Assembly (NCBI RefSeq): GCF_028561755.1
Contig: NZ_JAQQTD010000003.1
Coordinates: forward strand, 124,001 to 188,000
DNA from: Altibacter sp. HG106
GTDB taxonomy: Bacteria; Bacteroidota; Bacteroidia; Flavobacteriales; Flavobacteriaceae
DNA length: 64,000 nt
Direction: 5' to 3'
Part shown: positions 1-64,000 of the stretch, one piece after another
Layout: the number at the start of each line of letters is the position of its first letter
Position numbering within the stretch: the stretch's first letter is position 1
Translations under genes and position numbers: made by a program
The notes under the pieces: model-generated
What the model saw: the letters and a program-made list of their open reading frames with translations, nothing else
The model's database searches: none
Told to the model about the DNA's origin: nothing

Positions 1-188
1 ACACTAATTCGGTTCGCAGCATCTTCTTCAAACTCTTTCTGAATTCCGTTTTGCATGCCCTGCCCGATCGCCAGAAGAATCACTAAAATAAATATTCCGG
101 AAGCTACCGACAATCCGGTTAAGAACGTGCGAAGCTTATTCTTACGAATGGTTTCAAAAATTTCTTGCCAGCGTTCTAAGTTAAACAT
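1..188 (-). CDS. ABC transporter permease, MacB/FtsX type (N-terminus only)
   Basis: Partial gene: only the first 62 codons lie in the window, and the rest runs off the left edge. The translation starts [19 protein letters not shown] and continues into a hydrophobic segment at about residues 22-40. A basic amphipathic start followed by the first membrane helix, then a periplasmic domain starting with [10 protein letters not shown], is typical of MacB_PCD/FtsX permeases. The ATG overlaps the last 8 bases of the upstream ATPase gene, so the two are co-transcribed and probably translationally coupled. The exported substrate cannot be read from this fragment; lipoprotein-release (LolCDE-like) or macrolide/peptide export are the usual alternatives. 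Confidence 0.85.
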
Positions 189-903
189 GCACCTCTTGTT
201 TTTTGCGGGCTTCGGAAGCTCGCACCTGAGTTACTACGGAATCATCAATGATCACGCCATCCTTGAGATTGACGATTCGTTTCGTCATGTGGGCAATGTC
301 ATCCTCGTGGGTGACAACCAGAATGGTCTTCCCTTCATCATTGATCTCTTGAATCAACTCCATTACTTCATACGAAGTCTTGGTATCTAACGCACCTGTT
401 GGCTCATCGGCTAACAGTACTTTCGGATCACTGGCCAATGCGCGTGCAATGGCTACCCGCTGTTTTTGTCCTCCTGAAAGCTCGTTGGGCAAATGTGTCG
501 CCCAGTTGGCGAGGCCTACTTTTTCAAGATAATGCATCGCTTTGTCGGTTCGAATGTTTCTGTTTACTCCTTGATAATACAACGGCATAGAAACATTATC
601 GAGCGCTGTTTTATAGTTGATAAGGTTAAAGGACTGAAAGATAAATCCTAAGAATTGATTCCGATACTTGGCCGCAATGCGTTCATTGAGGTTTTTGATG
701 ACACGCCCGTCGAGCTTGTACTCTCCCTCATCGGCTTCATCGAGCATTCCTAAAATGTTGAGTAATGTCGACTTACCCGAACCGGAGGAGCCCATGATGG
801 ACACCATTTCCCCTTCGGAAACAGTAAAATTGATCCCCTTGAGTACGTGTAAGGAATTGGCCCCGGTACGATACGATTTATGTAAGTCGCTGATTTCTAT
901 CAT
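181..903 (-). CDS. ABC transporter ATP-binding protein, MacB/LolD family
   Basis: A 240-residue nucleotide-binding subunit that would power the permease encoded directly downstream. All ATPase motifs are present: Walker A GSSGSGKS at 38-45, Q-loop Gln90, signature LSGGQ at 142-146, Walker B VLLADE at 162-167 and switch His199 in VVTHE. The length and the ADEPTGALD stretch fit the MacB/LolD/FtsE class, which works with four-helix permeases carrying a large periplasmic domain. The start is supported by a -7-like element 17 bases upstream. The C-terminal tail is short and basic. Substrate unknown; no periplasmic adaptor or TolC-like gene is visible in the window. Confidence 0.93.
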
Positions 904-919
904 TGCACATGGAAATTTA

Positions 920-927
920 CAAAAATA
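920..927 (-). promoter_or_regulatory. Bacteroidota -7 promoter element upstream of the ABC ATPase
   Basis: The minus strand reads TATTTTTG, a full match to the Bacteroidota -7 consensus TAnnTTTG, 16 bases before the ATG at 903. A 6-base inverted repeat (ATCCGC at 928-933, GCGGAT at 943-948) lies just upstream where the -33 element would be, so it could be an operator. No good -33 TTTG is visible. Inferred from motif only. Confidence 0.5.
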
Positions 928-980
928 ATCCGCTTTGTGAGGGCGGATCTAGTTACAAGATGGAGACTTACAGTGTTGGT

Positions 981-999
981 TAGTGGAAGCCTTCCACTA
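981..999. repeat. Perfect 9-bp inverted repeat between divergent functions
   Basis: TAGTGGAAG, one central base, then CTTCCACTA. It lies downstream of the CAMC-protein gene and upstream of the ABC promoter. There is no T-tract, so it is a poor intrinsic terminator. It could be a protein-binding palindrome or a 3'-end stabilising hairpin for the oxidase assembly transcript. Confidence 0.5.
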
Positions 1000-1048
1000 G
1001 TAGACTCCAAAGGTCGGTTAGTGTTACAGTTTAAATGTGAAGGTTATG

Positions 1049-1279
1049 TTAATTTTCTTCTGAAGCTGCTCTTTGACGCGACTTATAAATAACATACACA
1101 ACCCCACCCACGAGCAGGTACGGAAAGATCATTAGATAAATGATACCATTGTTAATTCCCTTGGCGGCCTGATTTCCTTCTTCACTTTCTAATACCGCAC
1201 GACACATGGCACATTGGGCTTCCGCAGGAAGAAAACAAACCAGCATGAGAAGTATCGAAAAGAAGATTTTTAGTCGCAT
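1049..1279 (-). CDS. Small exported membrane protein with CAMC motif
   Basis: A 76-residue protein with a cleavable-looking signal peptide (residues 1-21, ending AEA), then the motif CAMC in the mature N-terminus (residues 23-26), a short linker, one membrane helix at about 45-65 and a basic tail. No named family is recognised. It is the last gene of a run with DUF420 (6 bases upstream) and SCO, so a link to cytochrome oxidase biogenesis is inferred. Two Cys and one Met side by side facing the periplasm would suit Cu(I) or thiol chemistry, but this is speculation. Its predicted topology places the CAMC site outside, tethered by the C-terminal helix. Confidence 0.75.
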   Translation of the reverse strand: MRLKIFFSILLMLVCFLPAEAQCAMCRAVLESEEGNQAAKGINNGIIYLMIFPYLLVGGVVYVIYKSRQRAASEEN

Positions 1280-1285
1280 CTTTTT

Positions 1286-1810
1286 CTAATAATAAGGAGC
1301 GATCATTAGGTACACAATGACCCCGGTAACCGCTACGTACAACCAGATAGGAAAAGTGATTCTTGCGATCTTACGGTGTTTCATAAAATCTCCAGAAATG
1401 GCACGAACGTAAGTGATCAAAACAAAGGGAATCACCGTGATAGAAAGTAGTATATGCGAAATCAATATGAAAAAATACACATAACGAATCCAACCTTCAC
1501 CTCCATAGGGAGTGGAGTCTGACGTCATATGATAGGCTACATACATCACCAAAAATAATACGGATAGCACTATACAGCTTTTCATAAGCAGCTCGTGGGT
1601 GTTTCGATTTCCCTTTCTAATTTGAAGCACCGCCACGATCAGAAGCACCGCTGTGATACCATTTATAGTGGCGTAGATGGGAGGCAGAAAATCTAGCCGT
1701 TCTACCCCTGGAATGCGGATAGTGAATAACACTGCCACCGCAATTGGGATCGCGATAGACAGTACCCAGATCCAAACGTTGTATTTCTTTGTGCGTATAG
1801 ATTGATTCAT
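1286..1810 (-). CDS. DUF420 family membrane protein
   Basis: A 174-residue polytopic membrane protein with about five hydrophobic helices and little else. Conserved-looking features are His residues in the helical part (MYVAYHMTSDS and ISHILLS), which fit DUF420, a family usually encoded near cytochrome oxidase and SCO genes. The start is 2 bases after the SCO stop codon, so it is in the same operon. By family and position it is a candidate oxidase-assembly or haem-associated membrane factor; the biochemical role is not established. The repeated His within helices could bind haem or metal, which is inference. Confidence 0.8.
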   Translation of the reverse strand: MNQSIRTKKYNVWIWVLSIAIPIAVAVLFTIRIPGVERLDFLPPIYATINGITAVLLIVAVLQIRKGNRNTHELLMKSCIVLSVLFLVMYVAYHMTSDSTPYGGEGWIRYVYFFILISHILLSITVIPFVLITYVRAISGDFMKHRKIARITFPIWLYVAVTGVIVYLMIAPYY

Positions 1811-1811
1811 A

Positions 1812-2432
1812 TCACAGCAATTTTTTTATGTCTTCCATCAGCATTTGTATTCCTTCCTCCTCCAATCCGTCATAATAAATAACCGGGTTGTCATTCTCAT
1901 CGTAGCGAGAGCGAATCATTCCATTTTGATCGATCAAGGCAAAGAAACCGGAATGTTCAAAGCCGCCTTCTACATCAGGGGCTTCCCCAACATAGAGGTT
2001 AAAGCCTTTATTGGCCAACTCAAAAATTTCGTCCTTATTTCCGGTCAGTAAATGCCAATTGGGGTTGGTTATTTTATAGGATTCAGCGTACTCCTTTAAA
2101 ATATCGGGTGTGTCGTAATCAGGGTCTATACTGAAGGAAGCGATCCCCACCTTAGGGTTTCCGTAAAATTCGTTTTGAATTCGAACCATATTACGATTCA
2201 TAATGGGGCATATCGAGGGACAGGTGGTAAAGAAGAATTCGGCCACATACACTTTATTCTCATACGCTGCATTGGTGATTGTCTTCCCATCCTGATTAAC
2301 AAATTCGAAATCGGGAACTTTTCCAATGGTTGCCATTTCGGGTGCCGAGAAATGATCTACGATTTTAGGAACAGCCCAGATTCCAAAAATCAAAATAATA
2401 AACGTAATCCCTACGTACGAATAGTTTTTCAT
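1812..2432 (-). CDS. SCO family copper chaperone (SCO1/SenC)
   Basis: A 206-residue membrane-anchored thioredoxin-fold protein that would insert copper into the CuA centre of oxidase subunit II. It has one N-terminal helix (about 8-22), then the fold with the copper ligands Cys71 and Cys75 in TTCPSICP and the distal ligand His160 in FEHSGFF. The ALIDQNGMIRSRY strand is typical of SCO. Length is normal for the family. It follows a cysteine-free paralogue-like gene after 2 bases and precedes DUF420. The CuA-bearing subunit it would serve is encoded at 29099-30163. Confidence 0.93.
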   Translation of the reverse strand: MKNYSYVGITFIILIFGIWAVPKIVDHFSAPEMATIGKVPDFEFVNQDGKTITNAAYENKVYVAEFFFTTCPSICPIMNRNMVRIQNEFYGNPKVGIASFSIDPDYDTPDILKEYAESYKITNPNWHLLTGNKDEIFELANKGFNLYVGEAPDVEGGFEHSGFFALIDQNGMIRSRYDENDNPVIYYDGLEEEGIQMLMEDIKKLL

Positions 2433-2434
2433 GC

Positions 2435-3085
2435 CTAAATCTCTCTGTCCGCTTTATATTTCTTCAAGGCCAACCGATATTCGGCCAAAATCACCTTGAT
2501 ATCGTCACTCATTTTATTGTTCACCTCGGCGTAATCACTGGCATTATATCCATACAGAATACCCACATCCTCATCATCATTTCTTCCACGAAGTCGGCTG
2601 TCTTTGTCAATAATGAAAACCCTATCACTGGAGTAATTTTTTGAAAGTACGCCGTCTGTCTCTAAGGAAGTAAATACGCTAGCGATCGCTTCGGGAGAGG
2701 CTTCCACAAATTTGTACTTAACCGGGTTTTCAATTTCTGTAAGCCGTTGCTTGAGTGCTGCTACCTCTTTCGCCTGCCCTTTCGTAATGAGAAATACCAT
2801 TTGGAAGTCGGCGAATTGATAATTCTTTTTATAAATCTTATGCGCCAAATTGAAGGCGTTGGCCTTTTTCTCTGTTACCTCATTTCCGAAGAAGCCTAGC
2901 ACGGTAATTCGATCCTTCAATTGCACCATCTCACCCGCTACTGTTTTCAAGGTATCGATAGGCGCCACCTGATAGCTAAGTACAGGAAGTTTTGCGAAAT
3001 TATTGACACCGGAAGCAAAAAAGAGATATACCGTGATTGGCAATAGGAACAAGACCGCAAGGACCGCAAATTTTTTAAACTTCAA
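2435..3085 (-). CDS. Cysteine-free SCO/thioredoxin-like membrane-anchored protein
   Basis: A 216-residue protein with an N-terminal membrane helix (about 6-24) and a soluble domain that follows the SCO pattern in order: a strand like ITVLGFFGNEV where SCO has its Cys motif, and RVFIIDKDSRLRGR where SCO has its LID.dG.iR strand. There is no cysteine in the whole protein, so it cannot bind copper as SCO does. I chose the TTG at 3085 because a TATTTTTG promoter element and a terminator lie between it and the upstream TTG at 3154, which would start 23 codons earlier. It abuts SCO (2 bases). Role unknown; a pseudo-SCO partner in oxidase assembly is an inference. Confidence 0.75.
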   Translation of the reverse strand: MKFKKFAVLAVLFLLPITVYLFFASGVNNFAKLPVLSYQVAPIDTLKTVAGEMVQLKDRITVLGFFGNEVTEKKANAFNLAHKIYKKNYQFADFQMVFLITKGQAKEVAALKQRLTEIENPVKYKFVEASPEAIASVFTSLETDGVLSKNYSSDRVFIIDKDSRLRGRNDDEDVGILYGYNASDYAEVNNKMSDDIKVILAEYRLALKKYKADREI

Positions 3086-3101
3086 GGGTGCAAAATTTTT
3101 A

Positions 3102-3109
3102 CAAAAATA
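3102..3109 (-). promoter_or_regulatory. -7 promoter element for the SCO assembly operon
   Basis: The minus strand reads TATTTTTG (TAnnTTTG consensus), with a TTG about 20 bases upstream as a possible -33 element. It lies between the subunit IV terminator and the TTG start at 3085, giving the accessory genes 3085-1049 their own transcription start and a very short leader. Confidence 0.55.
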
Positions 3110-3152
3110 CAAGCCAAAAAGAGGTCTGCCAACTTTGAAGCCATACTTTAAC

Positions 3153-3180
3153 AAAAAAAAAAGCCCTGATTTTCAGGGCT
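3153..3180 (-). terminator. Intrinsic terminator after cytochrome oxidase subunit IV
   Basis: On the minus strand AGCCCTGA, a 3-base loop and TCAGGGCT are followed by about nine T residues. The 8-bp GC-rich stem sits 32 bases after the stop of the subunit IV gene and separates the ctaB-coxIII-coxIV unit from the SCO unit. Confidence 0.9.
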
Positions 3181-3211
3181 CTTTTCTATATTCTTACGGT
3201 GAAACTCGAAA

Positions 3212-3595
3212 TTAAAAATCGAACTTCACGTAATTGCTTTTATAAACCTCGTAAATATAATCTCCTTCGATTAATAAGATCAGGATCAAATAACAAATTA
3301 AGAACACTCCGGTCCACACTACCGCTCGGCGAAGTGACGACGTTTCGTCGCGCATGTGCATGAAATCCCAAGTGATATAATAGGCCTTTACCAAGGTAAG
3401 GATAATGAAAATCCAGTTGAGAAGTTTCATCGCTAGGAAGCGATTCGCGGTAAGAACTTCGGGCTTAATAATACCCAGGACCACCTCAATTGCCGTAACG
3501 ATACAGAGAAATGTAAATACCCCCCAGATCTTACTTACATTGGATTTAAACTTCCAGGCGCCTCTAAATATTTCAAGTTTATGCTCGTGTGCCAT
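3212..3595 (-). CDS. Cytochrome c oxidase subunit IV (prokaryotic type)
   Basis: A 127-residue small membrane subunit with three hydrophobic helices (about 23-42, 50-70 and 90-110), the layout of prokaryotic COX subunit IV (CyoD/CoxD-like). An acidic stretch and the LLIEGDYIYE segment follow the last helix. It starts 16 bases after the larger subunit III gene and is followed by a strong terminator, so it closes the ctaB-III-III-IV operon. It would pack against subunits I and III of the aa3 oxidase, whose subunits I and II are encoded about 24 kb to the right. Confidence 0.85.
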   Translation of the reverse strand: MAHEHKLEIFRGAWKFKSNVSKIWGVFTFLCIVTAIEVVLGIIKPEVLTANRFLAMKLLNWIFIILTLVKAYYITWDFMHMRDETSSLRRAVVWTGVFLICYLILILLIEGDYIYEVYKSNYVKFDF

Positions 3596-3611
3596 GTTTA
3601 ATTAATTTCGC

Positions 3612-4595
3612 TTATACCAGATAAAAGAATGTGAATACGAATACCCAAACCAGGTCTACAAAGTGCCAATAGAGTCCTACTTTTTCAACCATTTCGTAAC
3701 TTCCTCTGCGCTCATACGTTCCAATAATCACGTTGAAGAAGATGATGATATTGATTACCACCCCAGAGAATACGTGAAATCCGTGGAATCCGGTAATGAA
3801 GAAAAAGAAATCAGCAAACAATGGATGTCCGTACTCGTTATGTTTCAAGTTGGCTCCTTCCACCACGAGTTTTCCGTCATTTTCGAGTTTCGCAATCGAT
3901 TCTTGACGGTTCAACACGATATGCTCCCCGTTTTCATCCAGGTATTGCGTTCTAATTAAAAGATTATCGTTCGCTAGGAAGCCTGCTTTAACTTCTTCGT
4001 AAGAGTAGTTGGTACGTGTTTCGGGCTCTGCCTCATACCAAATACCATTCTTCTCAAGATGGTTCTCTCGAGCTTGCGGCATAAATTCGGCAAAATCGGC
4101 GATCGCAACGCGTTCTCCATTGGTATCTAAGAACTGAAGGATCTTTCCTCCTTTGGTTTCTACAGCACCGTAATCTCCTTTGATAAAAGTGGCCCACTCC
4201 CAAGCCTGTGATCCAACGAATATAGCACCTCCAATAATGGTAAAGAACATGTACCAGACCACCTTGTTTTTCTGCATTTTATGTCCGGCGTCTACCGCTA
4301 GCACCATAGTTACTGATGAAAAAATCAGCACCAGAGTCATAAAGGCTACGTAGTACATAGGTGCAGGAACACCGTGTAGGAAGGGTACGTGGGTAAAAAC
4401 CTCGTCAGCAATCGGCCATGCATCGATAAACTTAAATCTCGAAAATCCGTATGAGGCAATAAAGCCAGAGAATGTCAAGGCATCCGAAACAATAAAGAAC
4501 CACATCATCATCTTGCCATAGCTGGCATTGAGCGGGCGATTTCCGCCGCCCCACGTCTTTCCTTCGGTACCTGTTTTAGCCACAGTAGCTTCCAT
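3612..4595 (-). CDS. Cytochrome c oxidase subunit III (large, with hydrophilic insertion)
   Basis: A 327-residue subunit III. The core has the family's helices and ends in the diagnostic WHFVDLVWVFVFTFFY stretch. Between the helix around residues 105-130 and the HGFHVFSG helix there is a hydrophilic insertion of roughly 100 residues (about 135-235), absent from the 194-residue paralogue upstream. Subunit III is not catalytic; it stabilises the oxidase and may guide oxygen. It is the third gene of the operon, 45 bases after the smaller subunit III gene. The insertion would lie on one face of the membrane and could contact alternative complex III or cytochrome c (inference). Confidence 0.9.
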   Translation of the reverse strand: MEATVAKTGTEGKTWGGGNRPLNASYGKMMMWFFIVSDALTFSGFIASYGFSRFKFIDAWPIADEVFTHVPFLHGVPAPMYYVAFMTLVLIFSSVTMVLAVDAGHKMQKNKVVWYMFFTIIGGAIFVGSQAWEWATFIKGDYGAVETKGGKILQFLDTNGERVAIADFAEFMPQARENHLEKNGIWYEAEPETRTNYSYEEVKAGFLANDNLLIRTQYLDENGEHIVLNRQESIAKLENDGKLVVEGANLKHNEYGHPLFADFFFFITGFHGFHVFSGVVINIIIFFNVIIGTYERRGSYEMVEKVGLYWHFVDLVWVFVFTFFYLV

Positions 4596-4640
4596 AGAAA
4601 CAGTTTGGTGTTAAATAAAGCACAAAAATAGGTATTATTT

Positions 4641-5225
4641 TTATCTAACGAAATAGAAAAACAAAAAGAGATAAATCCACAAGATATCGACAAAGTGCCA
4701 AAATGTGGCAGCGAGTTCTATACCAAGGGTTTTGCCGTTTTTATACTTCTGTTTAAAATGATTATAAATTACTACTAAAAGCGCTATGAGTCCGCTTACC
4801 ACATGGGCTAGGTGCAAAAGCACTACTAAATAGATAAATGAGGTGGTTATGGTACTTTCGCTTCCCGTAAAGTAATAACCATTAGCAATAATTTCAGAAA
4901 AGCCTCGAAATTGCAACATCACGAATGAAACTCCCAGGCCCACCGTGAGCCATAGCAGTATCATGCCAAGTCGATTCGCCTCCTGCTGAATCTTCAGCTT
5001 GGCCAGGTGAACCGTAATACTGCTGGCCACAATAGCAACAAGACTTATATAAAAGGCAGGCGGAATTTCAAAGTCGGTTAACCAATCGGGGCGTTCTTTA
5101 CTTACCACATAGGCGCTGGTAAGGCCGGCAAAGCTCATAGACAAGCTTATAATTCCGAACCAAAGCATCATTTTCTTGGCGCGCTTCAGTTTTTTTTCTT
5201 CGGTTCCTTCGGTATAATCGGTCAT
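4641..5225 (-). CDS. Cytochrome c oxidase subunit III (small)
   Basis: A 194-residue heme-copper oxidase subunit III with five predicted helices, ending in FWHFVDILWIYLFLFFYFVR, the family's C-terminal signature. Its ATG overlaps the stop of the ctaB gene by four bases (ATGA), indicating translational coupling. It is a tandem partner of the larger subunit III gene just downstream. Two subunit III-type proteins encoded side by side is usual in Flavobacteriaceae as far as I know; which one sits in the aa3 oxidase, or whether both do, cannot be told from sequence. Confidence 0.9.
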   Translation of the reverse strand: MTDYTEGTEEKKLKRAKKMMLWFGIISLSMSFAGLTSAYVVSKERPDWLTDFEIPPAFYISLVAIVASSITVHLAKLKIQQEANRLGMILLWLTVGLGVSFVMLQFRGFSEIIANGYYFTGSESTITTSFIYLVVLLHLAHVVSGLIALLVVIYNHFKQKYKNGKTLGIELAATFWHFVDILWIYLFLFFYFVR

Positions 5226-6130
5226 CGTATAAATTTATCGACTACATAAATAATTTGTAGCAAGGTAATGTAGCTTACGCTTACCAACATTAATTGGCGC
5301 GCGGCCTTTTCTGTTTTTCTTCGGAAGAGTCGCAGCGCATAATAAATAAGCCAAACACCCAGTCCGGCTATTAGCACACCGGAAACGGGGGTTAGGTATA
5401 ATTTTCCGGTGACCCCTAACACGGGTATGAGAGAGGCTAGCACGGTCCAGATGCAGTAAAGTACAATCTGAATGGCGGTACCGCGATCGCGTTTTCCATT
5501 TGGAAGCATATAGAAACCACCTCGTTGGTAGTCTTCATAGAGAAACCATCCTATCGCCCAAAAATGTGGGAACTGCCAAAAAAATTGGATCATAAATAGC
5601 GTACCGGGTTCTATTCCGAAATCGTTCGTCGCCGCAACCCAGCCTAACATAAACGGAATTGCCCCCGGAAAGGCACCTACAAAGACCGATAAGGGTGTTT
5701 TGGTCTTCAATGGAGTGTACAAACTAACGTACATAAAAATAGAGATGGCCCCAAAAAGAGCCGTCTGCGGATTAATCACATAGAGCACTGCGATCCCAAC
5801 AATGGTTAGCACGGTAGCCAACAAGAAAGCCGGTGTTACGGCCACCCTTCCGGACGGAAGCGGCCTGTTTTTGGTGCGCTCCATCAGGGCGTCTAGATCG
5901 CGCTCTATGATCTGGTTGAACACGTTTGAAGCACCCACCATGCAATACCCACCTACACATAAGAGCAACAAAACAGCAAAATCGATGGTGTCTACGCCCA
6001 ACAAATAGCCGGCGACCGAAGAAAAAACAACGCTTACAGAGAGTCGCATTTTCGTGATTTCGGTAAAGTTCTTAAAGAGGGCTACAGGCATTCTCGCGTT
6101 TCGGTTTGCAGACAAGCTCACAGTTTTCAA
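5222..6130 (-). CDS. ctaB: Protohaem IX farnesyltransferase (haem O synthase)
   Basis: A UbiA-superfamily polytopic membrane enzyme that adds farnesyl to haem B to give haem O, the precursor of haem A for the aa3 oxidase. The first Asp-rich motif NVFNQIIERDLDALMERT and the NRPLPSGR segment are present, as is the second motif YEDYQRGGFYML. I chose the TTG at 6130, which has AAGGAG four bases upstream and lies 24 bases downstream of a TATCTTTG promoter; an ATG at 6091 is the alternative, and a longer frame to 6184 would begin upstream of the promoter. First gene of the ctaB-coxIII-coxIII-coxIV operon. No ctaA (haem A synthase) gene is visible in the window. Confidence 0.93.
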   Translation of the reverse strand: MKTVSLSANRNARMPVALFKNFTEITKMRLSVSVVFSSVAGYLLGVDTIDFAVLLLLCVGGYCMVGASNVFNQIIERDLDALMERTKNRPLPSGRVAVTPAFLLATVLTIVGIAVLYVINPQTALFGAISIFMYVSLYTPLKTKTPLSVFVGAFPGAIPFMLGWVAATNDFGIEPGTLFMIQFFWQFPHFWAIGWFLYEDYQRGGFYMLPNGKRDRGTAIQIVLYCIWTVLASLIPVLGVTGKLYLTPVSGVLIAGLGVWLIYYALRLFRRKTEKAARQLMLVSVSYITLLQIIYVVDKFIR

Positions 6131-6153
6131 AATACTCCTTGTATTTTCGGCTG

Positions 6154-6161
6154 CAAAGATA
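6154..6161 (-). promoter_or_regulatory. -7 promoter element for ctaB operon
   Basis: The minus strand reads TATCTTTG followed by CAGCC, a full TAnnTTTG match, with TTG about 20 bases upstream as -33. A Shine-Dalgarno-like AAGGAG follows at 6135-6140, deciding for the TTG start at 6130. Confidence 0.6.
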
Positions 6162-6244
6162 CAGCTACTAATAATTTTTGGCAATAATTCGTCCCTTAAG
6201 TTAGGTCAACATTACGGTTTTTATTATTTTGGAATTTCTTATCA

Positions 6245-7276
6245 ATGACAATTTTTATGCGACTAATTACTTTATTCCTCACTGCCTTCTTATGTATTCA
6301 AGGTCAGGTATTTTCACAGGATGCCACACTACAACTCACTCAAGTTCAAGACAGCATCTACATGTTACAAGGACGCGGGGGAAATATTGCTTTTCAGGTA
6401 GGATCGGAAGGTACGTTGATGGTCGACAGTCAATTTGCCAATGCTACTCCTCAAATTTTAAACAAAATTTTAAGTGTTACTACTCAGCCACTTCGCTATT
6501 TGGTGAACACCCATCACCATGGAGATCATACGGGTGGAAATGATAATATCAAGGGACAAGGCGCTATTGTGATCGCCCATGAAAATGTGCGCAAGCTACT
6601 CTTTGCTGAAGCCACTAAAAAACTGGATAAAGTTGCCGAGGATACCTATAACAACGCCATGAAGCGTCTTGGGGATGAAACGAATCCTGAGTATCAAAAA
6701 CTCGCAAAGCAAGAAGCAGAAATTGCTCGCGATAAAGAGGAAGAATCCGTAATGAAAATGGTGCAAAACTTACCTGCTATTACGTTTAGCCGCGATATGA
6801 CCTTTTATCACAATGGTGATGAAATTTTAGCGTTCCACGTAGACAATGCACACACCCGTGGCGATATCATCCTCTATTTCTCTGAAGCGAATGTGATGCA
6901 TACCGGTGATGCCTTTATCAATAGTGGATACCCTTTTATAGATACCGATAATGGAGGTTCGCTAGACGGCTATATCAAAGGACTCACACGTATCTCCTTA
7001 ATCGCCAATAAAGACACTAAGATCATTCCCGGGCATGGTGAACTTGCCGAAAAGGAGGATGTTGAATATCTAAAATCTGCATTGGAGTTCTTACGGGATC
7101 GTGTGGCATATCACGTTGTGGCCGGGAAAACCGATGCGGAAATACTTCAGATGAAGGAACTCACGGCCGAATACGATGCGAAAGGATTTGGTGATGGCTT
7201 TATTAGTACCGAAAAAATTCTTCAGGTGATCATCGCAGATGCCCGCCGAAAGTATCCTGCGGCTGGAAAGAAATAG
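6245..7276 (+). CDS. Secreted MBL-fold metallo-hydrolase
   Basis: A 343-residue exported protein; residues 1-24 form a signal peptide ending VFSQ. The metallo-beta-lactamase fold is shown by HxHxDH at 90-95 (THHHGDHTGG), the VMHTGDAFINSG strand with the third metal His, and IIPGHGEL toward the C-terminus. These would hold two Zn ions. A helical insertion rich in Glu/Lys (about 110-165) lies between the metal motifs. The substrate cannot be assigned; related proteins are often annotated as class B-like hydrolases without beta-lactamase activity. It is one of the few plus-strand genes; a second ATG four codons in (6257) is an equally good start. Its stop is 3 bases from the convergent remB stop. 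Confidence 0.88.
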   Translation: MTIFMRLITLFLTAFLCIQGQVFSQDATLQLTQVQDSIYMLQGRGGNIAFQVGSEGTLMVDSQFANATPQILNKILSVTTQPLRYLVNTHHHGDHTGGNDNIKGQGAIVIAHENVRKLLFAEATKKLDKVAEDTYNNAMKRLGDETNPEYQKLAKQEAEIARDKEEESVMKMVQNLPAITFSRDMTFYHNGDEILAFHVDNAHTRGDIILYFSEANVMHTGDAFINSGYPFIDTDNGGSLDGYIKGLTRISLIANKDTKIIPGHGELAEKEDVEYLKSALEFLRDRVAYHVVAGKTDAEILQMKELTAEYDAKGFGDGFISTEKILQVIIADARRKYPAAGKK

Positions 7277-7279
7277 GCA

Positions 7280-9400
7280 CTAGAAATCGTAGTACCAATT
7301 AAACAAGTCGGTTCTAATTCCGAAGTTCACCCAAGTAGTTTGGTTCTCGAACACACTTTCTGTATTGACTAAAGGCTTAAAATCCCGAAAGATCACGCTT
7401 CCGTAGATCTTTAGATTCGAAGACGGATTGATTACATACCCTGCTTGCAACTCAGCATGAAAGAAATCGGTCGTATTCCCTTGCCCCAATTCATTCCCTA
7501 GGTCGGAAACGCGATTATCTTCGGTGCCGTAAATACTTCCGCCGTAAAAAAGCATGTCCTCTTCGGAATTGAATTCGAAGCCGCGCTTCGCCACAATTAC
7601 TTTGGCATCGGCAAAAACACGATTCCATTGATAGCGGGCAATTCCAACGAATTCTGAAAAGTTCGCTCCCAGGGTATGTGCCATCGACTGATTGTTATGG
7701 CCGTAGTTAAGCACCACTGTATTGTGCGAATAGGTAAAAGGCCGCACGCGGTTGTATTCTGCCTGAATCATTAAATTAGAAACTCCGAAGGCGTCATAAT
7801 ACTTCGCTCCAAGCTGATATCCTTGTTTGTTTTTGTAGCTTCCTTCGGAACCAAAAAAGTCGCTGGAGGAAAATTCATCGATGATCAACTGCCCATAGGC
7901 ATTAATTCGGTCGGTAAATTTGTATTTGGCACTAATTCCTATCAAGGCATTTCCACCCCGAGATCCGGTGGAGAATTCAATGGCACGATAAAAGATAACC
8001 GGATTGATATAGTTGAAATCGAATCCACGGTCGTTGTCATTTTCCCAAATTACCGATTCAAACAAGCCAATATTAAGTCGTTTGGTCACATTGTAACTCA
8101 AATAATGATTCGCCATAAATTTGGTGCGAAACGAGCCGTCTGCTGTCACTTCCGGGCGAACGTCACGAAGCGACATCCACGTATTGGTGTATTTCAACTT
8201 CCAAAACGTAGTGTTTAATTTGAAGAAAGGATACGGACTCGCATTATCGCTTAACAACAGTGATCGATACCCGTCTCCTAAGAACAGCTTTCCATGGCCC
8301 AATTGTACGTTGAACCATTTGGAAGGCGAATACGAAACATGTCCCGTGGCAATCGGATAATCATACGAATCGTCTCGAAATCGCTTCGCGATACCGCGCC
8401 CCGGAATGATGGCAGGATTTCCGCCATCGGGTCTTCTTGCTTCCGCAAAGCGATTGAAGTAATCTGCAAATCGTCCCTGACTTTCATACACTACAGCGAA
8501 GAACCCGATGTTTTTTCCAATCCCCCCTTGCACGTATGCCAGTCGGGTGTTATTATAGGTATCAATATCGGCATCTACATCGCGACCTGCTTGCAAATCG
8601 ACTCCAGGGTCTACCGTTAACCAATAATCTTTACCCTTGATGGTGATAAAATGCTCATCCCACCATTTCCGACCCAACCAAGAGGTTTTGTTCATGCTCC
8701 AGGACTGATTTCGCTGTTTGAAATCGTAATATTGATTGACCTCAGAATAGATATAAGGCTTCTGAGCGGTGTGATTATTAGCCCCCACCTGATTGAGAGC
8801 CGCATCGAATAAAAAATAATTATGGTGCGATAACGGAATGTTGATATTGCTTGAATACTCCTCACCGTCGTAGGGACGTTTTTCCAGGCTCTCATATTCT
8901 GAAGTGCGATCAATAAGAAAAGTGTTCTTCTCGGCATTTGCCTCAGATTCCTCAGCTTCAGTTAATGTTTCAGGCGTCCTTGAAACTACTGCAGGTGCCT
9001 GCAACGGAATTGGAATGGGTAGTGTAAACTGTACGTATGCAGGATTGCTGTTGTAAGTGGCCGGCGTAATTTGTGGAAGGGCGGCAAACACCCGTCGTAC
9101 CTCTTCTTTTAATTCAGGGTACATCGCATCTACGTAGAGTACTTTGAATGAACCCTGCTTGTCCACCTCAAAAAATACGGAAAGCGTGCCCGAGTAGGAT
9201 TCTTCGGAAACAATATCTGGCACTTCAAACCTATCAAAAACAAATTGTTGCAAGGTTTGGTTAAAACACCCTTCCAACGCCGCGGCCGCTACATTTTCAC
9301 ATTCAGGAAAGACGGGATATTTCTCATATTCTGAACTGATATTTTGTGCAGCGATGGCAGTGGTTAACAGAAGGGCAACGATCGAGGCGAATCTTTTCAT
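7280..9400 (-). CDS. remB: RemB-like gliding motility protein: TonB-CTD-like domain plus Wzi-like beta-barrel
   Basis: A 706-residue exported protein (signal peptide about 1-18, ending AIAA). Residues about 25-130 resemble the TonB C-terminal domain of the two neighbouring TonB genes: PVFPECE, a second Cys 11 residues later, a DKQGSFKVLYV strand and ending in TLPIPIP. Residues about 190-706 are alternating aromatic strands with a terminal Phe, as in outer-membrane capsule-assembly (Wzi) barrels. Position two genes past TonB, VanZ and GcvH from sprA matches the Flavobacterium johnsoniae sprA-remB neighbourhood as I recall it, hence the name. An ATG six codons upstream (9418) is an alternative start. 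The preceding gene ends in a terminator, so it probably has its own promoter. Confidence 0.8.
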   Translation of the reverse strand: MKRFASIVALLLTTAIAAQNISSEYEKYPVFPECENVAAAALEGCFNQTLQQFVFDRFEVPDIVSEESYSGTLSVFFEVDKQGSFKVLYVDAMYPELKEEVRRVFAALPQITPATYNSNPAYVQFTLPIPIPLQAPAVVSRTPETLTEAEESEANAEKNTFLIDRTSEYESLEKRPYDGEEYSSNINIPLSHHNYFLFDAALNQVGANNHTAQKPYIYSEVNQYYDFKQRNQSWSMNKTSWLGRKWWDEHFITIKGKDYWLTVDPGVDLQAGRDVDADIDTYNNTRLAYVQGGIGKNIGFFAVVYESQGRFADYFNRFAEARRPDGGNPAIIPGRGIAKRFRDDSYDYPIATGHVSYSPSKWFNVQLGHGKLFLGDGYRSLLLSDNASPYPFFKLNTTFWKLKYTNTWMSLRDVRPEVTADGSFRTKFMANHYLSYNVTKRLNIGLFESVIWENDNDRGFDFNYINPVIFYRAIEFSTGSRGGNALIGISAKYKFTDRINAYGQLIIDEFSSSDFFGSEGSYKNKQGYQLGAKYYDAFGVSNLMIQAEYNRVRPFTYSHNTVVLNYGHNNQSMAHTLGANFSEFVGIARYQWNRVFADAKVIVAKRGFEFNSEEDMLFYGGSIYGTEDNRVSDLGNELGQGNTTDFFHAELQAGYVINPSSNLKIYGSVIFRDFKPLVNTESVFENQTTWVNFGIRTDLFNWYYDF

Positions 9401-9427
9401 GGAAATAACCATTTGCATTTACGGGGC

Positions 9428-9435
9428 GAAAGATA
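9428..9435 (-). promoter_or_regulatory. Possible -7 promoter element for remB
   Basis: The minus strand reads TATCTTTC, seven of eight positions of TAnnTTTG, 28 bases before the remB ATG and just downstream of the terminator at 9462-9490. A new promoter is expected here because of that terminator. Confidence 0.35.
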
Positions 9436-9461
9436 CGGTTTTTTCGATTCTTGCGATGAAA

Positions 9462-9490
9462 GAGAAAACCCGCTTGCAAGAAGCGGGTTT
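9462..9490 (-). terminator. Intrinsic terminator between tonB gene and remB
   Basis: A 10-bp perfect stem AAACCCGCTT / AAGCGGGTTT with a 5-base loop, followed on the minus strand by a T-rich TCTCTTTC. It sits 8 bases after the TonB stop codon. Confidence 0.75.
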
Positions 9491-9497
9491 CTTAGAA

Positions 9498-10295
9498 CTA
9501 TTGTACCTGAAACAATATGGGTATATGATAGACCACAGGAACCGGTGTGTTACCCTGTTTGCCCGGCTGCATCTTCGGGAGCTTTTGCAATACGCGAATG
9601 GCTTCGGCTTCCAATTCGGAATCCAGCGCTCGGGCCTGTATGTCCTGAACACTTCCGTCGGCGCCAATGGTAAAGACACACTGAATCTTTTTAGTGCCAC
9701 TCGCACGGTCGGAGAATTTACCGGCATTGAACTTCTTACCGATGAACGCTTGAATTTTTTGAGACAAACATTCGGTCTGGGCGGCCTTAGATACCATCCC
9801 TTCGCAGCCGGGAAATACCGGAGCGAATTCTACCGCGAGAATGTTGGTCGGTACCGACGGAGTTGCTGTGGGCGGTGTGGTTACCGGGACGTCTGGAACC
9901 ACAGGTTCTGGATCACTCTCAGACAGCGTGGGTGTCTCCATAAGAACATCTGTATTTGGCGTTGCTGTGAAACTTGTCAATGACCTTACTATCTTTCGCT
10001 TCTCAACCTTTTTTGGCTCTTGGGGAACAACTGATTTCGGAAGGATTTTAGGGGCCACTTTGTACCGCATTACCGGAGGCTCAACAATTTCAATTTCGGG
10101 TCCGTTGTATCCCACTGAACGCGGAGGTATTCCATATGTGTTTTCAATGACATAGGTAGTGATCGCAAGAGAAACTATGAGTCCGATTTGAAAAAATAGC
10201 CTGGAGTTCCATTGGAGATTCACGGCCTTTTTTTGATCTTGTTTACGTGCTTTCTTTGGTGGTTTGGTTTGGAAAAGTGATGAGAAGAAAAGCAT
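9498..10295 (-). CDS. Energy transducer TonB family protein (265 aa)
   Basis: An inner-membrane TonB-like protein that would pass proton-motive energy to outer-membrane receptors. It has a basic cytoplasmic start, one membrane helix (about 33-50), a Pro/Thr-rich periplasmic spacer (about 70-150) and a C-terminal domain (about 155-265) beginning FAPVFPGCE and ending HIPILFQV. Two cysteines 12 residues apart in this domain are shared with the next TonB gene and with RemB. It is the second of two tandem TonB genes; a terminator precedes it and another follows. The start codon lies inside an 11-bp inverted repeat (10288-10323). Whether it serves transport or gliding is not shown by sequence. Confidence 0.9.
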   Translation of the reverse strand: MLFFSSLFQTKPPKKARKQDQKKAVNLQWNSRLFFQIGLIVSLAITTYVIENTYGIPPRSVGYNGPEIEIVEPPVMRYKVAPKILPKSVVPQEPKKVEKRKIVRSLTSFTATPNTDVLMETPTLSESDPEPVVPDVPVTTPPTATPSVPTNILAVEFAPVFPGCEGMVSKAAQTECLSQKIQAFIGKKFNAGKFSDRASGTKKIQCVFTIGADGSVQDIQARALDSELEAEAIRVLQKLPKMQPGKQGNTPVPVVYHIPILFQVQ

Positions 10296-10323
10296 AACAT
10301 GACTGTTTAAAGGTTATGCTTTT
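10288..10323 (-). repeat. 11-bp inverted repeat enclosing the tonB start codon
   Basis: AAAAGCATAAC at 10288-10298 and GTTATGCTTTT at 10313-10323 are perfect complements with a 14-base loop. In the minus-strand transcript the ATG at 10295 lies in the 3' arm, so the hairpin would hide it. The plus strand of the same repeat ends in six T residues and would look like a terminator, but there is no plus-strand gene to terminate. Confidence 0.6.
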
Positions 10324-10344
10324 TTAAAACACAAGGGTTGTGCC

Positions 10345-10377
10345 AAAAAAAATGCCCCATTGAATAATGAGGCATTT
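10345..10377 (-). terminator. Intrinsic terminator after first tonB gene
   Basis: On the minus strand AAAATGCCTCATT, a short loop and AATGGGGCATTTT run into eight T residues. One G-T pair interrupts an otherwise long stem. It lies 23 bases after the stop of the 240-aa TonB gene. Confidence 0.85.
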
Positions 10378-10399
10378 TGTACTTGTATAGAACCAGCTG

Positions 10400-11122
10400 T
10401 TAGTCTTGTACCTGGAATAAGATGGGAAGGGCGTATAGTACACCAACCGCTTTTCCACGCTGCTTTCCGGGAACCATTTTAGGCAAGGACTTCACAACAC
10501 TAACCGCTTCTTGCTCTAATCGTGGGTGCGGCGCACGTGCACGCACGTCTACTACGTTTCCATTCTTATCGATTTTGAACTGAACTGCGATACGCTGACG
10601 TCCTGATAATCCAAGGTCACCTGCTAATCCGGTATCAAATTTCTTCTGCACATATTTCTGAATTTTCTCAGACATGCATTGTTTTTTCGCATTGTTATTA
10701 CCCGCGCTCTCGCAACCTGGATAAATAGGTACGTTCTCAATAACCGCGAAAGGTACGTCTGCAATTTCTTCTTCCACTACCTCTTCGATCTCTTCAATCT
10801 CAACGATTTCCTCGTTCTGATTGGTTTCCGTAGACTCGATGATCGTTTCTTCTACTTCCTCTTCATCTTCAACCACTTCAATTACTTCGGGAGCCGGTGG
10901 TGGCGGTGGCGGTGGCGGTGGTGGAGTAATCTGCTGGGTAATTGGAATTTCTTCTTCCAATTCATCTCCTACATCAACCATACCGGTATCTAGGGCATCA
11001 TTGTCATAATTCTTCCATTCAATGGCTTGCCATGCTATAAACAACATGAGCACCAACCCAATCTGAAAGAAGATCATACTTCTTTTGGACAAGTCGGCCT
11101 TCGGATTTTTCTTAGGTTCCAT
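10400..11122 (-). CDS. Energy transducer TonB family protein (240 aa)
   Basis: TonB-like inner-membrane protein: basic N-terminus with KRSMIFFQIGLVLMLF helix (about 14-32), a run of ten prolines followed by a long Glu/Val-rich stretch (about 68-125) forming a rigid, strongly acidic periplasmic arm, and a TonB C-terminal domain (about 128-240) with YPGCE, a second Cys 12 residues later and a final LPILFQVQD. It is a clear paralogue of the next gene. Downstream of gcvH and the VanZ-like gene in the sprA-remB neighbourhood. The poly-proline codons form a GGT/GGC/GGTGG-type microsatellite on the plus strand (about 10892-10922). Confidence 0.92.
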   Translation of the reverse strand: MEPKKNPKADLSKRSMIFFQIGLVLMLFIAWQAIEWKNYDNDALDTGMVDVGDELEEEIPITQQITPPPPPPPPPPAPEVIEVVEDEEEVEETIIESTETNQNEEIVEIEEIEEVVEEEIADVPFAVIENVPIYPGCESAGNNNAKKQCMSEKIQKYVQKKFDTGLAGDLGLSGRQRIAVQFKIDKNGNVVDVRARAPHPRLEQEAVSVVKSLPKMVPGKQRGKAVGVLYALPILFQVQD

Positions 11123-11145
11123 AATTGCGGGTTTAGATAGTTGCT

Positions 11146-11153
11146 AAAATATA
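11146..11153 (-). promoter_or_regulatory. Possible -7 element before first tonB gene
   Basis: The minus strand reads TATATTTT, seven of eight positions of TAnnTTTG, about 24 bases before the TonB ATG. The 66-base gap after the VanZ-like gene leaves room for a promoter; read-through from sprA-gcvH is the alternative. Confidence 0.3.
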
Positions 11154-11188
11154 CATTTTCTCTGGCAATCGAAAACGAAACTTTAAAA

Positions 11189-11587
11189 TTACTTGAGAAT
11201 GCGATTCTGAAGCAAACGAAAGCATAAAAGTCCGATAATCGACCCCGTGACGTTGGCTATTACATCGAGTACGTCGGGTTGACGCCCAACAATGTACAGC
11301 CCTTGTAAAGCCTCAATTATTATGCCATATATCAATGCGGCACAAAGGATTAGTATCGTCTTTGTTAGATCAATGGGTTTTTTTGAATCTTGTATGACCA
11401 TCGCCCAGAGCACAACAAACAGGATGAAAATTAGAATGTGCACGAGCTTATCAGCGTGCGCAAAGGGAGCCTTCGCGCCACTGGGTGGCATTAAGAATAT
11501 ATAGGTAATGGCCACGGTGTAACCCATGGCGATGAGCTTAACTAAGAGTATTCTAGCCGCCAATAATCTCCTGATATGCCGCTGCAT
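11189..11587 (-). CDS. VanZ-like membrane protein
   Basis: A 132-residue membrane protein with four hydrophobic helices and the VanZ pattern of a conserved Asp after helix 2 ([11 protein letters not shown], residues about 43-53) and a [19 protein letters not shown] stretch before the last helix. The family has unknown biochemical function; the founder gives low-level teicoplanin resistance. The ATG at 11587 overlaps the gcvH gene by 35 bases. A TTG at 11563 preceded by AGGAG, overlapping by only 11, is a good alternative start. Its place between gcvH and tonB is the conserved flavobacterial order. Confidence 0.82.
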
Positions 11588-11933
11588 CCAAAAGGGCTTC
11601 TACCTCATTCGGATCGCTCAACTTGATTTTTATCATCCATCCTTTACCATAAGGATCGGAGTTTACCTGTTCGGGCTCATCTTCGAGCGATTCGTTAAAG
11701 GCTATAATTTCGCCACTGAGCGGAAGAAATAGATCAGAAACCGTTTTCACGGCCTCTACGGTTCCAAACACTTCATTTTTATCTAAGGTCTCGTCCAGGG
11801 TGTCTACTTCTACATATACGATATCACCGAGCTCTCCCTGAGCAAAATCGGTAATTCCTACGGTAGCCTCATCTCCTTCAATGCGGACCCATTCGTGATC
11901 TTCGGTATATTTTAATTCGGATGGAACGCTCAT
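11553..11933 (-). CDS. gcvH: Glycine cleavage system H protein
   Basis: A 126-residue lipoyl carrier that shuttles the aminomethyl group between the P, T and L proteins of glycine cleavage. The lipoylated residue is Lys63 in [13 protein letters not shown], and the N-terminal [20 protein letters not shown] stretch is diagnostic. Length is normal. It lies 25 bases downstream of sprA, likely in the same transcript, although the other glycine cleavage genes are not in the window. Confidence 0.97.
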
Positions 11934-11958
11934 AGTGCTGTATTTTTAGGGTTGTTAT

Positions 11959-14900
11959 TTAGTTTCCAAAATTATATCGCAGGGTGATTCCACTTCGAAT
12001 GGTAGTTTGCGGGAATGCCGTTGAGATGGCGTATTCTGAGAACGTGTGATCGTAATAGAACAATGCCGTCAAGTTCTTACTCAACGCATAATCTGCCGTA
12101 AATTGAATACCATAGATCGTTTGGCCTGCAGTTGTTTGATTGTTATCAATATCAAGATAACGAATAATCGTCTTATTATCCCTACGAGAAAGGTCTAATT
12201 TGAAGTTCAAATCACTTTTCAAGATGGTCTTTTTACCGCCAAAATTGGTGCCGATCCGCAGATCCTTGACCCGATATCCAAGCCCGAGAATGATTTCATT
12301 CCCTTGTATTTCGGTGAGTAAATTATTGGCAAAGCTCAGGGATAAGGCACGGTCTTTTCGGTATTCCGCCAAGATCTTCACCGAATTCTTCATTTCGAAA
12401 TCTAACTTGATCAAAGGAGAGAATTGTTCCGTAAGGTTGACATTGGTTAGGAAAATTTCATTCTTAAAGTTACCCGCCTGATCTAGTTCTTCAGGGTTGT
12501 CACGATTGAAATCCAAATTGGTTTGGAATTGATTCACGGTATAGTTAGCGCGGTATCCGTGTTGTACCGAAAAACGCTTAAAATTCTTTTTGAACCATTT
12601 TAAGTTCATCAAGCCGGTATACTTAATGTCCCAGTTGGGCAAGGGTATATCTCGTAAAATCCCCGTCTTCTCATCTTCAGCGTTGCTTCCTTTATAGGCT
12701 GCCAGGAAGGCCGGGAGGAGTACGTTTTGGTTGGTTCTTCCGAAACCAACAGGATATCCGGTTTCCTCATCTACCGGGAAATTAGGCGTTCCGTAGAACT
12801 CGGTGGCAAGTCGGTTTGCAATCGCCAATCGGTTGCTTTTAAAGGTTTCAAAAGGTTCCGATCCATTTTCATCACTAGCGCTAAAGGCAGTAGGCAACAG
12901 GAAGGTAGTAATATTGAAGTTTCCGAAGACATTCGGCGTTAATGATTGATACTGACCGTCTTCAATAATATAGTTTTCAGCGTAGTTTTCAGCATAAATT
13001 CTATTGGCATTGATATCGATCTTCAAATCGTTTAGGGGTTCAAAATTGAGCTGCACATCCAACTGTCTGCTCTCTACTTCTGTATAGCGCTCATTAAATT
13101 CGGGGTACAACGTAAGCCATCCCTTTCGAGCGAATTCACGGCGAACTTCTGCCTGACTACCGAAAACGAACGCTCCAGGTTTAAGGGTACCTACAAAGCC
13201 GATGGACGGGGTATACCCTGGAATAAAGATACCGTTGTTTTCCTGATAATTAAACTGAATCTTCTTCAGCGAGGTAAAGAGACCGACCACAGAATTTAAT
13301 GCTTTATCTCCTGCATTTAGCGATTGCTGTGGACGAGAGTTGTTGACAGATCTACCACCTCCTAATAAGCTGCGGCCTTCATTTCTGCCTCCATTGTTCG
13401 CACCACTTTCTGCCGTGCGTGTTTCTTTGGTACTCTCACCACCTTTTTCACCTCCGCTCGAGCCTTCGTTTCCACCTTTGGTTCCGCTATTTCGACCACC
13501 CGCGCCAGAGTTGTTACGAGCATTATTTCGCGTTCGACTCCGTGTTTTCTTGGTAAACCCAATATACTTGTAGAAGGTCGTCATGTCGAGACTCGAATTG
13601 ATTCGATGGGTGCTGGCATTCTGAATGGAATTCCCTAGATCGTATACTTGCGAGGTTCCGTCTCTCAATTCAATTTCGATACTATTAAACAAGTCACTTC
13701 CGTCCTGCCATTGGAAATCTCCCTGATAGGAATAGGTGGCTCGAATAAACTTCAGGAACGGAAATTTGGCCGTCGGTAAGTCGTAATTGAGCTGTAATGA
13801 TTGAAAATGCTGATTGGGCTCTCCCACATTGAAGAATCCGTCCCAAACGCCAATTGAGTTATCTACCTGTACCAGTCCTCCATCGGTATCAGACAAGTAA
13901 TTGGTCACGATGCGGTTATTTGTCGCGTCAAAGTTAAAACGAAGCGAACTCGTAAGGTTATAGTTTATCGTATACTGCCAATCGAATAAGAAGTTACGTT
14001 GGTACAAACGAGGCAGTGCGATATTCTGGTCGAGTAAGTTCAATTCTCTAAACTTCTGTTCGTTGTATTGACGGGTGATATTAGAGCTTACCGCAATACT
14101 TGTAGGCAAGTAATTGAAGTTCAGATCCTTTAAGAACTGCCAATACTTTCCAGTAAACAACGAATCGTTCTTTTTAAACGGTTCGTAGGTTTTTGGAGCA
14201 AAGCTGTAATTATACGTTCCTCCCACTCGCACATTTTGATCTAAGGATTCTTCTATTTCAAAGTCGTTATGGTCTATTTGATTATACGAATACGAGAAAG
14301 TAAAGTTCTCCACATCGTAAGGCATTGGTTTTTTCTCGCCGGTACGTTCCTTTCGAACCCCAATGAAATTCACGCTCTGTCGCCGTGTATAATCAATGGA
14401 TTGTTGCCTGATGGTTTCCTTGTCTTCTTCGCTTTCGGTATTATCCAAACGCGTATCTAGTTCAACATCGTCAAATTGCGGATCGAATTGTGGCGTGATA
14501 TAAGTTTCGCCTACTCCGTAATTAAACGGAAGCTGAATTCCCCATTTTCTTGGAAGCAACTGTCCGAGATTCATATTAGTGACCACATCGTACTGTACCA
14601 GGTCTTCCTGACTACGTTCGGTAGGGCCTTGTTCGATAGATCCAAAACCAACCGTGCTTACATTTCCGGTGGCACTAACGTTCATGAAGTCGGCCATGTT
14701 CGCGTCTAGCGCTGCCGTAGCCGCCCATCCGCCCTGGTTTTTCAATTCCGAAAGACGTAATTCGTTATACCATACCTCCCCGCAAATATCACTTCCCGTG
14801 GTGTTTCGCATTCCCAGCATAATGACTCGTACGTTACCAAAACTCGGATTTCCTCGAACCCCTATCTGCAATTCGTTTTCGGGTCCGGAGTATCCTCCAA

Positions 14901-17900
14901 GATCAGACTGAGAGAAGAACACCGTCTCGGTGGGGTCAAAATCAGGAATGATAGGCTGACCCACACCTCCGTACACTCTACTCTTGGCCTCTTGAAGTAA
15001 TTCTAACGGTAGGTTAATTCGGTTGGCAATTGGCCAAATATCTTCTGGGGAAGAGGTTCCTGCCGGGGTCACGTTCAGTGGAATTCTAATTTCGTAGAAA
15101 CTTGTATTTAAGTCGTTCCCCAAACGAATAAAAGCTTCCATATCACCATCTGAAATCATGTTTTCATCAACTAAGGATTCGGCATGAATAAACATCTCCA
15201 GATTCTTGTATTGGCGCATGTCTACATTGAAGTTCTTGTAGGCCCCTCGTGCATCCTCCGATTCTAATCCGCAGACACGCAATGCCAGCGATTGCTCATT
15301 TTGACGGATGACGTTATTGTTATTATTTAATTGCTCTCTAAAGACTCCCGGCGGAAGTACGTAAGGAATCGGCTCGCGTTGTTCATTCTGAAGGATATTG
15401 ACAGCTTCATTCTCAAACTCGGTGTTGTCATCTGAAGGGTCGTCTCCATCGGCCTCTAACGATTGTTGGTAGCGACGGTAATCCCCGCGCACTAATTCTA
15501 AGGTTCCAAAACGCAAGGTCGTATTCTGGTCGAACTCAGATAAGAACATTCGCATGAATCGCACCGAACGCAAATCTGAAATTCCATTCACCGCACGGTC
15601 TGCCTCACCAATGGGCACGCGGAATTGCACCCAACGTACCGGAATGACATCGTTGTTTTGAAGGGTGACTTCAATATCTTTTACATCGGTGATAAAATCG
15701 TTATTATCGATATTCATGCCCGGGAATAGATCTACTTCGTATTCGTAGTAGCTATTGACGGTGTTCATGGTATTATCGCGGTTAATATCCTCTACATCAG
15801 GCTGCGGCGTTCTTCCGCGGTTATCATCGGTTACCTCAACAGGAGAGTTTCCTTGAGATCCATTATAGCGTCGGTACCTTTGTTGAATGCCGCCTTCTCC
15901 CTGTAAAAAGTATTCGTAGTTATCTAGGGCCGGATCACCGCCATCATAGGCGCCAAACTGAGCGGTCTCGTCGGCATCATTCAAACCATCATACCCTATA
16001 TCTTGATTGGTTCGCTGGATTCCTTCGGTATCAAAGGTGTACACCAGCGATTGGTTGGAAGGTACTTTCCCCCATTCCGTAGGAATTGTATTGACAGTTC
16101 CGCCATCTTCGGGAAGACCGTTCTCGTATTGCTTTCTTCCGTCTTTCAGTATATCTTCTGAAATATTCCCCAGGTTGAACGTCAGTTTACCGCCATCGTT
16201 ATCGCCGTCATAGATGAAGGGGTCCATGACCCAAAATTGAATATATTCCACATTCGAGCGCTCAAAATCGGTTGTGGTTAATTGTCTCGTGATGGCACCA
16301 AAATTATCTTCCGGGTTTGGAAGATTGTTGGTTCCTGCCGCAGCAGGGTTATAATTGTAGTGTCCGCGATCTCCCGGATAGTACGCGAGGTCCAGAGTAA
16401 ACAAGGCCTGAGTTTGACCCTGTACAATATCTTGTTGCGGAAAAATTTCATCGATAAACACACGTCTCGTGAACGGAGACGATAGGTCTTCATCAGTAAT
16501 CCCATCAGGACGTGCGCTACTGTAGAAGATTGGGTCGATCGTATACCAGTTCATAAAAGCGCGACGATAGTTGTACGACAGATCATCATTAGCCGCCTCG
16601 CCTCCAAAGCCTAAGGGGGTGCTTCCTAAAAACCAAGTAAGCGGAGAGCTTACGTCAATAGCCGTTTGAGAAGCCTCGAAGTCATCTACATAAGAGGTTG
16701 TTTTTCCATCAAAATCAGACACTTTAGGAGCGCCCGGCAAGAGATAGGCAAATTCGCCACGAACGGATACATTCGACTCAACATCAGTGTCAATATTAGG
16801 TAATTTATTCACCAGTCGTGTTAAAAACGGAACCTCTGTAGAGTAATTGGCATTGAAACCAAAAATGCTGTTATTGATGGGTTCGTTGCTGAAAGCCGAC
16901 TTCTGCGTAAGCGGTCGTTCGTTCAAATTCAAATAGGTAGCTCCTATCTGAAAATTATCGCTGAATTTATGCTCTACATTAAATCCTGAAAAACGACGCG
17001 TTTGTTGACCAAATAAAGTGTTGTTTTCCGTGGTAATGTTAATAGGTGTATTCGAATTCTGAAGCGCCGGATCTAAGATCTGTACCCGACCAAGTTGATA
17101 GTTAACCGTATAGTCAACCCCTTCTACCAGAGTTCTACCCCCGGCGGTTACCGTAACGGAACCTTGCGGAATGTTGAAGGCTCCAATAGGGATTCCATCG
17201 CCACCAGAAGATTTATAGCTTCCGCGCAGTTGAAACTTGTTTTTGTCACTATCCTGTTGCTCCGCCTGTATTTTTGTCGTCGTATACAGGGTGCGGTAGA
17301 CATACTTTTGTTGGTTCGCGTTATAGGTTTCAGGAAGGTTATAGTTTTCAGAATTTTCGTCCTGTAATTTTTCAAATAAATACTCACCAAAGGGTTCTAC
17401 ACTCGTAAAGATGATGCGACCATTTTGGGTATCTACAGTGATTCCTGGCAGGAAATCAAAAAAGCCATCTCCCCCCGGTTGCGGGTCGCCGTTGTAGTTC
17501 AAGCGATCTAGGTTAAATAATCGCAACAAGGTAGCATTTTCAATATCCACAGGATTCACATCTCCTGGATCTGGTTCCGGGAAGGTGGTTCCCTCTACCG
17601 GAGAAATGTAGTTGAGCGGCGAAGGATCGACATACAGAATGTTCATTCTGAAGTCTTCCTGCTCTAGTTGAAAAGCACCTAGCGGATAGATGTTTTTCAT
17701 CATCAGGTCCCACACGGGCTCGTCTACATTCGTGATGTTACTTTTTAACATCTTCACCACCAGGTTCTGAGAAATTGGAATTTCCTCTCCCGGGTCTGGG
17801 TCTGGATCTCCGCCGGTTCCTCCGGGGCGCGTGGTTCCGGTGGCTTCTACCCCATCGGTTGAAAATTCACCCACCTGATACACTTCTCCATTTACTGTAA

Positions 17901-19284
17901 ACTGAAATGAAACTCCAAGAACCTCATCGTTATTAAGCCGCTGATTGAGTGAGATATATCCCAATTGCGGATTTAACTGGTATTCATTGGGTTGTAATCG
18001 ACGTGCATTTTCTAAGATCGCATAATCGATTCCTTCACTCACCGGTACCCCTCCAAATCCCTGTGCTACAGTGGCGATATCCCGAATGGATGAATTAAGC
18101 AAACTCGGTACGCCTCCATTGATACCAAAGGGGTTAAAGTCGTTATTTACGTTATCGGGAAAAGCGCTTCCGGGGCGATTGATAAAGCCTCCCGGAATTT
18201 GCGGCAAGCCAATATTTTCAGATTTTGACTCTCCAATATCCTGAAGCGCTACGATGTTTCGAACGTTTTCGGTGTTGCTGTTCCGGTTGGTAATCCAAAC
18301 TTCTACTCGGGTAATTTGCACATTACTGTTCACAAAAGGATACTGTCGCAGGACACGATCGTAATTATCGCGGAAGTAATGTGAAAGGAAAAAGTGTCGG
18401 TTCTCGTCGTAGTCGAGCGCAAATAATTCAAATGGCGTAACGGTCGCGCCCCCTTCGGCTACTACGGAACGGGTTTCGGAGCGTTGTTCTGAAAATACCC
18501 CGGTAATCGTAGTATTTCCAAACTGTAAGATCCCCTTTACCCCAAACAAGCTCTGAGCGCCTTGAATGAGGCTACTGTTAAGCGGCATGCTCACATTACC
18601 GATCTCAATCGCCTGAATGATATCGTCTTCGGTAGGAGTGTATTCTAATTTTACCTGATTCTGAAAATCAAAGGTCGATTGCGTATCGTAATTAGCGGTA
18701 ACCTGAAGCCGTTCTCCCACCTTCCCGAGTAAGCTGAGGCTAATACGTTGATCGAAATCAAAGGAAAAGTTACTTCGGTTCCGCGGTGAAAAAGCCGGGT
18801 TATCCTGTTTGGTGTATAAGACCCCTAGGTCTAATTCAACCGTACCCTGCGGAATTACTTCGATGGTATTTCCGCCAAAAATCGTTTCGAAAAAACTGGA
18901 GTTCACATAGAAGGTAGGCAGCAAGTTTTTCTGTGCTTCTTCGGAACCTTCTTTTCGTCCGTCTGCCGCATCAATTTTTTCCTTGAAATACTTTCGCATT
19001 TCTTCCTTCCGAATCAACTCTTCATACTCTTCTGGAGTGAGAATGATAGGATAGGAAATATTAAAACCGCCCAACACACGCGAATAGATATAACGATCTG
19101 TGATGGGATCGTAGGTATATAAATCTTCAATACTTGTTGGCGTGGGCAGATCCATTTGACCCACATCCATACCGGTTGCGGTAGAGTCCTGCGCCAGAAG
19201 TGAGGTAAGGCTTCCGAAGAAAAATAGAAAAATAAGTAAAAGCCTGCTACAGCTTGTATTCAAATCGTAATGTTTTGCACCCAA
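11959..19284 (-). CDS. sprA: SprA, type IX secretion system outer-membrane translocon
   Basis: A 2441-residue outer-membrane protein; residues 1-31 are the signal peptide ending LLAQ. SprA forms the very large beta-barrel pore through which T9SS cargo, including gliding adhesins, leaves the cell. The length, the IDLYTYDP-like N-terminus, repeated GVDY..NYQLGRV and FDGKTTSYVDDFEA segments and the final amphipathic strand TLRYNFG are typical of SprA/Sov. A Gly/Asn/Ser-rich low-complexity insertion occupies about residues 1910-1980. It lies 3 bases downstream of ruvA. Other T9SS components (gldKLMN, porV, sprE/T) are not in this window. Confidence 0.97.
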   Translation of the reverse strand: MGAKHYDLNTSCSRLLLIFLFFFGSLTSLLAQDSTATGMDVGQMDLPTPTSIEDLYTYDPITDRYIYSRVLGGFNISYPIILTPEEYEELIRKEEMRKYFKEKIDAADGRKEGSEEAQKNLLPTFYVNSSFFETIFGGNTIEVIPQGTVELDLGVLYTKQDNPAFSPRNRSNFSFDFDQRISLSLLGKVGERLQVTANYDTQSTFDFQNQVKLEYTPTEDDIIQAIEIGNVSMPLNSSLIQGAQSLFGVKGILQFGNTTITGVFSEQRSETRSVVAEGGATVTPFELFALDYDENRHFFLSHYFRDNYDRVLRQYPFVNSNVQITRVEVWITNRNSNTENVRNIVALQDIGESKSENIGLPQIPGGFINRPGSAFPDNVNNDFNPFGINGGVPSLLNSSIRDIATVAQGFGGVPVSEGIDYAILENARRLQPNEYQLNPQLGYISLNQRLNNDEVLGVSFQFTVNGEVYQVGEFSTDGVEATGTTRPGGTGGDPDPDPGEEIPISQNLVVKMLKSNITNVDEPVWDLMMKNIYPLGAFQLEQEDFRMNILYVDPSPLNYISPVEGTTFPEPDPGDVNPVDIENATLLRLFNLDRLNYNGDPQPGGDGFFDFLPGITVDTQNGRIIFTSVEPFGEYLFEKLQDENSENYNLPETYNANQQKYVYRTLYTTTKIQAEQQDSDKNKFQLRGSYKSSGGDGIPIGAFNIPQGSVTVTAGGRTLVEGVDYTVNYQLGRVQILDPALQNSNTPINITTENNTLFGQQTRRFSGFNVEHKFSDNFQIGATYLNLNERPLTQKSAFSNEPINNSIFGFNANYSTEVPFLTRLVNKLPNIDTDVESNVSVRGEFAYLLPGAPKVSDFDGKTTSYVDDFEASQTAIDVSSPLTWFLGSTPLGFGGEAANDDLSYNYRRAFMNWYTIDPIFYSSARPDGITDEDLSSPFTRRVFIDEIFPQQDIVQGQTQALFTLDLAYYPGDRGHYNYNPAAAGTNNLPNPEDNFGAITRQLTTTDFERSNVEYIQFWVMDPFIYDGDNDGGKLTFNLGNISEDILKDGRKQYENGLPEDGGTVNTIPTEWGKVPSNQSLVYTFDTEGIQRTNQDIGYDGLNDADETAQFGAYDGGDPALDNYEYFLQGEGGIQQRYRRYNGSQGNSPVEVTDDNRGRTPQPDVEDINRDNTMNTVNSYYEYEVDLFPGMNIDNNDFITDVKDIEVTLQNNDVIPVRWVQFRVPIGEADRAVNGISDLRSVRFMRMFLSEFDQNTTLRFGTLELVRGDYRRYQQSLEADGDDPSDDNTEFENEAVNILQNEQREPIPYVLPPGVFREQLNNNNNVIRQNEQSLALRVCGLESEDARGAYKNFNVDMRQYKNLEMFIHAESLVDENMISDGDMEAFIRLGNDLNTSFYEIRIPLNVTPAGTSSPEDIWPIANRINLPLELLQEAKSRVYGGVGQPIIPDFDPTETVFFSQSDLGGYSGPENELQIGVRGNPSFGNVRVIMLGMRNTTGSDICGEVWYNELRLSELKNQGGWAATAALDANMADFMNVSATGNVSTVGFGSIEQGPTERSQEDLVQYDVVTNMNLGQLLPRKWGIQLPFNYGVGETYITPQFDPQFDDVELDTRLDNTESEEDKETIRQQSIDYTRRQSVNFIGVRKERTGEKKPMPYDVENFTFSYSYNQIDHNDFEIEESLDQNVRVGGTYNYSFAPKTYEPFKKNDSLFTGKYWQFLKDLNFNYLPTSIAVSSNITRQYNEQKFRELNLLDQNIALPRLYQRNFLFDWQYTINYNLTSSLRFNFDATNNRIVTNYLSDTDGGLVQVDNSIGVWDGFFNVGEPNQHFQSLQLNYDLPTAKFPFLKFIRATYSYQGDFQWQDGSDLFNSIEIELRDGTSQVYDLGNSIQNASTHRINSSLDMTTFYKYIGFTKKTRSRTRNNARNNSGAGGRNSGTKGGNEGSSGGEKGGESTKETRTAESGANNGGRNEGRSLLGGGRSVNNSRPQQSLNAGDKALNSVVGLFTSLKKIQFNYQENNGIFIPGYTPSIGFVGTLKPGAFVFGSQAEVRREFARKGWLTLYPEFNERYTEVESRQLDVQLNFEPLNDLKIDINANRIYAENYAENYIIEDGQYQSLTPNVFGNFNITTFLLPTAFSASDENGSEPFETFKSNRLAIANRLATEFYGTPNFPVDEETGYPVGFGRTNQNVLLPAFLAAYKGSNAEDEKTGILRDIPLPNWDIKYTGLMNLKWFKKNFKRFSVQHGYRANYTVNQFQTNLDFNRDNPEELDQAGNFKNEIFLTNVNLTEQFSPLIKLDFEMKNSVKILAEYRKDRALSLSFANNLLTEIQGNEIILGLGYRVKDLRIGTNFGGKKTILKSDLNFKLDLSRRDNKTIIRYLDIDNNQTTAGQTIYGIQFTADYALSKNLTALFYYDHTFSEYAISTAFPQTTIRSGITLRYNFGN

Positions 19285-19287
19285 AGT

Positions 19288-19869
19288 CTACAATTTTTTT
19301 AAAGCAAGTTTTATAATGGTCTCGACCGAAGCCTCAGGATGTTCCTTACCTACTGCATCACACACTTTCTCTGCCTGTTTTCTGGCAAATCCTAAGGTCT
19401 CCAATGCAGATAACGCTTCATTTTTGTTCGTATTGCTTGACACGGCAGAAAGCTCGTCCAGACCATACACTTTTAAGATTTTGTCTTTCAAATCCAAGAC
19501 CACGCGTTGCGCGGTTTTAGCCCCAATACCTTTTACCGATTGAATCGTAGTGATATCTTCGTGCGCAATGGCTTGCTGCACTTCTTCTGGAGTGAGGGAG
19601 GAAAGCATGGTTCTGGCCGTACTAGCCCCAACTCCCGAAACCGAGATCAATAACTTGAAAAGTTCACGTTCCAAAATATCGCTAAAACCATATAAGGTGT
19701 GTGAATCTTCTCGAACCAGTAAATAGGTAAATAACTTTACATTTTCGGATTCGGGGAGTCGCGAAAACGTATGCAACGAAATATGAGCTAAGTAGCCTAC
19801 ACCATGGCAGTCAATCACTACATCGGTCGGGTTTTTTTCAACTAATCTGCCCTCTAGGTGGGTAATCAT
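19288..19869 (-). CDS. ruvA: Holliday junction branch migration protein RuvA
   Basis: A 193-residue protein that binds four-way junctions as a tetramer and loads RuvB. It starts with the OB-fold MITHLEGRLVEKNPTDVVID, followed by tandem helix-hairpin-helix motifs (LISVSGVGASTARTML and IQSVKGIGAKTAQRVV) and the C-terminal RuvB-binding helical domain (about 145-193). The partner ruvB is about 5 kb away in another operon, as is common in Bacteroidota. A TATATTTG promoter lies 24 bases upstream and probably drives ruvA-sprA-gcvH. Confidence 0.97.
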   Translation of the reverse strand: MITHLEGRLVEKNPTDVVIDCHGVGYLAHISLHTFSRLPESENVKLFTYLLVREDSHTLYGFSDILERELFKLLISVSGVGASTARTMLSSLTPEEVQQAIAHEDITTIQSVKGIGAKTAQRVVLDLKDKILKVYGLDELSAVSSNTNKNEALSALETLGFARKQAEKVCDAVGKEHPEASVETIIKLALKKL

Positions 19870-19893
19870 TCGTTAACAAAAAGTTAATGGCTT

Positions 19894-19901
19894 CAAATAT
19901 A
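19894..19901 (-). promoter_or_regulatory. -7 promoter element for ruvA-sprA
   Basis: The minus strand reads TATATTTG, a full TAnnTTTG match, 24 bases before the ruvA ATG. The predicted leader of about 18 bases contains a small TTAAC/GTTAA hairpin right before the start codon. No clear -33 element. Confidence 0.55.
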
Positions 19902-19941
19902 GTATAATTATTTGCATCTGCTAGGCTCGAAAAGGCGAAAT

Positions 19942-22248
19942 CTAGGCGTTCTTAGCAGCTTGTTTTTTTCGCGTTTTATACTTGGCCTTTTGCTGTGCAT
20001 CCACTACCGCAACAGCAGCCATATTCACGATTTCCTCAACGCTGGCGCCTAGTTGAAGAATATGAACCGGCTTTCTCATACCCAGCATGATAGGCCCGAT
20101 AGATTCGACCCCATTCAACTCTTTAAGAAGCTTGTAATTACTGTTGGCTGAGTCCAAATTAGGAAACACTAAGGCATTTACTTTTTTACCGGCCAATTTG
20201 GAGAAGGGGAACTTCTTCCGAAGTAATTCTGAATTTAAGGCGAAGTCGGTTTGTAATTCTCCGTCCACGATCATGTCGGGAACTACTTTGTGTAAATACT
20301 GTACCGCTTCTTTCACCTTTGTCGCATGGGGGTCTTTGGAAGATCCAAAGTTTGCGTACGAGATCATGGCAATGACCGGAGTGAGCCCGAACATTTTCAT
20401 GGTGTAATTAGTCATTTGGGCAATTTTAGCCAGCTCGATTGGAGTTGGATCAATATTGATTGACGTATCGGAGATAAAGAGCGGTCCGCGTTTGGTAAGC
20501 ATGAGGTTGGTGGTAGCTACCTTCTCCACCCCATCAAATTTTCCGATGGTTTCAAGAATGGGACGAACCACCGAAGGGTAGGCTCGAGCATACCCCGAGA
20601 TCATCCCGTCGGCATCGCCTTCGTTCACCATCATGGCGGCAAAATAATTTCGCTCCCGCATCATCTTTTGCGCGTCATAGAGCGTAATTCCGCTACGTCT
20701 TCGGTTGTGCCAATGCTTTTCCGCATAGCGATTCAAGCGATCCTGTTGCTCGTCGCTTTTTGGGTCGATAATCGCAACATCACCATCAAATTCGATTTGC
20801 TCCATGAGTTCTGTGATGATCTCCTTCCGACCTAAAAGAATGGGAATTCCGATGCCCTCATCAAATACGATCTGCGCTGCTTTTAACACATCCAGATGGT
20901 CGGCTTCGGCAAATACGATTCGCTTGGGAGCGGTTTTGGCGCGGTTGTACAGCAGACGAATGATCTTATTATCGCTTCCCATCCGTTCCAGCAGCTCTTC
21001 TTCATACTTTTCCCAGTCGGGAATTTCGCAGGTGGCGACTCCACTTTCGATCGCGGCCTTGGCAACTGCCGGCGGTACGGCAGCGATTAGTCTGGGATCA
21101 AATGGTTTGGGAATGATATACTCCCTTCCGAAGAGCAATTTCGTCTCGCCATACGCAATATTTACCTGTTCCGGAACCGGTTCTTTGGCTAGGTCTGCCA
21201 ACGCTTTCACAGCTGCCATTTTCATGGCTTCATTAATTTTAGTGGCGCGTACGTCTAAGGCCCCTCTGAAAATAAACGGAAACCCAAGTACATTGTTCAC
21301 CTGATTGGGATGATCGCTTCGGCCCGTAGCCATAATAATATCTTCTCGTGTTTTTACGGCAAGATCGTAGTCTATTTCGGGATTGGGATTGGCCATGGCG
21401 AACACAATTGGGTTCGCATTCATGCTTTGCAGCATTTCGGGCGACACGATATCAGCAATCGACAACCCTACAAAAACATCGGCGTGTTTCATTGCGTCTT
21501 CCAGTGTTTCCAAGTCACGAGCGGTGGCAAACTCAGCTTTTTCTGGCGTCAAGTTTTCGCGGTCTGAACGGATCACTCCCTTGCTGTCTAACATTACGAT
21601 GTTTTCAGCTTGGGCCCCAAAGGCTTTGTAGAGCCGGGTGCAGGATACCGCTGCGGCCCCCGCGCCACTAATAACGATAGTGACCTCTTCAATTTTCTTA
21701 TCAGCAAGTTCTAAGGCATTCAACAGTGCAGCCGCGGAAATAATGGCGGTTCCATGTTGGTCGTCATGCATTACCGGAATATCTAACTCTTCTTTCAAGC
21801 GTCGCTCAATCTCAAAAGCTTCCGGCGCTTTGATATCTTCTAAGTTGATGCCTCCAAAGGTTGGCGCAATGTTCTTAACGGTTTCAATAAAGGCATCGAC
21901 GTCTTCGGTACCGACTTCAATATCAAATACATCAATGTCGGCAAAAATTTTGAATAACAACCCCTTTCCTTCCATTACGGGTTTAGAGGCTTCAGGACCT
22001 ATATTTCCAAGCCCTAAAACGGCCGTTCCGTTAGATATCACCGCCACCAGGTTCCCTTTGTTGGTATACTTGTGAACATTGTCGACATCTTTCTCAATTT
22101 CTAAACAGGGTTCAGCCACACCGGGAGAATAGGCCAGTGACAGATCGCGTTGCGTCGCGTATTTTTTAGTAGGAACTACCTGAATTTTTCCGGGTCTCGG
22201 TTTCGCATGGTAGATAAGGGCCTCACGACGTTTGCTTTGTTTGCTCAT
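19942..22248 (-). CDS. maeB: NADP-dependent malic enzyme with phosphotransacetylase-like domain
   Basis: A 768-residue fusion that decarboxylates malate to pyruvate with reduction of NADP. Residues about 1-420 are the malic enzyme with TKKYATQRDLSLAYSPGVAEPC, the catalytic HDDQHGTAIIS stretch and the nucleotide-binding ISGAGAAAVSC; residues about 430-750 resemble phosphate acetyl/butyryltransferase, including the ILLGRK and DGMISGY strands, and are thought to be regulatory. The length matches the MaeB class exactly. It has its own promoter and is followed by ruvA after 72 bases. Confidence 0.96.
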   Translation of the reverse strand: MSKQSKRREALIYHAKPRPGKIQVVPTKKYATQRDLSLAYSPGVAEPCLEIEKDVDNVHKYTNKGNLVAVISNGTAVLGLGNIGPEASKPVMEGKGLLFKIFADIDVFDIEVGTEDVDAFIETVKNIAPTFGGINLEDIKAPEAFEIERRLKEELDIPVMHDDQHGTAIISAAALLNALELADKKIEEVTIVISGAGAAAVSCTRLYKAFGAQAENIVMLDSKGVIRSDRENLTPEKAEFATARDLETLEDAMKHADVFVGLSIADIVSPEMLQSMNANPIVFAMANPNPEIDYDLAVKTREDIIMATGRSDHPNQVNNVLGFPFIFRGALDVRATKINEAMKMAAVKALADLAKEPVPEQVNIAYGETKLLFGREYIIPKPFDPRLIAAVPPAVAKAAIESGVATCEIPDWEKYEEELLERMGSDNKIIRLLYNRAKTAPKRIVFAEADHLDVLKAAQIVFDEGIGIPILLGRKEIITELMEQIEFDGDVAIIDPKSDEQQDRLNRYAEKHWHNRRRSGITLYDAQKMMRERNYFAAMMVNEGDADGMISGYARAYPSVVRPILETIGKFDGVEKVATTNLMLTKRGPLFISDTSINIDPTPIELAKIAQMTNYTMKMFGLTPVIAMISYANFGSSKDPHATKVKEAVQYLHKVVPDMIVDGELQTDFALNSELLRKKFPFSKLAGKKVNALVFPNLDSANSNYKLLKELNGVESIGPIMLGMRKPVHILQLGASVEEIVNMAAVAVVDAQQKAKYKTRKKQAAKNA

Positions 22249-22269
22249 GGTTGAAAAATTAGCGAATTA

Positions 22270-22277
22270 CAAAGGTA
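22270..22277 (-). promoter_or_regulatory. -7 promoter element for maeB
   Basis: The minus strand reads TACCTTTG (full TAnnTTTG) with TTTC exactly 19 bases upstream (three of four positions of the TTTG -33 element). The ATG lies 22 bases further on. One of the best promoter matches in the window. Confidence 0.65.
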
Positions 22278-22309
22278 ACAGCTTCCCAGAAATACCGAAA
22301 TGAAAGGCG

Positions 22310-23233
22310 TTAATCTTTCAGGAAGTTGATATTCCGTTTGAGTCCGCTGTACTTGGTTCTTTTCACAGCACTTTTTCTGAAAAGTTCCTGAAACACCTCC
22401 TCGGTCAATTCCTCCCACTCCTTTTTAGAATACTGAAGTAGCGCTGGCTTCGGTTGAAACAACGGCTCTCGGTGTGCTTTGCTAAATCGGTTCCAGGGAC
22501 ATACATCTTGGCACACATCGCACCCAAACATCCAGTCGTCCATGTGCCCTGAAAAATCACTTGGAATGCTTTCCTTCAGCTCAATGGTGGCATACGAAAT
22601 ACATTTGCTCCCATCTACTACATAGGGTTGTACGATGGCTTGCGTTGGACAAGCATCAATGCACGCGGTACAACTTCCGCAGTGATCGGTAACCGGGGTA
22701 TCATATTCTAGTTCCAGATCAATGATCAATTCAGCAATAAAATAAAAGGATCCCGTTTGCTTGGTGAGCACATTGCTGTGTTTTCCCATCCAACCCAGGC
22801 CGCTACGTACCGCCCAGGCTTTATCGAGTACGGGAGCCGAATCTACAAACACCCTTCCGTGAACCGCTCCAATCGTTTCCTGAATATAGTGCAGCAAGGT
22901 TTTCAGTTTGTCCTTGATCACAAAGTGGTAGTCGGTTCCATAAGCATATTTTGAGATCTTGTAACTATCGTCTCGTTGTTGCTCCTTCGGAAAGTAATTA
23001 AGTAACAAGGAAACGACGCTTTTAGCACCGGGAACCAACAGGGTAGGGTCTAATCGCTTATCGAAGTGGTTTTCCATATACCCCATTTCTCCATGGTATT
23101 GTTTGTTCAACCAGGCTTCCAAGCGAGGGGCTTCTTCTTCAAGAAATTCGGCCTTGCTCACTCCACAGGATAGAAAACCCAGGCGTTTGGCTTCCTTTTT
23201 GATGGCGCTTGTATGTGCGGAGCGATTCGTCAC
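22310..23233 (-). CDS. queG: Epoxyqueuosine reductase QueG
   Basis: A 307-residue cobalamin- and iron-sulphur-dependent enzyme that makes the last step of queuosine, reducing epoxyqueuosine in tRNA. Two [4Fe-4S] motifs are seen: [12 protein letters not shown] (about 191-202) and [11 protein letters not shown] (about 239-249). The N-terminal cobalamin-binding domain includes [16 protein letters not shown] and [17 protein letters not shown] shorter C-terminus than the HEAT-containing forms is seen, as is usual here. The ATG overlaps the P450 stop codon by four bases, so the two are translationally coupled, though functionally unrelated. Confidence 0.95.
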
Positions 23234-24567
23234 AGCTGATCACGAGGTTGAAATACCAAGTTAGCGTTTTTAGGTTTGAGGGTAATCAGGGGTTGGATCT
23301 CGATAGGTCTGGAAACGGGTTCAATTTGAAACCGTTTCATCAGTTGGGCTACCGCAAGAATCATTTCGTACATGGCGAAATTGTTTCCAATACACATACG
23401 CGGCCCTGCTCCAAAAGGAAAATAATGGCCTGAATGCGTACGAGCGGTTCGATCTTCAAAACGCTCCGGCCGAAACGTTAGCGGGTCTTCCCAATATGCT
23501 GGGTGTCTGTGGATTTCATAAACAGAAAACAACAAACTAGTTCCCGCCTCATAGCGCATATCGTTGCAGGCATCGGCCTCAAGGTTAACGCGGTCGATGA
23601 AATAGGCCGGAGGATACAGGCGCATGGCTTCTTCGATGACCATGGGAGTCCACTGCAGTTCTTTTAGTAGTTGTGGGATCTTTTCGGACGTAAGTTGATC
23701 GGGTAGTTCTGAAGCTATTTTTTCCTGATAGCGAGGATGACGGGCAAGGAGTTCGGCAATGAAGGTAAGCGCATTGCTCGTTGTTTCATGTCCGGCGACA
23801 AATAAGATCAGAATTTCATCCATCAATTGCGCATCATCCATTGCGCTACCATCTTCATATCTCGCATCCAGTAACATATCCAGCAAATCGTCCTGGCGTT
23901 GACCGCTTTGACGGCGTTCATGAACGATTCTTTTTAATAGATCACGAGCTTCTCGGACTAGATCGATGTGTTTTTCCAAGGTGCCACTCCAGCGAAACCA
24001 AGTGCGCAGATACGGTTGCCGTAACTCGCGCACCAACATTCTTTGTGCAGCTTCGGTGATATGCTGTAACCGATTGATTTCATTGGGGTTGACAGCACCG
24101 CTGAATAACGATTTCGCCACCACCTGAAAGGCAAGGTCATTGAAAACGGGAAAAACATCTATTGAAGTTCCAGGCTGGATTTTTGAGAGTTCTTCGGAAA
24201 TGGTTTGGTGCATGGTTTCCAACAGTGTTACTAACTGCTTCTTATGAAATCCGGGCTGAATTAATTTGCGCTGTTGCTTCCAATGCGCTCCTTCGGCCGT
24301 TAACAAGCCATGCCCTACATATTTCGAAAGGTCTCTCGTTTGAATTTCAGATTTGGTGTAGTTCCGTTGGTTTTTCTGAAGCACATATTGAAGAAAATTT
24401 GCATCTCTAGAAAAAACGACTTTTTTGTTCCATCCTATAGTGAGTTCGAAGGTATCGCCCAATCGCTCAAAATTAGCGTGATGAAACGGCAACGGGTTTT
24501 TTAAAATTTGAAAGGAATGTTTCAGAAACCTAAGAAATGAAACCGTCGGAATGTTAGTAGTGGCCAT
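23230..24567 (-). CDS. Cytochrome P450
   Basis: A 445-residue haem-thiolate monooxygenase. The I-helix oxygen-binding motif [10 protein letters not shown], the K-helix EEAMRLYPP (ExxR) and the haem loop [14 protein letters not shown] with the ligand Cys at about 391 are all intact. There is no fused reductase or ferredoxin domain, so redox partners must come from elsewhere. Overall pattern is closest to the CYP102A/CYP4-like fatty acid or terpenoid hydroxylases, but the substrate cannot be assigned. It sits between ruvB (2-base gap) and queG (4-base overlap), so all three are co-transcribed. Confidence 0.94.
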
Positions 24568-24568
24568 G

Positions 24569-25591
24569 TTAGAACAACCCTCCTTGTCCGCCTTGTTTTG
24601 TTCTGCCTAAATGTTTATACGCCGCTTCCGTGACCTCTCTACCTCGCGGTGTGCGTACGATAAAGCCTTGTTGGATGAGAAAGGGCTCGTAGACCTCTTC
24701 AATCGTTTCTCCACTTTCGGAGACTGCGGTAGCCAGGGTGGTGATACCCACCGGCCCTCCTTTGAATTTATCGATAAGGGTCGTTAAGATCTTGTTGTCC
24801 ATTTCATCGAGCCCGTGCGCATCGACATGCAGCTGTTTCAACGAAAATTTGGCGATCTCGATATCGATCGTTCCGTTTCCTTTGATTTGTGCAAAATCGC
24901 GGACACGTCGCAGCAGGGCGTTGGCGATTCGAGGCGTGCCTCGGCTACGACCAGCAATCTCAATGGCGGCTTCCATACTGATGGGAACATTCAAAATACC
25001 CGCGCTCCGTTCTACAATTTGTGTGAGCAGTTCGGTGGTATAATAATTTAAGCGAGAAGAAATTCCGAAGCGGGCTCGCATAGGAGCGGTCAATAATCCC
25101 GACCGGGTGGTGGCCCCCACCAGCGTAAACGGATTTAAATTTATCTGCACGGTACGCGCATTCGGTCCTGTCTCGATCATGATATCGATCTTAAAATCTT
25201 CCATGGCCGAGTAGAGGTATTCTTCGACAATCGGACTCAGTCGATGTATTTCGTCAATAAACAACACATCGCGTTCTTCTAAATTGGTAAGAAGTCCTGC
25301 CAAGTCTCCCGGTTTATCTAACACCGGTCCGGAAGTAACCCGAATATTGACATCCAATTCGTTGGCGAGTATGTGCGCTAAGGTAGTTTTTCCGAGGCCT
25401 GGAGGACCGTGAAATAAGGTATGATCGAGCGCTTCTTCTCGCAAATTAGCCGCCTCGACAAACACCTGTAGATTCTCTATGGTTTGATCCTGTCCGGTAA
25501 AATCTTCGAAGGATAGCGGGCGTAGCTTTTTTTCCAGATCGAAATCTTGACTAGAAAAGTGATCTCCGGAAGGATCGAGATGTTCGTTCAT
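24569..25591 (-). CDS. ruvB: Holliday junction ATP-dependent helicase RuvB
   Basis: A 340-residue AAA+ motor that drives branch migration with RuvA. Walker A GPPGLGKT at 62-69, Walker [12 protein letters not shown], sensor GATTRSGLL and the C-terminal winged-helix with [11 protein letters not shown] are all present. I chose the ATG at 25591 because the protein then starts [12 protein letters not shown], a normal RuvB N-terminus; an open frame extends 20 codons upstream to 25651 but overlaps a perfect -7 promoter element. The promoter is so close that the mRNA may be leaderless. First gene of ruvB-P450-queG. Confidence 0.97.
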
Positions 25592-25595
25592 TTCA

Positions 25596-25603
25596 CAAAT
25601 ATA
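25596..25603 (-). promoter_or_regulatory. -7 promoter element abutting the ruvB start codon
   Basis: The minus strand reads TATATTTG, a full match to TAnnTTTG, ending only four bases before the ruvB ATG. Transcription normally starts a few bases past this element, which would put +1 at or next to the A of ATG, i.e. a leaderless message. No good -33 element is seen. Confidence 0.5.
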
Positions 25604-25774
25604 CGAAGCCCTAGAGGGAAACGTAACGCCAGTCCGTAAAAAAAAGGTCATACTAAAAACCGTACAACCTTTTCTCGATAGCCTCCCCAGACTATCAACT
25701 AGTATTAAGTGATACTAAAGTAGTGTGAATTTTACCAGAAGACAATAAGTGGAAACACGTAAATTTACTCGTAT

Positions 25775-27169
25775 TCAAACATTTACCAGTTTCCATCTAC
25801 CTCTTCGAAACCATAGAATACCCACCACCGCTATAAGAATTTCAGCAGCGGTAATGGCCCATAGCACTCCTGAGGCACCCCAGCCCCAGGTAATGGCCGC
25901 TACATAGGCCACCGGCAACTGGAAAATCCAAAAACAGAAGAAATTGATGATGGTGGGGGTTCGCGTATTTCCGGCACCATTGAATGCCTGAATGATCACC
26001 ATACCATAAGCATAGGCCACATATCCTGCAGCGATGATACGAAGGCTCATCGTTCCACTTTCTATTACCGACGTCTCATCACTAAATAACCGCAATATTT
26101 CTTCAGCAAATACCAGATAAAACACCGATACGGCAGCCATAAACCAGGCATTGTATTTTCCCGTCTTCCAGACCGAACGTTCCGCTCGCTCGGGTTGCTG
26201 GGCGCCCAGGTTCTGACCCACCAGCGTAGCCGCGGCATTGCTCATCCCCCAGGAAGGCATCAATGTGAACATCAATACCCGAATAGCGATGGTATATCCG
26301 GCAAGAACTTCGCTTCCGAATTCGGCCATGATCCGCATGAGAAAAACCCAGCTGGACGTACCGATAATAAACTGCCCGATGCCCCCTAGAGAGACCTTAA
26401 TGAGTTTGAGCATAACCACCAACTGTAGCCTTAGCTCTTTGAATGTGATTTTAATGCGGCTCCAACCGTATAATAGGATCAAAAGCTGAAAAATAACCGC
26501 ACTACCTCTACCAATCGTCGTAGCAATAGCAGCGCCTTTAACACCATATGCGGGCACCGGACCCCAACCAAAAATGAAAAGCGGGTCTAAAAGAATGTTT
26601 AGTATGTTGGAAAAAATAAGGACCCTCATCGCCACGGAAGCATCACCGGCACCTCGAAAGATGGCATTAATGATGAACAGCAGCATAATAGTAACATTGC
26701 CTCCCAGTAAGATTTGAGTGTATCCATAACCCTCTGCCACCAGATCTGGAGCTCCTCCCATCAAGCTTAGTATTTGTTTGGGAAAAAGCACACCAACCGC
26801 GCTCACCAACACCGCAATGAGCACTCCTAAGTAGATCGCTTGAACCGCCGTTTGTGAGGCAGACACCACCTCTTTCTCTCCAATCCTTCGTGCCACGATT
26901 GCGGTAACTCCCATGCTCAACCCGATGGCAAGTGCATAGACTAAGGTGAGCACCGATTCTGTGAGTCCTACGGTGGCAATGGCATTGGCTCCCAGGCTAG
27001 ATACAAAATAGGCATCCACTAAAAAGAACACCGATTCCATCATCATTTCAAGGACCATAGGAACGGAAAGCAGAAATATAGCACGACGGATACTACCCGT
27101 GGTAACATCGGTTTCTTTTCCTCCAATGGCTTTGGGAAGGTGGGTAATAATCTTGCGAAGCAGGTGCAT
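25775..27169 (-). CDS. MATE family efflux transporter
   Basis: A 464-residue polytopic membrane protein with twelve predicted helices in two similar halves, matching the MatE family (cation- or proton-driven multidrug export). Typical stretches are LSVPMVLEMMMESVFFLVDAYFVSS near the start, AIFRGAGDASVAM at the end of the first half and NGAGNTRTPT in the second. The N-terminal tail of about 28 residues is cytoplasmic. It stands alone, between the coxI terminator and the ruvB promoter region; no regulator is adjacent. Substrate unknown. Confidence 0.93.
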   Translation of the reverse strand: MHLLRKIITHLPKAIGGKETDVTTGSIRRAIFLLSVPMVLEMMMESVFFLVDAYFVSSLGANAIATVGLTESVLTLVYALAIGLSMGVTAIVARRIGEKEVVSASQTAVQAIYLGVLIAVLVSAVGVLFPKQILSLMGGAPDLVAEGYGYTQILLGGNVTIMLLFIINAIFRGAGDASVAMRVLIFSNILNILLDPLFIFGWGPVPAYGVKGAAIATTIGRGSAVIFQLLILLYGWSRIKITFKELRLQLVVMLKLIKVSLGGIGQFIIGTSSWVFLMRIMAEFGSEVLAGYTIAIRVLMFTLMPSWGMSNAAATLVGQNLGAQQPERAERSVWKTGKYNAWFMAAVSVFYLVFAEEILRLFSDETSVIESGTMSLRIIAAGYVAYAYGMVIIQAFNGAGNTRTPTIINFFCFWIFQLPVAYVAAITWGWGASGVLWAITAAEILIAVVGILWFRRGRWKLVNV

Positions 27170-27196
27170 GTGAAGCAGTTAGAACGTGAAGATATA

Positions 27197-27227
27197 AAAA
27201 AACCCTTTCCGTTTTGGAAAGGGTTTG
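27197..27227 (-). terminator. Intrinsic terminator of the ACIII-oxidase operon
   Basis: On the minus strand AAACCCTTTCC, a 5-base loop and GGAAAGGGTTT followed by a T-run. An 11-bp perfect stem 22 bases after the coxI stop marks the end of the operon that starts at actA. Confidence 0.93.
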
Positions 27228-27248
27228 TAATTGATAGGATAAGAATCC

Positions 27249-29075
27249 TTAGTGGTTCATCTCTTCTTCGTTTTCTTGAAGTGGCAGTGTTTGCGGGATA
27301 AAGTCTTGCCCCGGAATCACATAATCGCTTTCGTCTTCATTCAGTTTACTGTAATCATACGCCCAACGATACACATGCGGAATAGGACCGTCCCAGTTTC
27401 CGTGGATGTGTTTCACTTCGGCTGTCCATTCTAGTGTATTGGATTTCCATGGGTTTTTAGGACCTCTTTTTCCGTAGAAAATAGAGTAGATAAAGTTCCA
27501 CAAGAACACTAACTGTACCGCTGCTGTGATAATGGCGAAGATCGTAATCACTACGTTTACGTCCGCTAAATCATCAAAATAAGGAAAGTTCGTATTTGTA
27601 TAATATCGACGAGGCAATCCGGCCATTCCGATAAAGTGCATGGGGAAGAAAACTCCATACGCTCCGATGGCGGTCACCCAGAAATGTACATAACCCAAAT
27701 TCTTGTTCATCATTCTGCCCTGGAACATTTTAGGGAACCAATGGTATACTCCGGCGAATAGTCCGTACAACGCCGAAATACCCATTACTAAGTGAAAGTG
27801 AGCTACCACGAAATAGGTGTCGTGAACGTTAATATCTAAGGCACTGTCTCCTAAAATAATCCCGGTTAATCCCCCTGTGATAAAGGTTGAAACCAGTCCA
27901 ATAGAGAACAGCATGGCAGGGTTCATTTGTAAATTTCCCTTCCATAAGGTGGTAATGTAGTTAAATGCTTTTACTGCGGAAGGAATCGCGATAAGTAAGG
28001 TGGTAAACGTAAATACCGATCCTAAAAACGGATTCATTCCAGAAATAAACATATGGTGCCCCCATACGATGGTCGATAGGAAGGCAATAGCCAAAATCGA
28101 AGCAACCATGGCGCGATACCCAAAAATCGGTTTGCGTGAATTGGTGGCGATAATTTCAGAAGTTATCCCCAAGGCGGGTAGTAAAACGATGTATACCTCA
28201 GGGTGTCCTAAGAACCAAAATAAATGCTCAAAAAGTACCGGTGACCCTCCTTGATTGTGCAGGACTTCTCCTGCAATATAAATATCTGAAAGGAAGAATG
28301 ACGTACCAAAGCTTCGGTCCATGATCAACATCAAAGCAGCACTTAACAGCACCGGGAAGGATACCACCCCGATAACGGCTGTAATGAAGAACGCCCAGAT
28401 AGTAAGTGGAAGGCGCGTCATAGACATACCCTTTGTTCTGAGGTTAAGAACGGTCACAATATAATTCAATGATCCTAAAAGCGAAGAAGCAATGAAGATT
28501 GCCATAGATACCAGCCACAGCGTCATACCCGCTCCCGATCCTGGGATGGCTTGCGGAAGCGCACTTAAAGGTGGGTAGATGGTCCATCCTGCAGAGGCAG
28601 GTCCTGCTTCCACGAATAAGGACAACACCATAATAACACTCGACAAGAAGAACAACCAATAGGAGACCATGTTCAGGAATCCGGAGGCCATATCTCGCGC
28701 TCCAATTTGCAACGGAATTAGCAAGTTACTGAAGGTACCACTAAGCCCGGCAGTTAATACAAAGAATACCATGATGGTTCCGTGAATGGTTACCAACGCG
28801 AGGTATACGCTGGGGTCCATAACTCCTCCTTCGGCCCATTTTCCAAGGAAAATCTCGAAAATGGTGAATGGTTCTTCCGGCCATGCCAGTTGCATTCGGA
28901 ACAGAATAGACATTGCAATACCAATAATTCCCATGAACAATCCTGTAATGAGGTATTGCTTCGAGATCATTTTGTGATCCTGACTAAAGATATATTTGGT
29001 AATGAAGGTCTCCTTGTGATGATGTCCGTGATCATCGTGGTGATCTACTGCTGGTGCATGTGCTTGTGCTGACAT
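27249..29075 (-). CDS. ctaD: Cytochrome c oxidase subunit I (A-type, aa3)
   Basis: A 608-residue catalytic subunit with haem a, haem a3 and CuB. Visible: GHPEVYIVLLPALG with the CuB His, the cross-linked Tyr and the D-channel Glu; HHMFISGMNPF with the paired CuB His; and HDTYFVVAHFHLVMG with the a3 and a haem ligands. The GHPEVY form places it in the A1 class of proton-pumping oxidases. The N-terminal 20 residues are His-rich (seven His in DHHDDHGHHH and nearby), which is unusual. Last gene of the actABCDEF-coxII-coxI operon, 23 bases after subunit II. Confidence 0.97.
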   Translation of the reverse strand: MSAQAHAPAVDHHDDHGHHHKETFITKYIFSQDHKMISKQYLITGLFMGIIGIAMSILFRMQLAWPEEPFTIFEIFLGKWAEGGVMDPSVYLALVTIHGTIMVFFVLTAGLSGTFSNLLIPLQIGARDMASGFLNMVSYWLFFLSSVIMVLSLFVEAGPASAGWTIYPPLSALPQAIPGSGAGMTLWLVSMAIFIASSLLGSLNYIVTVLNLRTKGMSMTRLPLTIWAFFITAVIGVVSFPVLLSAALMLIMDRSFGTSFFLSDIYIAGEVLHNQGGSPVLFEHLFWFLGHPEVYIVLLPALGITSEIIATNSRKPIFGYRAMVASILAIAFLSTIVWGHHMFISGMNPFLGSVFTFTTLLIAIPSAVKAFNYITTLWKGNLQMNPAMLFSIGLVSTFITGGLTGIILGDSALDINVHDTYFVVAHFHLVMGISALYGLFAGVYHWFPKMFQGRMMNKNLGYVHFWVTAIGAYGVFFPMHFIGMAGLPRRYYTNTNFPYFDDLADVNVVITIFAIITAAVQLVFLWNFIYSIFYGKRGPKNPWKSNTLEWTAEVKHIHGNWDGPIPHVYRWAYDYSKLNEDESDYVIPGQDFIPQTLPLQENEEEMNH

Positions 29076-29098
29076 AATCTCTTTTCGCTAATTTTTTA

Positions 29099-30163
29099 TT
29101 ATTGTTTCAATGCTTCGGCCAGGGTTGCTTGTTCGGCAATCCACGCGTCGTACTCTTCTTGTGTTTCAACAATGATCTTCATCTGCATATTGTAGTGGTT
29201 GTTTCCACAGATCTTGTTACACAATAAAAGATAATCAAATTCATACGGATCTAAGGTCTCTTCTCCTTTTGCCGCAAGCTCTTTACTGTTCTCTCTTCTA
29301 ATTTCGTTAATTCTTCTCACCTTATCTACTACTTCGTCATTCATACGCATTTCTTCGGTAGTGATCGTTGGGGTGAAGGAAAATTGTGTGATCATTCCAG
29401 GGACACAGTTCATTTGCGCACGGAAATGTGGCATGTAAGCCGAGTGTAATACATCTTGAGAGCGCATTTTGAAGAGCACTTTACGTCCTACCGGCAAATG
29501 TAGCTCGTTTACCACAACATCATCTTGTGCGTAGGGATCGGAGGCGTCTACACCCAATTGATTCACGCCCTCAATCAAACGTACGTTTGCTTCGCCCAGG
29601 GTATTGTCTTCTCCGCCGTAGCGCGCCCGCCAGTCGAATTGATAGGCGTACAATTCAACGATCATGGGGTCATCGTCTGTATTCACGTCCATGATATCAG
29701 TCCATGTAAATAATCCGTAGATAATTAAACCCGCTAATACAATTACAGGGATGATAGTCCATATAAACTCTAATCGGTCATTATCGGCATAGAAGGTGGC
29801 GCGTTGTGTTTTCTTTCCGCGGTATTTAAAGGCAAAATAGTGCAGCAACCACTGGGTAATGATTCCCACTACGAAAATCAGCACCATCGAAATCAACATC
29901 AGCTGATCGGTCTCCACCCCATGCTCTGAAGCGGATTCTGGCAAGAGCACATCTCCCCATTTCCAGAAAGAAATGATCGAAAGCAGGTAGATAAAAAGTA
30001 CAAAGCCCATCATCAACCAACCATTGATATTGTTGTCTTTATCAGAAGCTACTTCGGAAGCATTGTCTGCCGGCCCGGTCTTCGACATTTCAAATATCTT
30101 ACTCATTTGCCAGACAGCAACTCCAAAAAGAATGATTACTAATACTACTAAAAATGCGGTCAT
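29099..30163 (-). CDS. ctaC: Cytochrome c oxidase subunit II (CuA subunit)
   Basis: A 354-residue subunit that accepts electrons from cytochrome c at a binuclear CuA site. It has an N-terminal helix, a longer than usual linker, two helices (about 60-80 and 95-115) and the cupredoxin domain. CuA ligands are seen in LHSAYMPHF and CNKICGNNHYNM (Cys, Cys, His, Met). The common Glu of CxExC is Lys here; its ligand role is through the backbone, so this should be tolerated. A 40-residue Arg/Glu-rich insertion (about 270-310) separates the two ligand regions. No C-terminal cytochrome c domain. Target of the SCO protein encoded at 1812-2432. Confidence 0.95.
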   Translation of the reverse strand: MTAFLVVLVIILFGVAVWQMSKIFEMSKTGPADNASEVASDKDNNINGWLMMGFVLFIYLLSIISFWKWGDVLLPESASEHGVETDQLMLISMVLIFVVGIITQWLLHYFAFKYRGKKTQRATFYADNDRLEFIWTIIPVIVLAGLIIYGLFTWTDIMDVNTDDDPMIVELYAYQFDWRARYGGEDNTLGEANVRLIEGVNQLGVDASDPYAQDDVVVNELHLPVGRKVLFKMRSQDVLHSAYMPHFRAQMNCVPGMITQFSFTPTITTEEMRMNDEVVDKVRRINEIRRENSKELAAKGEETLDPYEFDYLLLCNKICGNNHYNMQMKIIVETQEEYDAWIAEQATLAEALKQ

Positions 30164-30187
30164 CTTATTAGACTTCTAAAGTTTTAA

Positions 30188-31555
30188 TTAATAATGAAAA
30201 TGCTTGCTTTCCTTCACGAACGGATTGTGTTTTGCAAGTAACGGAGCTTTGGTAAGCGCTGTAAACACTACAAGAACAAACAAGCCGAAAAAGAACAGAA
30301 GCGATCCAATTTCAGGTATACCGATAAACCATGAGGTTCCAACAGTGGCCGGCATGACCATATTAAATACGTCGATATAGTGTCCTAAAAGGATTACGAT
30401 ACCCGTCATCACAACGAACCAGTTTACCCGTTTGTAATCACTGTTCATAAGTAATAATACTGGGAAGATAAAGTTCATCGCTAACATTCCGAAGAAGGGT
30501 AATTTGTAATCTTCGATACGTGTCACGAAGTAGGTTACCTCTTCAGGTATATTAGAGTACCAGATCAACATAAATTGTGAGAACCATAGGTAGGTCCAAA
30601 AAATGCTAAATCCAAACATGAATTTGGCTAAATCGTGAATATGACTGTCGTTCACATATTCTAAATACCCTTGTGATTTCAATACAATGGTTACCATGGC
30701 AATCACCGTGATGGCACAAACCATCATTCCTGCGAACACATACCATCCGAAGAGTGTCGAGAACCAGTGTGGATCGAAACTCATGATCCAGTCCCAAGAC
30801 ATCATTGATTCGGTAACAATAAAGAACACTAGGAAACCAGCCGACATCTTGAAGTTCTTTTTGAAATAACGACTGTCTTCTGCGGTATCATCGGCGAGCG
30901 AATTTCTTCTTGAGAAATAACGATACAAGTTCCATCCAATTAGAAAGATCGCGGCACGGATTAAAAAGAAAGGCCCGTTCAAATAACCACTCTTCCCAGC
31001 GATGATACTATCGTATTTCGGACTGTCTGGGTTTACCAGGTCGGTATCCATCCAATGGAAGATATGATTGACGTGAAATACAGATAATAACAATAAGACG
31101 AAAATAATGACAGACGCTACCGGTAGATAGGCTGTAATTCCTTCCATGACCCGAAACAATACGGGAGACCAACCTGCCTGTGCGGCATATTGAATGGCGT
31201 AGAAGGCAAGCGTTCCTAATGCGATCATGAAGAAAAAGAAAGAGGCGATGTACAACGCAGACCAGGGACGGTTTTGCATTTGATGCAGGGTGTGTTCATA
31301 GTGCGCATCTTCATTATCGTGAGCCGTCTCGCCGTGAGTTCCTTCGTGGGCTCCGGCAGCGACATCATGACTCGCGTTTTCTGATTCGTGGGTTGTTTCA
31401 TGTCCACCCCCATGGCCATCACCATGTGCTGCCATCATTTCTTTAACCTCTTCGGTAGTGGAAGGCGCTGTGATGAAACCAATTCCCATACCAAGGGCCC
31501 CGATTACCATAAAAATAATCGCAAATAGTTTCAGTTTACTGGGTAGCGTATACAT
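30188..31555 (-). CDS. actF: Alternative complex III subunit ActF (quinol:cytochrome c oxidoreductase)
   Basis: A 455-residue integral membrane subunit with about ten helices, recognised as ActF from its place after ActE and before oxidase subunit II and from stretches such as NHIFHWMDTDLV and MMSWDWIMSFDPHWFSTLFGWYVF. ActF and ActC together form the membrane core of alternative complex III. Between the first helix (about 10-30) and the next there is a His-rich hydrophilic segment with 11 His in residues 44-91. That region faces one side of the membrane and may bind metal. It lies in the middle of the operon, 23 bases after ActE. Confidence 0.92.
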   Translation of the reverse strand: MYTLPSKLKLFAIIFMVIGALGMGIGFITAPSTTEEVKEMMAAHGDGHGGGHETTHESENASHDVAAGAHEGTHGETAHDNEDAHYEHTLHQMQNRPWSALYIASFFFFMIALGTLAFYAIQYAAQAGWSPVLFRVMEGITAYLPVASVIIFVLLLLSVFHVNHIFHWMDTDLVNPDSPKYDSIIAGKSGYLNGPFFLIRAAIFLIGWNLYRYFSRRNSLADDTAEDSRYFKKNFKMSAGFLVFFIVTESMMSWDWIMSFDPHWFSTLFGWYVFAGMMVCAITVIAMVTIVLKSQGYLEYVNDSHIHDLAKFMFGFSIFWTYLWFSQFMLIWYSNIPEEVTYFVTRIEDYKLPFFGMLAMNFIFPVLLLMNSDYKRVNWFVVMTGIVILLGHYIDVFNMVMPATVGTSWFIGIPEIGSLLFFFGLFVLVVFTALTKAPLLAKHNPFVKESKHFHY

Positions 31556-31578
31556 ATCTAAGCTATTCTCTTTATACG

Positions 31579-32262
31579 TTAATTCGTTTCGTTTAGGGAC
31601 ATGGTGTCCGGCTCGGCATTCGTTTCAGTATTGGCAACTTCTCCCTCCACGGTAGTCTTTACTGTGGCGGTTGAATCGGTGGCAGACTGAGGAGTCAATT
31701 CGGGTTCTCCTTTCAGCGCAGCTTTCAAGTTCAATACATGTTGCGTTATTTGCCAACGCTCTAATTCGTTCGTCTGTGAGGCATAGGACCCCATGGTGTT
31801 TAACCCGTACATCTGTACGTGGTAGATACTACCTTCTGTAATATTTCTTCCCGGATCGTCGTAGCTCGGAATCCCTAAAAACTTCTCACGCTGTGCTAAA
31901 ATTCCCTGCCCGTCACCTTTATCTCCATGACAAACAGCACAATAGATAGTATATAATTGGGCCCCGGCTGCCAGGTTTTCTTCGGTTACGGGTAGCGGAC
32001 TCGTCAGTTCGGCGCGTGCTCGTTCCAATCCTTCCGTAGAATTTTCGTAATCATAAGGACGCCATCCCCGAGGAATTGTGCCTTCTGGTGGCAGCATGGC
32101 TTCCTGTTGATCTTCAAAGATCGAATACTCACCATATGTTTCATACCCAACAGGCGCATACATATTAGGCATGTACTGATAGTTTGGGTCTGATTCGTTA
32201 AAGCAAGAAACCAATAGTAACGCGACTCCAAAGGCTAGCGATATAGGAATGAGTTTCTTCAT
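31579..32262 (-). CDS. actE: Alternative complex III subunit ActE, lipoprotein monohaem cytochrome c
   Basis: A 227-residue periplasmic cytochrome c anchored by lipid: signal peptide with lipobox LLVSC, then a CxxCH haem site (YCAVCHGDKGDGQG) and a later Met in the HVQMYGLNTMGSY stretch as likely sixth ligand. I chose the ATG at 32262, just past the ActD stop, because it gives a normal lipoprotein signal peptide; an ATG at 32286 would add eight residues. ActE passes electrons within alternative complex III or to the oxidase. The C-terminal 45 residues are Thr/Glu-rich and probably disordered. Confidence 0.92.
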   Translation of the reverse strand: MKKLIPISLAFGVALLLVSCFNESDPNYQYMPNMYAPVGYETYGEYSIFEDQQEAMLPPEGTIPRGWRPYDYENSTEGLERARAELTSPLPVTEENLAAGAQLYTIYCAVCHGDKGDGQGILAQREKFLGIPSYDDPGRNITEGSIYHVQMYGLNTMGSYASQTNELERWQITQHVLNLKAALKGEPELTPQSATDSTATVKTTVEGEVANTETNAEPDTMSLNETN

Positions 32263-32263
32263 A

Positions 32264-32800
32264 TTAATGATCTTCATCGTTTTCAATTAAACTGATTTCT
32301 AGCGCACCGGTGTCGTACAAGAACTTCGATAGCTTTTCGACATCTTCATGACCAGCATCGACAGCCATCAAGAAGTGGTCATCAGTGGTTCGTACATCCG
32401 GATTTTCTGCTTTTTTAAACGGCCATAGTTTGCTTCGCATATAAAACGTAATCACCATGAGGTGTGCCGCAAAAAATACGGTGAGCTCAAACATAATGGG
32501 CACAAAAGCCGGCATATTTTCGATATAACTAAAACTTGGTTTACCACCTATGTCTTGAGGCCAGTCTTTGATCATGATAAAATTCATCATCACGATAGCA
32601 ACACTTAGTCCCACCAAACCGTACATGAAAGAGGTGATTGCAATGCGTGTTGGCGCTAAGCCCATCACCTTGTCTAGTCCGTGTACCGGAAAAGGCGTAT
32701 ACACTTCTTCAATATGATAACGAGCTTCCCGAGTTTGCTTAACGGCCTGCATTAAGATATCGTCGTCGTTATAGATAGCGTGAATCATTCTTGATGCCAT
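32264..32800 (-). CDS. actD: Alternative complex III subunit ActD (DUF3341)
   Basis: A 178-residue protein of the DUF3341 family. It starts MASRMIHAIYNDDDIL, has a soluble N-terminal part resembling the ferredoxin-like DUF3341 fold (HGLDKVMGL), two membrane helices (about 65-85 and 100-120) and a short soluble tail. The start at 32800 is chosen because it lies 2 bases after the ActC stop and fits the family; upstream codons to 32884 lie inside actC. ActD is a structural subunit without cofactors. Confidence 0.93.
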   Translation of the reverse strand: MASRMIHAIYNDDDILMQAVKQTREARYHIEEVYTPFPVHGLDKVMGLAPTRIAITSFMYGLVGLSVAIVMMNFIMIKDWPQDIGGKPSFSYIENMPAFVPIMFELTVFFAAHLMVITFYMRSKLWPFKKAENPDVRTTDDHFLMAVDAGHEDVEKLSKFLYDTGALEISLIENDEDH

Positions 32801-32801
32801 A

Positions 32802-34580
32802 CTATGCGTTATTTTTAAGTTTAGCGGCTTGTCCCGCCCAGTCATCGCGTTTTGCACGACCGGGGAATTCACCGATAATTTCATCTAATAGATCGTAATC
32901 TGCTTCGGTCATTTTACTCACCTGATCGAAGGTGTAGATTCCCAACTGATGTAGCTTTTGTTCCATGACAGGACCTACACCACTAATTTTCTTAAGGTCA
33001 TCAGGCGACTGTGTTGCCGCATCATAATGCCCAATTCGATCTAGCATCAAATCTACTTGCTCCTTCTGATAGTCGTTCGTGATAAGTGCATCGGCATATA
33101 CTCCGTCTACATCTTCATCGGTATCCACTTCATCCAAATGGGTAGTATTGGAAGCTGGTTCGCGAACGATTGGAGAATAGTGCTTCACATCATCTCCGTG
33201 TTCTGCACGTAATTTCTTGTATTTACTTCCGGAAGATTTTAAAATCGACTTCACCTCTGCCTGAGCAATTACCGGGAAGGTACGTGAATACAACAGGAAC
33301 AGAACAAAGAAGAACCCTATGGTTCCAATAAAAATTCCGATATCCACAAAAGTAGGTGAGAACATCGTCCACGACGACGGCAAGTAGTCACGGTGTAGTG
33401 AGGTTACGATAATAACGAAACGCTCGAACCACATTCCAATATTTACGACAATCGAAATAAAGAACGAGAACATAATACTGGTTCGCAATTTCTTAAACCA
33501 CATGAACTGTGGTGAGAACACGTTACAGGTCATCATCGACCAGTAGGCCCACCAATACGGTCCCGTGGCTCGATTCAAGAAGGCATATTGTTCGTACTCT
33601 ACTCCCGAATACCAGGCAATGAACAGCTCGGTGATATAGGCTACCCCTACAATAGAACCGGTGATCATGATCACGATGTTCATTAATTCGATATGCTGAA
33701 TAGTAATATAGTTTTCAAGGTTGGAAACCTTACGCATAATGATCAACAGGGTATTTACCATGGCAAATCCTGAAAAGATCGCTCCCGCAACAAAGTACGG
33801 TGGGAAGATGGTGGTATGCCATCCTGGAATTACCGACGTAGCAAAGTCGAAGGATACAATGGTGTGTACCGAAAGTACCAGCGGTGTCGCCAATCCGGCC
33901 AACACCAATGAAACTTCTTCAAAACGCTGCCAATCTTTCGCACGCCCACTCCAACCAAAGGAAAGAATACTATACACTCTCTTAGTAAACGGTGTAATCG
34001 CCCGGTCCCGAATCATAGCGAAATCAGGTAATAAACCTGTCCACCAGAATACTAAGGAGACAGAAAGATAGGTCGAGATCGCAAATACGTCCCAAAGGAG
34101 AGGCGAGTTAAAGTTCACCCACAGCGAACCAAATTGGTTCGGGATGGGAAGTACCCAATAGGCTAACCAAGGACGCCCCATGTGGATAATCGGGAACAAT
34201 CCTGCCTGAATTACTGAGAAGATGGTCATCGCTTCCGCAGATCGGTTGATCGCCATTCTCCATTTTTGACGGAAGAGTAATAATACCGCCGAGATCAGGG
34301 TTCCCGCGTGACCAATACCTACCCACCAAACGAAGTTGGTAATATCCCACGCCCAGTTAACGGTTCGGTTCAGTCCCCAAACCCCAATTCCTGTGGAAAT
34401 GGTGTAGATGATACATCCCAATCCCCACAAAAATGCAACCAGAGCGATGGTAAAGACGATCCACCATGATTTATTGGCTTTTCCTTCCACAGGTGCCGCC
34501 ACGTCCACGGTGACATCGTGGTAGGTCTTATCGCCTGTAACTAAGGGTCTTCTAATAGGTGCTTCGTAATGCGACGCCAT
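32802..34580 (-). CDS. actC: Alternative complex III subunit ActC (NrfD-like) with C-terminal HhH-type domain
   Basis: A 592-residue subunit. Residues about 30-460 form the NrfD/PsrC-like membrane domain with ten helices that provides the quinol site (VWWVGIGHAGTLISA and similar). Residues about 530-592 form a small soluble domain that matches helix-hairpin-helix patterns: LKKISGVGPVMEQKLHQLGI, then FDQVSKMTEADYDLLDEI. A charged linker of about 60 residues joins the two. Such domains usually bind DNA or act as adaptors; on a respiratory membrane subunit an adaptor role is more likely (inference). Located 28 bases after actB and 2 before actD. Confidence 0.93.
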   Translation of the reverse strand: MASHYEAPIRRPLVTGDKTYHDVTVDVAAPVEGKANKSWWIVFTIALVAFLWGLGCIIYTISTGIGVWGLNRTVNWAWDITNFVWWVGIGHAGTLISAVLLLFRQKWRMAINRSAEAMTIFSVIQAGLFPIIHMGRPWLAYWVLPIPNQFGSLWVNFNSPLLWDVFAISTYLSVSLVFWWTGLLPDFAMIRDRAITPFTKRVYSILSFGWSGRAKDWQRFEEVSLVLAGLATPLVLSVHTIVSFDFATSVIPGWHTTIFPPYFVAGAIFSGFAMVNTLLIIMRKVSNLENYITIQHIELMNIVIMITGSIVGVAYITELFIAWYSGVEYEQYAFLNRATGPYWWAYWSMMTCNVFSPQFMWFKKLRTSIMFSFFISIVVNIGMWFERFVIIVTSLHRDYLPSSWTMFSPTFVDIGIFIGTIGFFFVLFLLYSRTFPVIAQAEVKSILKSSGSKYKKLRAEHGDDVKHYSPIVREPASNTTHLDEVDTDEDVDGVYADALITNDYQKEQVDLMLDRIGHYDAATQSPDDLKKISGVGPVMEQKLHQLGIYTFDQVSKMTEADYDLLDEIIGEFPGRAKRDDWAGQAAKLKNNA

Positions 34581-34607
34581 ATCTATATAATCTATTTCTT
34601 AGTTAGT

Positions 34608-37600
34608 TTATGCTTCGTTTGTGTTTCGAACTTTTGCGTGATAGAACACGTTAGGTTCGGTTCCCACCGCCTCTAACAAATGGTACATTCTATCGCTTTG
34701 CTTCAATTCGTGAACTTCACTTTCGGTATCATTAATGTCTCCAAAAACGATGGCACCCGTTTCACAGGCCGCCGAACACGCGGTTTGGAATTTCGCGTCC
34801 TCTACCGGTTTTCCGGCTCGTTTCGCATCCAAAATTGATTTTTGCGTCATTTGAATACACATCGAACATTTTTCCATCACTCCACGAGAACGTACCACTA
34901 CGTCTGGATTCAATACCATACGTCCTAAATCGTTGTTCATATGGAAATCGAATTCATCGTTTTCAGCATATAAGAACCAGTTGAAACGACGCACTTTATA
35001 CGGACAGTTATTTGCGCAATAGCGCGTCCCTACACAGCGGTTGTACGCCATATGGTTTTGTCCTTGTCGTCCGTGACTGGTTGCAGCCACTGGACATACC
35101 GTTTCACACGGTGCGTGGTTACAATGCTGACACATGACCGGTTGAAACGCCACCTGTGGATTCGCAGACGGATTTTCCATCTCTCCATATTCCGACAGCG
35201 AACTTCCAAGTCCGGAAATATTTTCTTTCTTTTCGTTGTCTCCAGCGAAGGATTCTTCACTAGAGTAATATCTGTCAATACGCAGCCAGTGCATATCACG
35301 GCTTCTACGCATCTCTTCTTTTCCTACAACAGGAACGTTATTTTCAGCATGACAAGCAATAACGCAGGCACCACATCCAGTACATGCATTTAAGTCGATG
35401 GAAAGATTAAAATGGTGTCCCACCGAACGATCAAACTCATCCCACAAATCGGCATCGGGAGACGTCACAGGAATTTCCTGATGGTCTTTAGATACTTCCG
35501 GAACGGGATTCCAGTCGTGCTTGTTCTTGGTGTTAAAAATTTCGAGGGTCGTTTCTTTAATAATGTCACGTCCCATCATCGTATTGTGCAACTGTACGCA
35601 GGCAAATTCGTGCACCCCAGAAACTTTCTCAAGGGTCACTCCCCCTTGTACCGCACTAAAATTGTTGTACAAACGGAATCCGTTTACGCCGGTTTGCATT
35701 TCTTTTTGCAAGCCTTCTTCACGACCATAACCCAAGGCCAAACCAATGGATCCCTTCGCTTGTCCTGGCTGAATAAGAACAGGTACCTTTTCGATCGTTA
35801 CTCCATTCATGCTGATATTCACATAGTCTCCGTTCAATCCACCATCCGCTACATTGTAATTTTCAAGCCCCATGGCATCTGCATCCGACTTAGAAATGGT
35901 AACGTAATTATCCCAGGAAGTACGAGTAATTGGATCTGGTAATTCTTGTAACCAAGGGTTATTAGCCTGACGCCCGTCACCCAATCCGGTTTTGGTATAT
36001 AAGGTAAGTTCCATTCCGTTAGACTGACTATTGAAAGCCATAGCCCCGTTGGAAGTGGAAGACTCTAATTCAAATTCGTTTGCGGCAGTCGTTTCAGCAT
36101 CACCGGTAAGCGTTGCATCACTTTCTACCACCCCATCGTGCACGACTTGGTTCCAGGAAGTTCCGTTTAATACGGTTCCTTCCATATATTCCTTTAAATA
36201 ATCGTAGTAATTGACGTTATTTCGACCTGTCCAATTAAGAAGGCACTGTTGGAATTGACGGGTATCAAATAATGGCTTAATCGTAGGCTGCATCACACTG
36301 AAGGTTCCTTTCTTCAGCTGTACATCACCCCAAGATTCTAAGTAATGCGGTACGGCAGCTACAAGTTTTGCTGCGGAAGCCGTAGCGTCAGGATTCATGG
36401 CGAATGCTAACGACATGTTCAGGTTTTTATACGCCTCGGCAAATTCAGCATTCGGGAACGAATATACAGGATCTACACCCACGGTGATCAATCCTTTTAC
36501 CGCTCCTGAAATTACGCCATCCATCACGCGCTTTACTTCTCTGGTGTTCCCCATTGCCGTCATCCGTGGCTTGGCAGCATCCATCACCGATTTACCGTCG
36601 TTGTAATTGAGGGCCATCGTTTGTGCTTCTACGGAAGGAATGCCAGTAATCACGACACCATTACCACCGGCTTTTTGCAGTTGCGCTTTCGCCTTGGTTA
36701 CGGCAGCGGCTACATTTTCGGGTAAACCGGAAGTGCTTCCGCCCGTTAACGCTTTTAATACTTGTAATTGCTGTGAAGGTGTTACGGGAACACGCACATC
36801 AGCATTGGCTCCAGATAAGGTCATGTTCGCCTCGAACTGGAAGTGTTTGCTCATCTTTCCATTCTTCGGAATGCGGCCCTTGGCATATCCGGCTTCATAA
36901 CCACCCCCTTGCCAGTCTCCGATAAAATCAGCTCCAACAGACACGATAACTTCGGCCTTGCTGAAATCGTAATCAGCTAATCCTCTTGTTCCGTATTTAT
37001 TCTGAAAGGCATCCAATGCTTCCGAAGAAGAAACCGAATCATAGATAACGTGCCGTACATTTGGATAGCGCGTAGTGAATTCTTGAATTAACTTTGAAGT
37101 AGAGGGTGAAGCAAACGTTTGTGTTAACAACACAATATCTTGCCCACTCATTTCATTCATTTTCTGAGCGACCGCGGCATCTAATTCTTCCCAACTGGCA
37201 TCGGCGCCATCGACCTTCGGGTTTTGGAGTCGGTTTTTGTCGTACATAGACAGTACCGAAGCATGCACTCGTGCATTGACAGCCCCACCGTTCTTCGCAA
37301 GATCATTACGCTCGATTTTAATCGGTCGCCCTTCGCGGGTTTTCACCAACACATTGGCAAAATCAAATCCGTCTGCCATGGTGGTGGCATAATAGTTTGC
37401 CACACCCGGAACGATCTCATCCGGCGCTACCACGTAGGGTATCGATTTGATCACAGGACCTTCACACGCTGCCAGAGAAGCAGCTGCGGTAGAGAATCCT
37501 ACATATTTTAAGAAATCACGACGTGTGGTTGAAGAAGCGGATAGATTTTCCTTATTCCCAAGGAAATCATCAGTCGGGATTGGTTGTGCAAATTCATTTT

Positions 37601-37676
37601 GCTGCAACGTCTCCATGATCGAACTGTTCTCGTTCAGTTCTTCAACACTTTTCCAGTATTTCTTGTTTGAAGCCAT
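34608..37676 (-). CDS. actB: Alternative complex III subunit ActB (molybdopterin-oxidoreductase-like plus Fe-S domains)
   Basis: A 1022-residue exported subunit. A Tat motif (TRRDFLKYVGF) is followed by a lipobox-like SLAAC. Residues about 90-740 resemble molybdopterin oxidoreductases but in ACIII lack the cofactor. The C-terminal part has four ferredoxin-type cysteine groups: CTGCGACVIACH, CQHCNHAPCETVCP, CVGTRYCANNCPY and CSMC with CSAACETG. I chose the ATG at 37676 (MASNKKYWKSVEEL), the usual flavobacterial start; an ATG at 37700 adds eight codons and lies 7 bases after actA. It relays electrons from quinol oxidation to the cytochrome subunits. Confidence 0.94.
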   Translation of the reverse strand: MASNKKYWKSVEELNENSSIMETLQQNEFAQPIPTDDFLGNKENLSASSTTRRDFLKYVGFSTAAASLAACEGPVIKSIPYVVAPDEIVPGVANYYATTMADGFDFANVLVKTREGRPIKIERNDLAKNGGAVNARVHASVLSMYDKNRLQNPKVDGADASWEELDAAVAQKMNEMSGQDIVLLTQTFASPSTSKLIQEFTTRYPNVRHVIYDSVSSSEALDAFQNKYGTRGLADYDFSKAEVIVSVGADFIGDWQGGGYEAGYAKGRIPKNGKMSKHFQFEANMTLSGANADVRVPVTPSQQLQVLKALTGGSTSGLPENVAAAVTKAKAQLQKAGGNGVVITGIPSVEAQTMALNYNDGKSVMDAAKPRMTAMGNTREVKRVMDGVISGAVKGLITVGVDPVYSFPNAEFAEAYKNLNMSLAFAMNPDATASAAKLVAAVPHYLESWGDVQLKKGTFSVMQPTIKPLFDTRQFQQCLLNWTGRNNVNYYDYLKEYMEGTVLNGTSWNQVVHDGVVESDATLTGDAETTAANEFELESSTSNGAMAFNSQSNGMELTLYTKTGLGDGRQANNPWLQELPDPITRTSWDNYVTISKSDADAMGLENYNVADGGLNGDYVNISMNGVTIEKVPVLIQPGQAKGSIGLALGYGREEGLQKEMQTGVNGFRLYNNFSAVQGGVTLEKVSGVHEFACVQLHNTMMGRDIIKETTLEIFNTKNKHDWNPVPEVSKDHQEIPVTSPDADLWDEFDRSVGHHFNLSIDLNACTGCGACVIACHAENNVPVVGKEEMRRSRDMHWLRIDRYYSSEESFAGDNEKKENISGLGSSLSEYGEMENPSANPQVAFQPVMCQHCNHAPCETVCPVAATSHGRQGQNHMAYNRCVGTRYCANNCPYKVRRFNWFLYAENDEFDFHMNNDLGRMVLNPDVVVRSRGVMEKCSMCIQMTQKSILDAKRAGKPVEDAKFQTACSAACETGAIVFGDINDTESEVHELKQSDRMYHLLEAVGTEPNVFYHAKVRNTNEA

Positions 37677-37706
37677 ATTGCTATCTGAAAATTTATTCAT
37701 TCAATG

Positions 37707-39035
37707 TTAGTAGTGACACTTTCCGCATTCCAAACCACCCATCTGCGCGGCTGTCACTTGATCCACTCCATATTTCTTAGCCAATTCGGCGTGGATCTTT
37801 TCATAATATTCGTTTCCTGCCATGTTCACGTTGGTCTCGCGGTGACAGTTGATACACCATCCCATGGTAAGTGGTGAATGCTGACGCATAATCTCCATCT
37901 CCTCTACCGGACCGTGACATTTCTGACACTCAATTCCGGCAACGGTAACGTGTTGCGAGTGATTGAAATAAGCAAAATCAGGTAAGTTGTGGATACGCAC
38001 CCACTTCACCGGTTTTTCCTCCCCGGTATAGGATTGTGTTGCTTCATCCCACCCTACAGCAGCGTACAATTTTTGGATTTCTCCGTCGTAGAACTCTTTG
38101 GTGTATCCTAATTCCGGATCGAGCTCGCCATTGTATTCGGCGATGTTCTTGTGACAGTTCATACACACGTTCAAGGAAGGAATTCCCGAGTGCTTGCTTT
38201 TGCGCGCGGAACTGTGGCAGTAGTTACAATCAATTTGATTGGCACCTGCGTGAATTTTATGTGAATAGTGAATGGGCTGTACCGGCGCGTAGCCTTGATC
38301 CACACCCACCTGCATTAAGTAACCGTATCCAAAATAACCCGCAGCAAGCAACAAAAAGATAGACGTTACCAGTACCAAGAATTGGTTTTGAGCGAATGCT
38401 TTCCAAAGGGGCGTACGCGCTGGTTTTTCTGGATAGACCACTCCGTTGGATTCTGCGATGCGCTTTAAGGTTTTGGTTACCAAGAAGAGCATCACCACCA
38501 ACATCACGAATACCAGGGCCAAAACCCCTAGTATTACGTTGTTGGAAACGCCTGAACCACCACCCCCACCTGGGCCGGTAGCAACTTCTACCTGGGTAGG
38601 TTCGGGTTTTGGGGTGTAGGTATACGCAATAATATTATCAATATCCTCATTGCTTAATTGAGGAAATGCCGTCATTACCGACTGGTTGTATTCTTCAAAG
38701 ATCGCCACCGCTTGCGAATCTCCCGATTGAATTAGCTCCTGACTGTTTTTAATCCAGCTATACAACCATTCGCGGTCGTACTTGTCGCCCACTCCAAAAA
38801 GAGCGGGTCCGGTAGCGCGCTTGTACAACTTGTGACAGGCAGCACAATTGGCTTTGAACAAGGCCTCTCCTGCGGCAGCATCCCCTACGCCGTCGGCTGC
38901 CGGCGTTTCTGTAGCCGTAGTTTCGGCTTCATCGGCAGTATCTTGTGCGATAGCTGGGTTTGAAAAAATTAGCGTGACCGCCAATAAGAGTAACGAGAGT
39001 GGAGAAGATAGATTTCTTAAGTTCACCTTTAGCAT
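37707..39035 (-). CDS. actA: Alternative complex III subunit ActA, multihaem cytochrome c
   Basis: A 442-residue cytochrome c. After a signal peptide (1-30) it has a monohaem domain with CAACH at 64-68, a membrane helix at about 167-190, a second helix at about 212-238, and a pentahaem c3-like domain with CNYCH, CMNCH, CQKCH, CINCH and CGKCH. Six haem sites in total, so this ActA carries a cytochrome c domain in addition to the classical pentahaem module, which could hand electrons straight to oxidase subunit II. First gene of the operon; an 87-base leader starts at a strong -7 element. Confidence 0.94.
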   Translation of the reverse strand: MLKVNLRNLSSPLSLLLLAVTLIFSNPAIAQDTADEAETTATETPAADGVGDAAAGEALFKANCAACHKLYKRATGPALFGVGDKYDREWLYSWIKNSQELIQSGDSQAVAIFEEYNQSVMTAFPQLSNEDIDNIIAYTYTPKPEPTQVEVATGPGGGGGSGVSNNVILGVLALVFVMLVVMLFLVTKTLKRIAESNGVVYPEKPARTPLWKAFAQNQFLVLVTSIFLLLAAGYFGYGYLMQVGVDQGYAPVQPIHYSHKIHAGANQIDCNYCHSSARKSKHSGIPSLNVCMNCHKNIAEYNGELDPELGYTKEFYDGEIQKLYAAVGWDEATQSYTGEEKPVKWVRIHNLPDFAYFNHSQHVTVAGIECQKCHGPVEEMEIMRQHSPLTMGWCINCHRETNVNMAGNEYYEKIHAELAKKYGVDQVTAAQMGGLECGKCHY

Positions 39036-39063
39036 ACTAGATGGTTAATTGTTCTCTATACGT

Positions 39064-39116
39064 TGGCGTTTAATTTGTTAGTGTATTCGCTTCGGAAATC
39101 ACCGATTTAAACGCCA
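39064..39116 (-). repeat. Inverted repeat in the actA 5' leader
   Basis: TGGCGTTTAA at 39064-39073 and TTAAACGCCA at 39107-39116 are perfect 10-bp complements separated by 33 bases. Both lie between the predicted transcription start (about 39122) and the actA ATG, so the message would begin with a large stem-loop. Function unknown: operator, 5' stabiliser or translational control. Confidence 0.6.
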
Positions 39117-39128
39117 CAAATAACTGTG

Positions 39129-39136
39129 CAAAAGTA
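39129..39136 (-). promoter_or_regulatory. -7 promoter element for the actABCDEF-coxII-coxI operon
   Basis: The minus strand reads TACTTTTG (full TAnnTTTG) with TTTC exactly 19 bases upstream as -33. The first gene starts about 93 bases downstream. Placement directly upstream of an 11.8-kb respiratory operon supports it as the main promoter. Confidence 0.65.
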
Positions 39137-39234
39137 CAGCATAAAGATGATTTTAGAAATCCAAATAAACTGTTAACAACCAATTTATATCAATTCTAAA
39201 TAATAAAAATCGTCGTTCTCGAGTTAATATGCCA

Positions 39235-39242
39235 TACCTTTG
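39235..39242 (+). promoter_or_regulatory. -7 promoter element for the SPOR-domain gene
   Basis: The plus strand reads TACCTTTG (full TAnnTTTG), 18 bases before the ATG at 39261. It is divergent from the actA promoter; the AT-rich stretch between 39137 and 39234 holds no gene. Confidence 0.6.
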
Positions 39243-39260
39243 TAAAAAGTAATTCGAACA

Positions 39261-39650
39261 ATGCGATTTCAATATACCTTAAATATTCTGCTTATCAGTA
39301 TTTTACTGGTCTTTTCTGCGGAAACCGTGCTCGCGCAGCGGGCTACAGTGACGGTGCAACAGGACGAAAAAATTTCGGAACTGCTAACACTGAAAAAGGA
39401 ATTAGAGAAGGAAAACAAACTTTCCTCCAATTATACTATTCAGTTGTATTATGGAGAATTGGGTCAGGCCAACGCCATCATGCGACGCTATCGTGCTCGC
39501 TTTGGAAGCTGGCCTGCGTCTATAGAATACGAAACCCCAAATTACAAAGTATGGGTGGGCAATTTCAGTGAACGTCTAGAGGCCGATCGCGCCTTGATGC
39601 AGATCAAGGAACAGTTCTCTTCCGCGTTCATTCTGAAGCCCAATAAGTAA
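39261..39650 (+). CDS. SPOR domain-containing periplasmic protein
   Basis: A 129-residue exported protein: signal peptide (about 1-25, ending VLAQ), a short Lys/Glu-rich helical stretch (about 35-55) and a C-terminal SPOR-type domain (about 56-126) with YTIQLYYGEL.QANAIMRRY and YKVWVGNFSERLEADRAL, matching the beta-alpha-beta pattern of SPOR repeats. SPOR domains bind denuded glycan strands of peptidoglycan, often at the septum. There is no membrane anchor after signal cleavage, so it would be soluble in the periplasm. Monocistronic: own promoter and a terminator 15 bases after the stop. Confidence 0.85.
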   Translation: MRFQYTLNILLISILLVFSAETVLAQRATVTVQQDEKISELLTLKKELEKENKLSSNYTIQLYYGELGQANAIMRRYRARFGSWPASIEYETPNYKVWVGNFSERLEADRALMQIKEQFSSAFILKPNK

Positions 39651-39664
39651 TCCGCTAACCCCAT

Positions 39665-39696
39665 AAAAAAAGCCTCTTTTTCAAGAGGCTTTTTTA
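39665..39696. terminator. Bidirectional intrinsic terminator
   Basis: AAAAAAAGCCTCTT, a short loop, AAGAGGCTTTTTT. The stem is flanked by an A-run and a T-run, so it works in both directions, serving the SPOR gene (plus) and infB (minus), which converge here. Confidence 0.93.
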
Positions 39697-39713
39697 GTTT
39701 CTATAGGCCAGGG

Positions 39714-42413
39714 TTACAGCTTTTTCTTCACTGCCACTTCCTGAAAGGCTTCGATGATGTCGCCTTCTTTTATATCGTTGTAATTCTTCACCTGCATTCC
39801 GCAGTCGTATCCTTTAGACACTTCTTTCACATCGTCTTTAAAACGTTTTAGGGAAGCAAGTTCTCCGGTATACACCACAACCCCTTCACGAATAAGTCGC
39901 ACCCCACTGCTGCGGTAGATCTTACCGCTGGTGACCATACATCCTGCGATGGTTCCAATCTTCGAAATCTTGAAGGTTTCGCGGATCTCTGCCGTTCCGG
40001 TAACTTCTTCTTTCATTTCAGGAGACAACATTCCTTCCATCGCATCTTTCAGATCGTTGATGGCGTCATAGATGATAGAGTAGGTTCGGATATCGATCTC
40101 TTCTTTATCAGCGATCTGACGGGCGTTCCCCATGGGTCGCACATTAAATCCGATAATAATCGCGTCGGAAGCCGAAGCCAATAATACATCACTTTCGGTG
40201 ATCGCACCTACTCCTTTGTGAATGATATTAACCTGAATTTCTTCCGTAGAGAGTTTTAGGAAAGAATCCGTTAACGCTTCTACCGAACCGTCCACATCCC
40301 CTTTAAGGATGATATTCAGTTCTTTAAATTCACCAAGGGCGATACGTCTACCAATCTCATCAAGCGTGATATGGCGTTGTGTACGAACCGATTGTTCACG
40401 TTGCAATTGGGTACGCTTGTTCGCAATATCTTTCGCTTCTCTTTCGTCTGTAAAGACATTGAACTTATCCCCGGCCTGCGGCGCTCCGTCCAATCCGAGT
40501 ATACTCACCGGTGTGGAAGGTCCTGCAGCCTTTACGTTTTTACCGCGTTCGTCCTGCATGGCCTTTACCTTTCCGCTATGCTGACCCGCCAAGACGTAAT
40601 CCCCAATTTTCAAGGTTCCAGACTGCACCAAAATAGTTGATACATATCCACGCCCTTTATCAAGGAAGGCTTCTACAACCGTTCCGTAGGCGTCACGCTT
40701 CGGATTTGCTTTCAGCTCTAACAATTCGGCTTCCAGCAATACTTTCTCTAGCAATTCGTTCACACCCTCTCCGGTTTTCGCGGAAATGTCATGCGACTGA
40801 ATTTTACCGCCCCAATCTTCTACAAGTAAATTCATACCTGCCAATCCTTCTTTGATCTTCTCAGGATTTGCGGTGGGTTTATCAATTTTGTTGATGGCAA
40901 ATACAATAGGTACACCGGCTGCTTGGGCGTGTGAGATCGCTTCTTTGGTTTGCGGCATGATATCGTCATCCGCAGCCACAACGATAATGGCTAAGTCGGT
41001 TACCTGTGCCCCACGAGCACGCATGGCCGTAAAGGCCTCGTGACCCGGGGTATCTAGGAAGGCAATTTTTTGACCATTTTCCAGGGTCACTCCATAGGCA
41101 CCAATGTGCTGAGTGATCCCTCCAGATTCACCTGCAATTACATTCTCTTCCCGAATGTAATCCAGTAGCGAAGTTTTACCGTGGTCAACGTGTCCCATTA
41201 CGGTCACGATAGGTGCGCGTGGCGCTAAATCTTCGGGTGCATCTTCCTCATCCTGGATAGCTTCCTCAATATCGGCTGTGACGAATTCGACTTCGTAGCC
41301 AAATTCTTCCGCAACGATGGTAAGGGTTTCCGCATCCAAACGCTGGTTCATGGTTACCATCATTCCTAACGACATACAGGCAGAAATAACTTTCGTTACC
41401 GGTACGTCCATCATGGTCGCTATTTCACTTACGGTAACAAACTCGGTTACTTTCAGCAATTTGCTGTCCAGCTCTTGTTGTGCCTGTTCTTCCTCCGTCT
41501 TTTGTCGGTGAGAATCTCGTTTCTCACGACGGTATTTGGCACCTTTTCCTTTGGAAGATTTCCCTTGAAGTTTCTCGAGGGTCTCCCGTACTTGTCTTTG
41601 TACTTCTTCCTCGCTAGGCTCTTCTTTGGGGGTATTTCTTCTTCGGCCTCGGTTGTCTTTGTAATTGCCCTTCGACTTAGAAGGTTCTTTACTGATGCGA
41701 CGACGACGACCGCGTTTTTCTTTATTGGCGTCCTTTTTGTCCTTTTTCTTCCGTTCCGGTTTTTTGAACTTATCCAGATCAATTTTTTCACCGGTAAAGT
41801 TGGGACCGTCTAATTTCTTATAGTTAGTAGTAACCTTGTCGGAAGCATCTTCCTTCTTCTCGGCATCCTTCTCCTTTTTCTCTTCCTTGGCCTCCGCCGG
41901 TTTCGAATCGCTTGTTTCTTTTTTCGCAGGCGTTTCTTTTTTCTTTTTGGCTTTCGGTGCCGCTTCTTTTTTCTTCTCGGGCGCTTCTTTCTTCTCGGCT
42001 ACCTTTTCTTCTTTTTCAGCAGGTTTTTCTTCCGGAGTTTCCGACTTTTCTTGCTTCTTGTCGCCCCCTAAATCGATCTTCCCAACTTGTTTTGGACCAT
42101 CCAATTTAGCTTCCGCTTTAATTACTTTAGAGGCTTCGGCTTTTTCCTTTTCTTCCTGCTCTTTTTCGCGGGCCAAACGCAATTCTTCTTTCTCTTTGCG
42201 CTTTTCCTCACCCACTTCTTTGGAAGCTACCTTTTTGCTCTTATCGGTTTGAAATTCCTCAAACAGCACTTGGTATTCTTCCCCAGAAATTTTAGTGGTA
42301 GGGCGCGCATCCACCTCGTATCCTTTAGAACTTAAAAATTCTACGGCACGATCTAGTGAGATATTGAATTCACGCAATACCTTGCTAAGCCTCATTGTTT
42401 TTACTTCAGCCAT
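39714..42413 (-). CDS. infB: Translation initiation factor IF-2
   Basis: An 899-residue GTPase that places initiator tRNA on the 30S subunit. Layout: IF2_N-like helical start ([19 protein letters not shown]), a long Lys/Glu/Ala-rich disordered region (about 60-310), a second IF2_N domain (about 325-375), the G domain with G1 [12 protein letters not shown] at about 405, DTPGHEAF and NKID, then domains II-IV. Length is usual for Bacteroidota. It lies 59 bases downstream of nusA and ends at a bidirectional terminator. Confidence 0.98.
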
Positions 42414-42472
42414 AAATAGGGTCTCTCCTTTTTTCTGCTTATAATCGAGTGTAAAAGTAAGTAAACTTTGTA

Positions 42473-43705
42473 CTACTCTTCAAATTCTTCTTTTAATATA
42501 CTAATTACTTCCCGAATGGTTTCTTCTTCCAAATCGGTTCTGCTCACCAAATCGGCTACCTCTTGTTCCAACACACTTTTCGCAGTGTCTAGTCCGATTT
42601 TATGAAATTCAGCAATAATCCAGTCTTCGATTTCATCTGAGAATTCTTTCAATTCTACATCTTCTTCCGCACCTTCGCGCAATACATCGATTTCATATCC
42701 GGTTAACTGTCCGGCCAAACGAATGTTATGTCCGCCACGACCAATCGCTTTCGACACTTCTTCCGGTTTCAAGATCACTTCAGCCCGCTTGGTTTCCTCA
42801 TTCAATTTGATGGAGGTTACTTTCGCCGGACTCAAGGCGCGGGTAATGAACAAGTTGATGTTATTGGTATAATTGATCACATCGATGTTCTCATTTCCTA
42901 ATTCGCGGACGATCCCGTGAATTCGGCTTCCTTTCATCCCAACACAAGCGCCAACCGGATCGATACGATCGTCGTAAGAATCGACCGCTACTTTTGCCTT
43001 TTCACCTGGAATACGAACTACTTTCTTCACCGTGATCAAGCCATCAAATACTTCTGGAATTTCTTGCTCGAACAATTTCTCCAAGAATAAAGGATGGGCG
43101 CGCGACATGAGGATCGCAGGCTTGTTTCCTTTCAGTTCCACGCTTTCGATGATTCCACGAACATTATCTCCTTTTCGGAAAAAGTCGGATGGAATCTGAC
43201 GGTCTTTAGGCAGGATGATCTCGTTTCCTTCATCATCCAACAAGATCACGGCACGGTGACGGATGTGGTGTACTTCCGCTGTGTAAATTTCTCCTTCGAG
43301 CTCTTTAAACTGCTTGTAAATATTTGTGTTATCGTGTTCGTGAATTTTAGAGATCAAATTCTGACGCAACGCCAAAATCGACCGACGACCTAAGTGCGAT
43401 AATTTTACCTCTTCCGAAACATCTTCTCCTACTTCAAAATCATCTTCAATCTTCCTAGCTTCCGTTAACGAAATTTGTTCGTTAGGATCTTCCACATCAC
43501 CATCGGCCACAACGATACGGTTTCTCCAAATTTCCAAATCCCCTTTGTCGGGGTTAATGATAATATCGAAGTTATCGTCGCTTCCGTATTTCTTCTTCAG
43601 GGCATTTCTGAAAACATCTTCCAAGATTGCCATGAGAGTTACCCGGTCAATGAGCTTATCATCTTTAAATTCCGAAAAGGAATCGATCAGCGCTAAATTT
43701 TCCAT
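42473..43705 (-). CDS. nusA: Transcription termination/antitermination factor NusA
   Basis: A 410-residue RNA-polymerase-binding factor: N-terminal domain (1-130), S1 domain (about 135-200, with [11 protein letters not shown]), KH1 with [20 protein letters not shown] and KH2 with [19 protein letters not shown]. It has only a short acidic tail and lacks the two C-terminal acidic repeats of E. coli NusA, which is normal outside Proteobacteria. It follows rimP by 14 bases. NusA affects pausing at hairpins, which matters because a terminator-like hairpin sits in this operon's leader. Confidence 0.98.
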
Positions 43706-43719
43706 GTCACGTTTTGCTA

Positions 43720-44181
43720 TTAATTAAATGTTACCATCACTTTGGCTTCCAGTATGTCGGAATAAGAAACAATCGCTTCTTTTTCAACGGTGTGTTTTCC
43801 TTTCCCAACGGGCTTCGGTTCGCGTGCTTTCCATTGAAGTGTAATTGTCGCATCATCTGCTTCAACCAACGTACCTTCAATTGTTTCTGCCTCGGTTTTT
43901 ACTTTCAATTTGCGCCCTACGTTCTTAACGTACTGTCGCATCATCTGCAAAGGCTCTGAAACACCGGCAGATAGTACTTCCAGAGAAAAATCGGTTTCTT
44001 CCCGATCGAGCTGATGCTCGATGGCCCGACTAATATCAATACAATCCTGAACGGTTACGCCCTGATCTCCATCAATAATTACTTTGATCTGATGGGCGGG
44101 GGAAATGCTCAATTCAATCAAGAATAACCCCTCTTTTTCATCGAGGGCATCCTGTAAGAGTTTTTCCACTTTTTCACGCAT
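43720..44181 (-). CDS. rimP: Ribosome maturation factor RimP
   Basis: A 153-residue two-domain protein needed for 30S assembly. The start at 44181 (MREKVEKLLQDALDEKEGLF) is the normal RimP N-terminus. An in-frame upstream extension to 44223 would run through the leader hairpin and is rejected. The N-terminal domain contains VIIDGDQGVTVQDCIDISRAIEHQLD and VLSAGVSEPL, diagnostic for the family, and the Sm-like C-terminal domain follows. First gene of rimP-nusA-infB. Confidence 0.96.
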   Translation of the reverse strand: MREKVEKLLQDALDEKEGLFLIELSISPAHQIKVIIDGDQGVTVQDCIDISRAIEHQLDREETDFSLEVLSAGVSEPLQMMRQYVKNVGRKLKVKTEAETIEGTLVEADDATITLQWKAREPKPVGKGKHTVEKEAIVSYSDILEAKVMVTFN

Positions 44182-44191
44182 AAAAACTAAG

Positions 44192-44236
44192 CTATAAAAA
44201 GAGGGGACTTTTCGTCCCCTCAACTGGTTGCTTCAT
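44192..44236 (-). CDS. Candidate 14-codon leader peptide upstream of rimP
   Basis: ATG to TAG encoding MKQPVEGTKSPLFL. It begins about 4 bases after the predicted transcription start, covers both arms of the leader terminator hairpin, and stops 10 bases before the rimP ATG. A ribosome translating it would prevent the hairpin from forming. No codon run points to a specific amino acid signal. It may be a coincidence of the short leader; support is positional only. Confidence 0.4.
   Translation of the reverse strand: MKQPVEGTKSPLFL
44196..44221 (-). terminator. Leader terminator/attenuator in front of rimP-nusA-infB
   Basis: On the minus strand GAGGGGAC, a 5-base loop and GTCCCCTC, then TTTTT. 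The 8-bp GC-rich stem plus T-tract is a standard intrinsic terminator. It has no upstream minus-strand gene to terminate (the neighbour is divergent), and lies between the TATATTTG promoter and rimP, as an attenuator would. Confidence 0.7.
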
Positions 44237-44246
44237 AAATTCGCTG

Positions 44247-44254
44247 CAAATATA
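44247..44254 (-). promoter_or_regulatory. -7 promoter element for rimP-nusA-infB
   Basis: The minus strand reads TATATTTG (full TAnnTTTG) with TTTT 19 bases upstream as a weak -33. Predicted +1 near 44240, giving a 59-base leader containing the hairpin and the short ORF. Confidence 0.6.
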
Positions 44255-44339
44255 GCACTTTTTTTGAGATTCTAAAAGCAATCGCCGTGCGAAATAATTT
44301 CGTACTTTAAAGGTATTGAAATCGCTAACCTCCCTCTCC

Positions 44340-45164
44340 ATGAAAAAAATACTCGTGCCTACCGACTTTTCTCCACAGGCGGAAAACGCGCTAAAGGTAG
44401 CCGTTGACATCGCTATCAAAGGAGACGCCGAACTGTACTTACTACATTCCGTTGAAATGCCACTACATCTCGCCAATAGCGGTGATACCGGTTCGCTGCC
44501 GGAAGCGCTGTATTTCATTAAATTGGCGGAAAAGAAATTTGAAACCTTACTCAAAGAACCCTATCTCAGCAAGGTCGTATTACACGAAGCGATTGGGCAC
44601 GGTGAAATATATAACGATATTAAAGAAACCGTGGCAACCAATGATATCGACCTCATTGTCATGGGCTCTCACGGAGCCAGTGGTTTTAAGGAAATGTTCA
44701 TTGGTAGCAATACCGAAAAAGTGGTGCGTACCTCCAACATTCCCGTACTGGTCATCAAGAACGAACATGCAGGGTTCGACGTAGCCGATTTTGTGTTTGC
44801 AACCGACTTTACCGAGGAATGTCAGGAACCGTTTGAAGCGGCCCGATCATTTGCTCAGTTCGCCGGTGCGAAGATTCATTTGTTGTATGTCAATACGCCT
44901 AGCGGCTTTAAAACCACTAGCGAGACCTATTCACTCATGCAAAAATTCGTGTCGCATGTTCCAGAGCAAGAATATACGCTTAACATCTACAACGACTATT
45001 CGGTAGAGAAAGGGATTTTAGCCTTCGCTCGTGATCATGAAGCACAACTTATTGGGATTAGCACACACGGAAGAAAAGGCCTGAGCCATTTTTTTAACGG
45101 CAGTATTAGTGAAGACATGGTAAACCACGCCAAAATGCCGGTAATTACGTTCAAAATTCCGTGA
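44340..45164 (+). CDS. Universal stress protein, tandem UspA domains
   Basis: A 274-residue cytoplasmic protein with two Usp domains. Domain 1 (1-145) starts MKKILVPTDFSPQAENAL and has the ATP-binding-type loop MGSHGASGFKEMFIGS; domain 2 (about 150-274) has [18 protein letters not shown] and ends PVITFKIP. Both keep the G-2x-G-9x-G(S/T) pattern, so nucleotide binding is plausible for each. The ATG at 44340 fits the Usp N-terminus; an in-frame start 8 codons earlier is less likely. It is followed, with overlapping stop/start, by a lipoprotein gene. Confidence 0.93.
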   Translation: MKKILVPTDFSPQAENALKVAVDIAIKGDAELYLLHSVEMPLHLANSGDTGSLPEALYFIKLAEKKFETLLKEPYLSKVVLHEAIGHGEIYNDIKETVATNDIDLIVMGSHGASGFKEMFIGSNTEKVVRTSNIPVLVIKNEHAGFDVADFVFATDFTEECQEPFEAARSFAQFAGAKIHLLYVNTPSGFKTTSETYSLMQKFVSHVPEQEYTLNIYNDYSVEKGILAFARDHEAQLIGISTHGRKGLSHFFNGSISEDMVNHAKMPVITFKIP

Positions 45165-45766
45165 TGCGTAGTTGCTATGTAATCCTTGGATGCCTATTAA
45201 TCGGCTGTGGTACGCCACAGAAAAACCCATCCACTTCAGAAGCCGAAGATGAAAAGGTCATTATTTCTTCGGAACCTCGTATCGAAATTCCTGAAGAAGA
45301 ACCTGCTGTACCCAATGGGGCCGTAACTGCCACCTTCAATCCAAACACCGCATCGTATTACGCCTACATTAAAAAAATCGACATGCGCCGAGGTGAAACC
45401 ACCATCGCCTTCGAGAACAATAATGCGCCTCCCTTGATCATTCCAAAAACATACGGAGCAAGTCTTGAAGTACTTCGCTTTCCGGAATTTGAAAGCGACT
45501 TACTTCTTGTAACCGCGCAACTAAAAGACCCTATTTTCAACAAATATTTCTTATACATCTTAAAAGAAGGGAGCTGGCAGCCTGTAGTTAACGGTTTTGC
45601 TCTACACAAAAGTCATGTAAGTGATACGTTGGTCCCCATCATGGTAGACCCCGAAAAGCCCGGCTATATGTTTCGGTATTATTCGGTGTTCGATCTGGAT
45701 GAAGAAAGTGAGTTAGGGTATACATGGCGACTCTTCAACGAAAGTATTCCCATTCAAAATCAATAA
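45164..45766 (+). CDS. Hypothetical lipoprotein
   Basis: A 200-residue predicted lipoprotein: signal peptide with lipobox LLIGC (Cys at about 15), a short Glu/Ser-rich linker and a globular domain of beta-type sequence from about residue 50. No family recognised. The ATG shares its A with the stop of the upstream Usp gene (TGATG), so translation is coupled. Its stop codon lies 2 bases from the stop of the convergent ligase gene, so no terminator fits between them. Role unknown. Confidence 0.8.
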   Translation: MRSCYVILGCLLIGCGTPQKNPSTSEAEDEKVIISSEPRIEIPEEEPAVPNGAVTATFNPNTASYYAYIKKIDMRRGETTIAFENNNAPPLIIPKTYGASLEVLRFPEFESDLLLVTAQLKDPIFNKYFLYILKEGSWQPVVNGFALHKSHVSDTLVPIMVDPEKPGYMFRYYSVFDLDEESELGYTWRLFNESIPIQNQ

Positions 45767-45768
45767 TC

Positions 45769-47061
45769 TCAACGACGCTTATCAATAATATTTCGTGGTT
45801 TCCGACTTAACTTCGGAAAGCGAATGGCATCAATAACGGCAGCCTCTTCGACCACGATGGTGGGGGTTACTCGAAGCTTCGCCCGAAAGTGATCTTTGAT
45901 CTCGTTCTGAAAGGCTTCCGAAGGGGTATCACACGCAATCTTTAAAATGATCTCATCGGTCCCGATCTCATTGTGATCGATCTCGATCACAAAGGTTTCT
46001 ATGCTTTCAAAATGATGCATCACGTTGAACATGGCTGGCGGATAGAGCGTGGTACCCTTGTACTTAATCATTTGCTGTTTCCTTCCCACTACCGGTCCCA
46101 GGCGAAGTGTGGTTCTTCCGCAGGAACAGGGCTCGTCATGAGTCTGTACCATATCACCGGTCTTAAAACGCAACAACGGCATGGCGGTAACTCCCAGGGT
46201 GGTAATCGTTAATTCTCCCACCTCCCCCATGGGCACCGCCTCATTATTTTCATCGAGCACCTCAACGATGATCAATTCGGGATGGTGATGACCGCCTTGA
46301 TGCGCTTCACATTCATTAAACGCAGTACTCATTTCGGTAGACGCATAGGTCGAAAACAATTCCAGGTCCCAGGCCGCTGTAATTTTTTTAGCCAAGGTAT
46401 TGGATTCAAAATTCGCTTCTCGAATGGGTTCTCCTATACAAATGGCGGCTTTAACACCGCTGTCTTCTAGGGAAATATCATGACTGTTCGCATACTCAAT
46501 TAATTTCAGCAAAAAAGAAGGGACGCAAATCAGGTAGGTAGGCCGAAATTTCTGAATGGTATCCCATTGTAATTCGGGTACGCCCGACCCCACACGGATA
46601 ATCCCGGCACCCAATTCGCGTGCGCCTAAGTAATAGGCCATTCCCGCCATAAAGCGACGATCTATCGTGGTCATTAACTGAAGTACATCCTCTTTGGTAA
46701 CACCACTGCAAGCGAAAGAAATCGCCTCGTTATAGGCGAGCCGGTCGAGGTCTGCGTCCGATAAGGCGAACGTCACTGGATCTCCCAAGGTGCCACTGGT
46801 GGTTACAAAATCGACTACGGCTTCCTTTGGAATACAGAGAAAGTCCATATTATGACGTTGTAGGTCGTCCTTGGTGGTTACCGGTATCTTGGTCAATTCT
46901 TCTAAGGTTGTAATGTCTTCTATCAAAATCCCTTCGCTCTGGAACCTACTACGGTAGTACGGAGAGTTATTTTGCAGGTAGCGCAGCAGCTTCTGAAGTT
47001 CCTGTTCCTGAAAGCTTTTGATCTGTGCCTTACTGGCCGTTTCGATAGTAGGAATGCTCAT
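45769..47061 (-). CDS. PaaK-like AMP-dependent acid-CoA/ACP ligase
   Basis: A 430-residue adenylate-forming enzyme of the phenylacetate-CoA ligase family. Motifs: TTSGTLGDPVTF (phosphate loop), FSTYASTEM, KTGDMV and the C-terminal GRKQQMIKYKGTTLYPP. The ATG at 47061 overlaps the upstream stop codon (ATGA); the longer frame to 47220 lies inside that gene. In aryl polyene clusters such ligases activate an aromatic acid or a finished acyl chain; the substrate here is inferred, not shown. Last gene of the run that begins beyond the right edge. Confidence 0.88.
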   Translation of the reverse strand: MSIPTIETASKAQIKSFQEQELQKLLRYLQNNSPYYRSRFQSEGILIEDITTLEELTKIPVTTKDDLQRHNMDFLCIPKEAVVDFVTTSGTLGDPVTFALSDADLDRLAYNEAISFACSGVTKEDVLQLMTTIDRRFMAGMAYYLGARELGAGIIRVGSGVPELQWDTIQKFRPTYLICVPSFLLKLIEYANSHDISLEDSGVKAAICIGEPIREANFESNTLAKKITAAWDLELFSTYASTEMSTAFNECEAHQGGHHHPELIIVEVLDENNEAVPMGEVGELTITTLGVTAMPLLRFKTGDMVQTHDEPCSCGRTTLRLGPVVGRKQQMIKYKGTTLYPPAMFNVMHHFESIETFVIEIDHNEIGTDEIILKIACDTPSEAFQNEIKDHFRAKLRVTPTIVVEEAAVIDAIRFPKLSRKPRNIIDKRR

Positions 47062-48731
47062 GATTGTTTGCGTTGGGTTTTTCGAAGGTATTTTTCTACC
47101 GCTTCTCGTTCGGGAACCGAGGGAATCACCAAGGAAGCGGCCTGTGTAAAGTAGGGTAAGGCGGCCGCGTACATGCGCTGCTCGTAATAGTATTTCCCGG
47201 TTAAAAAATGGGCCTTCCAATAGTCGGGGTTCAAAGCGGTAAGTTGCTCAAGAACCGATGCACTTACCAACGCCTTCTCTTCCAGAGCCACTTCCATCTG
47301 TCGTTCTATCCGGCGGTATGCTTCGTATTTTTTATAGGCTTCAGATGTCAGGAAAGGATCTGCAGGCACCACGGCTGATGGTATTGAGATACTAGAAATA
47401 GCCGGGTTTTGCGCTCTGTTGGCAAACACCTCATCAAGATCATAGGCAACAAATGCCCCCAGTTGATACGGATGGGACGAGACCCAAACCTGTCGTTCTT
47501 TCGGTTTAAACACAACGCCATGATGTGCTAGCAACTGATTCAACGCTTTTTCGTTTCCGAAGCCCAAGACGGCATCATCCTTACCGTTTTTATTCCGCAG
47601 TATCGCCACCGCTTCCGGTACATTCAGTGTCGCTTCTTCGGCAATCAATTCTTCCATCCGAGCAAAGCGATAGGCGCTGTGGCTCTCTTCAATGGTCTTT
47701 TGGTTTCTTTTATCTTCGGAAAAAGCACTGCTTTGAAAATGATTGGAACAAATGAGTTGTGACGTATTACGAACTTCATACACGCCAAAATTATCGGGAG
47801 CGACCTCGATAATGGCAGCGCGATTTTCGGAAGCACTTCCCACAAAGATCGCTTCGGAAACAAATACTTCATATTTTCGGGCAATGGTTTCGGCTTCTGC
47901 AATCGTTGCGGCATATTGTAAAATGTCTCTAGCCACGATGGATATTGGCGTCTTGGCGGTGAGCGGCACTTTCGACTTCCCCGCATTGATGGTAACGGTA
48001 AGCCCTTCCGAATTCATCCCGGAAACCACGCCTATCATTCCGCCCCAACTAACCGACATAAAGCCATAGCCCTGATCGGGTTTCACAAATGCGATGATTT
48101 TCTCTTCCGCAAATTCGTCTCCTGCGTAGAAATCAAAGTTTCTTCCAATTAACAACTGGCCATCTTCGGTCTTATCGCCCCAAACTGCAAAGGCACTACA
48201 GCCTACCAAGGCAAGGTCTTGCAGCGCGTGCCCTATATCGTGCGCGCCATGCAGGTATAGCGATCGCAAATAGGGCGGTGCAATGTCGTTGTAGGTATCT
48301 GAGGCGAATTGCGACACCCCATAGATCTCTGCTTTGTATTCGTTCGGAATGTGTTGGTACATTTTGCGGTTATACCAGGCGAGAAATTTTTTAAGAAACT
48401 TCTGCTGCCCTTCTGAAGGCACTAATTCTTGTACTTTCCCAAAAAAGGCTGCTTCCTGCTTCTGTATGAGTGCCTCGGTGAGACTTCCGGTGATCAATCC
48501 TCGCTCCAGCGGATCTCCTTCCACATACAATTCCCAAAGTCCGAAGCGATTTTTCGTCAGAAAGTTATTTCCGGCGATCCGGGTCGAATCGTTTATCGCA
48601 ATCACCTCAGGCACGTTAGAATTGAAGGCAGTGGTAACCGGCCGATCCTCCAAAGAGGGTCGGATGCCACATGACAGCAAGGATATGGAAAACCATGCAG
48701 CACAGAGAAACCACAGTAGGGAATTATGCAT
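47058..48731 (-). CDS. C45-family Ntn acyltransferase/hydrolase lipoprotein
   Basis: A 557-residue protein. Signal peptide with lipobox SLLSC (Cys21). The Ntn-hydrolase core has a likely self-cleavage point before Cys178 in LVGCSAFAVWG, then LLIGRNFDFY and GVVSGMNSEGLTVTINAG, which match the isopenicillin-N acyltransferase/acid ceramidase-like C45 group. The new N-terminal Cys would be the nucleophile for amide transfer or hydrolysis. Residues about 430-557 form a TPR-like helical tail (YWKAHFLTGKYYYEQ). The ATG at 48731 overlaps the upstream gene by 8 bases; an in-frame ATG at 48749 is possible. Predicted location: outer or inner membrane, periplasmic face. Confidence 0.83.
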   Translation of the reverse strand: MHNSLLWFLCAAWFSISLLSCGIRPSLEDRPVTTAFNSNVPEVIAINDSTRIAGNNFLTKNRFGLWELYVEGDPLERGLITGSLTEALIQKQEAAFFGKVQELVPSEGQQKFLKKFLAWYNRKMYQHIPNEYKAEIYGVSQFASDTYNDIAPPYLRSLYLHGAHDIGHALQDLALVGCSAFAVWGDKTEDGQLLIGRNFDFYAGDEFAEEKIIAFVKPDQGYGFMSVSWGGMIGVVSGMNSEGLTVTINAGKSKVPLTAKTPISIVARDILQYAATIAEAETIARKYEVFVSEAIFVGSASENRAAIIEVAPDNFGVYEVRNTSQLICSNHFQSSAFSEDKRNQKTIEESHSAYRFARMEELIAEEATLNVPEAVAILRNKNGKDDAVLGFGNEKALNQLLAHHGVVFKPKERQVWVSSHPYQLGAFVAYDLDEVFANRAQNPAISSISIPSAVVPADPFLTSEAYKKYEAYRRIERQMEVALEEKALVSASVLEQLTALNPDYWKAHFLTGKYYYEQRMYAAALPYFTQAASLVIPSVPEREAVEKYLRKTQRKQS

Positions 48732-49608
48732 GCTGCTGCTGTTTTTCAATCCGCTTATTGGTCTTTCGCAGTACTTTCTGCTCTTTATAATTCAACCATT
48801 TTTCACCAAGGGTAAGGCGCATGACATTCTCGAACGGGCGCATTACAAAAACATTAGAAAGCAATTTGGCCAGTTTTCGCGTACTACGAGGAAACGCGCG
48901 GAGGGTCATAGAAAATCCGCCATCTTGGTAGGTGATATAGTGCCAGTAGCCACTAGGCATGTATAACGCGTCTCCGTGTTTCATCTCGGCTTTTAGACCG
49001 TGTAAGTGCTGCAAGGCCGGATATTTCTTGAAGTCGGGCGCATCCATGTCGATTGTTTCCAAATTGTGGACGGTGTAAGGAACCCGGTACATGTTTGGGG
49101 TCTGACTTGGAGGAAATAAGGTAACTGTTTTGTGGCCGTGAAAGTGAAAGTGAAGCAGGTCGGCCAGATCCATATCGTAATGTGCCAGGACTTTAGAACC
49201 TTTTCCACCAAAGAACATCACCGGTAAGCGCTTAAAGAATTTGAGTCCGAGATCAGGATACTCAAAATCCTCTAAAAGCTGCGGCATTTTGTCTAGAATG
49301 TTATAAAAGAACATTCGTAGGTCGGTAGGCTCTGTTTTCAGTAGGGTAATGTAATCGGTTAGTTTCATTTCCCGTGCCGGAACCACCGATTTCTTCTTTC
49401 CGCGGGTAGGTTTGTTGTTGTACAAGGGCACCACTTGATCTCCGGCCAGTTCTTGAATGTAATCTAAGTTCCATTTTTCATAGGCGGGCCAGCCTTTTGT
49501 TAACCCTTCGATAATAACGGGTTGTTGTGGCTCGTAATATTCCTTGAGAAATTGCTCCTTAGAAACCTTATCAATTCGGGGTATATCGCTTACTCGTATG
49601 CTTCCCAT
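48724..49608 (-). CDS. Cupin-like (JmjC-type) Fe(II)/2-oxoglutarate oxygenase
   Basis: A 294-residue protein of the cupin_8/JmjC-like family. The HxD metal motif is AHYDMD, and the distal His is in SGYWHYITY, with the TLFPP segment between; this supplies the 2-His-1-carboxylate iron site. The N-terminus (LKEYYEPQQPVIIEGLTKGWPAYEKW) is typical. It would hydroxylate or demethylate a small molecule or protein. Within a pigment-lipid cluster, a tailoring hydroxylation is the natural guess. No signal peptide, so cytoplasmic. Confidence 0.87.
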   Translation of the reverse strand: MGSIRVSDIPRIDKVSKEQFLKEYYEPQQPVIIEGLTKGWPAYEKWNLDYIQELAGDQVVPLYNNKPTRGKKKSVVPAREMKLTDYITLLKTEPTDLRMFFYNILDKMPQLLEDFEYPDLGLKFFKRLPVMFFGGKGSKVLAHYDMDLADLLHFHFHGHKTVTLFPPSQTPNMYRVPYTVHNLETIDMDAPDFKKYPALQHLHGLKAEMKHGDALYMPSGYWHYITYQDGGFSMTLRAFPRSTRKLAKLLSNVFVMRPFENVMRLTLGEKWLNYKEQKVLRKTNKRIEKQQQHA

Positions 49609-49618
49609 AATGTTGAAA

Positions 49619-51157
49619 TTAGCCGATTATTTCTTCTGAAGTCGCTTGTTGTATCTTCCGCAGTAAATACGCACCTCCTAAAATTTCAGAACACGTAATG
49701 ACCGCGCTAATGGTAACGCCCAGGATCCCGTGCATATTGAGACTCTGCCCGGTAAAAAACAGGTTGTCGATCTTCGTACGCGGAGAAATAAACGATCGCA
49801 AGGGGTTTTGAATGTCCTTTTCATAGCCGTACATACAGCCCCTGTCGTTACCAATATAGTCGCGATAGGAAAGCGGAGTGGAGGTGTAGACGGCTTCAAT
49901 ACATTCTCTGATAGTTGGAAATTTTTTCTCTAATTCTGTTATAAAGATCTCCGTCTTTTCGGCCTTAAACGCCTCGTATGTTTGTCCGCGTTCATTTTTC
50001 CGAACTACGGTATTAAATGTCTTTTCCCAGGGTTCCACCTCTTCGTACCGCATATAGGTCATGGCCGTGAGGGTGTCGCCATAAACCTTGGTGTTCTTGT
50101 TCACGCCCATAGAAACCATATAGCTTTCGGGCCAGCTCTCCTGTGTATATTCCTGAGCCTTCCAAACGCGAGTGGCATCCTTAAAGTGGTAATAATTTTT
50201 GTTGAGGTAGGGAAAGCTATCCGGCTTTAACACCACATACAGGCTGAAGGCCGAACACGTATCAGGTATGGAGGAGATACGGTTCACATAGGCTTTTCTA
50301 AAATGCTCGGCTCCGGCAATTTCAATGGTACGTTTCGGATCGATATTAGAAATAAAGATGTCTGCTTCAAAGGTATTTCCCTCTATTGTTTTCACTCCGG
50401 TAAGTTTTCCGTCGGTATAAATAAAGTCGGTAACTTCACTACGTTTATAAGCGACCGAACCCAATTCGCGGAGTTTTTTGAGTAATATTTTAGAAATCTG
50501 ACTTCCCCCGTTTACACATCGATAAGCACTTTCGATATAGGAGTTTACGGAAAGCGCATGCACATAAAATGGCGTTCGGGTATCATCCCCTGCGTATAGT
50601 AAATTGGTACCTCCTAATACGGCGCGGAGTTTTTCATTAGTGGTGAAAGAGTTGATATGCTCTTTAACTTGCTTTCCGAAGACCTCAGCGTCTTCAAAAT
50701 ACGGTTTCCCCGTTCGCAGATCATACAGCGGAAAGTTGCTGCACATCTCGCGCATCGAATTACAAAATCCTCGAATTCCATCTTCCTCTTCCGGAAATTT
50801 TTCAACCAAACTGGTTACAAAGTTTTCATATCCTTGTGCATAGGGATATTCCATAGGGTCGTCGTCAAAGGTCACCACATCAAAACCATCTTTGTTCATC
50901 TGCTTAAGGGAAAGTTCGTCCATAATCCCCAAATAGTCAAAATAACGGTAGAGGTTCTGTCCCTGGCTTAGTCCTCCAATGTAATGCACGCCGGTATCGA
51001 AAATGGTTTTATTGCGAGAGAAGTTTTGCAAATTTCCGCCAAATTGCTGATTCTTTTCCAACACACATACATGGCGGCCTTCCTTGGCCAGAAGTACTGC
51101 TGAAACCAAGCCACCAAGCCCACTCCCCATTACTATAACATCAAATCGTTCGCTCAT
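49619..51157 (-). CDS. FAD-dependent oxidoreductase, CrtI/retinol saturase-like
   Basis: A 512-residue flavoprotein. The dinucleotide motif GSGLGGLVSAVLLAKEGRHV is at about 11-30, followed by VLEKNQQFGGNLQ, and the C-terminal FAD motif is FFTGQSLNMHGILGVTISAV. These match phytoene desaturase/carotenoid isomerase/retinol 13,14-saturase enzymes, which act on long conjugated polyenes. In this cluster it could reduce, isomerise or desaturate the polyene chain (inference). The start codon overlaps the upstream gene's stop by four bases. Confidence 0.9.
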   Translation of the reverse strand: MSERFDVIVMGSGLGGLVSAVLLAKEGRHVCVLEKNQQFGGNLQNFSRNKTIFDTGVHYIGGLSQGQNLYRYFDYLGIMDELSLKQMNKDGFDVVTFDDDPMEYPYAQGYENFVTSLVEKFPEEEDGIRGFCNSMREMCSNFPLYDLRTGKPYFEDAEVFGKQVKEHINSFTTNEKLRAVLGGTNLLYAGDDTRTPFYVHALSVNSYIESAYRCVNGGSQISKILLKKLRELGSVAYKRSEVTDFIYTDGKLTGVKTIEGNTFEADIFISNIDPKRTIEIAGAEHFRKAYVNRISSIPDTCSAFSLYVVLKPDSFPYLNKNYYHFKDATRVWKAQEYTQESWPESYMVSMGVNKNTKVYGDTLTAMTYMRYEEVEPWEKTFNTVVRKNERGQTYEAFKAEKTEIFITELEKKFPTIRECIEAVYTSTPLSYRDYIGNDRGCMYGYEKDIQNPLRSFISPRTKIDNLFFTGQSLNMHGILGVTISAVITCSEILGGAYLLRKIQQATSEEIIG

Positions 51158-54100
51158 CGTTTCAAAAGTACCAATTTTTCGCTTTTCTCCTTGACTTCAA
51201 AACCAATTTCCTCCCAATACGAACGAGTCTCTTTGGCTAGTGCCGATGGAATTACGCCCCAAGCAACGTCTGCCCACGAAATAGGAAGCGTAGTCTTTTT
51301 TGGGAGGACCTCAAGATTCCAAATTACCACATTATAAGCTTCGACCGGGTGAAGCCCAGTTGTATCAATAAATTGCAATTTATAGGACTGGTTCGTTAAA
51401 AAACTGTTCTTCAACAAGGTTCGGGTTTCTTCATTCGGCACCACGCTCGTAAGACTTCGTGTTGGCGCATCTACCGCCAGCAAGAAGGAGAGCACTCCCG
51501 ACGTTTCATGGGCATGAAATATCTTGGCCTTTTTTGGAAGCCACTGTTGCAACGTATGGTAGTCATTTTTGAAAGCGCTAAGCTCTTCTTTCACCTTTCG
51601 ATACAGTGAGCGTCCTTTAAAGCGATATTCCTCAAGCAGCATTTTATGGTAATACGTTGCTGATTCTTCTTGATGGCGCAATTGGTCAAAAGCCATTCGG
51701 AAATTTCGCATGACCTTTTTTGTCATCAACGCGTGTCCTCGTGCGTTTTCTAATGCAGGAGGCGGAATACGTTCGAGTATTTTTAAGGTAATGGATCCGT
51801 CCCGAATGACAAAACTCCCTTTTGGGAGCACTTCAGAAGTACCATGAATCAATACGGGCAACACATCAATTTGAAACTGTTGCGCCAAGAAGAAAGATCC
51901 TTTATGAAATCTCTTAATCTGATGCGTTTCCGACCGGGTTCCCTCTGGAAATGCCATCAAACTATACCCTTGATCAATCTTGGTTTGCAAATAGGCGACG
52001 CCTTCCTCATCCAATCCTTTAGAAACCGGATAGAACCCAGCGCGTTGCACTGCTTTGCCAAAAACGGGAGAACGATACACCCAATCGTTCACTAAGAAAA
52101 TCATTTTGGGAGTTAACATTCCCATGGCCAGGATGTCTAAAAAAGAAGTGTGGTTTGCGATAATGACCGCAGGCCGATCGAATTTTTCACCCTGTGGATT
52201 TACTATCTTCTTCGCCACGAATGGATTCGTATACAACACAGATTTCATGAATTTCGAGATGATCCAATGAAATACCGCCATTTTCTTTTTCTTAGAAACA
52301 GGAAGCAGTGGCATGGCCATACTAACCAACGAAAAAAGCATTCCGCCTAGTCCGTAGTATCCAAATGAAACACAAGAATGCAACAAATAACGTAGGTGTA
52401 TGGGGCGTTTATTGCGACTCCCAATAAACAGTTTAAACAATAAGGGCTGTATGGTATTCACCATGAGAAACGCGGTGGCAATACCCACCACCGAAACACT
52501 CGCAATGGAAAATAAAGCGGGATGTTTGGCGAAAATCAACACCCCTACTCCCAACAGCGTGGTTGCTACCGAAAGCCAGATAGAGGTACGGTGGGTAGGA
52601 AGTGCCTGTTTCCCTGTTCGGTATTCTATGAGCATGCCATTGGTAATGAAGATGGCGTAATCTACTCCCAATCCGAAGATAAAGGTAGAGATGATAATGT
52701 TGAAGATATTGAACTCCAATTGCAGCAACCCCATGAGTCCTAGCGTTACCCACCAGGTTACGAAAATTGGGATGCTGGTAACGAGCGTAAGCGACACACT
52801 GCGGTATGACAGCGCCAGAATGAAAATCACCACCAACACCGAATACCCAATTAATCGATTGAAATCTTTCTTCAAGTTTCCTAAAAATTGCTCGTTCAAC
52901 GCTTGCCGATCGACCACCACCACATTCTCCTCATTCTGAAAGTAATTGATCAATGCTATGGCAGTGGTATCTTCTACTTTTACCAAGGTATTGACCGTGG
53001 TAAACTGGGGGCCTTCGTTTATAAAATCAGTGGTTCGAAGTAAGGAGATGGAGGCAAATTCTTGGGGCGATAACGGACTGAATTTGGTTGTTAGTTGCTG
53101 AAAAAAAGGTTGAAAAGTTTCCGGTTTAAAACCAAGGGCCCCACCGTTTTTGATAAAAGCCGCTTGCACCGAATCTCGCTTTTCTGAAGTCCAAAAGCGA
53201 TTCCATCGCGCAATGGATTTCGTTTGAGACTCTTTTGAGGTAAGCCACCCTCCCACCGAACTAATATCGGAAACCACTCCTTGTTGTTCTAGCGCTTGCA
53301 ACTGCTCAAAAAGAGTGTCGTTTTTTTGAAGGGCTTCTTCGGTAGTTTCGTCATAGGCGATCAGGTATACCGATTTTGTAGCAATACCAGTAACCGCATC
53401 TAGATCTTGCTGTACTTTCTTAAGCGCGGGCGGTTCAAAATTTAGCGTGGCTAAGTCCTGATTGAAGGAAACTCTGTGATACGTGAAGAAACTCAGCACC
53501 ACCATTCCAAATACAATGCCGATAGCCCATTTACTTTTATGAAAATCGAAGGCAGCCAAACGGTCTAGAAATGTTGTCTGACTTGCTGTTGTTGGCGTCC
53601 CTTTGTAGAGTAATGGAATGAATACCAGCGCTGCGATGGAAGCAGCGATCACGCTCACTCCGGCAAAAATTCCAAGATCTTGTAGTGCTTGAGAAGAAAT
53701 GAACAGCAAACAGAAAAAGGCCAAGGCGGTCGTCACGCTGCTCATTAGGATGGGACGAGCCACATCACGATATAGTTGTTGTACTGAATGTTGATTGCGA
53801 AGGTGCGTTAGTATGTGCAGCGAATAATCTAGCGTAACTCCAAGCAACACCGAACCGATTCCCAAAGAAATAGCCGAGATACTATCCCTCACTACGAAGA
53901 GGAAGGCCACGGCGGTGAGTCCGCCCAAAATCGTTGGAATAAAGAGTACCAGAGGAATCGTAAGCCTTCGATAGAAAAAAATAAAAAATATCATGAGCAG
54001 CGAAAGCGCGATGCCTATGGTAAACTGAATGTCTCTTTTAATTTGTCGCGCATTGGCCACCGCGACCAAGGCAGCCCCAAAATACCCTATGGTCACGCCC

Positions 54101-54831
54101 TCATTTTGGGCGTTCAATTGCTGCTGAATGTCATAAAGTATTTCTGCAAAAGGCGTATTGTTATTGGTGTCATTGGAAGGGAAGGCGGGATCTACAAACA
54201 ACAGTATTTGTTGACCGTCCTGGGTTGTAATAAATCCATCTTTGATCGTAAATTGATCTCCCATTCCCATATCACGGAGCTGCTCCATTCCTTTCCAACC
54301 CAGGCCAAAGGGGTCTCTTAGTAGCGATTTTTTAGCCACAATGCCTGATGGCGATATCAGGGTGCGATAGACCCGTTGGGTTATTTTGGCGATGCTGTCA
54401 GCATCTAGCTGCGTATCTAAGTCTTTGTACACTTCCCGGTCAAGAAACAAAGGGAGGTGCTGGTATACAAAATCAAGAGTGGCTTGCGCGTCTCCTTCTG
54501 GGACATTACCTTGAATTGCTTCAATGTAAGGCTCCGCCTGAGCAGATACACTATCCATCCATTGGCGAGCCGTTTTTACGAGGGTTTCAGAACTGGTGGT
54601 ATCGGCTTTCTTGACCTGAACGATGATCTTATCGGCAAATTCGACCTGCTGTAATACTTGCTGCACGGTCTCTGATCGCTCATTATTGGGAATCAATTTC
54701 GAGATATCCTCTTCAAACGGAATAAAAAATAAGGTACTCCCCAATCCGGCTACCAATAACAACAAGGAAAGAAATGTTCCCAGGGTATGGCGCGAAAGAA
54801 ACGAATAGACCCGAAAAAAAACCTTACTCAT
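51154..54831 (-). CDS. MMPL/RND-type exporter fused to a PlsC-like acyltransferase
   Basis: A 1225-residue fusion. Residues about 1-800 form an RND/MMPL transporter: 12 helices, two periplasmic domains (about 40-235 and 425-635) and a GVTLDYSLHIL helix with the proton-relay type Asp. Residues about 850-1045 form a lysophosphatidic acid acyltransferase-like domain with NHTSFLD (HX4D) at about 893 and FPEGTRS at about 955. Residues about 1090-1225 have a Rossmann-like pattern reminiscent of a degenerate methyltransferase. The fusion suggests that a lipid is acylated and then exported. Such fusions are known from aryl polyene/flexirubin clusters. Confidence 0.9.
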   Translation of the reverse strand: MSKVFFRVYSFLSRHTLGTFLSLLLLVAGLGSTLFFIPFEEDISKLIPNNERSETVQQVLQQVEFADKIIVQVKKADTTSSETLVKTARQWMDSVSAQAEPYIEAIQGNVPEGDAQATLDFVYQHLPLFLDREVYKDLDTQLDADSIAKITQRVYRTLISPSGIVAKKSLLRDPFGLGWKGMEQLRDMGMGDQFTIKDGFITTQDGQQILLFVDPAFPSNDTNNNTPFAEILYDIQQQLNAQNEGVTIGYFGAALVAVANARQIKRDIQFTIGIALSLLMIFFIFFYRRLTIPLVLFIPTILGGLTAVAFLFVVRDSISAISLGIGSVLLGVTLDYSLHILTHLRNQHSVQQLYRDVARPILMSSVTTALAFFCLLFISSQALQDLGIFAGVSVIAASIAALVFIPLLYKGTPTTASQTTFLDRLAAFDFHKSKWAIGIVFGMVVLSFFTYHRVSFNQDLATLNFEPPALKKVQQDLDAVTGIATKSVYLIAYDETTEEALQKNDTLFEQLQALEQQGVVSDISSVGGWLTSKESQTKSIARWNRFWTSEKRDSVQAAFIKNGGALGFKPETFQPFFQQLTTKFSPLSPQEFASISLLRTTDFINEGPQFTTVNTLVKVEDTTAIALINYFQNEENVVVVDRQALNEQFLGNLKKDFNRLIGYSVLVVIFILALSYRSVSLTLVTSIPIFVTWWVTLGLMGLLQLEFNIFNIIISTFIFGLGVDYAIFITNGMLIEYRTGKQALPTHRTSIWLSVATTLLGVGVLIFAKHPALFSIASVSVVGIATAFLMVNTIQPLLFKLFIGSRNKRPIHLRYLLHSCVSFGYYGLGGMLFSLVSMAMPLLPVSKKKKMAVFHWIISKFMKSVLYTNPFVAKKIVNPQGEKFDRPAVIIANHTSFLDILAMGMLTPKMIFLVNDWVYRSPVFGKAVQRAGFYPVSKGLDEEGVAYLQTKIDQGYSLMAFPEGTRSETHQIKRFHKGSFFLAQQFQIDVLPVLIHGTSEVLPKGSFVIRDGSITLKILERIPPPALENARGHALMTKKVMRNFRMAFDQLRHQEESATYYHKMLLEEYRFKGRSLYRKVKEELSAFKNDYHTLQQWLPKKAKIFHAHETSGVLSFLLAVDAPTRSLTSVVPNEETRTLLKNSFLTNQSYKLQFIDTTGLHPVEAYNVVIWNLEVLPKKTTLPISWADVAWGVIPSALAKETRSYWEEIGFEVKEKSEKLVLLKR

Positions 54832-56020
54832 TAGAAGGCAACATTTTAGTCTTAAAGATAGAGAGAACTACATAGCCTACCAAGCCGGTGGCTATCGCAG
54901 CCATCGACGCTAAGATGAAACTGCCGATGAGGTACGATTTTAAATGACGTAATATCTCGAAGTTCTCACTGATTTCGGTTAGGGAATATTCATAGTCCAA
55001 TCCCAATACAAAATGCCCTACGTTGAGACTGGCGAGCACCACAAATGGAATGAAGGGAGGAATGCTTACGTTCGAAAAAGCAAAAGCAATAATGCGATTT
55101 AATTTGAAGGTAACCGCCAAAAAGATGACCAAATAGGTATGAAAACCCCAAAACGGGGAAATCCCAATGAAGACCCCTAATGCCATGGAGAGCGCCTTGA
55201 TTTTCGGACTATCGTTGCTCTGAAGGAAATCTTCCATGAGAAAGCGTTTCCAACCTTTGCGGCGGTATCTTTTAAAGAGTTGAACGGGCTTTACATAGAC
55301 AAAGGCCCAAAATACCAACCATGTGTTGAGAATGCTAATACGTGTAAAATCCTTGAACGGGCGGAAGTGAGACACTCGTTCTTCGGCATCGTAGAGCACA
55401 TTTACCGGAACGTTTTTAACGGTAATGCCCGACCACGCCGACTTCACGATTACCTCGATTTCAAATTCGAATTTTCGGGTGTAGAATTTCTTGTCTTTCA
55501 GCGCACCAATAGGGTATAGCCGAAATCCCGACTGAGTATCCTGCAATTGGATCCCGGTTTCTACCCAAAACCAAAAATTAGAGAATTTGTTTCCGAAGCT
55601 GCTCTTCCCAGGCACCCCTTCCTGCTTCATGTTTCGGGCACCAATTAGCAAGATGGATTCTTGTGCTTCTCTTTCCGAAAGCGCTTTCAGAAAAATTGGG
55701 ATATCTTCTGGAAAATGTTGTCCATCACTATCAATGGTGATGGCGTATTCATATCCCATCTCTACCGCCTGCTTGAACCCCTGCCGCAAGGCGAATCCTT
55801 TTCCTTGATTACGACCATAGCTCACCACGGTAAGTTGTGGAAATAAGGCGAGGATGGCCTCGGTGCTATCTGTGGCTCCATCGTTCACCACGATAAGGGC
55901 TGTAGTATATTCTAGCACGCCCTTGATGACACGTTCTAATGTCTTTTCGTTGTTGTATGTGGGCATCACAACACAACAACGCAAGTCTTTCATTGCTTTA
56001 TGAATCTGTGTTGTTTCCAT
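54824..56020 (-). CDS. Glycosyltransferase family 2 fused to DUF2062
   Basis: A 398-residue protein. Residues about 10-230 are a GT2 glycosyltransferase with VVMPTYNNEKTL, VNDGATDST and the metal-binding ITIDSDGQHF (DxD); residues about 260-398 are DUF2062 with LGVFIGISPFWGFHTYL and two or three helices. It would move a sugar from a dolichyl- or nucleotide-linked donor to a membrane acceptor. The ATG at 56020 is chosen because the upstream 38 codons to 56134 look non-coding and hold an AT-rich promoter-like stretch. Overlaps the downstream exporter gene by 8 bases. Confidence 0.87.
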   Translation of the reverse strand: METTQIHKAMKDLRCCVVMPTYNNEKTLERVIKGVLEYTTALIVVNDGATDSTEAILALFPQLTVVSYGRNQGKGFALRQGFKQAVEMGYEYAITIDSDGQHFPEDIPIFLKALSEREAQESILLIGARNMKQEGVPGKSSFGNKFSNFWFWVETGIQLQDTQSGFRLYPIGALKDKKFYTRKFEFEIEVIVKSAWSGITVKNVPVNVLYDAEERVSHFRPFKDFTRISILNTWLVFWAFVYVKPVQLFKRYRRKGWKRFLMEDFLQSNDSPKIKALSMALGVFIGISPFWGFHTYLVIFLAVTFKLNRIIAFAFSNVSIPPFIPFVVLASLNVGHFVLGLDYEYSLTEISENFEILRHLKSYLIGSFILASMAAIATGLVGYVVLSIFKTKMLPSNE

Positions 56021-56155
56021 ACTTGGCTTCAGAAAAGATCTGCAATCGAACTCGTAACGTACCCCATTTTGGGAGGGCAGCAAAAATAGGGATTCCGAAA
56101 GGAGTTTCAAAAAATATACCTTTGGAAGCCACAATTTTAACGCTTTGTTACGCCG

Positions 56156-56647
56156 CTAGTTGAATTGCGATTTTTCAGCTTCTGAAAATTCATCGGATTG
56201 CACCACATATTGTTTGACAAAGGCACTGATGCTGCCGGAGGAGGTCTCCGAGAAATGAGTTAACAAAAAAGCTTTATCCTCGGCTTTGGCCTTGTGGTAG
56301 CCTAAGAATTTCGGACTGTTTTCTTGTACACTCAAACGCAAACAGCGAAGTTCAATATCATTGGGAGCCATCGCAATAGCTGCTTCCAATTGGGCTACCC
56401 CTTGGGTAAAGAATTCTTTTTTCTCTCTCTTATTTCTAAGGTGTTTTGCCATCACCGTCTGTACCGCTCCTTTGTATCCCAACAACTTCGCACCATCATT
56501 GGGCTTGACCTCGTCGAGGGATTCCAATATTTTTTCTGTTAAGGAAGCATCGTTGGATAATTGAGGATAGACATCCCGAAGCTGCTGTAAAGAAGGCGCT
56601 TGCCAAAAGGATAGAAAAAGTACTAAGGAAAGGAGTGCGATTTTCAT
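56156..56647 (-). CDS. Hypothetical exported helical protein
   Basis: A 163-residue protein of no recognised family. It has a signal peptide (about 1-17, LLSLVLFLSFWQ) and then mostly helical, charged sequence that resembles TPR-type repeats (EAAIAMAPNDIELRCLRLSV). It overlaps the dehydratase gene's stop codon by four bases and so belongs to the pigment-lipid run. A small periplasmic adaptor or assembly protein is possible. A 135-base gap separates it from the glycosyltransferase gene, the longest gap in the run. Confidence 0.75.
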   Translation of the reverse strand: MKIALLSLVLFLSFWQAPSLQQLRDVYPQLSNDASLTEKILESLDEVKPNDGAKLLGYKGAVQTVMAKHLRNKREKKEFFTQGVAQLEAAIAMAPNDIELRCLRLSVQENSPKFLGYHKAKAEDKAFLLTHFSETSSGSISAFVKQYVVQSDEFSEAEKSQFN

Positions 56648-57015
56648 GCGGCTTTGGGCGTATAAACAGCACTCATTTTTAAGGCGACGGTTTCATCAAA
56701 CGCAATGACACATTTGGCTTTAAAGGTATTTTCCTCCTTGGTCCATTGCAACTGCACCCGTAACTTCGGATTTTTCTCGGGATTAATGATGGCCATAAAT
56801 TTTATATTAGAACAAGAACTAAGCTGCAAAGGTTTCTGTACGGCCTGCTCCAGCAATTCTTTGATCATTTGCATCATACAAACTCCGGGGAAAACCGGAT
56901 TGTTAGGGAAATGCCCTTGAAACACCTCATGGTTTTTATTGAGTGCCACGGTTGCCTCGAGCGAATTTTCGGTATTTTGAAAGGAGGAAATGCTATATAA
57001 TCCTTCAATTAACAT
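56644..57015 (-). CDS. FabZ-like 3-hydroxyacyl-ACP dehydratase with altered catalytic Glu
   Basis: A 123-residue hot-dog protein. The FabZ motif GHFPNNPVFPG is intact with the catalytic His35. Fourteen residues on, where FabZ has its catalytic Glu, this protein has Gln49 (GVCMMQM). The fold should be intact but dehydration may be weak or lost, so it could be a structural partner of a second dehydratase outside the window, as in the ApeI/ApeP pair of aryl polyene synthesis (knowledge of family; applied here by inference). Placed between a lipoprotein gene and the small helical protein. Confidence 0.88.
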   Translation of the reverse strand: MLIEGLYSISSFQNTENSLEATVALNKNHEVFQGHFPNNPVFPGVCMMQMIKELLEQAVQKPLQLSSCSNIKFMAIINPEKNPKLRVQLQWTKEENTFKAKCVIAFDETVALKMSAVYTPKAA

Positions 57016-57025
57016 GCGTTCAGGT

Positions 57026-57643
57026 TTAGAGAGAATACAAATCTATAGTAAGTTTTAGATTGAAATGCTCAATCTTTATTTTTTTTGCGCGGTCATCCGA
57101 TATTTCCGTAAAGTTAATCACCACTTTTTTCTTGTACCTTGATGTTTGAATGATGCGCTTGAGTTGGTCTGACGGGTTACTGAACTCGTAGAATCGCCAG
57201 CGTTTGTCATCAGGAACTTTATATAATGTTACGTCCTGCTTCGGAAACATTTCCACCGGAAATTGCGTTTGCGATAGCATCATCTTGAAATCATTTTCTA
57301 ATACCCCAATCAATAGTTTTCGATCTAGCGCTTCAATGATATAGCGAATTTGAAGGGCTTCTTTCTGAAACTCAAAATCAAAGAGGGTCTTCCCCATTTC
57401 GGTGGTAAACACTACGCGATGCGTTTCTGAGCCTGTTTTCTTTACAACCATAATACCTCCAAAGGAGTTTCCATATACCTGCAATTGCGCTTTGTACACG
57501 TAGTCGAGTGCGGTATTCGCAAAATAAGGGTTTTGAAAAGTTACTTCGGAAGGAGGTTGCGCAACCAATCCACGTGTTAACCCTAACGAGCAAGACTGCA
57601 GCACACCCACCAACAGGCAACTAATGATGAAACGCTGAAGCAT
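57026..57643 (-). CDS. Outer-membrane-type lipoprotein of the pigment cluster
   Basis: A 205-residue predicted lipoprotein with lipobox VLQSC (Cys at 18). The rest alternates short strands in a LolB-like half-barrel pattern; the similarity is weak and the family is not certain (DUF3261-like proteins occupy this place in aryl polyene clusters). Its start lies 23 bases inside the lolA-like gene. With LolA next to it, it would accept or hold a lipid on the periplasmic side of the outer membrane. Confidence 0.78.
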   Translation of the reverse strand: MLQRFIISCLLVGVLQSCSLGLTRGLVAQPPSEVTFQNPYFANTALDYVYKAQLQVYGNSFGGIMVVKKTGSETHRVVFTTEMGKTLFDFEFQKEALQIRYIIEALDRKLLIGVLENDFKMMLSQTQFPVEMFPKQDVTLYKVPDDKRWRFYEFSNPSDQLKRIIQTSRYKKKVVINFTEISDDRAKKIKIEHFNLKLTIDLYSL

Positions 57644-58250
57644 CCACAGGGCGGTTTAACGTTCGGTCTGAAAAGACAATTCGGGTGTAATCGTTGGTGG
57701 GTTCTATTAGTTTCACCTGATGTACCATTCCGGTTTCTTTGTGAAACAGCAACTCGAATGCGGCAATGTATTGTTTCATTTTTTCATCCTTCGGAACAAA
57801 CACCACCTTATTCCATTGCTCATTAACATAAAAACTGCGGTCAAAGTCTCCCGCCGAGAATAGGTTCCCTTTTACGCTGTTAACGATCAATTCATTCATC
57901 TGCTGAAAAAGGGCGCTGCTTCCCATGTCGATAGTACTCTTCTTTCCACCGTCATCGATGTGCAATTGATCTCCTTCAAAGATCACCACGTACGAATAAG
58001 GGTTGTTGTATTCCCACCGTACCTTATCGGGCGCTTGAAAGATCATTTTTCCCTTGGTTTCAATGTCATTGGTCAGAAAATCCAGATGTTTCCATTGGGT
58101 AAAATTGGTATGGATGGTAGAAGTGGTTTCAGCTACCTCATTCACTTGTACCATAAGCTGTGCGCGCTGTGCTTCTGTCATAGACTTATCTTGCCCCAAA
58201 AGCGACTGACTGCATACCCATAGCAACAATAAAAACCCTAGCTTCTTCAT
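57621..58250 (-). CDS. LolA-family outer-membrane lipoprotein carrier
   Basis: A 209-residue periplasmic carrier: signal peptide (about 1-19, ending SLLGQ), then the LolA pattern: FTQWKHLDFLTNDIETKGKMIFQAPDKVRWEYNNPYSYVVIFEGDQLHI, with the open beta-sheet and helical plug that hold a lipid chain. A cluster-specific copy, not necessarily the housekeeping LolA, and it likely ferries the aryl-polyene-type lipid or a dedicated lipoprotein across the periplasm. It overlaps the deacetylase stop by four bases. Confidence 0.88.
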   Translation of the reverse strand: MKKLGFLLLLWVCSQSLLGQDKSMTEAQRAQLMVQVNEVAETTSTIHTNFTQWKHLDFLTNDIETKGKMIFQAPDKVRWEYNNPYSYVVIFEGDQLHIDDGGKKSTIDMGSSALFQQMNELIVNSVKGNLFSAGDFDRSFYVNEQWNKVVFVPKDEKMKQYIAAFELLFHKETGMVHQVKLIEPTNDYTRIVFSDRTLNRPVDASAFHH

Positions 58251-59017
58251 ACTTGATTCTTTAAAAGGACGTCGATGGAAACAGCTTCCATTCTCTTGTC
58301 GTGCAAAAATAACAATAACCGTTCCAATACGGCGACGGTTTTTTCACTGCTATCATGCAACAGGATAATATCACCCCCTCGAATTCGCTTGGTAATGCGC
58401 TGCGTCAAGGAGGCTTCAGAAATAGGTAGGGTATCAAACGAGCGTATGCTCCACCCCACCACATGCAACTCGGTTTCGCTCACGGCGCTCTTAATGGCGG
58501 GATTTGTTACTCCAAATGCAGGACGGAACCAACGAAGCGTTACTCCCAAAATCTCCTTTGCGATATTGTTGGTTTGTTGTAGTTCAGACAACATGCGCCT
58601 TTTTCCGAAGAACCCCATGGCATTGCTGTGGGAAAAGGTGTGATTGCCAATAGTATGTTGCTCGTCGTGCATTCGTTTCAGTAATTGCGGATGCTTCTTC
58701 ATCTGCTGCCCAACACAAAAAAAGGTAGCGGTAGCGTTGTGTTTTTTGAGAACGTCCAAAATTTTCGGAGTGATCTTGGGATTCGGACCATCATCAAAGG
58801 TAACAGCGACCCTCTTGCTGTCTTGCTTAGAGGAACGATGCACCGCCTGTAGGTGATAATTCCATCGAATATCAAAACTGCCGATTGCTGTGAATACCAG
58901 CCAAAAGAGCCAAGGTAGCGTCATAATATAAGTAGGGGCATCCACGAAGACTACCAAAACAACAGATAGAAGAAATAAGATGATCGCGGCTCCGGTTATG
59001 TGCCGGAAGCTTAGCAT
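58247..59017 (-). CDS. Polysaccharide deacetylase family protein
   Basis: A 256-residue protein with two N-terminal helices (about 8-30 and 34-50) that would anchor it, and a NodB-type domain: motif 1 VTFDDGPNP with the catalytic base Asp, motif 2 HTFSH with two metal His, motif 3 RWFRPAFG, motif 4 VGWSIRSFD and motif 5 ILLHDS. It removes N-acetyl or other acyl groups from sugars. In this cluster it fits with the glycosyltransferase, suggesting a sugar-containing head group (inference). Confidence 0.9.
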   Translation of the reverse strand: MLSFRHITGAAIILFLLSVVLVVFVDAPTYIMTLPWLFWLVFTAIGSFDIRWNYHLQAVHRSSKQDSKRVAVTFDDGPNPKITPKILDVLKKHNATATFFCVGQQMKKHPQLLKRMHDEQHTIGNHTFSHSNAMGFFGKRRMLSELQQTNNIAKEILGVTLRWFRPAFGVTNPAIKSAVSETELHVVGWSIRSFDTLPISEASLTQRITKRIRGGDIILLHDSSEKTVAVLERLLLFLHDKRMEAVSIDVLLKNQV

Positions 59018-60075
59018 TTTCTGAAAAGAATAAAACTGTGGTTCTCTCCACGGTATTGATCGTACAGTAGCACCGTGTTAATTTGAGAAGGAACCGTGTC
59101 ATTGCACCGCAGCACTTCGGGCAAGATTTGCGATTTGATGGTATGCGCCGCTACCCAAGTTCCAAAGGCCGTAGCCGTATGAAATTCGCCCGATAGATGT
59201 TTGTAATAGGCTTGTGAGGTTTCCGCAAAATCACCTTCACATAATTGGTGGTAGTACCCATCATAATCAATATCTCCGTTGGTTCCTAACAGTAAGACAT
59301 CAACCTCATGTGGGGCTATTCCCTGCTTCTTTAAAAAAGCCTTTGCCGCTACATTTACCTCTTCTGGAGACAGGTGACCGTACAATTCAACATCTACGAT
59401 CTCTGCGTAGCTCGTCGCCTTTTTTTCAGATTCCAACACAAAAAAGCCAGCTCCTTCCGCGAACACAGTCCCTGAGGTTTTGGATTGACGTAATTGTTGC
59501 GTATGAAGATCACCTTCTTTCAGGTGCCCTATTAATTGATGAATCGCAACCGTATGGTCCCATAATTCATCCACGCCGCCCACAAGAAGGGAGGAGAGCT
59601 CTCCTGTTTGAAGCTGCATGATACTGTCTAACAAGGCAGATTCAAAGGAGTTTGAATCATGTACATAGGTTAGGTTATAGCCTTTGCAATCAATTCCCAA
59701 AGCGATCTGGCCGGCCACCGTATTATGTGTACTTTGGATAAATGCCGTAGGGGTAAGGTATTGCTCTCCGTTTTCGATGATCGCGCTAACAAATTTTTCT
59801 GAATCCCGTACCAGGCCTAGTCCGGTCCCGGTAATAATAGCATCCACATTTTCCACACCCGCTTCCTTCATCGCAAAGTGGGAAGCCGTAACCCCCATTT
59901 TGATGGCCTTTGCCATCCTCCGCGCCGCTGCAGCCGAAATGTACTGTTTATAATCAGGGGCAACAACGGGCAAGACATTGGTTTCATAAAACAACGGATT
60001 TGTCAAGAAGGCCTCTTCGCCCCAACTCTGTTGTGCAGATATGCAACCGGTACTTTGTATGTACACCTTTTTCAT
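59011..60075 (-). CDS. Beta-ketoacyl synthase-like protein without catalytic residues (chain-length-factor type)
   Basis: A 354-residue thiolase-fold protein. The acyl-binding Cys of ketosynthases is missing: the nucleophile-elbow region reads HDSNSFESAL, with Ser141 at the Cys position by my alignment. The first active-site His is also lost (LLLGTNGD in place of the usual NAHGTGT). It should pair with the active ketosynthase encoded directly upstream, as a chain-length factor. ATG at 60075 overlaps that gene's stop; the longer frame to 60111 is inside it. Confidence 0.88.
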   Translation of the reverse strand: MKKVYIQSTGCISAQQSWGEEAFLTNPLFYETNVLPVVAPDYKQYISAAAARRMAKAIKMGVTASHFAMKEAGVENVDAIITGTGLGLVRDSEKFVSAIIENGEQYLTPTAFIQSTHNTVAGQIALGIDCKGYNLTYVHDSNSFESALLDSIMQLQTGELSSLLVGGVDELWDHTVAIHQLIGHLKEGDLHTQQLRQSKTSGTVFAEGAGFFVLESEKKATSYAEIVDVELYGHLSPEEVNVAAKAFLKKQGIAPHEVDVLLLGTNGDIDYDGYYHQLCEGDFAETSQAYYKHLSGEFHTATAFGTWVAAHTIKSQILPEVLRCNDTVPSQINTVLLYDQYRGENHSFILFRKC

Positions 60076-61280
60076 GATGGCGTCGCTTTTGAGTAAATGA
60101 CCGTAGAGCAATTACCCCCAAAACCGAGAGAATTAGATAAAACGTGCGTCAGTTCCCTCTCGGTAGCTTGTGTTTCCGGACGCAGTTTAAATTCTTCCAT
60201 CGGGGACTCAAAATTGAGATTTGGAAAGATGGTGTTATGTTGTAAGGCCAATACTGAAAATACCGCTTCTACGCCTCCGGCAGCCGCCAAGGTATGTCCG
60301 GTAAAGGGTTTGGTTGAGCTGAAAGGCGGTACAGCATCACCAAAGACTCTAATCAAGGCCCGTCCTTCGGAAAGATCATTATTACGGGTAGCGGTTCCGT
60401 GTGCATTGATATAATGAATATCACGCGGCGATAATCCCGCTACTTCCAACGCCTTTTGCATCGATAAGGTTGCCCCATCACCATGGTCTGAAGAGGCCGT
60501 TTGATGAAAGGCATCATTGGCATTCCCATACCCCGAAACGTACGCGTAAACCTTTTTAGCTTCTTGCTTGACCAAGGTGTCTGATTCTAACACCAAATAG
60601 GCTGCAGCTTCGCCTAAATTTAATCCTTTGCGATGTTGATCGAAGGGCGTATTATGCGCATCAGAAAGGATCATCAAGGCATTAAAGCCGTTAATAGTAA
60701 ATTTTGACAATGGGTCTACTCCGCCCACAATGACGCGATCCAGACGTCCCGTCTTAATAAGTCGGGCGCCTAACATCACCGAATTAGCCGCGGAAGAACA
60801 CGCGGTACTTATGGTCGTAACCAAGCCATGATTGATGCCCAGGGCTGTCGCGATCTTCTGACTGTGATCGCCGGCATGATGACTTTCTATGTATTTGCGA
60901 CATGCCTCAGAATGCAAGTACTCGTAAAAATACCGCTCGGTCATGTCCATACCTCCTACGGTGGTAGCAGAAATGATTCCCGTACGGACCATCGCATCCG
61001 ATGTTATTTTCGCATCAGCCACGGCTTCCTTTGCGGCCCAGAGTCCGAGCATCGCCGTTCGCGTATAATTGTGATCCTTGGGAAGCTTCAGCGCTGCTTC
61101 CAATTGGGCATTAGAATGTTCGATTTCTCCTACCCATATCGCATCGCGATGTATGGTATCAATTTTTGAAACACGTTGCACTCCCGTGGTTCCAGACAGC
61201 AAGGAACGGTAATTACTTGCCACATCGTTTCCGATGGCAGAAATTATTCCCATACCTGTAATGGCAACCCCTTGATTCAT
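60072..61280 (-). CDS. Beta-ketoacyl-ACP synthase (active FabF type)
   Basis: A 402-residue condensing enzyme with a full Cys-His-His triad: Cys161 in STACSSAANS, His in INAHGTATRNND and His in KPFTGHTLAAAGG. It elongates an acyl chain on the ACP encoded 18 bases upstream. The VKKVYAYVSGYG stretch and the LNLGEAAAYLVLES strand are standard for FabF-like enzymes. Most likely it acts with the catalytically dead partner encoded next. Confidence 0.95.
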   Translation of the reverse strand: MNQGVAITGMGIISAIGNDVASNYRSLLSGTTGVQRVSKIDTIHRDAIWVGEIEHSNAQLEAALKLPKDHNYTRTAMLGLWAAKEAVADAKITSDAMVRTGIISATTVGGMDMTERYFYEYLHSEACRKYIESHHAGDHSQKIATALGINHGLVTTISTACSSAANSVMLGARLIKTGRLDRVIVGGVDPLSKFTINGFNALMILSDAHNTPFDQHRKGLNLGEAAAYLVLESDTLVKQEAKKVYAYVSGYGNANDAFHQTASSDHGDGATLSMQKALEVAGLSPRDIHYINAHGTATRNNDLSEGRALIRVFGDAVPPFSSTKPFTGHTLAAAGGVEAVFSVLALQHNTIFPNLNFESPMEEFKLRPETQATERELTHVLSNSLGFGGNCSTVIYSKATPS

Positions 61281-61298
61281 TTAGCGTTCTGTTGTGGT

Positions 61299-61556
61299 TT
61301 ATCGTGTGCGGTGTTCCTCAATATAGGTGGCCATCACTTCTACCGACTGAAAGATCTTTTTCCCTTCCTTGGGATCGCTTAGTTTGATGCCGTAGTCTTT
61401 ATCCAGCATCACGATCAGCTCTAGCGCGTCGATCGAATCGAGCCCCAAACCATCGCCAAAAAGCGGGTCGTTATCTTCGATTTCTTCCATAGAAACATCT
61501 TCCAAATTTAATTGTTCTATGATCTTCTCTTTTAATTCCTGTTTAAGTGCTGTCAT
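61299..61556 (-). CDS. Acyl carrier protein
   Basis: An 85-residue carrier protein. The phosphopantetheine site is Ser41 in LGLDSIDALEL, preceded by an acidic helix and the typical four-helix pattern. It carries the growing chain for the surrounding ketosynthases. It is distinct from a housekeeping FabF-linked ACP because it sits inside the cluster. The gene overlaps the next upstream gene's end by 14 bases. Confidence 0.96.
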   Translation of the reverse strand: MTALKQELKEKIIEQLNLEDVSMEEIEDNDPLFGDGLGLDSIDALELIVMLDKDYGIKLSDPKEGKKIFQSVEVMATYIEEHRTR

Positions 61557-62160
61557 GATGTTTTTTGTATAGTTGTTGAATCGCTTGCGCGGAAATGGTG
61601 TTGTTGGTTATAAGATATAAAAATGCTTCATACTCGGTTTCAGAATCAAAATCGACCCATCCACATAATACGGCCGGCGCTTTTTTTGTAGCAATGAGAT
61701 GATTACAATAGGGTTGCACCGCTTCGGCCTTAAAGCTGTCAAAGATAAAAAAACTATTTTCTGAAAAAAGCTGATGTCGGATGCTTATTTCACCCAAACA
61801 AATATTCGGTAAGGTGTATACAAAAACCGCAGGACTAGGGTAATACGCTTCTTGATGCTGAATACTGTGTTGATGTTTTCTATCGGAATCTAAACTGGAA
61901 GCCCGATTGGCAAATACCAGGGCTGTCTCTTCATGAAAGGGAGCTTCTTGTGAGATCACTTCCGAAGCCATAAACGCCAATTTACTGAGGCGATCCATTT
62001 TAAAAAATTTGGGATAGTTTACGTCCCCTTGTTTGTACGCGCCCTTCATCAATTGTTTGAATGGTACTGTTTCATCTGCATACCATACTGCTCCATTGCT
62101 CCAAATCTTTCCATTGGAAATATAACAAAACTTGGGTATGGAGGTTTCCTTAAGACTCAT
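61543..62160 (-). CDS. Short ketosynthase-like protein (Ketoacyl-synt_2 type)
   Basis: A 205-residue protein resembling only the N-terminal half of a ketosynthase: the stretch FKMDRLSKLAFMASEVI and then TLPNICLGEISIRHQLFSENSFF, as in the beta-ketoacyl synthase N-terminal-like family found in aryl polyene and flexirubin clusters. No catalytic Cys or His is present in the usual places. It is too short to be an active enzyme; a structural or gatekeeping partner is likely. Overlaps the ACP gene by 14 bases and the next ketosynthase by 11. Confidence 0.75.
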   Translation of the reverse strand: MSLKETSIPKFCYISNGKIWSNGAVWYADETVPFKQLMKGAYKQGDVNYPKFFKMDRLSKLAFMASEVISQEAPFHEETALVFANRASSLDSDRKHQHSIQHQEAYYPSPAVFVYTLPNICLGEISIRHQLFSENSFFIFDSFKAEAVQPYCNHLIATKKAPAVLCGWVDFDSETEYEAFLYLITNNTISAQAIQQLYKKHHDST

Positions 62161-63304
62161 CTGCTAGCTGTTGAAATACCAATGCTGTGTTGCAGCCCCC
62201 AAAACCGGACGCTGTTTTTAAAAACGTCTGCATTTTTTTAGGAGTAGTTTGTTCAATTACCGCGAGCGGTTTTGAAGTTCCCAGCTTTGCGAACCCTAAA
62301 GATCGAAACAATGTATTTTTTTTGAGGGAATGCATCCCTGCGATGGTTTCCACCAAACTGGAGGCCCCTAAACTGTGACCAAGATATCCTTTCAAACTGT
62401 GTAATGGAATCTCACTGAGTCCTGCCCTGTGAAAGGCAATACTCTCCATCTCATCATTGAAAACGGTGGCAGTTCCATGCGCCGAAATGAAACCCAGATC
62501 TTCTGTCCTTATTTCTGCTTGCCGCATCGCTTTGGTGATGCTGCGGAATAAGCCTTCTCCGGTTCGCGACGGACCCGATATATGGTTGGCGTCATTGCAC
62601 GAGGCTTCGCCGATCAATTCCACCGAGGTGCCGTTGGTTCGCTCCCTATCGGAAGTCACCAACACACAGGCGCCGGCCTCACCCAGAGTAATACCATCCC
62701 GATCTTCAGAATAAGGCTTGCAAGGTTGAGCACTCATCGCCTGAAACGAGGTAAATCCACTTACGGTAAAAGGTGTCACCAGATCTCCGGCCACCACGAA
62801 GACGTGATCGAATTTTTGTTGTTGAATGTAGCCTTTCGCGATCGCGAGCGCCAGTGCCCCGCTTACACAGGCATTAGAAAGCACTATAGGTTCAGTAGTA
62901 AAGGAAAAAAAGTCGGAAACCGCACGCGCCATTTCAGTTAAATAGGCGCGACTCTTCGGAAAGGGATGTTCTGTATCCAGCACATCGATATTGCCTTTGG
63001 TCGTAGCAATGATGAGGCCTACCCGATCATTCAATTTCAGTTTTGAAGCCTTGATCACCGTATCTAAGCTGCAAATCAATATTTTTTCTAACCGAGTATA
63101 TTCTTTGGAAGGATGTAATTCCTGAAAGCTGGCCTCCAACATCGCTCTGTCGATCTGCGAGCTTACAAAAGGCGCAGTATGACGATCAAAATAGTTCGCC
63201 TGATGAATACCCGACTGCTCCTGCTGAATGGCTTCCACCGTCTTTTGGCTCCCCATACCGTACGCAGTGATCAACTCGTGATATGAAAGATACACCTTAC
63301 GCAT
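62150..63304 (-). CDS. Beta-ketoacyl-ACP synthase (second active copy)
   Basis: A 384-residue ketosynthase with Cys146 in SNACVSGALAL, His in ISAHGTATVFND and His in LKGYLGHSLGASS, so the catalytic triad is complete. It differs clearly from the copy at 60072-61280 and probably handles another step (chain initiation or a different length range). Located between the thioesterase and the short ketosynthase-like gene, overlapping both slightly. Confidence 0.93.
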   Translation of the reverse strand: MRKVYLSYHELITAYGMGSQKTVEAIQQEQSGIHQANYFDRHTAPFVSSQIDRAMLEASFQELHPSKEYTRLEKILICSLDTVIKASKLKLNDRVGLIIATTKGNIDVLDTEHPFPKSRAYLTEMARAVSDFFSFTTEPIVLSNACVSGALALAIAKGYIQQQKFDHVFVVAGDLVTPFTVSGFTSFQAMSAQPCKPYSEDRDGITLGEAGACVLVTSDRERTNGTSVELIGEASCNDANHISGPSRTGEGLFRSITKAMRQAEIRTEDLGFISAHGTATVFNDEMESIAFHRAGLSEIPLHSLKGYLGHSLGASSLVETIAGMHSLKKNTLFRSLGFAKLGTSKPLAVIEQTTPKKMQTFLKTASGFGGCNTALVFQQLADES

Positions 63305-63722
63305 CCAACAATCCTACTTTTCGTTTCCAGGCTTTAAAAAATGGAGGAATGGTCAATGATAATTCTCCTTCTAAACTTACAAACACCTGTATGGTTTCTC
63401 CCGTACACACCAGCGCGCCTTCCGGATTAAATATCTCATATTTAAAGATCATCTTGGCCGCCGGAGAGTCCACATAAATCGTTTTAACGGTAGCAATATC
63501 CCCGTACCGCAACGGCAGTTTATGTTCGCTTTGCGACTTTACGATGGGCGTAGTGAACCCCTGATCTTTTTGGTCTAAATAAGAGATCCCGTGATGTCTT
63601 CCGAAGGCTTCGCGACCATCTTCAAAATACTGAATATAGTTTCCGTGCCATACAATGCCGAGGGGGTCTGTTTCTACAAATCGTACGCGAATTTCGTTGG
63701 TAAACGTTAGTTCCTTCTTCAT
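63297..63722 (-). CDS. 4-hydroxybenzoyl-CoA thioesterase-like hot-dog protein
   Basis: A 141-residue acyl-CoA/ACP thioesterase. The start MKKELTFTNEIRVRFVETDPLGIVWHGNY contains the 4HBT signature with the catalytic Asp in ETDPLGIVWHGNY. The ATG at 63722 is chosen since it gives this standard N-terminus; the in-frame extension to 63932 overlaps the permease gene. Releases or hydrolyses an acyl or aromatic thioester in the pigment pathway (ApeK-like role by analogy). Confidence 0.9.
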   Translation of the reverse strand: MKKELTFTNEIRVRFVETDPLGIVWHGNYIQYFEDGREAFGRHHGISYLDQKDQGFTTPIVKSQSEHKLPLRYGDIATVKTIYVDSPAAKMIFKYEIFNPEGALVCTGETIQVFVSLEGELSLTIPPFFKAWKRKVGLLDA

Positions 63723-63724
63723 AA

Positions 63725-64000
63725 TCAGATACGTTGTTGTTTTCGATGATATAGTATCGCAATTCCGGTCGTGAGGAGAAAAAATCCTATTAATAATCCA
63801 AGGTCCGGCAGCAATTGTTGCCATTCGGCTTGCCGCAAGAATACTTCGTAAAAAGCATTCAACCCCCAATTCATGGGCGATAGTTTCGAGAGCGCTTGCA
63901 TAAACGGAGGCATTACGAATACCGGCACCCAAACGCCGCCCAGCGCTGCTAGAATCACCACGAAGGTAGCGCCAAAAGGGGCCGCTTGTTCCTGCGTCTT
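63725..64000 (-). CDS. ABC-2 type transporter permease (C-terminus only)
   Basis: Partial gene: the final 91 codons are in the window, and the rest continues past the right edge. The sequence has a hydrophobic helix pair with the stretch MPPFMQALSKLSPMNWGLNAFYEVFLR, the typical ABC-2 loop before the last helix, and a basic tail. The stop lies 2 bases before the thioesterase start, so it is in the same operon. It would export a lipid or pigment precursor with an ATPase presumably encoded beyond the edge. Confidence 0.85.
   Translation of the reverse strand, partial: KTQEQAAPFGATFVVILAALGGVWVPVFVMPPFMQALSKLSPMNWGLNAFYEVFLRQAEWQQLLPDLGLLIGFFLLTTGIAILYHRKQQRI

Follow-up and report, generated by a model that had tools for sequence, protein, structure and literature searches.

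Organization of the rimP leader

The window (the whole 64,000-nucleotide stretch that was analysed) carries a rimP-nusA-infB operon on its minus strand, preceded by a short leader in which a promoter element, a hairpin followed by a T-tract and a small open reading frame (ORF) lie close together. The features used below are as follows.

44254-44247, minus strand: TAnnTTTG promoter element TATATTTG, the -7 box of Bacteroidota
44238-44243, minus strand: likely transcription start region, placed relative to the -7 box
44236-44192, minus strand: 14-codon ORF MKQPVEGTKSPLFL, judged fortuitous
44221-44201, minus strand: putative terminator hairpin, stem GAGGGGAC, loop GAAAA, stem GTCCCCTC (8 bp, 6 of them G-C)
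44200-44196, minus strand: T-tract TTTTT of the terminator, then ATAG
43720-44181, minus strand: rimP, first gene of the operon, ATG at 44181 (NF002531, 211 bits, cut-off 123)
42473-43705, minus strand: nusA, encoding the proposed feedback factor (TIGR01953, 363 bits, above cut-off)
39714-42413, minus strand: infB, encoding IF2 (TIGR00487, 826 bits, above cut-off)
44340-45161, plus strand: universal-stress-protein-like gene, divergent, nearest upstream of the leader

An earlier note on this DNA had described the promoter motif, the hairpin with its T-tract and the ORF covering both arms, and all were found in place. In the window the spacer between the TATATTTG box and the hairpin is 25 nt long and the end of the stem lies 19 nt from the rimP ATG; with the start site placed as above, the hairpin would begin about 20 nt into the operon transcript. 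The same note had stated that the terminator has no upstream minus-strand gene to serve, and this is correct, since the nearest upstream gene is divergent and on the plus strand. At the other end of the operon, a long A/T-flanked hairpin, AAAAAAGCCTC..GAGGCTTTTTT (39666-39695), lies between infB and a convergent plus-strand ORF (39261-39650); it probably serves the operon as a bidirectional terminator.

Conservation of the hairpin in Flavobacteriaceae

Of 149 genomes of the family, 140 yielded a RimP match; nusA follows rimP at all 140 loci, and the leaders of 90 were read. A scan blind to the sequence of the stem scored a hairpin with a T-tract in 84 of these 90 leaders; the other six contain a bulged or variant hairpin, recognized by eye, so that the hairpin is present in 90/90 sampled leaders. 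In one leader (L020), the scored hairpin is not the true one, which is found further upstream. The scan also placed a TAnnTTTG box ahead of the stem in 81 of the 90 leaders, at a gap of 18-31 nt (median 26). A second sample of 80 named relatives, which include Aureitalea, Aequorivita, Salegentibacter, Christiangramia, Aquimarina and Flagellimonas and whose genomes are partly shared with the first sample, gave 80/80 (78 by pattern and two variants by eye). In a set selected by a regular expression, a selection that inflates the value, the 5' arm was 99% identical, compared with 38% for the 20-nt spacer and the beginning of rimP; in an alignment unselected for stem sequence (A1), most stem columns were above 90%. 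The columns of the T-tract were invariant or nearly so among 62 leaders. The alignment of leaders across the family proposed in the earlier note thus shows a stem conserved in sequence, structure, position and spacing from the promoter.

Two features of subsets of leaders were also observed. Nineteen leaders, a subset that includes Flagellimonas and Allomuricauda, share a conserved spacer ACTGAAMGGATAN..GTATTCATGAGGGGAC (L019, L020, L024, L027, L028, L036, L056, L061, L083, L084, L086, L207, L215, L220, L225, L226, L236, L242 and L244), and have a small extra stem, GRATA/TATTC, just before the terminator (GGATA in 15 of them, GAATA in four). In five others (L058, L063, L066, L068 and L081) the rimP leader is closely preceded by a co-directional tRNA-Gln (ttg) gene, which recalls the position of metY before rimP in Escherichia coli; in L066 the promoter box is absent between this tRNA gene and the hairpin.

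The element occurs once per genome, upstream of rimP

The exact motif GGGGAC-N3-6-GTCCCCTCTTTT was found in 106 of the 149 genomes, once in each, and its reversed control in none; all 106 occurrences lie 10-70 nt upstream of the RimP match. A covariance model built on promoter and hairpin retrieved the rimP leader as its sole strong match in the window's own genome (7e-9, the next match being at 0.13). The element is consequently not a terminator sequence of general use, and a mobile or repeated element was rejected on its single copy per genome. No Rfam family reached threshold in the window, with chance-level matches only at E up to 10, and RF01770, the gammaproteobacterial rimP leader, was below threshold and gave no match even with E allowed up to 10; a known riboswitch or Rfam leader was accordingly rejected.

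Within the 64-kb window, the TAnnTTTG box alone was not enriched (45 found, 51 expected), and the scan for hairpins with a T-tract barely exceeded shuffled sequences (18 compared with 13.6), although the leader hairpin has the most G-C pairs among the matches of that scan. The specific motif occurs once in the window, for 0.00 expected from shuffles, and the leader has a strong fold (-20.2 kcal/mol, z = -4.4). Because promoter box and hairpin as a class are not clearly above chance in the window, it is the comparison across genomes that decides, and, judged from these sequences, conservation is what raises the element above chance. An outer AAGC/GCUU helix around the terminator of the window was not consistently kept in relatives when compared by eye, and is not claimed.

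Stem variation within the family and across the phylum

In the set of 62 leaders, both partners have changed in five of the eight stem pairs, which no shuffle out of 500 equalled, and pairing is kept in 95.8% of cells, compared with 43-75% in controls with slid partners. The changed cells are few (five), since the stem hardly varies within the family, and within-family covariation thus rests on few sequences.

Outside the family, a terminator-like hairpin was present within 150 nt of rimP in 42 of 53 leaders, compared with 8% of shuffles. The stems found there, in the corresponding position and each with a T-rich tail, include GAAGGGAACG/CGTTCCCTTC, TGGGGGC/GCCCCCA, AGTGGGA/TCCCACT, GTCCCGC/GCGGGAC and CGCCC/GGGCG, and several further leaders show this form with a larger loop. 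The sequence of the stem therefore differs outside the family, with compensation, while a hairpin and T-tract before rimP are kept across the phylum; on these alignments, the evidence from compensation is stronger outside the family than within it. Four leaders from other classes of the phylum (L155, L156, L162 and L163) have an inverted stem polarity, CGCCC..GGGCG, with a C-rich 5' arm, and in this resemble the upstream tandem terminator that PMC2965389 describes for Gammaproteobacteria.

Comparison with known leaders of nusA operons

The rimP-leader attenuator is described in the main text of Naville and Gautheret (2010; PMC2965389) as located 4-130 nt before the rimP start, with a suggestion by its authors of NusA feedback. 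As far as that description goes, it has in common with the window a short hairpin with a G-rich 5' arm and a C-rich 3' arm, a T-tract, a position directly before rimP-nusA-infB, an unusually conserved stem and no visible antiterminator. No larger conserved element was found in the window leader, which again agrees with the rimP leaders described there. Compared with the consensus GGGc/gCCC given there, the window stem GAGGGGAC/GTCCCCTC is a partial fit: in GGGGAC..GTCCCC, the GGG/CCC and the C-G closing pair are kept with an A-U between them; some relatives (L051, L069) have a GGGGC..GCCCC stem. The main text of that paper contains no mention of Bacteroidetes or flavobacteria.

In Bacillus subtilis, NusA autoregulation is reported to occur by NusA-stimulated termination in the leader of its operon (review PMC12288461). 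An intrinsic terminator in the leader of an operon encoding NusA is common to that system and to the window; negative feedback by NusA is reported in B. subtilis, whereas in the window a response to NusA is a prediction, and the leader in B. subtilis measures about 180 nt in the account of PMC2965389, compared with about 20 nt from start to stem here. The closest match in anatomy, compared as such and not by sequence, comes from a different phylum: in the Streptococcus agalactiae gbs0413-gbs0418 operon (rimP-nusA-infB), an intrinsic terminator ahead of rimP ends transcription 31 nt from the start site, and a NusA feedback loop was proposed (PMC4448216). The E. coli metY-rimP-nusA-infB operon is regulated by NusA itself and has two terminators, t1 and t2, upstream of rimP (PMC6511841); that arrangement differs by its two terminators and its tRNA gene metY, and RF01770, which models the gammaproteobacterial leader, is without a match in the window. 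By analogy with these systems, for which feedback was reported (B. subtilis) or proposed (E. coli, S. agalactiae), a NusA feedback loop at the window leader is plausible.

Within Flavobacteriaceae, a 2021 transcriptome study of Flavobacterium psychrophilum (PMC9723704) noted, as one of several in its main text, a structured 5' element ahead of rimP; the element was reported to be shared by other genera of the family and to have no Rfam match, and neither its sequence nor a mechanism is given there. On that description, it is very probably the same element as that of the window. In conclusion, sequence comparison gives good support to placing the element in a known attenuator class, as a well-conserved member with a stem sequence of its own; the kind of switch is already known.

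A probable promoter-proximal terminator, with NusA feedback as its most likely control

We propose that the element is the Bacteroidota form of the rimP-leader attenuator, in which read-through sets the output of the operon and negative feedback by NusA is the most likely control (probability about 0.68). The intrinsic terminator would stop a fraction of RNA polymerases before rimP, and read-through would thereby set operon output. NusA stimulates hairpin-dependent termination. Since the operon encodes NusA, negative feedback would be a natural control: at high NusA levels, pausing and termination at the hairpin would be stronger, and at low levels polymerase would pass the hairpin into rimP-nusA-infB. 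Termination at the hairpin in vivo is highly probable and, given termination, NusA is likely to be the main sensor. Whatever the sensor, the element very probably sets or self-limits the output of the operon. Of the earlier proposal of an attenuator before rimP-nusA-infB, the conserved leader terminator without an upstream gene is retained, and control by translation of the ORF is not.

The stem is conserved beyond the needs of a generic terminator, which counts against this proposal in its simplest form, as plain NusA-stimulated termination alone would not explain it. The partial fit to the GGGc/gCCC motif and the few sequences behind the within-family covariation also count against it. A tentative possibility is that the stem is a specific recognition site whose sequence is read by NusA or by another factor. 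If so, Bacteroidota would have a minimal sequence-specific feedback terminator at the promoter, and each class would have re-coded the recognition sequence along with its reader.

The hairpin might instead be a constitutive, unregulated premature terminator that lowers expression of the operon by a fixed factor. Such a terminator would agree with the very short leader: the approximately 20 nt from start to stem leave no room for a ligand-binding domain, and an antiterminator in the 25-nt spacer was rejected, as the pairing of the spacer with the 5' arm had no sizeable effect (mean -1.4 kcal/mol, compared with -1.2 kcal/mol in shuffles). The 5' arm is little sequestered by so short a spacer, hence no antiterminator is visible. 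A fixed-factor terminator is nevertheless rendered unlikely by a stem sequence that is near-invariant over more than 100 genera, and by the accounts of feedback at the B. subtilis leader and in the E. coli operon.

It is also improbable that the hairpin acts after transcription, stabilizing the mRNA or shaping the initiation of rimP translation, and is not a terminator. In most Flavobacteriaceae only about 14-28 nt separate its end from the RimP match, close enough that ribosome binding could be affected; however, the T-tract is kept with the stem even where the sequence of the stem differs, and even where the hairpin is 50-116 nt away from the RimP match, and the S. agalactiae terminator at the same position yields a short RNA (PMC4448216).

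The nested 14-codon ORF is not conserved

The 14-codon ORF offered another mode of control, in which ribosomes translating it would cover the stem and block termination, expression then tracking the capacity for translation. The window ORF MKQPVEGTKSPLFL does span both arms, but it is intact only in its genus (two genomes, the window and its sister). The next nearest genome (L003, 74% RimP identity) has no ATG there, and in L004 (68% RimP identity), which retains the ATG of the window ORF, codon 3 is already a stop. In addition, only 10 nt separate the TTTG box from the ATG in the window, which would make for a nearly leaderless start.

Among 133 distinct leaders, 58 have no ATG at all and 26 have one more than 5 nt before the stem, with a frame that passes the stem in 17; the peptides of these 17 are in different frames and have different end points. 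Loops are 3, 4, 5, 6 or 7 nt long, which places the second arm in all frames and breaks any common one, and no run of regulatory codons was observed in the leader ORFs of this set. The conserved stem is itself open in all three frames, and ORFs therefore arise through it by chance. ATG ORFs reaching through the stem were somewhat commoner than in spacer shuffles (35 of 81 leaders, compared with 20.0), an excess mainly due to an ATG fused to the stem base, ATGAGGGGAC, in many leaders; it is present in 51 of the 133 and leads to different frames. In some genomes this stem-base ATG is in frame with rimP. The idea that translation of the ORF prevents terminator folding is not borne out, and leader-peptide control through the 14-codon ORF was rejected; compared across genomes, it is already largely refuted and very improbable.

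Finally, that the hairpin is the 3' terminator of an upstream gene, placed before rimP by accident, is refuted for the window, which has no such gene on the minus strand, and is scarcely credible elsewhere: co-directional tRNA-Gln genes just upstream in a few genomes would suit it, but the upstream neighbour is divergent at 104 of 106 loci, which argues for a leader terminator, and in nearly all leaders a promoter box stands at fixed spacing between the upstream gene and the hairpin.

Implications

These comparisons show how widely rimP-nusA-infB is headed by a promoter-proximal terminator across Bacteroidota, a phylum in which post-initiation control is little studied. As no Rfam model covers it, the element would make a clean new RNA family. 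Being compact and unusually conserved, it also lends itself to tests of NusA feedback in non-model bacteria.
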